NCBI RefSeq assembly: GCF_036711975.1
Contig: NC_091973.1
Coordinates: forward strand, 124,001-188,000
DNA: 64,000 bases
Source of the DNA: Onthophagus taurus
Taxonomy: Eukaryota; Arthropoda; Insecta; Coleoptera; Scarabaeidae
Direction: 5' to 3'
Position numbers and translations under genes: made by a program. Shown piece by piece: positions 1 through 64,000 of the stretch; position 1 is the first letter of the stretch; each line of letters opens with the position of its first letter. The notes below the pieces were generated by a model that worked only from the letters and a program-made list of their open reading frames with translations, was not told the DNA's origin and searched no databases.

Positions 1-256
1 TTGTGACAACTAAAATCAAATACGCTGTATGTGAATTAACTGGAAATAGTAGTCCAGTTAGTATTAATGATGTGTTTTGTAATTAATACTTTATCTATTA
101 AACCAATTTTGAATTAACACTTTTTATTTACAATTTTGATTAAATTAATATGAGTTGAAATGAATCAAAACAACTTATTTATTTAAAATTTATTTATTTA
201 ACAAGATATTTATGAAATCAGAGTGAAATTAACTAAGTTTTCTTATTTCACAAATT
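1..256. other. 3' flank of the MFSD6-like gene with a repeat end
   Basis: AT-rich non-coding DNA downstream of the transporter stop codon. Bases 1-33 read, on the minus strand, like the terminus of the family that starts CAGTGTTTGATTTTAGTTGT, also found near 27294, 40480, 46322 and 53157. The element is cut by the window edge. Nothing else recognised. Confidence 0.5.
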
Positions 257-3200
257 TTATTCCTTTTTATCGTCATTCTTTGGATTCTTTGAGTCATTTT
301 GTTCCTCTGTATCTTCATAGCCGAAATTAGTCGCGGATACTTTGGCAATTATAACTTCGTTATTTGGTAATGTTACAATTTCAAAATTCATCGAATCATC
401 ATTATCTTTAGTTTGGAATCTTTTTTCATCGATTTTTTTCGACTTTTCTTCTTGGCTGTTATCGTTTGAATTGTTTTGTTCTTCATAGCTCATATTATCT
501 ACAGAATCTTGGGAAATTATAACTTCATCTCTCGGTAATGTTATAGTATTAAAATTCTTTTTTTCGTCGCTTCTTTTCGGTGTTTCTTCTTGGTTGTTTT
601 CATCTTCACTATCAATATAAGCCAAATTAGTCATGGAAACTTCCGTGATTATAACCTCATCATTCGGTAATGTTACGACTTCAAAATCCATGGACTCAAC
701 GTTGTTTTCGGTTTGCGAATTTTCTTCGTCAGTCTTTTTCGGGGTTTGATCTTGATTGTTGTCGTTTTCTTTTTCTCCAACAACTTTTTTTTCGTTCAAA
801 ATCGATCGCTTTTTCATGTAAATGTGGTAAAAGCCCAAATAAAGGAATCCAGAGATACCACTTATACCCGAAAATACTTGGAAAGTGCCTCTTATTCCGA
901 TCATTTTGATGAAATAACCCCCAACTAAACTTCCAAAACTCTTACCAACCCCATAAAATAAGCCCCCGAATATTCCCTGAATTGTTGTGTCAGTTCTTTG
1001 CGTGGATAAACGCGCGGCGTAAGTGACAGCAGCCGTAAAACACAAAGACTGAGTAATACATTCCAACCCCTCAAAAATCAGCGCCAACCAAGGGTTATAA
1101 ATCAATGAATAGCCCAGCAATCGAATCACATAAGCAATAAAACCAATGAAAATCACATTTGCATGGCCGAGTTTTTTAATCAACGGCCCCGAAACGACAA
1201 GAATTGGTATTCCAAGTAACCCACCAGTCGTTATTGTTAATCCCATTAAAGATTTAGAACTACCCAAATCTTGGAGTAACCAAAAAAGAAAGCTTTCTAT
1301 GTAACCCCAAGCTGAACCTAAAAAAACAAAAATTTAAATTTACTTAAAAACACAAAAAATAATTACCTAATAAAAATACTGCAACAAAAACTGAAAATAA
1401 TTCGACGCTTAAAATTGATCGCACTTCCGAAACGACTTTTTGAGCTGGAGCTTTAAATTTCAAATTAATAAATAACATCATAATCCCGCTTAAGACTTTT
1501 AAAACCGCGTAAAGGTAAAAAACTGGGCGGAAGTCGGTGTATTTTTTCCCTATGCTTACGTAATCAATTAACCATCCGGATAATGGGGAACTTATTACGC
1601 CTCCTAAAGAAGCATAAATCTTTTGTAATCCGTAATCGGCTTTGTATTCCCTTAAAATGGCAATAACGGCACCCTCGAACATTGTGTAAGCTGTTCCGCC
1701 TATGATTGCAATAAAAACTCTCACGGCTAGGTAGGTCCAAAATGTGAATGAAGAATTAATATCGACCATTTTAAAACTGTTTGTGCATAACTTATTTCTT
1801 TCGGTTGTTGCGATGCACATTTTTTCGCACATTTCGGTAGCGTAAACATTTGTTTGGTTGTCCACAGCGAAAACATCTATTGAAATAGTTTCGTTTTTTA
1901 AAATTTGAAATCCATCACTACAAATTGGCGAATGTTTTTTCCCCTCATTAAAGTAATGCACATTGTAAGTGGTTTGATCGTCGAAAAAATATTTTTTCGA
2001 TTGCAAGTAAGCGTTTAATTTAGATCCGTTCTTCCAATTTCTTGAGTATTCACACGTATTGTTTGCATCATAGCAAGATAAATCAAAAACTTCTTTTCCT
2101 GGAAAATAATACACGCCATCTTCAAACTTCCTATACGCACTAAAATACTGTTCGTTGATTTTCAGCGTTTCATGAGATTCGGGGTGAAGCTCTTCTTTAA
2201 GAAACTCAAGATCTTTGGGAGAGAGAATATAATCTTTTGATGCTTCATTCTGTTCACTATAATAATTCGTTACGTATCTATCAACGGTTATATTTTCCGC
2301 ATTAAACGATGCGGGACATAAATATCCGCAAGATACTATGCTCAAAGAGACGTTATCGACGATAGCTTGTCTGTATGTTGTACATTCAGTCGCATTTGGG
2401 ATTATCAATTCCAAGGGTAGTCGTGAGGAACACGATAAACCAACGACAAGAGCCGAATGATAATAAACTTTTATTCTCCCTACCGGCACGTATAAGAGTA
2501 GAAGAGCCGTAATTCCTCCTACTATAGAAAATCCTGAGAGTAAAACCTAAAACAGAATTAAGATATTACATAAACATGTATATAAATCTTGTTTCTTTTG
2601 CATTTAACTCCGGATGTCATGTAACAAAAAGTAACCAAGTTGTACGTTAAATGTTTATGTATGTGCTAAAAACTTGTATATAGAATATATTATTCTTATT
2701 TTTTTGTTTAAAATTTTATTTTGTATCGGCATCCAAAATATTGCACGCGAGTTATGAATCACTCTGTATATATAATCTTGCGTTAAGTTTAGTACTTTGA
2801 GGACATTTGGTTACGTATTGTTTTTGAATTCCCGATTTGAATTGCAAAAGATAAAACTTAAATTAAATAATTATTTATTTTACTAAATAAAATTTTTGTC
2901 GAATATTAATATTTCTCGCTAATCCTTTCTTTTTAAATCGGTAAATAAACTTAAAAGGTTTTCGATTTAAAAATTCATTACGGAAAAATAACGCTAAAAT
3001 ACTGGTTTGATTTTTCAATCACCGTTTATACAGCTAATTCAGAAAGAATTCCTTTATTAACAATTACATTTTTTATTGAAACTTTACTCACCGAACAATC
3101 GGCTCGTTATCGGGTTAACGATAATTTGGAAAAAATTTTAGAATGCAAAAACAAGCGTATGTAATGGATTATTACTTTTTCTTTGCAAGCTCTTTTTGAT

Positions 3201-3770
3201 TAATTAAATGGAATTTAATTTTTTTTTTTGCTGTGTATTTTTAAATAACCTTTTGTTTATAAAAGAAAACAATGTCTACAATGTATATATATTTGCCTCG
3301 TAATTAAGAAGACGTTTATTATTGGTTACAAGTTAATCGACGTTGTTCGAGCTCAATAAGAACTGAGAGTTATGTAACAAAAGTTATGTCAATTTTGTGT
3401 TATTATCCTAACCATGATTACATTGCATATTTAAAATTATATTACAAAACATTTAATTAAACTTACCTTAAAATTACCAATTCTATCTGCCACTATTCCA
3501 GAAATGGGGGGCATAACTATTGTTACAATAGGCGTTACAGCTGACATAATGGCAGTTTCTTCAACATCAATTCCTAATTCTCTCATGTGAATTGTTAAAT
3601 ACGGATATAAAACGAGAATAGCTTAAAAGAATAAAAATAAATAAATTAAGAATCGACGCAGCTTTTTTCTTACTCGACATTTGCATAAAAAATAATATCT
3701 TAACTGGTAATAATTCCTTCAATTTGAAATCGTCGGTGATTCTTCTATAAAACATTTTGAAGTACCTCAT
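257..3770 (-). CDS. MFSD6-like major facilitator superfamily transporter
   Basis: Four coding exons on the minus strand: 3770-3674, 3621-3467, 2546-1367 and 1317-257, giving 830 residues with frame kept at every junction. The first exons hold a hydrophobic start and the motif MPPISGIVADRIG, typical of the MFS_1-like (MFSD6) family. The long exon carries a large, Cys- and Asn-rich extracellular loop and then FEGAVIAILREY and GGVISSPLSGWLIDY, also family signatures. The last exon has more membrane helices and a hydrophilic acidic tail of about 175 residues. The tail contains three diverged repeats around TLPxxEVII, near residues 699, 743 and 799. Vertebrate MFSD6 is an orphan transporter once proposed as an MHC class I receptor; the substrate is unknown. 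An AG just upstream of the start suggests a 5' UTR intron. The family call is firm, the exact orthologue less so. Confidence 0.85.
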
Positions 3771-5426
3771 GCTGAATCAGTTTCTGGAATGAAACATTAC
3801 ATTATAAAAAAGATTACTTGATAATTAATATAATTATGTTGAAATTAAAATAGCGCAATTTTCAATGAAAGAATCGCAATGTTGATGTTAGCCAAATTTT
3901 ATTTTAATACCATCAATTTATATAATGGTTATTTAGATTTTTTTTGTTATACATACCACGTAAATACTTTGTTTTAGTACATATTAAAACGAGTGTTAGC
4001 GCTACGAAATTGTATTGAAAACTACACCGTAATAATTATTGTCGATATTTAAGTGAATTTAGGTCGTAATCAAACCGAATCAAAAGTAAATGATTATTAA
4101 CAAAAAAATTTAAACGACATAAAAAATTATGCTGTATTGTAATACAATCTTTTTTTTTTTTTGGAATATTTTAGAACTGATTGTCGAGGTATTCGTTAAC
4201 AATATGTTGGGTATTACGTGTATAGAATTTCAAATATGAGCTGTCGGAGGAGGTTGATTCAAAGTGATTTTATTAAAAAAAAAAGTGATAGTGTTCTTTA
4301 CATTGATTAAAAGACACGCATGGGTTAAAGAGATAACTTTGTCTTTTAAAGAAACTATAAACAATGTAATTAATCGTATTGTTTGTTAAGTTACGAGATA
4401 AAAGAATATTTTATTTTTTAGATTATATTAAAGAAAAAAATGTTATCCATGTTCTTGCCGCGAATAAACGTTATTAATTCCAAAGTGTTTAGCCAATTTG
4501 ACTAATAAGTTAAGAGGAAAAAGCAAAAATATTTTTCAAAAATCAAGAAAAACAGGGTATTGCTTTTTGGCGAACACTGTATTGCTATGTTCAAATTAAT
4601 TTATTTAATTAATTTTCAATATTATTTATTTTGAATGATAAAGATCGAAACTTAACGAAACGGAATGCTCGGTATAAACTAGTTTTTGAACTAGGACGTT
4701 ATGTATACAAAAAATTAAATCTAACGGTAACGCAAAATTAATGAGGATCCGAAGGATTCCATTCGAAAACGAGACGAGTTTAAAAACTTTTGTTGAAGGT
4801 TAACACGAAGATGTTTCTCACTTACCTGGGACTTTTTTCGACTAATTTGCGACTTATTATCTTACGAATTGTTTTTCCGTTTAAATAATTTGATTTTGTT
4901 AAAATAAATTTTTTTATTCAAATAATTTTTTGTCTAGATATCTTTTTTTAATTAAAAAAAAACTAAGTTCAACAATAGACCATCACTGCAAATTGTGCAC
5001 TATTGGCGATGTGAGCTATAGAACAACTATTGCCGTCCACTTCTACACACTGTATAACCGTTTTATTCAACGTTTCGATTATTCGTCGATGATATTTCAT
5101 TATTTTTAGTTCACATAGTTCTTTTTATCGCCAATTACACCGCTAATAATAAAATTCCAAAAAAAGGAATTTCAATTATTTCAAATATTTTGTACAATGA
5201 ATAATTTTGGGAGCGATAATTTTTAGATATTTGTGTATTTTAAGAATAAAACTTGATAATTTTAATACAAAATAAAGATGAATGAAATTAGCTCTCGGTG
5301 AGGCGCACGAGAGAAAGCTTATTCTAGTAACTTTAACAAAATATTAATTACTTCAAAACGTTTTTTAATTTGAAATAAATTCAATTAATTATTTTATTCT
5401 TGAAGAAAGGTTGAGTAATCTTAGTA

Positions 5427-6250
5427 AATGTTGGGCAAGAACATCTTTCATGTATGTCACCGACCTACTTAACTCGAGCTTAACAAAAAGTCGACGTTAA
5501 CGATAAACTCATCGACAATTTTTAATTAATTAAGATTAATTTTGATGTGCTTCATTAACTTGATTTATTTTAATTAGGATTTCAAGCTTTAAAAATTAAT
5601 TGCCATCTCTTGATGTTATTCAGTAATATTGCAAAGAATCCTAGAATGAAATAAGTGAGTATGCAACTAACTTGACTTTATCGCTAAAATTATAATTATT
5701 TATAAATACAAAATAACGCGAAATTTTTAAAAAATCATATTGATTGTATTTTTAAGAATCTTGATATGATATGTATGTCAAATTGAAGCTTAGAGATTCT
5801 AGTTTATGGAATGATATAAAAACTATAAGATAATATTATTCAAATTGCTAGGAAAAAATTATTACTAGAAACATAGAAACATTCGGGTTTAGGCGTGCGG
5901 CTCTTCTAGTTCTAGGTCTAATATTCATTCTAACAATTAAAACTAGAACTAACATTAGATCTAGAACTAAAACGTGCTGACTTATCAATGTAGCAATCCT
6001 TTTAGATTCAACCGTCTTTGGGGTAAGAACTAAGAACATTTTTCATGTATGTCGCCGATCTACTAACTGTAACCTTAACAAAAAATCGACATTAACGATA
6101 GTGTGCTTCATTGACTTGATTTATTATAATTAAGATTTGAAGCTTCAAAATTTAATTGCCATCTTTTGATGTTACTGAATGATATTGAAAAGAATCCTTG
6201 AATGAGTATGCAACTAACTTTACTTTATCACTAATTTATTCCTAAATATA
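5427..6250. repeat. Diverged direct duplication of about 230-260 bp
   Basis: The block starting near 5427 (AGAACATCTTTCATGTATGT) recurs from about 6022 (AGAACATTTTTCATGTATGT). Both run through TAACAAAAAxTCGACxTTAACGATA, TTGCCATCTxTTGATGTTA and ATGCAACTAACTT. The second copy lacks an internal segment of about 40 bp. The copies differ by many substitutions, so the duplication is not recent. Confidence 0.7.
5864..5920. repeat. Palindromic repeat family A, copy 1
   Basis: Contains GAAACATTCGGGTTTAGGCG, GTGCGGCTCTTC and TAGTTCTAGGTCTA. This matches the dispersed family seen at 34345-34640, 38941, 43194, 44946, 63241 and 63584. A degenerate TAGAACTA-type tail follows to about 5970. Confidence 0.65.
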
Positions 6251-6580
6251 TATGTATATAATTAATTATTAAATTTCAATTATATTATTTAATAAATGTG
6301 TATTAATATATGTGTTATTGAGTATATAAAAATAACATAGACAGATATGGCATAAATCATATGCGCGGCAAAGTGCGCGATCGTTCCGTCTGGTTCCGTC
6401 GGGGAATTGGAGGCGATTGGAGGAATTGGAGAGTGACAGAGAGTGAGTTTACTGGTGTTGCTTATATTTGGTTGTTTTCATCTGTCAAACGGGAATCAAA
6501 AGAATTCTCCTCATTCCGCAAAATTAAATTTATTCGAAAATATGAAATCAAGCCGAGTATAAATATGAGAATACTTTAAC

Positions 6581-9500
6581 ATGTCTCAAATTTCGAAAAA
6601 CTGGTATTTTCCTGGCTTACAAAGAGAGGAAGCAGAACGCAAACTAAAAGAAGGTAGAATTGCAAACTCTTTAAATGCTTTGTTTGATAATAAATGAATT
6701 ATTTTAGAATCTCGACAAAGTGGCACCTTCTTAGTACGGGATAGTACATCTTCTAATGGGGACTTTGTGTTATCGGTTTTACACAAAGATGAAGTCACAC
6801 ACTTTCAAATACGTAGATGTACCATTGATGATGCGTTTTTCTCTATAGATCAAAATACGAAAATCCTTGGCCTCGATAGCCTTATCGAACATTATCAAAA
6901 CTCCACCGATGGTGTCGATGGAACTTTTAAGTTAACGGAACACTGCCTCGGGCAACCCCCGCCTCAAGATGCATGCCTCTTAGGTCGTGAAAACTTATTA
7001 CACAGAGCGACAACGCAAGGAAATTATAAGGTTGTTACCGAATTGATTAAGAGTGGAAAAAATTTGGAGTTTAAAAATCAACGCGGTCAAACAGCTGCTC
7101 ATATAGCTAGTATACAAGGCAAAAATGATATTTTATTAAAACTAATCGAAAGTGGAGCTAGCGTAAATTCACGGGATACATCCGGACACACGCCGTTACA
7201 TGTAAGCTTTATTTCATTTCATTCATTATAATCAATTCATAATCAACATATTCTTTTAGTACGCTTGTCAATATAACTACCCGTTAACAGTACGATTATT
7301 AGTCCAAGTGGGCGGCGCAAATATTCAAGCCCGTAACACTGAAAACGGCCGAGTAGCGCTTCATGAAGCCGCTAGTCGCGGTAACAAACAAGTGATTCAA
7401 GAATTACTAAGTTTGAACGCACCCTGTAAACCCCGCACCACAAATAAGCAATTCCCCGTCGATTTAGCCAGAGAAAACGGCCATTTAGATTGTGTTTCAA
7501 TGCTACTAAATTATAAGAGTCCAGTGCCGAAAACGAACCGAAACCATTGGTTCCACGGAACGATGAGCCGGCAGGAAGCGGAAAGACTAATCAACGAGTA
7601 CGACCCAGCAACTGGTACTTTTTTGGTTCGGTTTAGTGAGCGCAATAAAAACACTGTCCTAACTTTAAAAGCTGACACTTGTTATTACAATTACATCATC
7701 CAAAACGAAAGGACGTATTACTTCATCGACGACGGGCCGTACTTGGATTCATTGGAACACGTTATTGAGTATTATAGTTTTATAAGTGATGGTTTACCGA
7801 CAACTCTTAACAATCCAGTTCCGCCTAAACCAAAACCTTCCGTTCCCGACGTAAGTCTTGAATTATTCTCATCAAAACGAACTTTAAAATATTAATGTTA
7901 ATAATATTAATGCTTTAGTTTTCAACAATTCCACGAACAAAAAATAAAAAAGTATTATCTACATCGATATCATCGCAAGATCTCTTTACAACGAGCATAG
8001 AGCAGCAATTTAACAGCATTTCATTTAAAACGAATATTTCGGGAATCAATAACAATAATTACATGCAGTCGGAAGCAACAAATTTAGGGTGTAGCTCAGA
8101 GACCGCGGAAATAGTATCGGAAGAACCTAACAATGACTACATCCTATACGGAGCGTTGGAATTTAACAGTAAAATCGGACAAGGCGAATTCGGAGCCGTT
8201 TACGAAGGGATTTACACAAAATCAAACGGCGACCGCGTTACGGTCGCTTTGAAAACGTTACATTCGACTGAAAACGGTATGGTACTTCAAGAATCGTTCG
8301 AGAAGGAAGCGCAGTTAATGAAAAAAATTAATCATCACTGTATAGTTAAGTTTATTGGATTGTCTAAAGGTCCCATGTGGGTTATGGTGACGGAGTTGGT
8401 TCCTTTAGGATCAATGCTAAATTATATTATTAATAATAAGGAAAGAATCATTCCTGGATATGAATTTAAAATATGGGCAGCACAAATTGCATGTGGTAAG
8501 TATTTACACTTTCAAATCATTCAAAAATCTATAATATTCCTGCCAAAAGTCCCACAAATTAAGAGATCGATATCTTCGCAACTGTTGAAATAGTTGAAAT
8601 TGATTATTGTTGGAGATACGACAAAATGGTATAGAAGGATATTGTATTTATGATACTGTTTTATCATGAAAAATGATTAATTTTAGTCGTTTAAATAAGT
8701 GATCCGTCAGTTTACAAATATGTAACAATTATATAATCAAATTAATCATTTTTATATAACAAACATATATACCTACAAAGATTAGCAAGAATAGCTTTGT
8801 CAGGGTGATGTTTTTCAATAAAAGGCTGCACATCATTCCACTTACTGCAAATATCCTTTATTGCTGCAGTTGAACTATCTGGCACCTCATGTTATTTTGG
8901 CGAATGCTTCTCCTCCACAACTTTCATCTGCTCAAGTTCTTCTGGAGTGAGTTCTTAGCTGTGGTTCTGCAGTAACTCCACCACATCATTCTTGATGATT
9001 TCGAACTCCAAACTTTTGTCAATGTTTACAATGTTTGGTAACACACCTGCCTCCTCCACAAAATCTTTAAAATGTCTGTCAGGTACAGAAGTTGACCAAA
9101 GGTTTCTTCATGCTGACTACAATGTACGGCAAAAGATAATTGTTCCAGGCTTCGAAGTCGCCAAAGATTGTTTCTTACATCACGAACAATACTTGGGGTG
9201 GCCGACGTTTACGAAGCAAACAAAGATTTTCCCGTAATTTTTTACATCGAACGGTTGCGAAGATATCGATTTCTAACTTCACATTTGGCACGGATAGTAC
9301 AAATAAATACTCACTGTACTTTTAAGATGGTACATATTTGATTTCCTTTGGTATTTTTTTAGTAATAGATGGATAAATGATGTAAGTAAAAAAATGTGCG
9401 TTTTGTTCGTTTTATAATATATTTACTTTCTTTAAAAAAATTACCTTATTATTAATTTTTTTGATTTTTCTTTAGGTATGAAATATTTGGAAGAACAAAG

Positions 9501-10087
9501 ATTTGTCCATCGCGACTTGGCGGCAAGGAACATTCTTTTGTCATCAGCAAATCAAGCGAAAATCAGTGATTTTGGTCTATCCAGGGCGTTACAAGCCGAT
9601 TCCGATTATTACAAGTATAGATCAAAAAATACAGCAATAACTAAAAGAGACACGAAAAAGATTTTTTTTTATTTTCATAGAAATGTTTGTGGAGGAAAAT
9701 GGCCATTAAAATGGTACGCCCCGGAATCGTATAATTACGGCGTCTTCTCTCATAAAAGCGATGTATGGAGTTACGGTGTTACTTTATGGGAGATGTATTC
9801 CTTAGGAGAACAACCTTACGGTGATATGCCCGGTCATGAAGTACGTTTCGTTATTTTTCGTTTCGTAAATAAAAAATTTTATTTTTTAGGCGATAAAATT
9901 GATTGATAGAAACGAAAGGCTGCAGCAGCCGAAAGATTGCCCAGATCACGTTTACTCCATAATGTTGCGTTGTTGGAAATATGACAAAAACGATAGGCCA
10001 ACGTTTGAAGAGTTACAAGAAATGTGGGAAGCTGATAGCATGTATACCAACATAAGAGAACTTATAGAGGAGAGGAGTTTAACGTAG
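6581..10087 (+). CDS. shark: Shark: SH2-ankyrin-SH2 non-receptor tyrosine kinase
   Basis: Seven coding exons: 6581-6653, 6708-7201, 7260-7850, 7919-8495, 9476-9614, 9681-9840 and 9890-10087, giving 743 residues in frame throughout. Domain order is diagnostic. A first SH2 domain (from NWYFPG, with GTFLVRDS) is followed by ankyrin repeats ([31 protein letters not shown]). A second SH2 starts near residue 283 ([25 protein letters not shown]). The kinase domain starts near residue 458, with glycine loop GQGEFG, VALK lysine, [11 protein letters not shown] and [10 protein letters not shown], so it looks active. Drosophila Shark links ITAM-type receptors such as Draper to engulfment and acts in dorsal closure. 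Intron 5 (9615-9680) is only 66 nt, a multiple of three and free of stops. Intron 4 holds transposon debris. Confidence 0.95.
8770..9085 (-). mobile_element. Tigger/pogo-like DNA transposon relic in Shark intron 4
   Basis: The minus strand of the intron reads as a diverged C-terminal transposase piece: [29 protein letters not shown], then a stop, [18 protein letters not shown], another stop, and [10 protein letters not shown]. This order (nDVVELLxxHxxELTxEEL ... [10 protein letters not shown]) is the tail of Tigger/jerky-type transposases of the pogo group. At least two in-frame stops and the absence of the catalytic core mark it as dead. The family call rests on remembered motif order only. 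Confidence 0.6.
9148..9230. repeat. Palindromic repeat family B, partial copy
   Basis: CTTCGAAGTCGCC, TTTCTTACATCACGAACAAT, ACTTGGGGTGGCCGACGTTT and ACGAAGCAAACAAAG match the family B copies at about 26306, 26730 and 39012. It lies beside the Tigger relic in the same intron. Confidence 0.7.
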
Positions 10088-11282
10088 TCTATAAAATATT
10101 ATTAAAACATTACGAAAGTGCCAATTTTTATACTTATTGAAATTATATTGATACGCATATATTTTATACGATTGTTTATGGAGATAATAATATATTTTAA
10201 CTATGTGATAATTATAGCCAGACGAATTTTTAATTAAACATTTCATGTGAAGCAAAATTGTTGCCGTCTTATTCAATTGATTCTAATCTATCTTTTGGTG
10301 CAATATGTCTGCTTTTAATTCATTCCATTAAATATGGTCAATAAGGTATTTTGTTCATGATTGTCATTCTATACTGTAATTTAATAAAGAAATTTGTTGA
10401 ATGAAAAATTATTTGATTTTTGTCATTTAGCGAAGAAATTCTAATATTCACAGAACAGTAGTATAGAGAAGTTCGCACTATGTGTTAAGCAACACTATCC
10501 CTTCTAGATTATATTCCTAATATTCCAGGGTTGTTCCTGTTCTCTGCGTATAACATGACCATCCGAACATTTTTATTTCGGTAGTATAAAGTTTTTCCAT
10601 ATTAGTTATGATTTTGTGTGCATTTTATGCAATTTTTTATATTAACCATTTTGGGAAAACCCCACTGACTGTATGCTCCACGTCGGCTTCCAGCTTTAAA
10701 AGGCATATACCCTTTTTTTATGTCGATATAGCGGAATTTCGAGAAAACCCGCACTTTCTAATTCAAGATGGCGCTTGCGTCCCCCTATCGGCCATCTTAG
10801 AAACCTGAAAATACTTTCCAGGATTTTCCCTTACAATTAGCCACTTTAGATATTAAATGTTTTACCGCAAGTCTTTACAACGAGCAGTTCCCGAGATACA
10901 GTACTTTGCACGCTTATTTTTCCATTCTGTACATTATCGTATAGGTTTTTGTATTCTTGATAGCTTGATAGCCCAGACGTCTGGTTACTTGTATGGCTGT
11001 GCGTTGTGACTGCTATGGCTCTCTAATAAAGAAAATTTTTGTCTTAATCAAAAGACTTTTTTTTATAAGTTACTTCATTGGTAACTAATTTATTAAAAAT
11101 AAGTTGTGGAAGTATAAAAACATATTCATATTATTTGGTTATTGTATGTGTTAAGTTGGTACCATGAGTTGGCAACATTGTATGCTAGACGAAAAAGCGT
11201 TACCGTCGAAAATTTGACATTTCTTTGTAGGAAGTGTTTTGCTGTTTATTTTTCAATTTTCCTAATAATTTTCCGATACAAT
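10088..11282. other. Intergenic: Shark 3' end, repeat-like block, promoter of next gene
   Basis: After the Shark poly(A) signal at 10383 comes a block (about 10440-10980) with a small inverted repeat, AAGATGGCG (10768) against GGCCATCTT (10791), and GAGCAGTTCCCGAGATAC. It looks like a mobile-element remnant, but no family can be named. The promoter and 5' UTR of the gene at 11283 should lie at about 11050-11282. Confidence 0.4.
10383..10388 (+). terminator. Poly(A) signal AATAAA, Shark
   Basis: First canonical AATAAA after the Shark stop codon, about 300 bases downstream. Confidence 0.5.
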
Positions 11283-11991
11283 ATGGCCAATGCGAATGGG
11301 GCAAATCAGCCTCCCGAAAATGCTAATGAGGATGTGTTTTTTCCCGTACGTGAAGGAAGTTTCTTCAAACAAATCGGTGAAATTTGTGGCTTATACAAAA
11401 CGATGGGTAAGCAAACTTTTTTTTTGAATTTAATCTCTATTTTATAACTTTTTTTTAAAATTTTAGTTGTTGTAAGTCCATATACTTCAATATATCTTTA
11501 CGGCGTTGAAGTGGGAGCAATATTATACCTAGACGATGGAGAGACAGTATTGGGAAGGGTTGGGGAAATTGTGCGGCCTTTACGATTCTTAGTTGAAATG
11601 TCCACCCACAGAGAAGTTACCGATTTAGCAGTACGGACACCAGTTTATATGCGAAAATTCTTATTAGCTCGAAGTCAAAGGAATACAGCAGTAAGTGAAT
11701 TGACTAAAATTATTATTATCGAAATTAATTATTTCGTCCAAACAGGTTTTTGAAAGAGAAAGAACCTTGCAATGTTTTTATACAAAAATCACCAACACTT
11801 TTTATGGTGCCTATCAAGTTGAATATTCGGATTCAACTGCTCGTCAACTTAAGCTTCGTGAGATGTACAGCGAGTTCCTTGATGTGTTCCATGGCCATGG
11901 AATACAAGGTTCTAGCGTGAAAAGTACCATTGCTGGGGAAGAGCCTGAAGATAAATATGAAACAAAAATTCATTTAATTTATCCTGATTAA
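11283..11991 (+). CDS. Uncharacterised 197-residue protein
   Basis: Three exons, 11283-11406, 11467-11690 and 11746-11991, joined by clean GT-AG introns of 60 and 55 nt. The frame holds throughout, so this is a real spliced gene. I chose the ATG at 11283 (protein starts MANANGANQPPENANEDVFF). An in-frame ATG at 11142 would add 47 residues with a hydrophobic stretch, but its context is weaker. The protein has a short Asn/Glu-rich start, then a compact mixed segment (SIYLYGVEVGAILYLDDGE, GRVGEIVRPLRFLVEM). The C-terminal half has ERERTLQCFYTKITNTFYGA, REMYSEFLDVF and ends KIHLIYPD. I see no signal peptide, membrane helix in the short form, zinc finger or catalytic motif. A faint resemblance to the GAR1 core (YLEN...GKVDEI) is too weak to use. 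Function unknown. Confidence 0.75.
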
Positions 11992-13315
11992 TTATACTTT
12001 GATTATATTTCATTTCATACAAAAAACAATTTAGGACAATTTCATTCAGCGAAACACAAACATTTTTTATATTATTAATGTCAAATTTTTGGTGGTTAAC
12101 AGTAAACTTTGATTTACTATAAATGTGGTTTTATTTACTTCACTAATTTAACTTTATTATATTAATATATTACATTTTTTTATTGTTGATATATTAATTA
12201 AACGATTAGAAATTCGAAGAAAGAGTATCTAAGGACAAAAGTGGTAAACTTCTAACCAAAGAGGGGGAAGTCATGAAGAGATAGGAATGATATATCTCGG
12301 AACTGTTGAATGTATGCGGAGGACACTGCTACTATGGAACTACTATGGTATTTTTATGGAACAGGTACAATATGTGTATAATAATATAATATTAATATAG
12401 TATATAATAATATTATGAAATTAAATCATGTTTATATAAAAACGGATAAACAGGGAATTATCCTTAATCGAAAGTAGAAGAATTAAAAATGTATTACTTT
12501 AAAAAGCCCGCTTCGACATTGTTACCAACTTATTGCTGTTGTTCCCATATTTTGATATTTACAATATAGAGATAATATGAAGGGGGAGAGTATTATTTTT
12601 TATAAAAGCCTTATTTATTTATAGTTTACTATTACATCAATATTAAAATAAATTGAACAATTTCGTCGATTAATAAATGTTTATTTTATAAAGAGCGGTT
12701 TAAAGTTCCCGCGCAGTGTGGTGGCGACCTCTTGTAAGCGAAAGTTGGTTAAGTGTAATAAGAAGAACTGGTTAACTGGAGTTTGCCTCCCATCAAACTG
12801 TGTTTAGATCGTCGCCATTCGATAATCTTTTCTATTTACAGAGAGAAAATGAAGGTACGTTAGAGAATAATAGTTACGCGTCGAACAACGAGCGTACGAA
12901 AGATATGAGATGGTCGAGAATCGAGGTTAAGAGCTCGTCCGTTGTGTACAAGGGAACGTATACAAGTTTCTATGCGTATCGTACATCGTCAGGGGATGAA
13001 AACAAACCTATGCGTTCGTCAAGTATTTAAAAGTTTCACTGATTTATCTAGAAATATTAGTGCGGGGATGTGCAACAACTCTGGATGTGCGTGTCTGACA
13101 ACTAGGATATCTATGGAGGTAGTGAAATGATGCGTTTATTTATTTATTTTTTTTATATTGGATGTAAAAAAATGTCACGGTATTTAAGTATTATCTGTTA
13201 GTTATAAACAATGTGCTAAACGCGCGACGAAAAGTGCCATACATGTACGAATGTTTATTGTGCATGCATTCTACACGTTTAATCATGGTTTTTGGGTGAA
13301 CCTATCTATGCGGAT
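11992..13315 (+). other. Intergenic and Nipped-B promoter/5' UTR
   Basis: Contains the 3' flank of the unknown gene, a LINE scrap at about 12225-12312, AT-rich filler, and from about 12700 a less AT-rich stretch that probably holds the Nipped-B promoter and 5' leader. TTCCCGCGC at 12706-12714 resembles an E2F core. Short open frames at 12800-13130 have no coding signature and look like leader sequence. Confidence 0.5.
12225..12312 (+). mobile_element. LINE (non-LTR) reverse-transcriptase scrap
   Basis: One frame reads VSKDKSGKLLTKEGEVMKR, then a stop, E, a stop, YISELLN. This is the familiar link between endonuclease and reverse transcriptase in Jockey/RTE-like LINEs (xxKDKxGxLLTxExEILxRWxEYFxELLN). 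Only about 90 bp is recognisable and it has two stops, so it is a dead fragment. Confidence 0.55.
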
Positions 13316-16300
13316 ATGGACCGCGAAATACCTAGCGTTCCTATCACCACATTAGCAGGGGTGACAAGTCTCAGCGACTGTAAGTAACGTCTATTAAAGC
13401 GTTGTTGTTTTTGTTTTCATCAAAATATCTCTAAATCGTAATTGTTATTTATTTTAGTGTTACCCGAAATGCCTTTACCCACTCCTCTACCTCAAACGTT
13501 GAGTAATAAATCGCTACTTTTTCATCCAAGGGTTGCTGAAGAGGCTCTTAACCTACTTGGCGTTCGAGACGAAACTCTTGTACCCCAATTAGTTCAATCG
13601 TTAGTTCAAACGTCAGCCGAACACATGTAATTAACAAATAAATACATAACCGTAGCGATACTTATTAGCAAACCCCTTTTTTAGAGAAATTAAAGATAAC
13701 TATGCTACAACACAACCCCCTGTTTATCAACAAGAGGGAATTCCAGAATTGTTACGTGCTATGATTGACACGAATCCAAATCTTTTTAATGGAATTGGAA
13801 AAGGTAATTTTTTTTTTTAACTACTTATTATTACCAACAGTAACTTATTACCCCAGCAACATCTCAATGGAACCGTCCCGCAAATCATCACCAATCAGCG
13901 GCGGTTCACTGTGATACACCCCAACCAACGAACGTGACGTTACCAAAAACCGGTCAAATGTTGATCACCGGAAATCAACGTCTATCTACGGCTCCCGAAC
14001 AACTGCAACCCTTACCCCAAAAAGTACCCAACAGCACCCACATATCAAAGGAAGAAAATTTTCAACAAATTTATTCCCACGAAACCAACACCACCGAATT
14101 ACGACAATTACGGCGACCAATGAGAGGTAAAAAAAATGAATTTTAATTAATTCTATACTATAATTAAATATTTATATATTAATAAATAATCTTTTCTACT
14201 AGGTCCATCACCTGCACAAGCGAGCGATGCGCCATCTCAATCGCCCGTTCCACCGACGGAAACTCACAATACGAGATCGAAAACAAATAAAGACGAAACA
14301 TTAAACGAGACGACTAAAAAAGAGCCAAGTCCAGCCAAAGAGACACCGAACGAAACGGCGCAACGATCGAGATCGAATTCGACGGAAACTGCTAGGGATA
14401 AAGACAAAGACACGTTACCTCCCGGTGTGATGCTGCCGATCGTTCGATTGCAGCGGATATCGACCGAAGATCAACAGCTGATGCAGCTCAGCTTGTCAGA
14501 TTTCGCGGAGAATCGGCCGAAATTAGCCAAAGAACTGGGTATATTACCAATCGCTAATAACGCAGCCGGCGACTATTACGCCGACAAATTTTCCGAATTG
14601 GTCGGGAATAAAAGGAGATGGAGAGAGGATAAATCTGAACAAGTTGTGGTTAAGCCCAAATTGAGGCGGGTTAAAAAGAAATATGTTCCGGTGTTGGAAA
14701 AATTATCCGGAGAGGAATTAATGGAAACTAACACGTTTGATAGGTTCAATAGAAACTTGGAACACGTTTTGAAAAGTTCCGAAGGGTTCGATTACGCTGA
14801 AATAAGTGAGTTTTATTAAAATTTCCGCGATAGAGAGAAAAGTTGTAGGAAATTTAACAAACAAAATTTGCTTCATCATTCTTTGCATGATTTTGATTCA
14901 TTCTGCAATGTCCCAAAAACTACAACCGAGAGGTATAGGGACATATACTGGTGAAGATTTGTAGAGAATAAAATTCTCTGTCTGATATTCTAATCAAATA
15001 TGGGGTGTTCCTTTTTAAACATCCTGTATATGATAGATCGATGTAGCCAATTTTTTACCCCTGGAATGGTACACTTATTAACTGGTCTACTACATTATAC
15101 TAAGTACAAGTGTACCCCGAGTAGCATTCTACGGTTAAGGATATCCAAGCAGCAACTGTAACAAATTTCAACATTCTAGCTCAATCGATCGTTCATGGTG
15201 TAGTAAATTTCCTACAACTTTTCTCTTAATGCCGTTTATGTACTTTGCCGCTGTACAAATAAATTTTTTTTTTTATTTTAGCGGATGATGGCGTTGTTCC
15301 AGCGGAATATTTATTAAGTAGACACACGTTACAAGAACTCACCACGGAATCTGCAAAATTAAAAATTTTGGGGGCTACCGAAATGATACCTGCCGAAAAA
15401 TTAGTTCAATTATTGAACGTTTTGGAAATTAATATAAGAGGTGGCGATCGAGTGACGCCCATAACTGACGTAAAATAAAAATAAATTTAATTTGTTTAAC
15501 TCAATTTAACTAAACATTTTTGCAGGAGGAAAACGAAAGGGTCCGACAAATTTGGGTGGAAACGGCGATGGAGAGGATAATGGGGGCGGCGGACGCTTGT
15601 TTAATAATTTTGTACGTTTTGACGTCCCCAAACATGCCGAAACGTGTATACATAGAAGACGTAATCGAGCGGGTTGTATTATTTATAAAATATCATATGC
15701 AAAACACAATATTTCCATCGTACGATTCAACGTATCGCTTAGATAATAAGAAAAAGGACGGTCGAAAAAAGAAGGCGATACATGTATTAGAAAAATCGGT
15801 AACAGGCCTTTACAGTAAAATATCGGTACTAATTAATCTGTTATCGGAGCTATTAAACATACAGATCTTAACTGACACGTCGGTTTTACACGCCTCATCA
15901 ATGGGGGTGTCCCCTTTCTTTGCGGAAAACGTAAACGAAATTCAATTAGCTAGTTTAAAGTTGGTTACGACAATTTTTACGAAATACGAAAGCCACCGTA
16001 GGTTGTTATTGGACGATATCTTGGCTTCAATCGCTCGCCTTCCAAGCAATAAGCGCAGTTTAAGAACTTACAGGTTAAATAGCGAGGAACACATACAAAT
16101 GTTAACCGCTTTAGTATTGCAATTGATCCAATGCGTCGTCGCTTTACCCGAAAATTTAAACAATAAGACTCGATCGATCGGCGATACAACTCAAAACGAA
16201 AACGTTAAAAACGTCGATTTAGACGTGCTTATTTGTAACAAATACGAAAAAGCCACTTCGACGGCGGCTACGTTCCTCACGGTTTTCCTAAGCAAATGCG

Positions 16301-19300
16301 GAAATAGATCTGAAGATATCGATTATAGGCCGTTGTTTGAAAATTTTATTCAAGATCTTTTATCGACGGTCAATAAACCCGAATGGCCGGCGACAGAACT
16401 TTTGCTCAGCATCCTTGGTAAAATGTTGATGAAAAATTTTACGAATAAAGGTACCGATATGTCTCTACGCGTCGCTAGTTTAGATTATTTGGGTGTAGTC
16501 GCGGCTAGACTTCGAAGAGACAGCGTTGTATCCCATTATAAATTAAACACAATCGATCAAATGATAAAAGAGATCAAATCGGAAGAAATGAAGGATAACG
16601 ACCGAGACGATGATGACGACGTGGACGACGACGATGACACCGACGACGTTGACGCGAATAAAAAATCGGTTTCGAACCCCGACGAAGAGAGAACGCAATT
16701 TTTACAAAGGGTTTTATTAGATTTCTTGGCCGTAAACGCCCAAAATGAAGAAGCTCACCGATACGCGCGTCATTTTTATATAGCCCAATGGTACAAAGAA
16801 GTCGTTAATGAAAAATCGCAATTAGCCACCGGCGAAAAAAATAATAAACGTACTGGTTCTAAAGAAAACCATAAAAATCGTAGTAGGGTCATATCCGATG
16901 ATGAACATAGTTCCGACGAAGAAAAACATCGGAAAAACGAAAAAATGTCGCGAGATCAAAGTAACGTCGAAAAGTTTCGGCTGTTGGAGGAAAGAAAAAA
17001 GTTTTTATTAACGAAAATTCGACCGTTTCAAGAAAAAATGTCCGCTGGTAACCGGATACAGGTTTTTCAAACTTACATCGATTACAACAGCGCCGAATTA
17101 ATCGCTCAATTCCTCGCGTCAAAACGTTACTTTTCTCAAAGTTTCGACGTCTACCTTCGCGCCATTTTAATCGTACTTCGCGAAACATCCATAGCCATTC
17201 GGACTAAAGCTTTGAAATGTCTCACGATGATCGTGGAAGCCGATCCAGCCGTTTTGGGACGACACGATATGCAAATGAGCGTAAATGGCTCTTTACTTGA
17301 TCATTCGACATCCGTTCGAGAAGCTGCCGTCGATTTGGTTGGAAAATTTGTCCTCAGCCGACCCGAATTGATCAACAAGTATTACGAGATGCTATCGGCG
17401 AGAATTTTAGACACAGGAGTTAGTGTGCGAAAGCGCGTCATTAAAATTCTTAAAGATATCTGCATCGAGTGTCCCGAGTTTCCCAAAATACCCGAAATTT
17501 GCGTCAAATTGATTCGGCGCGTTAACGATGAGGAGGGAATTCGGAAACTGGTTATGGAGGTTTTTCAAAATATGTGGTTTACGCCGAATAAAAGTACACC
17601 CTTAATTAGGAAAGTTATGAATATTACCGATGTAGTTGCATCGTCTAAAGATATTGGATTGGAATGGTTTGAGCAGTTACTTATTAGCGTAAGTATTTTT
17701 TTGACTTACTTACGGTTGTGTAGTTCCGATCGGTTTGATGGCCCAAAGAAAACTAACGTTAATGTGCCTCAAAACTGAATTTATATCATTCACGTGACTA
17801 ATATTTTCTCTTACTACATTCGTTAGTTATTTTATCGTTTTCATATCGCAAATTTTGATAATCACTCAAAGGAAATCCTACAAATTCCCAACTGCTTGTA
17901 TTGCCTCCATTTTAATTTTATGTAAAGATAAGATCATAACAACTCGGAAATGCCATTATTAATTTTTTTTTAATAATTTGTCAATCTTAACTGTTTTAAT
18001 TTCCGTTTAGTTATTTAAACCTAAAGAAGATAAAGATGATTCGACAAAAATACAAGTGGAACCACCAAGAGCGCTCCTATTGGCTTGTAAACAAATTGTG
18101 GATTGTTTAATAGAAAATATTTTACGATTAGAAGAAACGAACGACAATAACACGGCATCCCAGAGGCTCGTTGCTTGTTTGGCGACGTTGTATCTCTTTG
18201 CAAAAATCAGGCCTCAATTGTTAGTGGCGCACGCGTTAACGTTACAACCTTACCTTAGCTTGAAATGTCAATCGAAAGGTGAGACGCAAATTATTTGTAA
18301 CGTTGCGCGAATGTTAGAGCTGGTTGTACCGCTTATGGAACATCCCAGCGAATCGTTTCTCGCTCAATTAGAAGAGGATTTGATGAAATTGGTGATTCAA
18401 CACGATAGAACGATTGTTTCTAGTAGCATATCGTGTTTGGGTTCGATAGTGAACAACACCACGCGAAATTACAAATTAATTCGCGAGTGTTTTGATAAGT
18501 ATTATACATATTTGCTACGGTACAAATCGCGGTTGGAAGTTCATGCGAACGATCCCGCCATTAAGAACAACATCTGCCGGCAGTATTTCCGTAGGGCTTT
18601 GTTTATCGTCGGACTTTTATTGCGACATTTCGATTTTCGCGATTCCGAAGTAATAGGGGATCTTTCCCCAGACATCAAAGATCAAGTTTTTAAAACGATG
18701 AGTTTCTTCTTGCTACAACAAGAATTTGATATACAAGCGAACACTTTGAAATCGATCGGCTCGATATGTATCCGTCATTACGAGTTTATGTTGGAACCAG
18801 AATTGAAATCGTTTTATCACAAAATGTTGACTTCCGATGATGTTCCTTTGAAGATGAAAAGCGAGGTGCTTATTAATATCGAAAACTATCTTTTGGAGGA
18901 GGATAAACGCATGATACAACAAGATTTGGAATGTACGTTAAAAGGTTTTTTTTTAATTAAAAAATATATTAATTAATAACATTTTTTAGGGGCTAAAAGA
19001 TCGAAAGGGGAAAATTTAAAGGAGATGGGCGACGTTTCATCGGGGATGGCCAGTACGGTTATTCAATTGTATTTAAAAGAAATTCTGCAGTCTTATCTAC
19101 ACCCGGCTTTAGGGGTCCGCCAACCAGCTTTAAGAGTAATCCAACTTATTTTGCAACAAGGTCTTGTTCATCCGGTCCAGGTAAATATCGATATTAATAT
19201 TTTCATTTTTGGGTTATCTTGAATACATTTTATTTTTAGATTGTTCCATATTTAATTTGTATGACAACCGATTGCGAAAAAGTGGTATCTCACAGCGCCG

Positions 19301-20799
19301 ATAAACTATTATTAGAAATAGAAAAGAAATATCCTGGATTTATCCACACGAAATCGTCATTGGGCGTGCGACTTTCGTATCAGTTGCAACTGATCTTTCA
19401 AAGTAGCGACATCATTAGGGGTTTCGTGGTAAAGGTTCAAGGCGAGTACCCCACCGCCCTTAACACGTATTTATACTCTATACTTCGTAACTCGAGACAG
19501 CAGAGACGTGCCTTAGTTTTAAACATTTTAAAACAATTCGACGATCAAGCGGTAAATAGCGTTTTATTCCAATTTTATTTTCGTTTATCAAATTTTTTAT
19601 TATAGCGTACGAGCTTATCTTATATGTTGTACCTGGCCGATAATTTGGCATATTTTCCGTATTTGGTACAAGACGAACCGTTATTTATCGTACATCACAT
19701 TGATATAATGATATCGGTTTCCGGTACTAATTTACTTCAAACATTTCGTGAGGTAACTTAAAAAAATAACCCCTTTTTATTATTTTTTATTATATTTAAT
19801 ATTTTTTGATATTAATAGGGTCTTATGATGCCTGAAAATCAAAAGTTAGCTTCCGACAACAATCCCGAAGTAAATATTGCAATATCAGCTTTAGACGAAG
19901 ACGACGATGACCCTGAGGCACTTGTCGAACGTGTTCCCGAGGATACATCACAATTACAAGCTTGTATAACGGCCGCGCAGGGTTGTTTTCTTCTCTTAAT
20001 GTTGAAACAACAATTAAAAGACGTTTATGGGTTAAGCGATGGGTAAATTAAATATCTTATTAATTAACTTGTTTTTAAATGAATTTATTTTTTAGTAAAA
20101 TTCAACAATATACACCTTCCGAGCCGGCTAAAGTTTACGAAAAAACCGCTTCTCGTCGAAATAATGCTTTGTTCAATCCAACGATGACGTTAAATAAACT
20201 TAAGGAAGGGGCACCATCCGAGTTTTTGGATCAAGAAGGACGTAAAGATCTCATAAAGCAATATTTAGAAGTAAACTAATCAATATTTTATTGATGTATT
20301 TTTAAAATTTCTAATTTATTTTGTTTAGTTTAAACAATTAATGTTACAACTCGATCCTGACGATCCAGATGATGAGGAAGGTAACAAAGCATTAACGGCC
20401 TTGAGTACAGCAGGAACCGGGGCGAATTCGCTTTCTATGAATGCTAGTTCAGCTACCGTTTTATCAGATGCGGATAAAGTTGCTTTGACAAATTATAAGG
20501 TAACAAAAAAAATTTTTTTTTAACTTTTTGAATCTCTAAAGCTTCTTAAGGCTTTAACTTACATAGTTAACTTCCAAATTTGATTTTGTTTTTTTTTTTT
20601 TATATCATAGGATAATTTACCACCAAAAGTGCCCAAGTTAGTGATTTCAAATAGAAGGTTGGACGGTGAACATAAACGTACGCCGCGACAAAAACCTGAA
20701 AAGAAAAAACATCGGCACAAGAAAAAGCGACGAAAATTTGTGAGTTCGTCGGGCGATGAAAGTGAGAACGATTACAGCGATCCCGACTATATGGCTTAA
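13316..20799 (+). CDS. Nipped-B: Nipped-B (NIPBL/Scc2) cohesin-loading factor
   Basis: Fifteen coding exons: 13316-13379, 13458-13626, 13685-13803, 13857-14126, 14203-14805, 15282-15469, 15526-17688, 18011-18932, 18990-19180, 19240-19551, 19606-19752, 19819-20042, 20096-20270, 20329-20499 and 20611-20799. They sum to 5907 nt, 1968 residues, close to the fly protein. The N-terminus (VPITTLAGVTSLSDLLPEMP, then SLLFHPRVAEEALNLL and LVPQLVQSLVQ) is the MAU2-binding region. A Pro/Ser/Thr/Lys-rich linker follows. Exons 7-14 give the HEAT-repeat solenoid, with VYIEDVIERVVLFIKYHMQN, an acidic Asp tract near 16605-16650 and KIQQYTPSEPAKVYEK. The C-terminus is a basic Lys/Arg run, then SSGDESENDYSDPDY. 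Known role: with MAU2 it loads cohesin on chromatin and supports long-range enhancer action. Intron 5 carries a MITE. Confidence 0.97.
14834..15226. mobile_element. MITE-like insertion in Nipped-B intron 5
   Basis: Bounded by near-perfect inverted repeats: AGAGAAAAGTTGTAGGAAAT at 14834 and its complement ATTTCCTACAACTTTTCTCT ending at 15226, with arms of about 23 bp. TA lies just outside each end (14831-14832 and 15227-15228), consistent with a TA target duplication of Tc1/mariner-type elements. No coding frame inside. The family is not named. Confidence 0.7.
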
Positions 20800-21143
20800 A
20801 GCAGCAATCGTAAAAACAAATAAAAAAACAAAACTAATGGCGGTGTGAAAAGGCGATTAAGTGAACGTGAAAAAAAAAAGACAAATTTAATTACTAATGA
20901 GGTGTACAGTGAAAAGTAGTGTTAGTTTGGATATTGTAAGATTTATCAAAAGATTTTTTATAAGAACTACATAGGAAAAGAAACCGGACATTGAGGTTTT
21001 TTTTAAGATGCACTTTTTTCCGTTGACGGTAAAAAAAGATAATACAAGGAGTTTTGACGTTTAGAGATGAATATGTAACGATCGTTCTTTTGTTTTCATT
21101 TTTAAAATGGTTTTTCTAGTTATTTTTTTTTATTTTTAGTTAG

Positions 21144-21149
21144 AATAAA
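21144..21149 (+). terminator. Poly(A) signal AATAAA, Nipped-B
   Basis: AATAAA in TTAGAATAAAGGAAC, about 345 bases after the stop codon. It is followed by a T/G-rich stretch. Confidence 0.45.
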
Positions 21150-22874
21150 GGAACTATATTTTACATGTCGTTCTGCCGTTAGTTAATTGATATATATGTA
21201 AAATAATGTTTTCATTTTTTTTATAAATTTTCTGATCTCACATATTTTCATATTTATTTGTTTTAAAGGACTATTAGTCAGCAGTAGATGCAATTTATTA
21301 AAGCTCTCTATGGTTAAGCAATAAAGCAACGTTATTGCGGAGTATTTTGTTTTGAAAATATAATAAGAATTCAGATAGAGTTGAGAAATTAAGTTGTACA
21401 TATATATTAATTAATGGTGATAAAATTTAACTCTTTTAAATCGAAATAGAAAAGTTTTGTAAAATATTGTTCCGGGAAAAAAATGAAAAAAAATAGTTTA
21501 AAGACCAATATGTACAAATATACTAAAAAGAAATGCCGAAACGAGTCGCTTCTTCTCGAAATGAAGCTAAAAGACCAAGGCTTATCAGAAAAAATAATGA
21601 TCCCAAAAAATGAATAGAAGCACAAAATAATATTTCCGTTATTTAAATTTATTTTTTAGTAACGTTAGGTTTAGCAGCTTCTGTATTTTTACCTAGACTG
21701 TGTAGGATGTTCATTTTTTGACAAGTTTTCTTATTCGTGATAGATTCATTCGCAATATTATTTATTATTATTATTATTTTAATATTGCTTACTTTAAATA
21801 ACCTGCTCACAAAAATTTTTTTATTCTACACCCACTATTCGTTTTTCAAATACTTTTAGAGCTATAATTATTTCGATTTATATCTAAATAAAGGACGATA
21901 ATCTCACTAACATCAAAAAGATCATCACATCCGCATTCATTTTAGATCATATATATTACTGAAGCAGGTTATTCATGGTAAAAACAATATTTATCGGTTT
22001 CTAGATTTTTCGATATAATAAAGAAAAAATAAAGCATCTGGCATAAAGGCATTTGTCAACAGTCGTTATTTAAATTCATTTCTCGTTGTATAAATTAAAA
22101 GTACTAATATGTAATAAAACTGATCCACATAGAATGTAACACTATCGGCTGCTGACAAATTAACTGTTAGACGTTTTTCTCTTATGTAAAAGTCCGATTT
22201 GTATTTAAATAAATTTATATTTGTAAATATTTCATTTAAACTGACCTTTACTAATACCTATTTAATCGAATCCAGAACAAGTTATACCAAAAAATTTAAC
22301 CCTTTAAAGACCAAAAAATAGACCACAGCAGGCAAAACGAGCCCTCTACAACGGATGTGTAGAATTACAAAACGGCGTCCTGCGTGGTCTTATTTGACCT
22401 GAAGCTAAATTGATGATTAACTTAATTAACTTACACTTATTTAAATTTTCGATATGGCAGGAAGAACTGCGACGGGTCTCTAATTGGTTATTAATGATGG
22501 GTGCCTTGAAAGGAGATTGAGAAAATGGACATTTAAAAGTCCTAAAGAGTCCAGACTGTGCTTATTATTGTAAAACAAAAATGTTGTAGTAAATTACGCC
22601 CCCCACTGCAGTCTCGATTTCAGCGACGTAAAACGTTTCGTAAACAGTGTGGGCTCCGTTTATGAAGGATGAAATGACGACCGAATTTGTCAACAGATGG
22701 CATGATAAGATAATCGTCGACTTCTTTTAGTAGAAATAAAAGTAGGTCTTCATGGGTATTACTATTAATTATTTATTGACTTTCATCAAATTGCAGTAAA
22801 ATATAATTTTTTTTGTTAACTTAATATATATGCCGTGTGCTTCATGCCACATATATGTACATAAATATGCACAT

Positions 22875-22939
22875 GGGTATAGGTACACCATTTGAAGATC
22901 GCCTCGAAATGTAGCGACCCAAATGGGGTGCCTGTACCC
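22875..22939 (+). other. Stable hairpin, candidate small-RNA precursor
   Basis: Arms GGGTATAGGTACACCATTTG (22875-22894) and CAAATGGGGTGCCTGTACCC (22920-22939) pair at 19 of 20 positions around a 25-nt loop. Two of the pairs are G-U when transcribed from the plus strand; these would be A-C mismatches from the minus strand. Size and pairing resemble a microRNA precursor, but no known microRNA is recognised and expression cannot be judged. A decayed palindromic element is the alternative. Confidence 0.4.
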
Positions 22940-23900
22940 TTATATACATGTAAAAAAATGAATCGAGAAACGAAACGCCGATCTCTTACAAAATACTATG
23001 TATTTTAATTACAAAAATAGTTAAAGACATGAAAAGGCTTATTTTTATTGCGAAAGAAATGAGAATTACATTTAATCTCCATAATTTACCATTTAAACCT
23101 TATAAAACTATTAAAAAATTATTTATTTTCAAGAAAAAAATCTTACTTCAAAGATATGTGTATACTATAATGTATCTAACAACATTGTGGATATACACAA
23201 TTTCGAAATTTATCCACAAGAATATATTTGATTCAACATTAAACCAATCATATACAAACGTTAAACGGAAAATTTTTAAAACATTACCAAAAGAAAAATT
23301 GTTAATATACTACTGGTTTGTTTTTGTCACTTATTTCGCAACACAAGATACAATTCACTGCCAAAGCAGCTATATTACTCTCAAAAAAAATAAAAATGGG
23401 TAAGAAAACATGAACGAAATAACTTTCGAGTATACAGAGTATTGATAGCAATACGCTACAACAAGCTATACAAACTGGACACCGCGAAATCTACGTCTTT
23501 CATGGAATCCACGTTATCATTAATTTAATTTTTTTGTATTTCCGTAAGTTCGAGTGTACAGGGGCTCCAAAAATACATACTGAAAACTACAGGGAAAAAA
23601 AAAGTACGTCCGAGAGTTATTTCTGCAAATGCTTTTTAGGACACCTGTATACGAGCGCACTTCCATATTGATAACTATTTCAGTTTTATACCACTTGTAA
23701 TTATTATTCACACACGTCACACCACACCTATACTGTTATATATATATATTTATATTATGTATATAAATTACATGGCAATCATTCCCTTTTTCTTCGTCGA
23801 TGATAACTAATTTACAAAAAAATTTGTACGTATATAAATACAATTATCTGAGAAGGCGTTCGCATTCCGATTATTTAATCCCTATACTTTCCTCACATAG

Positions 23901-26900
23901 CTATTCGAACGTGGTATTAAACATATTTAAATCCTCAAACGAAGTCGCCGCACTCTGGTCCAACATTTGTAGCATATCCGACAGTTCGTGCGGTTGCGTT
24001 TGTTGGGGTGGCCCCGAGCCGCTCGACCCGGGGCCTCCGCCGTCCGACGCTTGACTTGTCGTTTGCCAAGTCCATTGATAAGGCGTCGGTGCCGTCGTGC
24101 CGCGCGCTCCTCCACTTAGTTGCGTGTAGGTCGGTCCCGGCGACCTCGGACTGGGCTGGTTGAACTGGTAACTTTCGGCCGTCGGCTGTGGTTGTCGAAG
24201 ACTCCACGGCGCCGCCGCCGGCGTGGGGCTCGTTGTACTACCCTTCGTCAAACGACCCAAAACCGTACTGCTACTGCTCGTCACGTTCGTCTGCGATGGA
24301 GAACCGTACGTTATCGGAGATGGCGTTGGTTCGTACGTTGTGTACACGTTTTGACCGCTACTCGGTCTTGGTACTTGTTGAGGCGCTGCAAAACAATGAA
24401 AACAATTTTATTATTAGAGACTAAAAAATAAAAGATTAGTTTGAATGAAATTACTTTGGATGTGTGTGGGAGGTATCATATGCGTATAAAGTGTGTCCCG
24501 ACGTTGTAAACTGTAGTCTAAACCGGGTTGTTGTTGGTAAGAAACTTGTTCGGGCGCATCCGTGGCTGGCTCATTTCCGGCGTGCAACGATTTGGCGGTG
24601 CTGTTTGTGCAAACTATATACTCAACATCGTCCGTATAAGGATTTAAGAAGGCGTACGCTGATGTGCGCAACCAAACCCACTCTCGATTTTTGGCTCGGA
24701 ATCGGTACATAACTGATAATACTTGTCCTTTTAATTTTAACACTAAAAATAAGCAACATTAAAAATAAAAAAATCGATTAATTTCAATGTATTACTTTAC
24801 CTTGTTCAAAGCTATCCTTCATATGGGTTTGATCTTCTAAATGAAAAAACTCAAAACAGCTCTTCCCTAAAAGTTCTGTGGGCGCGTAACCTAAAAGTCC
24901 GATTACACGTTGATCGACAAAACTAAATTTGCCGTCTATCGAATGTCGCGAGATGAACTCGGCGGTATTATTGGATCCGGATAATTCGCTGGTGTTTGGT
25001 GTTGAGGTGACTTGCAACCGGCCGATCGCGACCAGACAACAATGGGACGAGTGAATCTCTTCTTCCGGCTGCCGCTCTAACTGAACACCTGTGAACATAT
25101 CTGACGCGTTTCTACTTAGCCCTTTGTACACTTTATCTTCGCTCTTTAGTTTAAATTAATTTTATCGGAAGTTATTTCTTCCCGATAAAATTATTTAAAA
25201 ATAAGTGAGAATAGAAAGTGTTGAATCTTACTTGCGCTATTGCTTTTACCTGTAGGTGGCCAATTTTTAATGTATCCCGTACAATGTACGACAGCGTAGT
25301 TTTGTCCATCCCTTCCGGGACCCAAACTATTTCGTTGCTTCAGTCTGTTCAAGTGCCCCACTGCCATGTTTTCCGGTGTTAAATTTCCTACCTTCATCCG
25401 ACAAATAAAACCCCTTCGCGACCCCATACAAAGTCTCATTGAAGCTATAAATAATTACGAATAAAATAATCAATTAAAAACGCAAAAAATACTTACATTG
25501 ATGCCCCTCCTTCTTTACTGTTCCCGTTTTCAAATCGAGTATTCTCCCGCTATTTTGAGGTTCCTGCGTAGATAACTGCTCGCGAACCTTCTCCACGTCT
25601 TCCGGATGAAGGTTATCGTAAATACACGACCCGTACCAATCACTTTGGGCGTAATTTAACACCGGAGCCACCGAATCGGATACGTAGATTACTCTTCCTG
25701 TATCACAACTTACTACAAACAGGAAACCGTCGGCCGCTTCAAGTATCAAATGTTTTAATTCTTGGTCGGTTAAAAATGATGGCTTATATGTTCCGTCTGT
25801 ACTTGTATTCCCGGTCCCTACAAAGAAACAAATCGTATTTTCTCAAATCATCGATAGGAAATTTTTGAAAACACCCCGTTTTCAAAACCGGCTACGTTTT
25901 GTGCTACAACGAGGCGCATAGGGTTTACGAATTCGTATTTGAACACTGGGGCAGTAGGTTTACAACCCCCTCGTCGATGTTACACGACCACCGCCTATAT
26001 ACGTGTTTACGTTTTCGCACGGAAACGTGCATTTTGCTAATCCAAATATGGATAAACGCGGCTACGTTTTCCGCTCGAATCACCCGAAAATATAATAAAA
26101 ATATTATCTCGCCAAAAACTTGCTTCCCATTCTCATCCATATACAGTGTGATTGATTTTAGTGATCATAACTGATTTAGCAGGTATAGTCGTACACTTCT
26201 CAAAATTTCTCTCAGATGCATTAATATTGAAAAACATATGAAAATTTGCTGAATCACGTGAAACCAACTCTACCCTGCTTGAAGTTTATGGAATAAAATA
26301 TTGTTCATGATACTTGGGGCGGCCGTATTATTTCTCATATCACAAACAATATTTAGGATGACCGACGTCTACGAAGCAAACAAAGGTAAGAAACTAACGT
26401 TCTAATATAACTCATTTAAAACGATCAAAATTAATCAATTTTTCTTGATAAAACACTCGGCATTCGGGGTATACTACAAAAAAAACTGTTAGAGTTTTGT
26501 GGAAAATTTTGTTCTTAGCAATATTGCTCTCTTTTACTTTTGCTCTCAAACGCATAAATATCGAGAAAATACGAAAATTTGTAAATTTGCTGAATTCGTA
26601 GTTTTACAAGGTGTTAATGGTATCACTCAAGATTCGAAGCGTGATACCAACTCTACCCTGCTTGAAGTTTTTCGAGTAAATAATCTCGGCCGACTTCGAA
26701 GACGTCGGCCGCTCTAAATATTGTTCATGATACTTGGGGCGGCCGACGTCTTCGAAATCGGCCGAGATTATTTCTTATATCACGAACAATATTTAGAGCA
26801 TCCGATGTCTACGAAACAATCAAAGGTAAGAGCATAAGATTCTAATATAACTCATTTGAAACGATCAAAATTAATTAATTTTTGAAGATAGAACACTCGG

Positions 26901-29900
26901 GATTCGGAGTAAACGACAAAAAACTTTTAGAACAAAAGTTGTAGCAAATTCTATTCTTAGCAATATTGCTCTCTTTCACTTTTGCTCTCAGAAGCATAAT
27001 TATCGATGAAAATACAAAAATATAAAAATAAGATGAATTCACTAGTTGTTAACAGTAACGCTCGGGATTCGGAGCATATTCCAAATAATGTTTTATAATC
27101 CGTAATCAAATTGGGCACGTTCCATTTAAAGTTTTGAATATTCGGTGTATCTAACACATTTGATGCTCAATTGTTTTTTAGAATATGGCAAATAACAGAA
27201 TATTAAATGTGGAGCAACTTTTCTTCTATAACATTTTGTCATATCTCCAGCAATAATGTAAACATCTGCTGTAACAGCTAAAATCAAACACTGTATAGAC
27301 TTTTTTATTTTTTATTAAAAAAATCTCATCTAAATAAATAAATTGACCGTGAGGAAAGTAAACGATGGTTCCCTAGTATCGTGGTAGTATGCAAAAGAAA
27401 ACGACCATTTTGTCAACCCGACGTGCATCATACTACATTCTTTATACGCGTCGTTCAACTGTACTCGTTAAAGAAGACAATGCTTCATGTAAATGCGACT
27501 AATTTTTATTCACGGCCCGTTCCGCTCATCCGGTAACATAAAATTCTTAAAATATCGAATTAACATTTTCAGAAACGGTTGGAACAGTTTAATAGCTTTT
27601 TTAAGACTTTTTTTGCATTGTTATTAAAAGAAATCACCAAAACTTACATATATATATATTTAAATATAAAAAATTAGTAAAAATAAGCAAAATAAAAAAA
27701 TTTGATAAATTAATTTTGATATGTATATCAAGGGATTTGATGGAGATAGTGATGATATTACTACATCAGGTTAAATCAAAGATTATAGCGCTACAAATAA
27801 TTCTGATTCGTTAATATTCCATAACGGAATGATACGTGATTATAATCACTATGCATCGTACGTCTCACGAAAGAAAGTTATTCAAAATGGCCGTTCGAAC
27901 GATGTACTGACGTTATAACACTTTATAAAACTATTCGTAATTGTTAAAAACATTTATTTTATATTAATCAAAAAAAAATTTTTTATCTTGATGAAGATAT
28001 CTTACCCCTTAAAGCTTTCATATGAGCCACTGCCATCCTCAAAATGGTCAGTTTATCGGGTTTCCGGGCTAAGGCGCTGCAGGTGGGCACCATATCGGAT
28101 AATTCCGTAATGTACGCTGTCATCTTGTTCCGCCGTCTCCTTTCGATTTCGCAATGGTTCTCCCTACAGTAATTCGAAAGCAAAACGATCGGTCATTACA
28201 ACTTCGTCTACAATGTTCCACTTGTTATAAATCAAAAGGAAACGAAAAAGACAAAAAAACACAAAAGAATAAAAAACAACGGTTCTAAAATACCATTATA
28301 GTTCTCCGGTTCAAACATAGCAGTGTATGTACGTCACGAAGTTTTAGTTTTCAAAAATAGTACCGACATAAACATGCCGGGTAAAGTATTGAACGAGTGA
28401 CGAGAAAGTAGGTGTAATGGCACTTTCAAAAGAGAGTAAAAGTCATAGTGAAATCACCAAAAAAAAAATTAAATTGGAAAATTTTCGAAATACTTTTCGA
28501 AACAAAAAACAGGCAAAAATCATTAGCGTTTCAGGATTCTCCAAGAAAGTCAGCTTAGCCGCAAAACCGCGAACAATTATAGAGCACTAAACGAGCGAAT
28601 AACGCGCTGTGAAACATTGTTAAGTTAAATTGCGCACGCGTTCTTGTACTCATCGAATGAAGTGTTATTAAACCATAACGTTATTTTGATCATTTTTTGA
28701 TTTTGAGTTTAATCTAATATACTAAGATAAAAATGTCAAGATGTTGGTGGAGGTGACGGTCATTTATAAAAAGTGTTCGAAACGGATTTTCGTTGTTTCT
28801 GGTTATCCTTTCGAGTTAGTAGTGGCGTTGCGACGACGTTCACCGCCGAGGCGAGCTGGCGAGGGTCGCGAGAGAGTCGAGCGAGCGTCTGGCGATCGTG
28901 ACCGGCCGCGGGGGAGGCGGCGTCGGTCCGCCGTCGGGCCACCGTTCCCACGCTGCTGCTGAGGTCCCGCGGGCCTTCCGCGGGCCCCCCGCGCCGCCGC
29001 CCCTGCTTCGGCTACGGCCCCGGCCCCGACCGGCATCATCCTCTCATTTCCTTGTGTCGCAATCCGACCTGAGAATACGAGGCGCGCTCGAAACCTCCTC
29101 CTCCTCTTTCTCCTCTTCGGCTCTACTCGCTTCTCGAGCTCCGCAATACGCTAATAAAGGTTACATACCTAGACCACTTCTTCTTCTACTTTTCTTCTTC
29201 TTATTCTTCTTTACTCTCCTTTATCAATTTATTTATTCTTATTCTTTAAAAACTTTTAAATATATGGATTTATTTAAATTCTCATAAGGAGTCAATAATG
29301 AGATATTAATATATATACACGGTGTTTCACTTGCCAAGTATCTCTGGAATGGGTTGAGATATATTAGTTATGTAAGAAATTGTTGTTAGAGTACGTAAAT
29401 GACAGTCTAAGATTATCTTGAGACCAATATCGATTGTTTTGCTTAGATAGTATTCCATTATTATGGAAACAACTCTCCTTGCAGTACAGAATGTTATTGA
29501 GAAAGTTGTCTCTTTATGCCAAAACTGAAATTTGTTGAAGTTGGTCCGCCTACCTTATGTATAATATATGTAATGTAATGTAGTTGCCGTTTATTTTTAT
29601 ACAATGAATAATACCAATACGTAAGAACTGAAATCATTTACGAACTCTAGCAGCAACTTCTTACAAAACTACTACATCTCAACCCATTCCAGAGATACTT
29701 GACATGGGAGCTTTAAGTGAAACACCCTGTATATCAAAATAACGAAATCGGTATTACATGTAACTTTGATATTTAAAATGTTAGTAATAAATTACGATTG
29801 GGGTCTGCGATGGTTACGGTACGTTTTGAATGATCTTATTGCGTTGCAACATAGTGACAATTTAGTGTTGATTAAATTTTGTATCAGCCGTAAAATATAA

Positions 29901-32900
29901 GGCAATTTATACAAAAAATAAAATATTCTACAAAAAGCCTACGGCTAGAAAGAAAAAGATAGAAAGAAGAATAAATAGATACCTTGCAAATCGTTCTTTA
30001 TCCTGAATACTGTCGTCTTCCATTCTTGAATATTTGCTACCGCTCGGGTCGTCTTCATCGGACCTGAAAAACAAAAAGGAATTTCAATAGGGTGAGCGGA
30101 GACGCTACTTTGGTTCTTCTTCCACATTGTCGAAGGGGCTCTTTGTTCTGGAAACTTATCTGTACCGCATCTCCTAACCTATATATCGCGTTTTAAGTAG
30201 TCTCTTTTTTTCACCTCGAGCTCGGCTTGCTGGTTTATTCGTTCGTTGGGTCGTTCGCTTGCGGTTTTTCTATATTACAAAAATGTCGCGCTCGTTAATT
30301 AACCTCTGACCCGGCGGCTTAAAGTGAATTATCGGTAATAAATATGTTATTTGCTCGGAGGGTAACGGTACCTCTATTATCCGATTTACGGTTTACTAAT
30401 GAGGCCTTTATCAGTGCATCGCGGCACGTAACGTAGATTTAGTGTTACAACGGAGGGGATGACGCCCGATCCCGGAGTAATTCTACCTCAAATATCACCC
30501 CCTGCATGCGCCCTTTTCCCCCTATAAACGCCCTCAAAACTGCACCAGTTATTACCCACCACAATTATTACATTTTAAACTTATTCCATCTTCGAAACCG
30601 AATATAATCTACCGATAATAATTCCAACAATTGTATCCATTATACAAATAACTTTAATCAAATTAGCAGAATATATACGCTAACAATGGCAAGAAAACGA
30701 AAACGAAAAAAAAAAACCTGTTCTAAGAAATAGCCTAAAGCGAGGATTTTTTTTCTGTTGATAGAAATTTATCGGAACGCACATTAATAATAGAATTATT
30801 CATTGGGAATTTTCGTCTTTGATAGAGTTTTTATAAAAATTTGTCTTTAGATACTTGATTCGATTCGATTCGTTAAAGTGTTGACTAGGCGATTCGATAT
30901 CAAAATTCAACATTGTCGCGTGTTCGCAGTAGTAGTATATAAACAAGTCGACTTGTTATTATTTCGCAACTAAATGTATAGTTAACCCAATAAAACAACG
31001 CCGATAGGCTTTCGACGTGTTGCAAGATCGACAAGTTGAACATTCGGATATTTTAGAACAGTATTGTAATCTTGTAAATAATACGTGTATTTGTGTAACT
31101 CGCGTGTGGTCGACAGAACGAATACGATACAGGCCTTAAACTCTGTTTATAATTAATTTAATATTTTGATTCAACTTCGCTTATCGACCGATTATGATTG
31201 GCTCCCGGTAATTTTCCTAAAAGGGCCCATACCGAACCTGTTTTTAAACATCGCGTGCTGCAAAACCCACGTTTCTTTATTCGCCGACGGACGAGTTGAA
31301 AATTATTATCGGATTTAACGCAAAACAATGTACAGACGCTATCTACCGAACCGCGTCGTTAATCTGCATATTATTCATTTTTATCTACGTACGTGCCAAT
31401 CCATGCTATTCTATTATATACAATTTTTTTGTTATTGGAACGCACGCAAAAATTATTTCCAAGTGTTTTGTTATTAACGAGCGCCCAATTCGTTATTAAT
31501 ATTAATTATTTTCTTTTTTTACAAATTCTTCGAAAAACTTTTATAATGAAATCTGAGTATCCTGTTTCATATACCCAAACACAAAATAAATAAATTAAAT
31601 AACATAACATGAATGTTTTGGTAATATTATTTATTTATTTATATATATATATATATACAGGTTGTATCAAATGTCTGGAATATAGCCAATAACTTTGCCA
31701 TTTGTGATTTTAAAGAAAACTGTTTCAAATAAAAGTTTCTTTACTAATTGTGGCGCATTCTTTGGCGATATTTGCTTGTTCGCATTGTTTTTTGTTTCGC
31801 TGCTATGACAACCAACATTGCTATTTTAAATGGGATGCATATCTTTATTTTGCATATTTTGATAGAGGATAAATCTCTCTACGCGATGAACATATCAAAT
31901 CATATGGTTGTATAAGATGAAAATCGAGAAAAAATGCGTTTTCTGTAAAAATTAAATCAACAAATTACAATCAAGTACACAATTTTTTAACATTTAAAGC
32001 TATCAATGGCGTTATTTCAGCACCTACTTTATCCTCTATCAAAATACGCAAAAAAATATATAATATGCATTCCATTTAAAATAAGACTGTTGGCTGCCAT
32101 AGCAACGAAACAAAAAACAATGTAAATAAGCAAATATCGCCAAAAAATGCGCCACAATTAATAAAGAAACATTTATTTGAAACATTTTTCTCTAAATCAC
32201 AAATGGCGAAGTTACTTGCTATATTGAAGACATTTGATACACCCTGTACAATACACAGGGTTTCCCAAAAGTAACGGATAAATTGGTTAAAACAATTAAA
32301 ATCGGTTTATGGAAAATTATCTTAAAGTTTCATGATTTTCCATTCATTTGAAATAGCAAAATAGCAGTAGCCATGCGTAACCAACTGTTTCAGATATCAA
32401 AAATTAATCATTCTCAAATGAATGGAAAATCATGAAACTTTAAGGCGATTTTTCTCGAAAATTTTCTTATGTAGCTAACATTAATTTTAGTTGTACCAAA
32501 TTCAGAAAAAAATCCTCCTTCATATTCCGTAATAAAAATGGGAGATTTCTATTTGAAAAAATTAGCAATGACGTCAAAATTGCAAAAAAAAATTAAATCC
32601 TTAGAGCCGTCTAAGCGATTTTTCCATAGACCGTTTCTAAATGTTTTAACGAATTTAGCAGATACCTTTGGGAAGCACTGTATATTGGACGAAATTCGAG
32701 CAAGAAATGTAGAGAGTAGTGAAGAAATGAAATAAAACAAAACGGCGCAAACCGCGGAACGGTAAAGTTTAAGGCCGCAGAACGGATCCGGGGAAAGTAA
32801 ACAACAGTAGAGTGTGTGCGCCAATCCGCAATCGTATAAAGACAGGAAAGTACTGTTACTGTTACGTTCAAAAAGAGTATACTCTAAAACCTCAACATCA

Positions 32901-35564
32901 ACGTCCCCGACGTTTACCTGTCTTTTTGACAGCCGACGTAGGTAGGTAGAAAGAAGAAAGAGATTTATATACGTTCAGAGCAGACAGGTGGGTCTGGAAT
33001 ACCAGGAAAAACGAAACGTCACCGCGGGCCACGTGTTGAACGGTACTAATTAAAGAGTGAGACGTCACCTCTTTCTCTTTGGGAAATGGGGGACGGACGG
33101 CGACGCCTGATCTTGGGGTATCCCCATCGCGGGCACCTGGGGATGATGAGGGGGCGGTGGCGGCGGCGGCTGAAGGTACGTCGGGGGCGACGCGTAGTGA
33201 GGGGGGCCGCCCCCTGACGCGTACGCGTACATATCCACTTCTGCGACGTGGTGGAAAACACTGCCGATTCAACGTTTCTTCTTTCTATTAATTCTTCCGC
33301 CAATATTATAACTTGCACAGCGAATTTTTTCGAAATTAAAAAATTTCTCTCGACGCACACACTGCACTCTCAAAAGTATTTAAAATCTCGTAAAAACGGA
33401 TGTTTAATGTTATGTTAGTTTTTGGATATATTGCCGCCGGTACACGCATGCTGGTCCACGTGCACACGATTTACGAGTACGTCTCGACGGCTCGGCGTGC
33501 GGGAATGGACTGGACGTACGCACGGTATGGTTTGCTTTTGGGACCATACAACAGTTCCAAAGCAACAGCTTTTGTATTTGGAGGTGGGGGGTAGGTAGCG
33601 CGACCAACAGGTAACTGCCGAGAGAGCGCACGTTGAATATGACACTGCGTTACAAACTGTACAAAAGATGGGTACAATGTATTTCCATTCGATGCTGTTT
33701 TACCACACTTCGACTTTACACAATACCCGTACACAAAAGGTCTCTGAAAACACTTGCCCAAACAAGCGTCGATTGAAACAATTCTCAATTTTATTATAAA
33801 AATTGAATATTTTATTATTGGCAGAACAATAAAAATCAGTTCAACTCTCTTCTCGCCGGTTTAAATGGCCGAAAGATTGTAAACACGCAGATCGCTGCCG
33901 CGAGAGCATCAGTATTCATAGCGATAAGCTCGGTCGCTCGGATCTTAGGCAAAACGAGCCCCAAGATTTTCCGGCATATCGTACAACTATTTGGGATAAC
34001 GCGCAAAGCCTTATAAATGATGTCGCGCTACTACTTTCAAAGCGGACGCGACGTCTTCTTCATCGTCGTCTTATTAAGACCTCTTTTTATGCTTAAGAAA
34101 AGAAAAAATGCGTTGTTTTTACTTAGCTAATTGTTGATTTATAACCAGAGATTTACGTGAACCATAAACAACGAGTTTCTCCCAAAAGAAACGCTTTGTA
34201 ACAATCACCTTTTGTATTATTTTGTGTTATATTAGCTCACGCTTGTTGGAAAACATTAACAATTCATAAGTACAAAACGCACATTTTTTTTTTTGATTAC
34301 GAATTAGTTTATATATAATTAGACCTACAAGTAAAAACATTCTGATTTAGCCGTCTTGAAAGACGCACTGCTAAACCCAAATATTTCTAGTTCTAATCCT
34401 AGACCTAGAACTAGAAACATTCTGGTTTAGCCGAATTGAAAGACGCACGGCTAAATTAGAATATTTCAAGTTTTAATTCTAGGTCTACTGTTAGAACGTG
34501 AAACATTCTGGTTTAGACGTCTTGAGAGATGTAGTACGGATAAACCCCAATGTTTCGAGTTCAAACACTAGACCTAGAACGAGAAACATTCTCGTTTAGC
34601 AGTTTTGAAAATCGCATGGCTAAACCCTACTAGAAACATTCTGAGAAACATTAATAATTCATAAATACAAAAACGCAGATTTTTTTGATCAAGAAATAGC
34701 TTATATATAACTTTGATATTTGAAATAATCAATAATAAACATTGATAAAAATCATTTATTAAAGTTGTCTGTCCAAGTATTTGTAAACAAACTGAAAGTG
34801 GAGGGCTAAAAGGAAGGCTCGGGCGCCGTCATCATTATATTTAACCCAAGAGGCGGCAACGCCACCTATTATTTATTAGCTGATAACCTCGACTCAAGCC
34901 GACAACGCGCCCTATCATAATTGAATCGCACCCGAACGAAAAACAGCGACTCGAGGAAAAGCAACTTCTCTCTCCAACGACGGAGACGTTAAATAATATT
35001 TTCCAACCAAAAAAATAAACCCCAGAAAATTTTCTTGATACCATGCTGCATGCTCGTAATGATCCTCAGCCCTTCACTCCCCTCTCAAGCCTAAATAAGG
35101 GAACTCCAAAGGAAACAACTGTGGGAGTCTTTAGATATAATCATGCTATGATTTACAACGAAAACTTAATCACAATAATTTTAATTAAGACTTCTTCTTA
35201 AAAAAAGAATATATATAATAGTATATATATCTTAAGTAATCTTGTTATAACCTTTACAAATAATAATAATGTTTTTTTTTAGGTTAAAAATATATCGAAC
35301 AATAAAAATAAGAAATAAATCTAAAACTCACCCTATACTGCCTCCTCTTCGTTTCTGAATACCCTTCGTAGGGTCAGTACCTAAAAATGCAAAAGGAATC
35401 AAGCGAACTGATAAACCAATACAAAGAATATGTTTTCATAAACAAGGTTGCCTTGTTTTTCTACAAAAATAAATTTAATTTTTGTTATGATTGGGTACAA
35501 TTTGATATAGGAAAAATATAAGACTTAAAAACTAACCTGATATGGAATGTGTCACTGCAGACAT
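23901..35564 (-). CDS. tgo: tango, the insect ARNT bHLH-PAS transcription factor
   Basis: Nine coding exons on the minus strand: 35564-35537, 35380-35332, 30063-29983, 28163-28006, 25817-25497, 25444-25250, 25100-24801, 24742-24455 and 24385-23901. They give 634 residues with matching phases. The start [20 protein letters not shown] is split over two tiny exons; the ATG follows its acceptor directly. Exon 4 holds the bHLH region ([20 protein letters not shown]), exons 5-6 PAS-A ([35 protein letters not shown]), exons 7-8 PAS-B and PAC ([31 protein letters not shown]). The Pro/Gln/Thr-rich activation tail ends [26 protein letters not shown] and PPTDMF favour ARNT/tango over Cycle. Known role: common partner of Single-minded, Trachealess, Similar, Spineless and other class I bHLH-PAS proteins. 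Introns 2 to 4 are large and repeat-rich. Confidence 0.96.
26216..27070. repeat. Tandem repeat, two units of about 384 bp, with family B palindromes
   Basis: Unit 1 starts near 26256 and unit 2 near 26640; both begin CGTGAxACCAACTCTACCCT. Each continues through the TTGTTCATGATACTTGGGGC palindrome, a stretch with CTAATATAACTCATTT, and TTAGCAATATTGCTCTCTTT. Unit 2 also contains an inverted repeat with 33-bp arms (26679-26711 against 26740-26772, one mismatch) built on CGGCCGACGTCTTCGAA. A related single unit lies at 39012-39480. Confidence 0.8.
27040..27294 (-). repeat. Repeat family F (CAGTGTTTGATTTTAG), partial copy
   Basis: On the minus strand it begins TACAGTGTTTGATTTTAGCT. It continues through ATGTGTTAGATACACCGAAT and TGGAACGTGCCCAATTTGAT. 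The same order is seen at 40480-40700. It is probably a deleted, non-autonomous copy of the element described at 40480. Confidence 0.7.
28164..29982. other. tango intron 3 with a GC-rich island and a MITE
   Basis: 1.8 kb. Bases of about 28810-29050 are strikingly GC- and CpG-rich compared with the surroundings, with open frames on both strands. I could not fit any of them to a tango exon by phase. It may be an internal promoter or an unrecognised first exon. A MITE follows at 29316-29733. Confidence 0.5.
29316..29733. mobile_element. MITE-like element in tango intron 3
   Basis: Inverted ends: ACGGTGTTTCACTTGCCAAG with TATCTCTGGAATGGGTTGAG on the left, and CTCAACCCATTCCAGAGATA with AAGTGAAACACCCTGTATA on the right. 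Arms are about 45-55 bp, imperfect, over about 418 bp. Flanking TA-rich sequence fits a TA target site. No coding frame. Probably a non-autonomous Tc1/mariner-like element. Confidence 0.7.
31657..32249. mobile_element. Foldback (long inverted repeat) MITE
   Basis: Arms of about 215 bp (31657-31871 and 32028-32249) are inverted copies around a spacer of about 155 bp. They start ACAGGTTGTATCAAATGTCT and end complementary to it in ATTTGATACACCCTGTA. Internal matches include GTGGCGCATTCTTTGGCGAT against its complement near 32145. The arms have diverged by scattered mismatches. It follows a TA microsatellite. No coding frame. Confidence 0.85.
32321..32444. repeat. Inverted repeat with perfect 30-bp arms
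   Basis: 32321-32350 and 32415-32444 are exact reverse complements, built on CATGATTTTCCATTCATTTG and its complement. The block begins just after the foldback element with ACACAGGGTTTCCCAAAAGT (32253), which looks like another MITE terminus. Confidence 0.75.
33030..33035. promoter_or_regulatory. CACGTG E-box 3' of the alternative tango first exon
   Basis: GGGCCACGTGTTG. CACGTG is the known binding site of ARNT homodimers and many bHLH factors. It lies 34 bases beyond the exon's donor side on the minus strand. Function is inferred from position only. Confidence 0.35.
33069..33232 (-). CDS. tgo: Putative alternative first coding exon of tango
   Basis: On the minus strand an ATG at 33232 opens 54 codons: [20 protein letters not shown], then a run of seven prolines, [14 protein letters not shown] and SVPHFPKRK. 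It ends AG|GTGACG at 33069, a usable donor, leaving two bases. The exon would therefore splice in frame to the shared exon at 30063-29983 (...[13 protein letters not shown]), exactly the phase left by the standard second exon. It lies in a GC-rich stretch with CACGTG boxes on either side. The predicted isoform swaps the 25-residue start for a Tyr/Pro/Gly/His-rich one. The standard start is also supported, so both promoters may be used. Confidence 0.6.
33457..33462. promoter_or_regulatory. CACGTG E-box 5' of the alternative tango first exon
   Basis: GGTCCACGTGCACAC, about 225 bases upstream of the alternative ATG (minus strand), in a GC-rich stretch that would be its promoter or leader. Confidence 0.35.
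34248..34720. repeat. Array of palindromic repeat A flanked by direct repeats
   Basis: Four degenerate units between about 34345 and 34640 each carry AGAAACATTCTGGTTTAGCC and its inverted partner (GACGCACGGCTAAA, ATATTTCTAGTTCTA). The array is flanked by direct repeats of about 70 bp: AACATTAACAATTCATAAGT...ACGCACATTTTTT at 34250 and AACATTAATAATTCATAAAT...ACGCAGATTTTTT at 34645. These may be a target-region duplication or the ends of a composite element. Confidence 0.75.
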
Positions 35565-36850
35565 CTGTAAAACAATACATGCGTACTATCGGTCATTAAA
35601 TCACACTATTAATCATCGATCGCACAATAAATTTAAACCAAACACCTTAATTATTTAACTTGTCTTGGATTGGTAAATATTACTGTTTATAAGTCACTAC
35701 CGCCATTGCAAAACCAAATAGCCGTTTCAGGGTAGGGTAGGTTCAGCCATTTTGGGATTAAGGGTTGTTCACAAAAACACCCTGTTTCCGTTAATCGTAA
35801 TCAACTTTCACGACGTTTAATTTATCGGGAAGCAGCAGGAAAAACGAAAATAATGCGTCCCACTAAGCCTCGTTCCTGTCAATATTTAGTTATTCGTTAC
35901 CAACATTGAAAAATTAACGGTTGCATCCAAGAGTAACTTACAGCGCTCCTTGTCACCACGTTACTGTTACATCCGTTACACGCACTATTTAAAATCATTT
36001 TTTAAATAATCGTTTACCACCTTTTATTACTTGTATCCAGGTGTAAATTAATTTTAAAATAAACAATATATTTAAAACATCATAAGACTGATTAATATTC
36101 TAATCATAATAATCAATCGCAATAACAACCATAATCAAAGTCTTTCGAATCGTTTCTGTGGCGACATCTAGTAATCAGAGGACAATATTCACACTTATAG
36201 ATAATATAAATAGATGACTAAATCGAATTTTTAAGGTTTTAAAAATATTACGTTTTTGGATCTTTAAATAAGTCCAGATATAATCATACATTTTCTCTTG
36301 CTACGATTATTAATGTTATATATTATAACGCTGTTCGTTGCTCCAACATTTGCCATTCTTTGTGTGGAATCACATTTATATGATATTATATAGTTGTGGT
36401 TAATCTTAACTTTGATACAACTTGAAATTATTTTCCAATTCCTACGAAAGGCAGAAATGACTGTTATATCTGTGGTAGTATTTTTAACGAAATTCACTGT
36501 ATATTAAATGTTAATAATAGTAAAGTCATAAAGGTGTTAAATAACATTTAGATATAAAAGATTATAATTTAAAAATAATAAAAAAGAAATGAAGAGAAGT
36601 TTCAAAGTTCATTAAGTAAGTCTAGATGGCGCAAGAAGTAACATTTAAAAGTTGTTTCGAAACGTTCCAAACCTAACCTCAAAATATCTTGAAACATTAC
36701 TCGACTATTTTGTCGACCGCGAAAACTTAATGTTCCGAGTCTCTTGGTTAACCTTAAATGTGGATACAATTTAATTGAAGCTAAGGAAGATGTAAGCACT
36801 TCATACACAATTAATGAACGATTTAAACTTTTTATTTCTATAGTTGTTCA
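35565..36850. other. Divergent promoter region, tango and ULK3
   Basis: 1.3 kb between the two start codons. It should include tango 5' UTR exons, since the ATG sits directly on an acceptor. TAGATGGCGC at 36623-36632 is 219 bases upstream of the ULK3 start. No credible coding frame. Confidence 0.5.
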
Positions 36851-38348
36851 ATGTTAATTATGGAAACACCCCATGTAGATGGTTATGAGCTTGGGCCGAA
36901 AGTTGGAGGCGGCAGTTTTTCGACCGTTTATCGAGCATTCCCAAAAGGCGAACAAAAGGTATTGAATATTTTCTTGTTAAAAGTCAACACAGTTTCTCAC
37001 TTTGTTTTTTAGGCAAAGGATGGAAACGATGAAGTCGCAGTAAAATGTATTCATCGGGATAAAAGGGCTGGTATCGAGATAGCTGTTGCGGAAATAAAAT
37101 TAATGAAAAGTTTAAATCATCCGAACATCGTTAGGTTTTATGATTTTGGTGGGGACTCAAAGTAAGAATTGGTATCTTTGACGCGAATTTTTTCTAATTT
37201 CCTTTTTCGTGCAGATATATTTATATTATAATGGAGTATTGTAACGAAGGTGATTTGTCGAAATTAATAAAACAACGCTACAAACTAGTTGAAACGTTAG
37301 TACAAATGTTGATGCAACATTTAGCTTTAGCGATGAAGTACCTGAGGCAACATAACCTTTGTCACATGGATTTAAAACCCCAAAATTTGCTTTTAACCCG
37401 TAACCCTGGCTTAGCCTTGAAAGTCGCTGATTTTGGATTATCGAGGATTCTCTGTGAGAGCAATTTAGAAAAGAGTCGTTTTGCAGGGTCAGTTCGTTAC
37501 ATGGCCCCCGAAAAATTATTAAATATGAAATATGATTCAAAAATCGATTTATGGTCAGTCGGGGTGATTATGTTTGAATGTTTAGTAGGTAGGACACCTT
37601 TTGGTAACTTAAAGAATAAGGAAATGTGCGAGTTTATGAGCGCACAACGACCAATGCCGGTAAGTTCACCCAAATAAACAAAATATTCTTTTTAATTGAA
37701 GCTTTTTAGATTCCAGCATCTGTTAATGTTAGTCCTGTTTGTGAAAATCTTTTATATAAATTATTATGTTATAATCCTCAAGAACGCATTGATTTTGAGG
37801 CGTTTTTCGAGCACGAATTTTTAAATATTAACTATTGTCCGTGCGAAGAAAACTTTTCGAAAGTTCGTCAGTTAATGATGAAGTCTTTTGAATTTGAATC
37901 GGAGGGGAAACACAAAGAGGCATTATACGTATGCCAAAAAGCAATATGCTACATGGAATGTTTCGTAAATTTCGAACCAAATAAAGTTCGTAAACAACTC
38001 CTTTTAATAAAATTAAACGATTATAAAGAATATGAAGAAAAACTTCGCAATGCTGTTGCGAATAAGACAACTATGATGATCGGAGCTAATAATCATTTTA
38101 ACTCCTTACAAATGACTTTTAGAGGGACACCTCAAGTTACAACCGCTGTCGAAATCGGAATGGCAGCTGAAATGTATTACTTAGAAGGCAAAAAAGAGAT
38201 TGCTTTAACGAAATTTTTATCCGCCCTTGATATATTAATGCCTTTGTTACATACGGAACCAAACGGACCACGTAAAGAAATTTTATCTAAGCAAATCACC
38301 AAATGGTTATCGTTCGCCGAAAATTTAAAAAATGGTGATAATTCTTAA
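36851..38348 (+). CDS. ULK3-like serine/threonine kinase
   Basis: Four exons, 36851-36958, 37013-37161, 37215-37659 and 37710-38348, giving 446 residues. The kinase domain fills the first 270 residues: GGGSFSTVY loop, VAVKCI lysine, IIMEYCNEGDLSKLIK hinge, HMDLKPQNLL catalytic loop, DFGLSR and RYMAPEKL. HMD replaces HRD; human ULK3 has HLD in the same place, so this is a family trait and not decay. The C-terminal half holds two helical MIT-type segments (KSFEFESEGKHKEALYVCQK and GMAAEMYYLEGKKEIALTKF), as in ULK3. Human ULK3 acts in Hedgehog/Gli signalling, autophagy in senescence and the ESCRT-III abscission checkpoint. An in-frame second ATG at 36860 is possible. Confidence 0.9.
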
Positions 38349-38358
38349 ATATTTTTTT

Positions 38359-38364
38359 AATAAA
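38359..38364 (+). terminator. Poly(A) signal AATAAA, ULK3 (proximal)
   Basis: AATAAA 10 bases after the stop codon. Another AATAAA lies at 38830, beyond a 120-bp tandem duplication, so a longer 3' UTR is possible. Confidence 0.5.
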
Positions 38365-38558
38365 TTTGCAAAGTTGCAAACCAACTCTAGTGAGATTTTT
38401 CAGTTTAAAGAAGACTTCCTGTTTTATTTTGTGATGATTAAGTTTCGTTTTTATGTTTAATACCGGTTGTATGTTTAGTTTAATGAACACTGTTATTTAT
38501 GTTTATTTATATATGAAGATAAAGGAAACTTATATAGTTTTATTTTGTGATGAATCAA

Positions 38559-38798
38559 ACTTTTAGTTTGATTTGCATTTTTTCTAGTATAGTTAACAAA
38601 GTAAAAGAAGATTTATTTATGTTTGTTTCAGTTCTGTTTTAAGTAGTTTACTTGTAAACTTTGTTTTATAAAACAGAAACTTTTAGTTTGATTTGCATTT
38701 TTTCTAGTATAGTTAACAAAGAAAAAGAAGATTTATTTATGATTATTTCAGTTCTGTTTTAAGTTGTTTACTTGTAATCTTTGTTTTATAAATCAGAA
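38559..38798. repeat. Tandem duplication, period 120 bp
   Basis: CTTTTAGTTTGATTTGCATT, TTTTCTAGTATAGTTAACAA and TTCAGTTCTGTTTTAAGT recur exactly 120 bases apart with about 5-6 differences. This is a recent local duplication in the ULK3 downstream region. Confidence 0.85.
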
Positions 38799-38940
38799 AC
38801 TTTGATTTAGATTTATTTTGTGATGATTTAATAAAGGTTATTTTTTAAAAGATGGTTTTTATTTTAAATGTTTGAGAATGACCCGCTGTTGCTTTTGTTA
38901 CCTTATAATTTGCCAACTGTAAGGTAATAAAAATAGTTTT

Positions 38941-39005
38941 AAGTTTAGCCGTCTTGAGTGACGCACGGCTAAACTTGAATGTTTCTAGATCTAGAGTTAG
39001 AACAT
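38941..39005. repeat. Palindromic repeat family A copy
   Basis: GTTTAGCCGTCTTGAGTGAC, GCACGGCTAAACTTGAATGT and TTCTAGATCTAGAGTTAGAA. It forms a hairpin with arms GTTTAGCCGT and ACGGCTAAAC. It directly abuts a family B unit. Confidence 0.75.
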
Positions 39006-39011
39006 TAAGTG

Positions 39012-39480
39012 TTGTTCGTGATATTAGGGCCGGCCGACGTCCTGGAGGTCGGCCCAGTTTATTTCTTATATCACGAACAATACTTGGCATACTTTGGGAG
39101 AACAAATCCTAAATTTAAGACAACTCATAGAAAAATGCCTAGAATTCAATATCCCAATGGCCTTCTGTTTCTTGAATTACCAAAAGGAGATGAAAACCTA
39201 ATTCTAGAACAATATTTCTTAGCTTTTTAAAGACGCTAATAACTTCTTGTTGGTAGAGGGGTTCTAATTAGTCTTGGGTTGGAGACCTCATTTCCTGTTA
39301 TTCTCCCTACTTTAAGTTGCAATTTTTACGGTTAATGAAAAAAATCGGTATTCCGAGCGTGATACAGAAAAACTTTAAAAATAAAATTTGTAGCAAATTT
39401 TGCCCTGAATACATTGCTGTCTAACACTTTTGCTCCCAGATGCATCAATTTGAAGCAAAACTGAACAAATCTTTGGCTTT
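39012..39480. repeat. Family B unit
   Basis: Starts with an imperfect palindrome (TTGTTCGTGATATTAGGGCC, GGCCGACGTCCTGGAGGTCGG, TTATATCACGAACAATACTT). It continues with sequence homologous to the tandem units at 26640-27010, for example TTGTAGCAAATTTTG and CACTTTTGCTCCCAGATGCA. Confidence 0.7.
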
Positions 39481-39803
39481 TATAGTATGGATAATACTAT
39501 TGATATTATTTTAAATTTCCCGCAAACTGCCAGCTGGTTATGTTTACAATCAACGATTTCGACGAATCAGAGAGCAGATAAGAAGCGGGGTTTTAATAAA
39601 GCGCAAGCGCATTAACGACGTAGATGTAGTGTGGAAATGTTGAAGTAGTAATGTGTTAAATGTCCTCAAGATTTTAACTAATTCTGGTGGTATTTTTTAT
39701 TAAAAGTTTTGTAAACTCACTTTGAAATTACGAATCGAGGTACGTAAATGTGAATTAAGAAATTTTTGGAAAGACATTTCTTGATTAAGCCTTGCTAAAA
39801 AAA

Positions 39804-39811
39804 TTTCGCGG
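39804..39811 (+). promoter_or_regulatory. E2F-like site TTTCGCGG
   Basis: AAATTTCGCGGAAT, 465 bases upstream of the Cyclin E ATG. It matches an E2F core (TTTSGCGS). First of three such motifs in 360 bases. Confidence 0.4.
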
Positions 39812-39970
39812 AATCATTGCGACCCCCTGCGTTAATACTTTAATTCGCGTATATATTATTAAGTTTTGCTTGTTTAACAATCGTTTACGGTAAATTTAAA
39901 ATGTAATACATTAAAAAATGTTTCTAGAAATATAAGAATCTTAGAAATTGAGGAAATTAGTGATTGTAAG

Positions 39971-39983
39971 TTGGCGGGTAAAA
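39971..39983 (+). promoter_or_regulatory. E2F-like site TTGGCGGGTAAAA
   Basis: Close to the E2F/DP consensus TTTGGCGGGAAA. It is 293 bases upstream of the Cyclin E start codon, next to a possible donor (TTGTAAGT at 39965). Confidence 0.45.
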
Positions 39984-40149
39984 TTCTAACCTCTTCGTCG
40001 TGAACAATCGTGGGTTTTGGTGGTTTCAGCCCATTTAAAGTAAGTTTTAAGTAATATTTTTTCGAAATAACGTAGAAAACTATTGGGGACGGCTATTTCG
40101 ATTCGAATTTACCTTAAAAATCGGGAATTACATCGACTTTAACGTGTGA

Positions 40150-40167
40150 TTTTTGGCGGGCAAATTT
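40150..40167 (+). promoter_or_regulatory. E2F-like site TTTTTGGCGGGCAAATTT
   Basis: Best of the three: TTTGGCGGG with flanking T and A tracts as in the E2F/DP consensus. It lies 109 bases upstream of the ATG. Cyclin E is a classical E2F target in flies and vertebrates. Confidence 0.55.
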
Positions 40168-40275
40168 CGACACGTATACCCACATTTTAACCCCTATTAT
40201 TCATTAACTTTCCGTTATTTCCGGGTTTATCTTAAACACATAATCAATTAAAACAGCCTTACCTTCGTTTTCAGA

Positions 40276-43200
40276 ATGGCTGATACGCATATCGAAAATA
40301 AATTGGAAGAATTCATGGAAGGAATTAACTGTATTAAAGATATATCAGTTGGATTGGACGTCCAGTTTAATAAACCAAAATCTAATATAGTTGATGTTAA
40401 TCTTGAGAATGTTTTGTCTGATACAAAAAGTCCCTCAGCTATTACAGATATTATAAGCGATGAGACGGTAAGTTTATGCAGTGTGTTTGATTTTAGCTGT
40501 CACAATAGATATGTCAATTATTGTTGGAGAGTTAACAAAATGTTATAGAACGAGAGTTGCTTCATATTTAAAAATGTGTTAGATACAGTGAATACATTCA
40601 AATTTTGAAATGGAACATGCCCAATTTTCTAACGGAGTATAAAACTATGAAAAAATCTAGTTACAACGATATATCACATTATTAGTAATATACACCGAGT
40701 AAAATTTAGAATCAGGGTTCGATTGATTTAAATCAAAAACAAAACTGAAAATGCAATATCAGTTATATATTAAATATTAGTTATTAATTTACAACATTCA
40801 CAGAAAAAGTATGCTAAATTTTAATTTTTTAAACAGTGGCAAAATACTGGTTTTATGGTGATAATTGATAATTACAAAAAAAGATGCTAAATACTATTTA
40901 CCTAAACTAAATTAATTTCTCAGTTTCTTGGTCTGAGGTCCTCTCCATCAGAGATCCTGAACTTGCGCTTCTCATGGTGTTCTTTCAACCTTTGAACTAG
41001 TCCTTGTATATTTTTTCCGCAATTTTTGCAAATTGCTCTGCTACCGGTCTTTCGTTTTCCCACTTTTTCTAAGTAATAATTCCAAATTTTGTCTTTTTTT
41101 CTTCCGCTCATTTTATTTTATTCACTTCACTTCTACAGTTTGTTAACACAAACTAAAGATCTTAAATACGACACAACACTTTTTATATGGGAAGAACAAA
41201 AAAAAACCGAACGTTCGATTTTATTAAGGGCCTCGTCGCGACACGTATTTCGTTTCGACTACCATATTAAAAAAAAATTTATCTTGTAACACGTACAAAC
41301 GTGTTCTTAAACGAGAAAACTAGCAATAAAACACTAATAATCGCCCGTTTTATGTTACATAACATAATTGATCTAAAAATTTTAAAAAATCATGATTTAT
41401 TCGAACCCTGCTTAGAATACCGGAAGAAATTTTGAATACCGGTTTTCAGTGTTTAATCAGTGTGAATCCCGGGATAACAGTATTGATACCGGTATTGAAT
41501 TTTTTTGCTGAAACTATAAAAGAGAAATAAAAACCAAGCAAATTTTATTTATTGCACTATAAAACTTGAAACGGACAAAAGTAACGAATGCATTTAGCAA
41601 TTCCAAAGCAATTGAATTTTCTTGTTCAAACAGCGTATCTACCATAAACTTTAGTGAAGCCTTAGCAGTTAAAAGATATGAATCTCGCGTAGCGCATTCA
41701 TTTCAAATTCATTTCATTTTCTGAAAATTTTATATCGCATCCTACATCAGTTAACGGGTTTTGAATGTAATGTCGTAAGTCATAAAATTTCTCACATAAT
41801 CAACAAACCTCCTAAACAATCCTTCACTAGAGTAAGTCCAGTTATCGAATGTTATGCTGAATCATACACTTTCCTTCTACAATATTTTGTCATATCTCCA
41901 ACTGACAACAAAAATCAATAACTGTATACAAAAATGATCTTAAAATGATATTGGAATTTGTATTTAGAGTGATAATTCCGGTGTAATTGAAAATGAGAAA
42001 ACCCCTCATTCCATAAAACGCATGGTCAACGCAAAAAGAACAAAACAACAAGACGATATTCAAACGGGAAAATGTCAAGAAAGACTAACCCCTCTTCCCG
42101 TATTGAAATTTGCTGATTCAAACGCCGTTTGGCTTAATATGATTTACAAAGAGGAAGCAACGTTGAAAATGCGCAGCCCAAAAATATTTTCCGACCGTTC
42201 GGCTTACTTACCTCGAATGCGGGCGATTTTGCTTGATTGGCTCATGGAGGTTTGTGAGGTCTATCATTTAAGAAGGACTACGTATCACTTAACAGTTGAT
42301 TACATCGATCGTTATTTAACTATTCGATCTTCAGTACCAAAAACCCAATTACAACTACTCGGTGTTTCTTGTCTTTACATCGCTGCTAAACTGGAAGAAA
42401 TTTATCCACCTAAATTATCTGAATTTTCTTATGTTTGCGATGGGGCTTGCACTGAAAGTGAAATTTTAGCTTGTGAACTTTTATTATTAAACGTAAGTTA
42501 GAAACATTTTATTTAATACATAATTTTATTTCATTGAAATATATTTTAAGACTCTCACATGGGACGTAAACCCAATGACACCTACTTCCTGGTTAAGTTT
42601 ATATATGCAGATTTTACAAAACCTCGATAATAACAAAAAATTACTTGATAACGATGGAATAGATGATTTCCAATTTCCCCAATATTCAGCTTATCAGTTT
42701 GTTATGGCTTCCCAATTAATCGATTTATTTTCAATGGATCCAGGATATTTAAGATATAGTTATAGTGTTATCGCAGCTGGAGCTTTTTATTATATTTATG
42801 GAAAAGAAGCAACTATTAAAGTATCAGGTACAAAGTTTTTTTTTTCACCGGCGCATCCACCAATATTTTTTTAATATCCATAAATACATAAATATTTTTT
42901 TTTCTTTAGGTTTAAGTTGGCCGCAATTTGAGGATTGCGTTGAATACATGGCAGTTTTCCACAAAGTCTTGAAGAACTCCAACGATCCACGATTAAAAAC
43001 CACATTTCCTATCCAAGATTTAGAAGATAATAGCAACACCGCTAGCTTAAGGTTTTTAAAAAAACGTGTTCCTGGATTAGTATCTGATGAATTACATTGT
43101 TTACAAACTCACGTCGTCGACTTAGATTATTTTGTAAGTTCACCACCAAAATATTTATTTTAACCTTATAAAATAATAATTAAATATAAGTAAACCTAGA

Positions 43201-43642
43201 AACATTCCGGTTTAGCCATGGGTCTCTTAAGTCGGCTAAACTCGTATGGGGAACGTTTTTTCACTTTTTCAAAAAATTGTGTTACTTTGAAGTAGTAATA
43301 ATGAAATAAAATGATTTTTTCCAGGAAAAATCAACAATACAAAGAGTAGAAGATCTTGGGTTTAGAATTGAAAAGGTTTACATGAAGAAAGTAAAGAAGA
43401 ATGGTACAAAAGATGAAAAGGATAATACTGAGAAGGATGAAGAAGAACAGGTAGAAGAAACGACAGTGGTGGTTTATGAAATAGAAAAAATAAATGGATG
43501 TGTGGATAAAGACGAGGGAGAGGATGAAGAAACGGACGATGAGAACGTATTAAACCTATTGAAAGTAACGAAAAAAGCTGGTGCAAGTTTCGACGCGATT
43601 TTGGGTTCATTACATAACGATTGCTATAATTCAGAGAGGTAA
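40276..43642 (+). CDS. CycE: Cyclin E (G1/S cyclin), with a one-base frame break in exon 2
   Basis: Five coding exons: 40276-40467, 41969-42492, 42551-42827, 42910-43133 and 43325-43642. The cyclin box is unmistakable: PRMRAILLDWLMEVCEVYHL, YHLTVDYIDRYL, QLLGVSCLYIAAKLEEIYPP, ACTESEILACELLLLN. The second cyclin fold follows (TPTSWLSLYMQIL, YSVIAAGAFYYI). The C-terminal exon is acidic and Lys-rich. The protein activates Cdk2 for S-phase entry. Exon 2 from its acceptor reads SDNSGVIENEK, but the cyclin-box frame reads back TPHSIKRMVNAKR; the two join only if one A is added to the AAA run at 41999-42001. Total length is then 1536 nt, 511 residues. Without it every phase at the 41969 acceptor meets a stop. 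Intron 1 carries a transposon. Confidence 0.9.
40480..41932 (-). mobile_element. hAT-like DNA transposon remnant in Cyclin E intron 1
   Basis: The ends are inverted copies: CAGTGTGTTTGATTTTAGCT at 40480 and, reversed, CAGTTATTGATTTTTGTTGT ending near 41932. Both are followed inward by a GTTGGAGA-type motif. CAG-type termini and a BED-finger frame inside (40920-41111) suggest the hAT superfamily. No transposase catalytic region is visible and no clear 8-bp target duplication was found, so it is defective. Shorter relatives lie at 1, 27040, 46322 and 53101. Confidence 0.65.
40920..41111 (-). pseudogene. BED-type zinc finger fragment of a hAT-like transposase
   Basis: 63-residue frame: MSGRKKDKIWNYYLEKVGKR, RAICKNCGKNIQG, LKEHHEKRKF. 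The pattern W..Y ... CxxC ... L..HH fits the BED finger at the start of hAT transposases. It stops at once afterwards; the remaining transposase is missing. A host domesticated gene is unlikely, given the flanking inverted ends and no partner exons. Confidence 0.6.
43194..43241. repeat. Palindromic repeat family A copy in Cyclin E intron 4
   Basis: CCTAGAAACATTCCGGTTTA, GCCATGGGTCTCTTAAGTCGG, CTAAACTCG. Arms GTTTAGCC and GGCTAAAC pair around a short loop. Confidence 0.65.
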
Positions 43643-44275
43643 TTCAAAGATTTTAGGTATTGTAAGGTTTTATTATTAACAAGAATAGACTTTTTCTTTA
43701 TTGTTTAATTATTTTGTTTAAATAATTCAGCGTGGTGTTATTAGGTTAAATAATGTTGATCTCATGTGATAAAAAAATAACTTGGAGCTTTAGAACTTAC
43801 CAAGATACTTCTTTACTCAGATAACATAGGAAATTTTTTATTTTGGCTGACATGTAAAATATTTCTTGATATTTATCACTCAATAGTTTTTTTTAGACTA
43901 CTTAACTGCCGTGTACTGTGATGATGTAGGTGTGTTTAATGATAAAAGAACTATTTCATCTCCTTTCTTATTTAAATAAATAGTATAAAACGTTGGTTAT
44001 AGTACAAAAGCGTGATAAGCGGTAAAGTTATTATGTATTATTAAAAAACGTAAAAAATATAAATAAAACAGGATGTATAAATATTTAGTTATTTTTTTAG
44101 TACTTTTTAATAAATTAACTTTTAATAAAATAACTGGATTGTTATTTCGCATTCAAACCTTCCCGCCATTCCTGAATCAAATTTCTTGAAATTCACACAG
44201 ATGGCGCATTTTTTATTTACAATCATTTGACAGGTAGTTAAAGATGTGAAAAGTTGAATTAAAATTACAAAGAAA
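43643..44275. other. Intergenic: Cyclin E 3' end and BORCS8 promoter
   Basis: AT-rich. AATAAA at 44062 may serve Cyclin E. TTCCCGCCA (44160) and CAGATGGCGC (44198-44207) lie within 120 bases of the BORCS8 start and may be promoter elements. No coding frame. Confidence 0.5.
44062..44067 (+). terminator. Poly(A) signal AATAAA, Cyclin E
   Basis: AATAAA about 420 bases after the stop codon. It is the clearest signal before the BORCS8 promoter. Confidence 0.4.
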
Positions 44276-44851
44276 ATGGCATACAGCCGGGATAATAAAT
44301 TAGAAGTGAAAGTGAAAAAAGGTAAAGCATTTCTGGAAAACTTGTATTTTTCTAACCTCACTGTTTGTCTCAGCCACTGAACGCATATCAGAAAATATGC
44401 ATATTGTGGCCAACGAGCCCTCTTTGGCATTCTATCGGCTACAAGAGCATGTAAGGAAAGCTATAAATCCTATGGTGGATCGCCGAATGGAAGTTACCAA
44501 ACTATATCATGAGTTACAAGGAAGGTGTTATGATATGGAATACGCAATTGGGTAACTTTTTACAATTTCTTTTTATTAATAATTCTCAATTTATTTTTTA
44601 GAGCAATAAAAGCAATGGATAAAGCTGAAAATAGCTTCAAGTTTATCCAGGATAATTTAATACATTCCATATTTTTAAAGCAACAATTGAAATATGAAGA
44701 ATCCAGAAGGAAGAAACCTGATAGCGGTTCTGTTTATAAACGATTGTCAGCTCATATTACTATAGATTTACCTGAACTTCCTGAATTTTCAGATGTTGTT
44801 CGAGAAACAGCTAATAGGGTTGAATCTATAATGAAAGCATCACATTCATAA
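44276..44851 (+). CDS. BORCS8 (BLOC-1-related complex subunit 8)
   Basis: Three exons, 44276-44321, 44374-44551 and 44602-44851, giving 157 residues. The block ANEPSLAFYRLQEHVRKAIN is the signature of BORCS8 (MEF2BNB), preceded by KATERISENMHI as in the vertebrate KVTDKFTESVYV. A coiled-coil-prone middle (RRMEVTKLYHELQGRCYDME, AIKAMDKAENSFKFIQDNL) follows. The C-terminus (LPELPEFSDVVRETANRV) is longer than in vertebrates. BORC sits on the lysosome surface and recruits Arl8 for kinesin-driven lysosome transport. No membrane segment. Confidence 0.9.
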
Positions 44852-44892
44852 TTTATATGTGCATACATTTATTATCTGTGATTCATTCTAAT

Positions 44893-44898
44893 AATAAA
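44893..44898 (+). terminator. Poly(A) signal AATAAA, BORCS8
   Basis: AATAAA 42 bases after the stop; a second one follows within 20 bases. Confidence 0.55.
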
Positions 44899-44945
44899 TA
44901 CTATTAATAAATACTAAATAATTATGTTTTAACCCTTGAGTAGCG

Positions 44946-44999
44946 TTAGAATTAGAAACATTCTGGTTTAGCCGTGCGTCGTCGCACGGGTTAAAATTG
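44946..44999. repeat. Palindromic repeat family A copy
   Basis: TTAGAATTAGAAACATTCTG, GTTTAGCCGTGCG, TCG, TCGCACGGGTTAAA. A tight hairpin can form between GCCGTGCG and CGCACGGG. Confidence 0.7.
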
Positions 45000-45619
45000 A
45001 TGGTTTATGAGTGTCAATTTAAGTACTTCACCCGGTATTAGTATATTTAATAAAATAAAAAATGTACAATATTAAATATTAATTGATAAAATTATTAAAT
45101 AATTAATCATTTTAAGTCATAATTCAAAAGATAACATAAAAATTGAGTTTTTTTGTTGCTGTGTTTCCCAACTTAAATATTTATTTGTTTGTGATAAGTT
45201 CTGTCAAACGTTTTAGTTTTATTTACGTTCTCATATTGGCAGCAGTTGGGAGCTGTCAAAACGTGTTTAGTGTGTTTACTTTCGTACGTTAGTGAATGAC
45301 TGGTTAAATCTAAAACGATAGTGCACTATTTATATATTTCCACGAAAGGTAAATGAAACATTTCGCTTCACAAAAATCAAAACATACTTTCGATTAACAA
45401 ATTTAATCAAAAAAACGGCGAAAACCTCATCGCGAAACGTCATTATAAAACTTAATTTTTATTAAAGCTAATTGATTTATGAATGAATTTTTTAATTATT
45501 TATTGTTATGTTTTTGTCGTGTATTAAATCGATTCTCGTCCGAGATCGCATAGTGATCGCATTTTGAGTCACAGGTTTGCGCTCAATAATTCCGGACATC
45601 GACTGATTGTCCCGGATTT

Positions 45620-45631
45620 GCGCATGCGTGC
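45620..45631. promoter_or_regulatory. NRF-1-like palindrome GCGCATGCGTGC
   Basis: TTGCGCATGCGTGC is close to the NRF-1/alpha-Pal consensus YGCGCATGCGCR (fly orthologue: Ewg). It lies in a GC-richer patch 1.1 kb upstream of the X11 start codon, fitting a promoter or distal first exon. Confidence 0.35.
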
Positions 45632-46283
45632 AAGACATTTAAAACGCTTAAATGCCAAGTTAGCACGAAGTTTATATTGGAAACGATTTTAGAAATAAAT
45701 AGCTCCGTGAAGTATATTCTTGTGTAAAGCCCACGCGTTCGACGAAGTAGACCTTTTATCGAGGGGACCGCGCCTATCACAAAGCTCGCCCCCCTCGCAC
45801 GGGGTACAATAATATTGATTTTGACGTGCCGCATCAATTAGAAGTAGGACCCTTTCAAAAGCTTCTCTTAAAGTAAACGTATAAACTTATTTAGTTTATT
45901 AGAAAAAGGCGACGAGAAAAAAGGTGAAGTTTTATTAATGATCTAATTTTTGGTGTCATCCGTTTCAAAGTGAGTCATCTCAGTGTGGAAGAACTGTAGC
46001 GAATATGGATAAAACCGATCGGTAATCTATCTATTCGTTTTATTTTAGCGAAAAAAATATTGTAAGTTTATTGGTAAATTATTATTTTTTCGATCACGCA
46101 CTCTTCCACACCTTCACCTTATTCATTATTTTCTATATACTGAACTTAATAGAAATTTAGTAATGTTTAGCAATTTCGCTTAAAAATTGAGGGATAACAA
46201 GAAAATAATCGAATTTGCTAAAAAAAGAACCAATCCAATCGACAAAACTTCTTATAATAATAAGTATTAATAGTAATATAATG

Positions 46284-46285
<2 letters not shown>

Positions 46286-46321
<36 letters not shown>
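46286..46321. repeat. (TA)n microsatellite
   Basis: About 18 TA units. It ends directly at a family F terminus (ACAGTGTCTTTGATTTTAGT), suggesting the element inserted at TA-rich sequence. Confidence 0.9.
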
Positions 46322-46325
<4 letters not shown>

Positions 46326-46500
46326 TGTCTTTGATTTTAGTTGTCATAAATAATAAATATCTCGAAATGACGTTGAGAATCGTTCTCATACCCAAAGATG
46401 TGATCTATGGGGACGTTTTTTAACTTTATTATCACTTAACTAAGAGGCATGGATTTTTTTTTAATTTTTGCCAGAACAGGTATGGGTTCGTATCTCGACC
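46322..46500 (+). repeat. Repeat family F, partial copy
   Basis: Begins ACAGTGTCTTTGATTTTAGT then TGTCATAAATAATAAATATC. The terminus matches the element at 40480; the right end is not found. Confidence 0.5.
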
Positions 46501-46755
46501 AGTACCTGTTTGATGTTGAGTTTCAGGACACTTGTATATATATTACATATATAGGTGTGCTATATATATTATATTATTAGTTAATATGTATACTTTGACC
46601 AGTATTAAATATTATTTTTTAGTATCGCGAGAAGAATAGGAAATTATAAAATGAACGGTTCCTGTTAATGATAGGTTCATCATTTCACGCCACTTCTGCA
46701 CCTTTTCCGTTTCTAGGTGTATCGGTAATTTTTCGATGGGACGTTTTAGACAGAA

Positions 46756-49700
46756 ATGACCAGCCTGGCCCTGGCGTTGGATAATGTAGACGTAAGTGAC
46801 AGCACGGAGCAGATAAGTAAATTATTTCCGAAGTGCAGACCGAGAAGTGACATTAACTTGAACCCGATACTGGGCTCCGCTCGTGAACATGATCTCGTTC
46901 CCGACAACGCTACCATCGGTGTAATGAGTATCGATAGAGATAACGATAGGTACGCGGCCCGGCCTGTAGTGTACGCTCAAATAGACTCACACCGATCGTT
47001 CTTGCGCTAGATGGATTTCCGAACCCACAATCAACGATAGAGACAACAGGCATTCCACGGACGACGATGAAATGGGGGGTAGCTATAAACTGCGCGACTC
47101 TAGGTACGCGTTTTCTTTCTGATACTCATTTTTATTGTTTTTTCGTTTCTTTTCCGTTTTTTGCACACTTGGAAATAATTTATTTACGCTTCCTTTTCGT
47201 TATGCACTACCGAAGATGCCGTTATTTCACTACATTATTTTTTCTTCTTCATTTTTCGCCACTTGTAGAATTATCGAAATAGCCGGCGGTCGCGAGATAT
47301 ACTCTCAAAGTCGCAGCAAGGCCGTTCGCAAATCACGAAACCCGAACGATGGTGGTGATCCAGAAAAGAAGAAGCCCCAGAAGTCACCGCAAGGCGTCTG
47401 GCAATTGCGCGGCCGTTGCACGGACCCGAACAAACTGAAGGGTGCTCGCGAACTCACCGAGACGGTCTTCTCATCGGAGGTCCGTTCGGTCACGTACCAG
47501 CAGCAGGAGAATGAGGCGACCGTCGTCGTGAGTCCCAAAATGGCTAGCCCGCCCAGCGAGGTGGTGGTTTTCGACGACATCGGAGGCGAAGCGTGGCGCG
47601 ACGAAGCCAAACGTGAAGACACCAACACTGCCCCCGTTATGTACAATCAAGAGGAAGCCGAAAGGGTCACCAAGGTAATCGGCAGCTTACCTATCGCCGT
47701 TTACGAGGGCTCTCCGCGTCGGTACGGCCCACGACAGGTCGAAACTTGCTCCCATCCTCAGCTGCCTAGTGCCCAAAGCTTGTTGGCTTCTCCCAGCGTT
47801 TACCCCCCGAGGCCAGGCTTTCCTCAACGCGTCGTTTGCTCTCCTAACGATGTTGAACCTCCACAGCAAAATGACACTACTACCACTACCTACAACGTGA
47901 GTACTTTATTTATCGGTTTTTATGCATTTTAATCATATATCATTTTATAGCGTAATAGCCCGACATCTCCACGTGGCACTACAACTTCATCTACTTTCGA
48001 CTATCTTTACGAATTCTCGGAAACTAGAAAGGTTCTCGAAGAATTTTTCAAGTGTCCGCCGCCCGATGAAGAGAATAGGTTGGAGACTGAGTTTCAAGAC
48101 TTGGAGTACGAGTTACGCAGGCAAGGTTCCGAGTCTGGAAATTCATATGTCGGGCAAAGATTAGCTAAAGGTCGACCTGACCAATCGGATTTTTGCTTAC
48201 GTATTGAATCACCAAGGAAACATACAAATCCAACTCTCGTTTTACAGGTAAAAATTGTTTCAATTTATTCGTTAAGTATTATATGTATGCTAATATTTTT
48301 CCTTAGGATCATGATATAACAGAACATGAAAATAACTTCTTGGATTTAAGTATCGGAACGGGCTCAAGCGGAGATTTAGGTGAAACAGAAGTAGGTTTAC
48401 AAGTTGGTCATAGTCGGAACTTTACTTTGTCTCCAGAAACTACCGATTGCGATTCGAATTGCGGCGACCTAGATAGCGAAGTCTCCCTAATGCTTATGGA
48501 AAATGAGTTGGGCCCGTCATCTGGTCTTTTAGGTTTGTCACTTTCTCTTTTTCAGCTATCCATTACCTTCGTCACTTTCAGGATCCAGTGGTGATATAGC
48601 TATTCCAAGCGATTCTTTGCGACTATACTCTAGCATGCCTGTTTTGGAGGACGGCTTATCTTCGGGTCACGCCAGCGACACTGACAACAACAATCCAACG
48701 GTCATGCTTATGAAACGGCAAATTACCGAAATTGAACGCGAAATCAATCAGACTATTGGGCGAAAGAAATTACAAGAAAACGGGGTTTCTCCGAATAAAG
48801 AGAGATCTTCGGTGTCACCAATTGATATTAATGGTTGCTTAAATAACTTCGAAGATCAACATTCTCACACGCAAAGCGAATCTTTAGGTACATTAGGGTC
48901 TTAACCCACTATCTACATGAGCATATTATATTAAAGGGTACGTTTATTTTGTTGTTAGAAAAAACACCACCTCCTCCAGCTCCAGCTCCACATCGTAGTT
49001 CAAATGAGAAACCAAACGACGTCGAGGCGGCTATTAAAGATATACGACTGACGTTACAAAGAACGAAAACGCTTCCGTTGAAATGTCATCCCGAGGAAGA
49101 CAGCGAGGAGAACGCCACGAGCCCCGTGTGGGTGCCCAGGTAGCGACGTTTAAGGGCACGTAGGCAACTATGAGCCTTCCTCCTACGTACCCTTAAACAA
49201 TTTCTCATTATAAAACGTCAACTTTATTGGTTTAGACAAAGAGGGTTATCCGCGACGAGCGGCGATTCCGACCGAAAGGTTCAAAGTGGCGAAGAAGGCG
49301 GCGATGAAGAAGAAGCCGATACCGATTTAGAAACGGATCGTTTGCTTGGACAACAGCGTACGGATGATCAAGGTTTCTATGACGACAAGGTAAGTTGAGC
49401 TTATTGAAATGTAACTTTTTTTTTTGAGAGAAATTATTTAGTAGTATTGAGATTTTTGTTTTTTGTTTATATATTGAATTAGATGCGGAAAGAGAAGCAT
49501 GTTAAATCGCTGGTGGTCTAATCGTCTGTTGTATTTTTCTGTTTGTGTGATAGGGTTGGAGAAAACCTAAAAGCCGGACAATAATGCCTCCGCTCAGTTT
49601 ATCAACCCCTAAAATTCACGCGCTAGAGGAGGGGACCGTACCGTTGGTCCCCTCCGATGCACGTGCCTCCCATCCGCCATCCCCTACAGTAACGTCCGAT

Positions 49701-52700
49701 AAAAGCCAGTCGCCCCAAAGCCAAAAGGGATCCGTGTCGTCCGTAAAGCTAAAAAAGGTGTGAATTGTAGACCTAAACAATCGTAGACGGTCGACTGCTG
49801 TCTCCGTTTTAGAACTATTTAGAGTTATTTAGATGCCTGTCAGTGTAATAGGTAAAAACTTATTCGCTTCGCTCTCCGTTAGAAGAAGATTCTTTATCGC
49901 TCGGTATAGAATTATCTTCTTGTTGAAAGTAGCCACCTTACTACATAATAATGATGTTTAACGTTATAAAAACTGTTATTACAAGTTCAAGATAACAATT
50001 GATTTTATATTGTTATTTCAATTTGAAAAACGTCACACATCATTTTTTTTGAAATTTAATTAATTCAACTAAAAGTAAATAACTTATTGTTCTTTGTGTG
50101 GCTTCTTTCGTGTTGGGACTGCAAAAAAAAATATATATATATATGTGATGATATGCAAGAATGTTCGCGCGCACACCAAACAAAAAATAGCGTCCAATCA
50201 AAAAAAAAAGTAGGTAACAAACATATAATTTTTTCTTGCAGGAAAAAGAGAACAAGAAGAAGGGCCGGAACAAGGAAGGTAACGATACTTACACAAAACC
50301 CATTAAAATTTAGCTCTTTTACTAACCGAATGTACTTTTTTTTAACAATTTTTCTCTTTAACTTTTTTTGCCTGGGTCTATATCGGGTGAGTGGGTGCGT
50401 CCTAATTTGTTTCTTTCTATATTAATGACATTATTTGTTTTTAGATATCTTGGATCGTTCAGTTCTAATAGAAGGTGTGCTATTTCGAGCTCGGTACCTT
50501 GGTTCAACGCAGTTGGTATGCGAAGGACAACCAACGAAGACCACGCGAATGATGCAAGCGGAAGAAGCTGTGTCGAGGATCAAGGTAGGAATGGCATGGC
50601 GCTATCACTACACATTCTGTTGAGCACCAACACACCCTGCTACTACTCACAATATAAACACTTGTCATGACAAATTTATACAATTTTGTTTTTATTTTCT
50701 TTCATAATTGTGGTGGGCGGGGCAAAAGTTTCTCAAATTTGAAACTCTAGTGTAGCTCGATTTTTAGCATTTTAGAAAATTTTTTAGTATCGAGTACTTT
50801 TGTCCTCCAGATTCGCATTTTAAATTTTTATTTAAGTGTTGCTGGTGGCATGTTAGTGACGAGAGCCGAAGGTCTATGATCTTTTGTAATGGCGGTAATC
50901 CATGATCGGTAATTGTTCAAAAGGCCCTCCTCCCACTCTTTTTTTCTCTCTTTGTTCACTGGCGTGGACCTAACGTGCCGTAACCGTACAGTGGTTGGTT
51001 GCCTGCTCCATGTTTGTGGTACCCTTCGATCTGTCACCAATCTGTAGCGCACCTTATTTTTCGCTTTGGATGTTTTGTACTTACCCCCAGACGTTCCCCC
51101 CTACTCTTCTGTCTACTCTTACTATGTGTCAGATCTTGTACATAACACGGGATTAGATTACGGCGCTTCCGGTACTACCGATAGAGCTAGGGAAAACCGG
51201 CCTAGATGTTACTTTTTAGCGTTAGATGTGGCGTAGGCAGGGGATAGAAGGGATAAGATGCGGGTAAACTTGCAGGAGGCACCAACCAACCGTACGACCA
51301 GTCCCGAGAACACGTGTTTCGTCGACCACGTCGACGACTCCGAATGCGTTAAAGAGATTGCGCAACCTACTACACATGGTGAGCTGCATTTTTCATATTT
51401 TTTCTCCCACTTAACCATTCTAATACAAACCTCTTACAAAAATCGGATCTAATTATTGAACTAATATTTCAACTTTATCGCATATAATCGGTACTAAAAT
51501 GATTCATTCTTGTATGGGCATCGTGTTAGAATGGTAATTTAATTCGGGTTTATATTCGAAAAAGAAGAAAAACAAGGGTCTGTGTGTCTTGTTGAAAGGC
51601 GGGGACCGTGCGTGTCACGTGCCAGCGGGCTATGGGGCTACCGGCACCGTCTTTCGCCTGCAATTTCTCGGATCCGTCGAGGTCGACGAAGAGGGGGGTC
51701 GTAAGCGCCGCAAACGGCTAAAGAAAAACATGGTTGAGGTGGCCGTTACTAAGATCAAGGTCTGAGTGCTCGATCATTAAAACAACAATTTCGCCCTATT
51801 GTCAAAATTTGCCTTGTTCCCAGTGCAACTCTTTAGCAAAATTTCCGTATCGGAATGATTTCTTTTTGTTTTAGAATTTGCAGCTTTTATTTATCACTAT
51901 CACCACTGGCTTGCTAATGATTGCTCTGCGAACAATGTTGAATAGTACCTCTTTTCTGACCTAATTACACATTAAAACCTTGGCTTTTCTTTAACTATAA
52001 CATTGACGATTTCCTTTTTCATAACATTTTTATCTTCCACGCTGCATTAATTTTTTTCATTCAAACTAGGCATTGGTAAGTTTACAAGTTTATAATTCAA
52101 GTAAATTTACAATAAAAGATTTATAAATTTTATGTTAGGCTCCTGATGGTGAGTCCCAACCGAGTACTGAAGTGGATTTGTTTATTTCAACGGAGAAAAT
52201 TATGGTTTTAAATACGGACTTAAAAGAGATCATGATGGACCACGCGTTGCGGACGATATCCTACATAGCAGACATCGGAGATTTGGTCGTATTAATGGCG
52301 AGACGCCGATTTGTGCCCCACGAAATGGAGGACGCGCCAAAAATTAATCGAACACCAAAGATGATTTGTCACGTTTTTGAGAGCGAAGAAGCTCAATTTA
52401 TAGCACAATCCATTGGACAGGCCTTTCAAGTAGCCTATATGGAATTTCTAAAAGCTAACGGGATTGAAGATCACAGTTTCGTTAAAGAAATGGATTATCA
52501 AGAAGTTCTTAATTCGCAGGAAATTTTTGGGGACGAACTTCAAATGTTCGCGAAGAAAGAAATGCAAAAGGAAGTAGTCGTTCCGAAAGCGAAAGGTGAA
52601 ATTTTGGGGGTGGTTATTGTTGAATCCGGTTGGGGATCGATGCTTCCCACAGTTGTCATTGCCAATTTAGCACCGGCCGGGGCGGCAGCTCGGTGCGGCC

Positions 52701-53268
52701 AATTAAACATTGGTGACCAAATTATCGCCATAAACGGCGTCAGTTTGGTCGGGTTACCACTTTCCACTTGTCAGAATTATATTAAAAACTCGAAGAACCA
52801 AACTGTCGTTAAACTCACGGTTGTACCCTGCGCTCCCGTAGTTGAAGTTAAAATCAAACGACCTGATACAAAATACCAGTTAGGATTTAGCGTACAAAAC
52901 GGAGTAATTTGTAGCTTACTTCGCGGTGGTATTGCGGAAAGGGGTGGTGTTCGAGTCGGACATCGGATTATTGAAATCAACAATCAGAGTGTCGTCGCTG
53001 TTCCTCATGAAAAAATTGTTAATCTTCTAGCTACATCTGTTGGGGAGGTAAGAATATAATAATTTTTTTTTATTTCGGTTTTTACTCTTTTTCTATCTAA
53101 CACATCTCCAGCAGTAATCGAGATATCTGTTGTAACAACTAAAATCAAACACTGTTTATATAGTTTTTTTTATATTAATTTTATGATTGGTTTCAGATAT
53201 TGATGAAGACAATGCCTACGTCGATGTTTCGATTGCTGACGGGACAAGAAAACCCGGTTTATATATAA
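46756..53268 (+). CDS. X11/Mint adaptor (APBA family, LIN-10), PTB and two PDZ domains
   Basis: Thirteen exons in the main model: 46756-46949, 47011-47103, 47269-47896, 47951-48247, 48307-48532, 48582-48887, 48959-49139, 49236-49389, 49554-49757, 50242-50278, 50445-50584, 52139-53047 and 53197-53268. They give 1146 residues in frame. The long N-terminal half is disordered, with conserved blocks [20 protein letters not shown] and [20 protein letters not shown]. The PTB domain runs from [19 protein letters not shown] to about residue 925 ([38 protein letters not shown]). PDZ1 starts near residue 977 and PDZ2 near 1057. The end, [16 protein letters not shown], is typical of the family. X11 binds the NPTY tail of APP-like proteins and works in neuronal sorting and synaptic exocytosis. 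Exon 9 (204 nt, phase 0-0) could be skipped. An alternative exon pair lies in the intron before exon 12. Confidence 0.95.
50585..51275. other. X11 intron 11, first part
   Basis: Non-coding by all tests I could apply, but 50830-51200 is less AT-rich than usual. It could hold a promoter for a short X11 transcript that starts with the exon at 51276 or its in-frame ATG at 51258. Confidence 0.4.
51276..51759 (+). CDS. Alternative X11 exon pair encoding a different PTB front half
   Basis: Two exons in intron 11. 51276-51378 (34 codons plus one base) encodes [34 protein letters not shown]. 51599-51759 encodes [53 protein letters not shown]. The second mirrors exon 11 strand for strand: [11 protein letters not shown] against [11 protein letters not shown], and VAVTKIK against EAVSRIK. 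Phases are 0, 1, 0, identical to exons 10 and 11, so the pair can replace them before exon 12 ([15 protein letters not shown]). An ATG at 51258, in frame and continuous with the first exon, allows a separate short isoform instead. Splice sites are GT-AG at all four ends. I cannot tell from sequence which form is used. Confidence 0.75.
53101..53157 (-). repeat. Repeat family F terminus in the last X11 intron
   Basis: Reverse strand: CAGTGTTTGATTTTAGTTGT, TACAACAGATATCTCGATTA, CTGCTGGAGATGTG. It matches the termini at 27294 and 40480. Only one end is present. Confidence 0.65.
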
Positions 53269-54922
53269 GTGACAGTTTTGAAGTGCCTACCCGTAGTAGA
53301 AATACCGTACGCTCGATTGGTCATTAGACGAGCGTTCGCCCCTTATTTATGTTTTTCCGTTTCGTCCGTTCGCGCTTGGATCGCTAAGAGGGTTCCACGG
53401 TTTCCCGTTAAGGAAACCAACAATAAAAAAAATAAATGATTAAAATAAAAATAAATGATACATCAATAAAAAGACAATATAAATAATGATGAGGTGCGTG
53501 TGCCTCGAGTGTACTACTTCGAGAAATAACGTTGCCCTGAGCTTTCGTGATATATAATATTCGCTACATTGCATCTAATTACCGCTTCGTCTTTATTTTT
53601 TCGGAAGATTAAACGAAAGGATACGAACCAAAGAAGAGCGACTCTGTTTAGTTTCCTAATGCAGTGCTTGTTATTTCCTTAGAAAGGTGAGACAAATCCG
53701 GAAGCGAGCGTGCTGCGTTTGTAGAATTAACCACGTTTTTACGAAATGCTTTTATAATAATAATGTGTATCCATTGGATTCCTTCTAAATAATAACGCTT
53801 ATTTTGCGAGTTGTGATTTTTAAGTAAAGCTTTTCGTTCACCGGTTTAGATGGAACGACACCGAGGAATTATATAAATGGCTCAAAATGAGTAAAGAAAG
53901 AAAAAATGATAATGAAATCAATGTAGCACTGTGTCTAGTCAGATTTAATATTTGTGTACGTGTTTAAGTTGAATAAAATAGGAGTGGGGTAATGAACCCC
54001 GGGACATTTCGACGACGAGGTCTATAGCCGTTCAAAAAAAAATTATAAATAAATTACGACATATATATTGTATATTTGCATCTACATAGTTACTGATGAA
54101 AAAAAAACAGATTTAACGTTAGATTTATATGTTTTTAACGTGACGACATATATTTTTGCTATATTGGTTTTGACCAAAATCTAAATACTCTACGTTTCGT
54201 CACCTTCCCTTTCCGTTTTTAAACTCTCCTCTGTTTGAAATTGACGACGTTTTTGCGATTAGGGTTTATTTTTGAACTCGATGTAGTTATTTGTGCCTGC
54301 CCGAACAACATTTCTATTATTCCCTTAACCATATCAACGATACGTCATCACACACTGTTTCCTATTTTCCTTTTACCCTTCTCTCTCGATCTCTATCGCT
54401 ATCATTCGTTTCCCTCAACGACATTTGTGTTAACTTATTCTATCTATACGATAAAAATTTAAAAAAAAGAAACCTACATATATGTAAACAAATATGTACA
54501 AAAACAAATTAATGACACAATACAGTATCCCACAACAATATCTTTGTTTTTTTTTATTGACTTTTATTAATTAAAAAAAAAATCTAATTAATAATTAATT
54601 AAGAGCTATTAAACATCCTTGGAGATCAGATCGCTAATGCACGGAAGAACACCAGGAATAGACAACAATTGCACAGGCTATACACAGTCCAATAAATACA
54701 CTACAAAGACAGCCTGGAGATAGGAAAGCAGTTGGGAGACTCAGAACATGTTAAAAGCTGGAAACTAGAAAAGAGCATCAGAAGACAAAGGTGAATGGAA
54801 GAGGAAAATTGTATTAATTAAAAACAAGTTAAACTCATATATTATAATTATGAAATAGAGACATTACAGAAAATACTTGAATTGTTTTAAATAAAAAAAA
54901 ATTAGTTACAAATAATAGGAAT
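53269..54922. other. 3' region between convergent X11 and PPME1
   Basis: X11 3' UTR (AATAAA at 53422) and downstream AT-rich sequence. Pyrimidine-rich stretch at 54200-54440 has open frames without coding character. PPME1 poly(A) candidate on the minus strand is at 54553-54558. Confidence 0.5.
53422..53427 (+). terminator. Poly(A) signal AATAAA, X11
   Basis: AATAAA 153 bases after the stop, followed by several more in 40 bases. Confidence 0.45.
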
Positions 54923-56313
54923 TTAACAAGCTGGCAAACTAGGAACAAATCCTTCCTTAGCAACTGCCAGTTTTTGTTTAACCAAAAATCCCGCTACGAT
55001 ATCTGCAACATTGCCCGGCTGATCCTCATGTATGGCATGTCCGCTTTTTGCCAAAACCTGCAGTTGAAATTTGCCCTGCATTTGCCCGATCGTGAGGGTT
55101 GTATCCAACCCGTAAATATTCGCCAAAAGTAATACTTTGGGCATGGCGATGTTGAGGAATTTCTGCGACAAACCTTTGAACCAACCGCTCCAAAAACTTT
55201 CAGTTTTACTTAAATCAATGCGCCATGTGTAACTGTTGGCATCGGACGGTTTTACAAATTCTGTTGTAGAAACATCTTTTTCTACTTCTTGTGACGAACT
55301 TTCACCAGGTGAATCTTCTGATCGTGAATCTTCGTCTACTTCCGCGATACAATCCGCAGACCTTTGATGAACTAACTTATATTGGCGTGGTTCTGTTGAG
55401 CTTTCTTCCAAATCAATTTCTTGCGTTGCTAATAAACCTGTTTTTGAACTGATTTTTTTTATATATTAGAAATAGTAGGACTTTTTATTAATTCAACTCA
55501 CTTTTTTATTTGTCCTGGCATCGAAATTCTTGCTGCTTCTAAATTATGAGTTTGACCACTTCTAAAACTAAAAATAATTTTGTGAATATTAATTTATGAT
55601 TACAAATATTTATTTACCTCCACTGAATAGCTTGATCTATGGTTTTAAAACTATTAGGACGACCTCTTAGGATGCTTTGCATAGCCGATAATGATTCCAT
55701 TGCGCTACCTTCAACAACATCTATAACGCAAAGTGCAACGGCCGTTTGAATTAAGTAAGCCGATTCAACAGCAATTGCTCCACCCATACTATGTCCAATT
55801 AAAACGACTGGGGGTATATTTTCAGTAAAGATTGTCTTAATGATTTCATCAACATCGGAAGCTAAAATTTCTAAGGAGAGATTCATATCATCTTCGGTAT
55901 TTGTTAAACCATGCCCACGTAGATCAATAGCTAATACTTGACACTCAACTTTTCTTGTTATTTCCTCCTAATTATTAACACAAACAATTAAAAATAATCT
56001 TTAAAATGTAAATTTTTTGCTAACTTACGGTAAATAAAGCCCATGTTAAAGCCGAATACCCTCCACCATGGAGCATAGCCACTACGGGACCAGAATTACC
56101 TTTCAAATACACATTGAAAATGCTTTCACCTATCTTCACATCACGTTTACTATCAAAATACTTTTCCCATTTCGTTGGCGAAAAATCTTTAATAGCTCCA
56201 GAGGTGAATCTTAAAACAATTGGGATTATTTTCACTTTATTTTTTACCTCTCATAAAATTTAATTGTACCTTTTTGACCCTTTCGAAAGAAGGTTTTTTC
56301 GCAGTGAAGACAT
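54923..56313 (-). CDS. PPME1, protein phosphatase 2A methylesterase
   Basis: Five exons on the minus strand: 56313-56270, 56209-56029, 55967-55618, 55561-55502 and 55448-54923, giving 386 residues, the same length as human PPME1. The short first exon reads MSSLRKNLLSKGSKR. Then come the core FSPTKWEKYFDS, the oxyanion region VVAMLHGGGYSALTW, LAIDLRGHG, and the nucleophile elbow IGHSMGGAI (Ser near residue 136). The distal part has IDVVEGSAMESLSAMQ, RGRPNSFK, YTWRIDLSKTESFWSGWFKG and the catalytic His region KSGHAIHEDQP. The enzyme removes the C-terminal methyl ester from the PP2A catalytic subunit. The acceptor of exon 5 follows an A-rich stretch instead of a pyrimidine tract; it was chosen because it is the one that preserves frame. 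Confidence 0.93.
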
Positions 56314-57595
56314 TGCTACTTCTTTTCAAAACCCCAAGCTTCGTGAATACATACGCGAATCAATGCAAAACTTAAAACGTAGGCGTTAAAAACATAACCT
56401 TCATTTCGCAGCCCCCTATACGCGAATTTATTGCATCATTTCGATTTTATTATAAAATCAAATATAAGTTATTTCATTAGAATTTGCGCTGTTCTTAACT
56501 AATCAAAGTATTTACCGGTGAAAACTTCTTGTTTTTAAAATATTAAACGATAAAAACAAAACGCCAATTAGTTACCAATTTTAATAACAGAGTGCGCTGA
56601 TGTTCTGCTTCATAACAGAAAATGACATTTCAAGTGTTCAAAAATTATTGAAAATTGTTTATTTGACTTAAAATTGAAATATTAAATTATAGATTTTATT
56701 GTTCAATAGATCAGGCTTTGAATTTGATTGTGGGGAATCTGGTTCCACTCTTCTTCGGAAATCATCTTCTGTTTATTAGTTGCCCTGGTGTTTCTCTTAC
56801 GTGAAGAGGACTCTGGCAAGTATTGGATTTATCTTTCACTTTTTTTAATATTAAATAACTCTCAAAAGCTATTGTACTTCTACGATTATAAAGATAAGTA
56901 CAAAGACAAAATTTAGTTTTGTTAATATATTTTCCTTGAAACTTTATACTTAAAAGATTGAGATAAAGTGTAATTTTTGGTTGCCGGATTCGCAAAGTTT
57001 AATTTTTAATCAACGCGATTAATTGCGTTATCATGTTTGTACATTTACGTCAACTCAGATATAATCGAAGTCCTCAAAGATCAATATTTCGAGGTTAAAT
57101 ATTTACAGGATTAAATTTTTTTTTATTCTGGAGAAAGTATAAAAGAATTAAGTCTATTTGCGTATTCGTACCTGCTTTCTTTAAACAGTGACACCTATTG
57201 AATTAACATTGAAGTGATTAAATTAATCGTAGAAACCTGCATTATCGTTGCTTTTAGAAAATGGCGGATAGGATAAAATGCTGATGTGAAAATGTTTTTG
57301 ATACCAACCAATTTGATAAATATTTACACACGTTCGCAATACACGAACATAAATACAGTTTAGTGGAAGCTTAATTTTTATGACATAGCTAAAAAAGTTG
57401 GGAAACCTATATAGAGAGAGAAAACACCGCAATCCGCAATGGGCCCAGCAAAGGGTTTGGTTCTTTCACTACATTGACTATTTTACATTTTTTTTTCGAA
57501 AGTGCGCGACCAAAAAAACGTTTATCGAGTGTTGTGCGCGTTCGAAAAATGTTTAAACAAATGTGTTAATCATAAACTATTAACAGGAAACGACT
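56314..57595. other. Divergent promoter region, PPME1 and Csk
   Basis: 1.3 kb of AT-rich sequence between the two starts. The hydrophobic frame at 56728-56916 has no family signature. Csk leader with possible upstream exon lies near 57400-57595. Confidence 0.5.
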
Positions 57596-59432
<1,837 letters not shown>

Positions 59433-59464
59433 GTTACTCGAAATTAGTGCATTTTAAGAATGAG

Positions 59465-59470
59465 AATAAA
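59465..59470 (+). terminator. Poly(A) signal AATAAA, Csk
   Basis: AATAAA 32 bases after the stop; another AATAAA lies near 59898. Confidence 0.5.
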
Positions 59471-60200
59471 AATACAAACGGTTGCGGTTCTCCTAAGATT
59501 ACATTCGACCGACTTTCGTTAATCAATTTAGAAAAAAGAAATTAAAAATAAAAATGATATGGTTTGTCTGCACTGTACGTGATTAGTTAGAGGTATTGTT
59601 TAAGTGTTGTACATAAAAAAGTGTGTGGTGTAGCACCAAGTAGCCCCACTATCCTGACTAAACAAAAAATAACTTATTCATTTTTAAATAAAATTCTTCT
59701 CGCTTTCCTTCAACCCACCTTTTTGTATTATACTATTACAACTATAAGAATTTTATTTTTTTGTTTTTATTTTGGCCAGCTTTTATTTTTTTATTTTATT
59801 ATTTTACATTTATGTAAATTATTGTAGTTATATACAATTTTACTGTACTTCACGTATTTTTATTATACTTGAATATAACTAAGTGAAGAAAATCAAAATA
59901 AACAGATTTTTGACTTTTTTTTATTTTATAATTCCCTCAATATCATAATTATTATCTATGAGTTTTCAATTTTAGTAGTTAAAGCCAGAAAAGAACGGTA
60001 ACATCGTGTTAGAGACTCAACAAGCTTGGTTAAACGGATGGCGGCAAAAAAGCAAGGAAAATTAGATTCTTACAAGACACGGATATTTTGGCAAGTACTT
60101 CCATATTATCAGTAAAACAAACACCCTGATTTATCAATATGCAGACTAATTGAATACAACTAAGTGAAGAAAATCAAAATAAACAGATTTTCGATTTTTT

Positions 60201-60206
60201 TTTATT
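60201..60206 (-). terminator. Poly(A) signal AATAAA, RpS6
   Basis: TTTATT on the plus strand, i.e. AATAAA on the RpS6 strand, 26 bases after the stop. The very short 3' UTR is normal for ribosomal-protein genes. Confidence 0.5.
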
Positions 60207-60231
60207 TTATAATTCCGTCATAACATCATAA

Positions 60232-61401
60232 TTACTTTATCGAACTTTGCGTGCTACTTCTACTCGCTGAGCGACGCCTCTTCAATTCCTCTTGTCTACG
60301 AGCTTTCGATTCCTTTTTGCGTTGAGCCAAAAGCTTGGCGTAATTATCAGCTTGCTCTTTGCGTTTCAAACAACGTTTCTTTTTCAATGCCAAACGATGT
60401 CGTTTTCTCTAAACAAATAATATGATTTTAATTAAATTAGTTTTTTATTATGATTAATTCGATGTATAACTTACTTGTAAAACAGAAGGAGTGATTAATC
60501 TTTGTATTTTTGGAGCCTTATATCTTTGTTTTTTACCCTCTTTCAACGGTAAAGGTCTCTTAATTACGTATTGACGCACATCATCTTCTTTATTCAAATT
60601 ATATAATTTGCGGATTTTCGATGCCCGCTTTGGACCCAAACGACGTGGTACTTGAGTGTCTGTTAATCCGGGGATTTCTTGTTCGCCTTTACGGACAACA
60701 ACAAGAGCAAGTACGCTTAAGTTGCCATCTACAATACAACCACGAACCGATTTCCTTTTGCGCTCACCAGTTCTTCGAGGTCTATAGCAAGAATGACCCT
60801 TTGAAAGTAGAAGACGTACTCGCGCTACAAAAATTATTTGTTAATTGAAAGAATTAATAAAGAAATTTATATGTACCATTAGTTAAAACACCCTGTTTCA
60901 TGGGAAATCCTTGTTTGTCATTCCCACCAGTAATTCTTAACACGTAACCTTTCCATTCATCACCTAATGAATCTGCATCAACTTCTGCTCCCATACGCTT
61001 TTCATAGAATACGCGTATTTTGTGTTCATCCACAACTTCAATCAATTTTTGAGCTCCCGTTGCCGGGAACGAAATGTTTAGCTATTAAAAACAGTTCATG
61101 ATTTAAAATCAACATTTTTATAAATTAAAAAAAATATATATTTAATAGATATATTTATTTTATTTCGGGACACCCAAAAAGATATTTATCGTCCACGAAA
61201 CATGTTTGATTTTTTTGAGACATATTGGGGCGAGGAACGGGCAAAGTTCTTGTATCCGTTTCAATCCGCCTCAATTAACTTTGGGATAACATAAAATATG
61301 GAAAAAAGTATCGAAAATTATACGCGATAAGAAAATTCCGTGATATTTTTCGATATTAAACAGATAACAAGGAAGAAAAAGGGAACTTTACAAACCTTCA
61401 T
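60232..61401 (-). CDS. RpS6: Ribosomal protein S6 (eS6)
   Basis: Four exons on the minus strand: 61401-61396, 61081-60877, 60824-60475 and 60408-60232, giving 245 residues. The first coding exon holds only Met-Lys, as is usual for this gene. Then [60 protein letters not shown] and [19 protein letters not shown] are nearly invariant across animals. The basic C-terminal helix ends [16 protein letters not shown], the serine cluster phosphorylated by S6 kinase downstream of TOR. It is a 40S subunit protein. It stands head to head with eIF2D, 679 bases apart. Confidence 0.98.
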
Positions 61402-61436
61402 CGTGAGTACAACGACATAACCTCAGCACCGCCAAA

Positions 61437-61447
61437 CATAAAAAGAG
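61437..61447 (-). promoter_or_regulatory. Possible TCT/TOP initiator of RpS6
   Basis: On the minus strand CTCTTTTTATG, a polypyrimidine initiator of the type used by ribosomal-protein genes. It lies 36-46 bases upstream of the ATG. Inferred from motif and position. Confidence 0.4.
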
Positions 61448-61971
61448 CTCGCTCGGTATGATAGATATCGTTTTAGAATTATTTCTTTCCACAGGAACAG
61501 TGCTGACATCTACCAGAAAATTATTGAAAAGAAACTTATTCGTTTCCATTTGCGATGAAAATAAATTATATTAATAATTGTTTATATATTAATAAATAAT
61601 GTGAAAATATGGTTGTTTTCAAATCTATTTGACGTTAGAGGGCATTACATATTGCGGATTGGTAAGATATGAGATTCTCATATCTCAAATTCAACAGTGA
61701 TACCAATTTTGTCTTTTCTTTCTATTTACAGCCTTCAGGAATAATTTTGCAGTTAGCTTTTATGTGCAGTAATTAGAGATGGAAAATTCTCGAGAGAAAA
61801 AATAGAATTTTTTCGATTTTGAGAATTTTCTGAGAACAACCTTTTAAATAGAACTGCATTCATATTTATGGGATTAATTACTTATGGAGGACTTATAACC
61901 ATTTTCTCCTTCTTTTTTATCTTTATATTATTTTGTTTAAAGTAAATTTTAGATCTTTAGATTTTTCTCCA

Positions 61972-61981
61972 TAGATGGCGT
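61972..61981 (+). promoter_or_regulatory. AGATGGCG motif upstream of eIF2D
   Basis: TAGATGGCGT, 100 bases before the eIF2D ATG. Nearly the same decamer occurs close to the starts of ULK3 (36623) and BORCS8 (44198). Confidence 0.35.
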
Positions 61982-62080
61982 CACTCTTAATGAAAACAAT
62001 AACCTTACAAAAAAAATGACGTAACAAAACATAACCTCAAAGTTTCAATTTATCGCATTGCGAAGAGAATTCTGAAAAAA

Positions 62081-63956
62081 ATGTTCAAAAAGCCGTTCCG
62101 CGTGAAATCAAATACACCAATAAAAAGCTCCGAACGGTAAAAAAACAAATGTTTTATTTGATATATTACAAGGTCGAATATAATTTGTAATGCTTACACG
62201 TTGACGCTTTTTTTGGTATTATAATAAGCGCTTCAGGATTAGTTCGGCCTTGATATAATACATGTTAATTTAAAATAATATTCTTTCAGAAAATCACTCA
62301 AAGAATCTATTCGAAAGCACCTTCCCTTATTAAGTGGAACAGACGTTGATAATCTTTTCCCGAAGAAAGAAAACGCATCTTGTATGAAAATCATCACCTC
62401 AGATAATATAATTGTACAAGTTTATGTAGTTCAAAAACGTGCTGTTGCTTTTGAATATAACTCGATTATTTACCCAACTGTTTATGTATTATGGAAGTAT
62501 GATAATATAGCGTTGAATTTCACAACGAATTCGTTTGTCTTTTCAAAAATATCTGGTGGGGCTGATTTAATGTTACCAGGAGTGAGTTTAAATCCAAGCG
62601 GTTATGGCATTTTCACCCAAAATCAAATAGCCAGTATTAATACTGTAGAAAATAAAGCTTGTTTAGCTGTTGGCGTTACAGCAATGTCCTCAGATCAAAT
62701 ACAAATACATGGAAAAGGAAAATGTGTTATCGTTTACCATTTTTATGGTGACAATTTGTGTACTATTGAAGATATGCCTCTTCAAAAATTACCATTATTT
62801 GGACCTCCCGCTTGGTTAACAACTGAAAATATCGAAGAATCCGTTAATGATGAAACCACTGAAGAAGAAATTGAAAGCACTGAAGCTACCAGTTCAGCAA
62901 CAATAGTTTCTTCATCAAATGATGATACGGATAAGTTATTAATGGACTGTTTTTTAACTGCCATTAAATATTCAAAAACTATCGAATTACCCATATTAAC
63001 ATCTTCGTTTTATAAATCACAAGTTTTATCGGTGTGTCCACCCGATAAAGTGTTAGATATTAAAAAAACTAGTTTTAAGAAAGTTGGGGTGTTTCTTAAA
63101 CAAATGTGTAAGGTGAGATAAATTCATTATTAAATGTAATATACAAGTGTTCATTAAGTATGGAACCGGCTTAATATTTGCAAAAGTAAAAATTTGACTG
63201 AACAAAATCTTTTGTTAACAACTAAAACTAACAGTAAATGTAGAACTAGAAATGTTCGGATTTAGTCGTCTGCCTAAACCCGAATGTTTCTAGTTCTAAG
63301 TCCAGGTTAGAACGAAACACGTCTGTAAAACACGCGTCAGTTCTCTCCGAAGGTAAAATTAAAACTGACATCGCTTCGCTGCCGTCTTATCGACGCTTCA
63401 TTCTGGAGCCAGACTTTGGCGCCCCTAAGTCGCGAACTCAGATGTTTCTTTTCTTCTATAAAATCGACCGTTACTCCAACTTTTCTTTTTCTTTCTTTTC
63501 CTTTTTTTTTGTTTTCTGTTACACTCTTAGTTTCCCATAGACTACACATTCTGTTTACTTCGTTTGTTTGATATACAGGGTGAAACCCGAATATTTCTAG
63601 TTCTCAGTCTAGTGGTATGTTTCATGTTCTAAGTCTACTGTTACTTCTATACTAATGTTAGTTCTATTTTAGTTCAATTAACACCAGCCTTGGTGAAAGT
63701 TTTCATGCTTACATAAATATAATATGTTTTAGGAAGGAGTTATTGATATTAAAGAAAAGAAAAAAGGAGTTGAAACACTCGAAGGGATTAATCGAGATCA
63801 TCAAATGTTAAAAGAATTTTATGTTGAGATTGATAATCGTCCTAAACCACAACAAGACAAACCTGATGCAAAAACCGATGTGCCAAATCGAAATATCATC
63901 GAAACTTATGCCATTACAAGTTCCACAGAACCTATATTTAAGGAATTTCAATTAAA
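62081..63956 (+). CDS. eIF2D (ligatin), N-terminal part, cut by the window end
   Basis: Exons 62081-62136, 62290-63112 and 63733-63956 give about 367 residues in frame. The start MFKKPFRVKSNTPIKSSER matches the eIF2D signature (MFxKxFRVKSNTxIKGSDRRK). The PUA-like region follows: YPTVYVLWKYDNIALNFTTN, GGADLMLPGVSLN, AVGVTAMSSDQI, GKGKCVIVYHFYGDNL. After an acidic linker, LLMDCFLTAIKYSKTIELPI and PDKVLDIKKTSFKKVGVFLK form the winged-helix/SWIB-like part. I end exon 3 at a donor (TTAAA|GTAGTG) instead of the TAG stop three bases later, because the C-terminal SUI1 domain is still missing. eIF2D delivers or removes tRNA at the ribosomal P site in initiation and recycling. Intron 2 carries family A repeats. 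Confidence 0.92.
63241..63312. repeat. Palindromic repeat family A copy in eIF2D intron 2
   Basis: TAGAACTAGAAATGTTCGGA, TTTAGTCGTCTGCC, TAAACCCGAATGTTTCTAGT, TCTAAGTCCAGGTTAGAAC. The two halves are inverted copies with few differences. Confidence 0.75.
63584..63652. repeat. Palindromic repeat family A, half copy
   Basis: ACCCGAATATTTCTAGTTCT, CAGTCTAGTGGTATGTTTCA, TGTTCTAAGTCTACTGTTAC. It repeats the right half of the copy at 63241 and is preceded by ATACAGGGTG. Confidence 0.55.
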
Positions 63957-64000
63957 GTAGTGTATATTAATTATTAATCGTTGTTTATGAATTAACAATT

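Follow-up and report, generated by a model that had tools for sequence, protein, structure and literature searches.

X11/Mint proteins connect vesicle traffic with APP-type receptors, with neurexin and with the tails of calcium channels. In the mammalian family member Mint1, exon 6 encodes 11 residues and is alternative, giving the forms Mint1 837 and Mint1 826, and a primer spanning exons 5 and 7 reads SRIK^AP (the caret marking the insertion point; available part of PMC3667844). When exon 6 is skipped, according to the same part of that article, the PTB domain binds GTP-bound Rab6 with accumulation in the Golgi area and with APP binding kept (PMC3667844). SRIK^AP is thus known as a junction at which splicing controls the choice of PTB partner. 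Among solved human chains, X11 (1aqc) carries an insert of 11 residues at SRIK^AP and APBA2 (3suz) a basic stretch, and one APBA1 chain (4dbb) has no insert there. A second related system is formed by tandem duplicated exon substitution events, in which duplicated exons are often spliced as mutual substitutes (available part of PMC9741552).

The X11/Mint gene of Onthophagus taurus lies on the + strand of the 64 kb stretch of DNA that was analyzed (the window) and contains two optional exons, A and B, together referred to as the cassette. By domain order the insect gene is an X11/Mint orthologue, as is mammalian Mint1. Mint1 exon 6 and the insect cassette are alike in being optional, in being located exactly at SRIK^AP of an X11 PTB domain and in encoding a basic insert, and the position of insertion agrees with both the PDB chains and the available part of PMC3667844. 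However, the mammalian insert consists of 11 residues and includes neither a PTB half nor a linker exon, whereas the insect cassette comprises a PTB half and a linker, and the analogy is therefore one of position only. A copy of the mammalian insert in the intron that separates exon 11 from exon 12 was considered and rejected, as a blast comparison of the Mint1 11-mer with the window found nothing in that intron. The substitution events described in the available part of PMC9741552 share with the X11 cassette a neighboring exon copy, a homologous stretch, the same domain and a synaptic gene, but they swap the copies whereas the X11 cassette keeps both in one protein, and they differ in that exon B needs the preceding linker exon A to maintain the frame. 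The main text of PMC9741552 does not mention X11, APBA or Mint, and the stem “splic” is absent from the main texts of PMC11405698 and PMC2429963. Searches of the open-licence literature showed no paper describing a PTB cassette in insect X11. Judged from sequence, a copy of half a domain beside its original, with one shared second half, appears to be a variant of two known things that was not encountered in that literature.

Exon organization of the X11/Mint gene in the window

The exons from the upstream common exon to the C-terminus are organized as follows.

49554..49757, + strand: exon 9, shared exon upstream, end in phase 0
50242..50278, + strand: exon 10, 37 nt
50445..50584, + strand: exon 11, PTB first half of the standard form
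start 50463, + strand: second acceptor for exon 11, which shortens it by 18 nt and removes DILDRS
51276..51378, + strand: cassette exon A, linker ending in ...THG, phase 0 to 1, 103 nt
51599..51759, + strand: cassette exon B, PTB first half in a second version, phase 1 to 0, 161 nt
52070..52075, + strand: microexon GCATTG (Ala-Leu), 6 nt, optional, between exon B and exon 12
52139..53047, + strand: exon 12, PTB second half plus both PDZ domains as far as the last PDZ part
53197..53268, + strand: exon 13, C-terminus ...ENPVYI and stop codon

The domain order of X11/Mint, with a PTB domain and then two PDZ domains at the C-terminus, is present: Pfam places PID on exons 11 and 12, and the precomputed domains of the protein encoded by the long splice form (P0001) are PF00640, PF00595 and PF17820. 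The best PDB matches for the standard half joined to exon 12 are X11/APBA chains that cover the whole domain (E 6.6e-59 to 1.9e-55). P0001 (LOC111414179 isoform X3, Onthophagus taurus, 1044 residues) is identical to the spliced exons of the window from the MASPP methionine to the stop codon, and three O. taurus database isoforms agree letter for letter with splice forms of the window from exon 9 to the end. Downstream of the gene, the reading frame 54923-56250 on the - strand is presumably an alpha/beta hydrolase similar to protein phosphatase methylesterase, and the reading frame 58116-59432 on the + strand we take to be a Csk-like SH2-kinase.

Exons A and B are located where the original prediction placed them, with AG/GT borders and phases 0-1-0. 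Exon A is bordered by ..TTGCAG| and |GTGAGC and exon B by ..GAAAG| and |GTCTGA, and the two exons joined comprise 264 nt with 88 open codons. As had also been claimed, the outer phases of the cassette are the same as those of exons 10-11 (0 and 0), and translation of the window reads in frame from exon 9 through A-B into exon 12 without an internal stop.

The microexon between exon B and exon 12 (AG|GCATTG|GTAAGT) has correct splice borders, is present in database isoforms and is 6 nt long; exons of the neuronal microexon program are defined by a length of 27 nt or less and by neuron-specific inclusion. X11, Mint and Apba are not mentioned in the main text of PMC8797185. Both the microexon and the exon 11 acceptor at 50463 had been overlooked in the original prediction.

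Exon B as a second first half of the PTB domain

The earlier proposal that A-B encode a second version of the opening half of the PTB domain is supported by Pfam, hhalign and tblastn. In a six-frame tblastn search of the 64 kb window, the best non-self match of exon 11 is exon B (51643-51759, 36% identity, E 0.002; next match E 1.2) and, in the reverse search, the best non-self match of exon B is exon 11 (next best E 0.96). The mayfly exon B also matches exon 11 of the window (43%, E 4e-4). A profile–profile comparison of 15 exon-B rows with six exon-11 rows (hhalign) returned a probability of 92.7 and an E-value of 4.2e-7. When exon-B segments were compared alone with the Pfam PID/PTB profile, 13 out of 15 matched at E ≤ 10, the best of them at 2.5e-4; the segment of the window itself scored E 0.032 and 14.7 bits, which is under the Pfam cut-off of 20.9. 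The Pfam PTB score is 102 bits for exon 12 alone, 121.9 bits for exon B with exon 12 and 142.9 bits for the standard half with exon 12, and exon B and exon 12 together cover positions 1-139 of the 140 positions of the profile. Exon B contains what defines a PTB first half, an xYLGS-type strand motif followed by a helix that ends at the I-K position (profile positions ~1-40), and lacks the LIEG stretch ahead of the strand. The highly basic loop that had been predicted for exon B is there, with K or R at 8 of its 11 residues.

Based on these sequence comparisons, exon B is a duplicate of exon 11; its origin within X11 is indicated by its position, its phase, the profile alignment and the mutual tblastn match. 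The derivation of exon B from another PTB gene is neither supported nor excluded by the profile search of the PDB with exon B, in which no chain was significant (the best PTB chain was Numb, E 1.7). The X11/Mint structures (APBA, lin-10; 1aqc, 3suz and 4dbb) fit the standard half with exon 12, and no solved chain matches exon B. A duplication of exons 10 and 11 as a pair was also considered and dropped: exon A displays no resemblance to exon 10 in the tblastn search of the window, and only exon B is therefore called a copy.

Use and conservation of the cassette in insects

Homologues were collected from the best 120 of 147 matches to the cassette region and the best 120 of 3072 matches to the standard junction, giving 203 distinct proteins. 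These are database protein models clustered at 90% identity, a level at which an isoform with swapped exons could be hidden within a cluster, and we assume that models named “isoform X” are mostly automatic predictions. Among the matches listed, the cassette isoforms are already present in the databases without comment in their names.

The frequent splicing of duplicated exons in this mode (available part of PMC9741552) and the matching outer phases, which keep exon 9 in frame with A-B and exon 12, speak for a mutually exclusive swap in which A-B take the place of exons 10-11 in the mature mRNA, and such a form is possible in principle because A-B are in frame with exons 9 and 12. Mutual exclusion was the first idea tested, as it had been the original prediction, and it was dropped on the evidence of the database models: among the 203 listed proteins, all 133 that contain exon B carry the standard half upstream of the cassette, both copies thus being present in every one of them. 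A junction 49757-51276 that excludes exons 10-11 had been named as support for the swap; this join is found in none of the 133 cassette models (protein models, not reads), and the exclusive junctions are therefore not seen. Within the limits of these searches (120 of 147 and 120 of 3072 matches, clusters at 90% identity), a swap is very unlikely. Of the earlier idea of a domain-half switch, the alternatively used second first half is retained and the exchange with exons 10-11 is not.

The remaining 70 of the 203 listed models lack exon B, and in each of them the standard half is joined directly to the second half, with or without Ala-Leu. In P0123, the standard half reads FRANYLGS. Among the three O. 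taurus isoforms, P0001 contains exons 9-10-11(50463)-A-B-AL-12-13, P0124 exons 9-10-11(50445)-12-13 and P0197 exons 9-10-11(50445)-AL-12-13 (AL, the Ala-Leu microexon). Cassette and skip isoforms share one LOC number in at least 10 genes among the matches listed (O. taurus, Tribolium castaneum, T. madens, Rhynchophorus, Nicrophorus, Sitophilus, Dendroctonus, Anthonomus, Coccinella and Chrysoperla), so that, in the database models, forms with and without the exons arise from one gene as is characteristic of an optional cassette.

Two smaller splice choices are also seen in the models. The cassette isoform P0001 uses the shorter form of exon 11, and the skip isoforms P0124 and P0197 use the longer form. 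The Ala-Leu microexon is found in both a cassette isoform (P0001) and a skip isoform (P0197). Among beetle models it is present in 8 of 23 scorable cassette models versus 3 of 67 skip models (Fisher p 6e-4), a count of cluster representatives that are not independent, with two cassette rows unscorable and with beetles labeled by organism name except for P0125, P0149 and P0173, which were counted as beetles without one. An association of Ala-Leu with cassette use in beetles is a lead. One further model, P0121 (Plutella xylostella), has two standard first halves and one cassette half, which points either to an additional duplication or to an error in prediction.

In 125 of the 133 cassette models (89 with Ala-Leu and 36 without), the cassette is joined to exon 12 as expected, and both PDZ domains are kept, as had been anticipated. 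Among the other eight, P0013 joins inside exon 12 and seven read into the intron past exon B and lack exon 12 (P0026, a Coccinella cassette model, and P0035, P0056, P0066, P0086, P0091 and P0092), which means that some cassette transcripts may make no PTB domain. In the window, read-through past exon B stops after one codon (AAG GTC TGA). Together with the seven intron-ending models, this stop would fit a regulatory exon: when it is included, the downstream intron would be used and translation would end early, so that the mRNA either decays or yields a short protein that lacks the PDZ domains. The 125 models that join exon 12 as expected argue against it, and we regard a regulatory exon as improbable. 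The intron-ending models are beetle, wasp and ant sequences, the corresponding intron in the window is 51760-52069, and a real alternative 3′ end may be present there.

The conservation in other insects on which the original prediction had staked the two exons is extensive. Among the matches listed, the cassette is found in 11 insect orders from mayfly to beetle (Coleoptera, Neuroptera, Hymenoptera, Trichoptera, Lepidoptera, Hemiptera, Thysanoptera, Psocodea, Blattodea, Orthoptera and Ephemeroptera); this count covers insects other than Diptera, which like non-insect animals are absent from those matches. A third homologue search, with the mayfly exon B as query, gave no match among nine candidates, though relatives are known in that length range, and carries no weight as evidence of absence. 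The mayfly copy (Cloeon, ...MVEEAVSRVK) is closer to the standard ending EEAVSRIK than is the beetle copy. In 15 chosen rows, 16 exon-B positions show no variation (F, L, F-L-G-S, V, E, K-K, M-V-E, A-V and the final K), a pattern that is the same as the standard pattern FxAxYLGS ... EAVSRIK. Between the LGS motif and MVE, all 133 cassette models among the 203 listed contain five to eight K or R residues; the loop sequence itself varies, and the leafhopper, planthopper and mealybug rows no longer have the exact run RKRRKRLKK. Linker length also differs among 24 models, the shortest linker having 27 residues and the longest 123. Since most of the models are predictions, the cassette could be conceived of as an annotation artifact, a degenerate exon copy within an intron that gene predictors join and that yields no product. 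The amino acid conservation over 11 orders and the exact agreement of the predicted borders with the window make this hardly credible.

As far as sequence and database protein models go, these comparisons establish the two exons, their additive order, their optional use, their homology and their conservation.

Possible effects on the PTB domain

Skipping of the cassette would give the ordinary X11 PTB domain. Its inclusion would insert 88 residues (90 with Ala-Leu) at SRIK^AP, that is, at the end of the first-half helix and ahead of the next strand of the second half. The predicted long form thus consists of a first half, a flexible linker of variable length, a second first half and one shared second half. 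The reading we favor, with moderate confidence, is that A-B are an optional additive cassette whose half can replace the standard half and that the PTB partner is thereby changed in a manner set by splicing. In such a mechanism, splicing would determine the ratio of the two mRNAs by cell type. As the cassette half keeps the PTB core and adjoins the second half, it could take the place of the standard half, and displacement would give the domain a basic, altered face. By analogy with mammalian Mint1 at SRIK^AP, the partner change might be between binding of the Rab6 type and binding of the receptor-tail type. We infer from this analogy that the insect cassette changes PTB partner choice, probably by competition of its half with the standard half. 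An AlphaFold2 prediction on P0122 with 31 cassette-bearing proteins gave a mean pLDDT of 37.8, too low to be informative, for the PDZ part as well.

An alternative effect of inclusion would be to switch the PTB domain off: the insertion of 88 residues within the domain would split the standard halves, the cassette half would dock poorly, and the long isoform would keep only its PDZ functions. Poor docking may be suspected from the lower PTB score with exon B (121.9 versus 142.9 bits for the standard half) and from the missing LIEG stretch. However, the core pattern is retained in exon B of insects as far apart as mayfly and beetle, and adding exon B gives a higher PTB score than the 102 bits of exon 12 alone, which goes beyond the needs of a mere spacer. 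We regard an off-switch as rather unlikely.

If the cassette half does replace the standard half, a more specific arrangement can be tentatively suggested and is possible, if doubtful: in cis, the cassette half would oust the standard half and, in trans, the freed half would complete the second half of another X11 molecule, giving a pairing by half-domain exchange. Should this be true, a domain-half exchange controlled by splicing would have been kept in winged insects since before the mayfly split.

If the old and conserved long isoform is real, cargo choice by X11/Mint would be set by splicing in insects as in mammals, the two groups using one junction with unrelated inserts, and the X11 constructs used in insect work may stand for only one of two forms.
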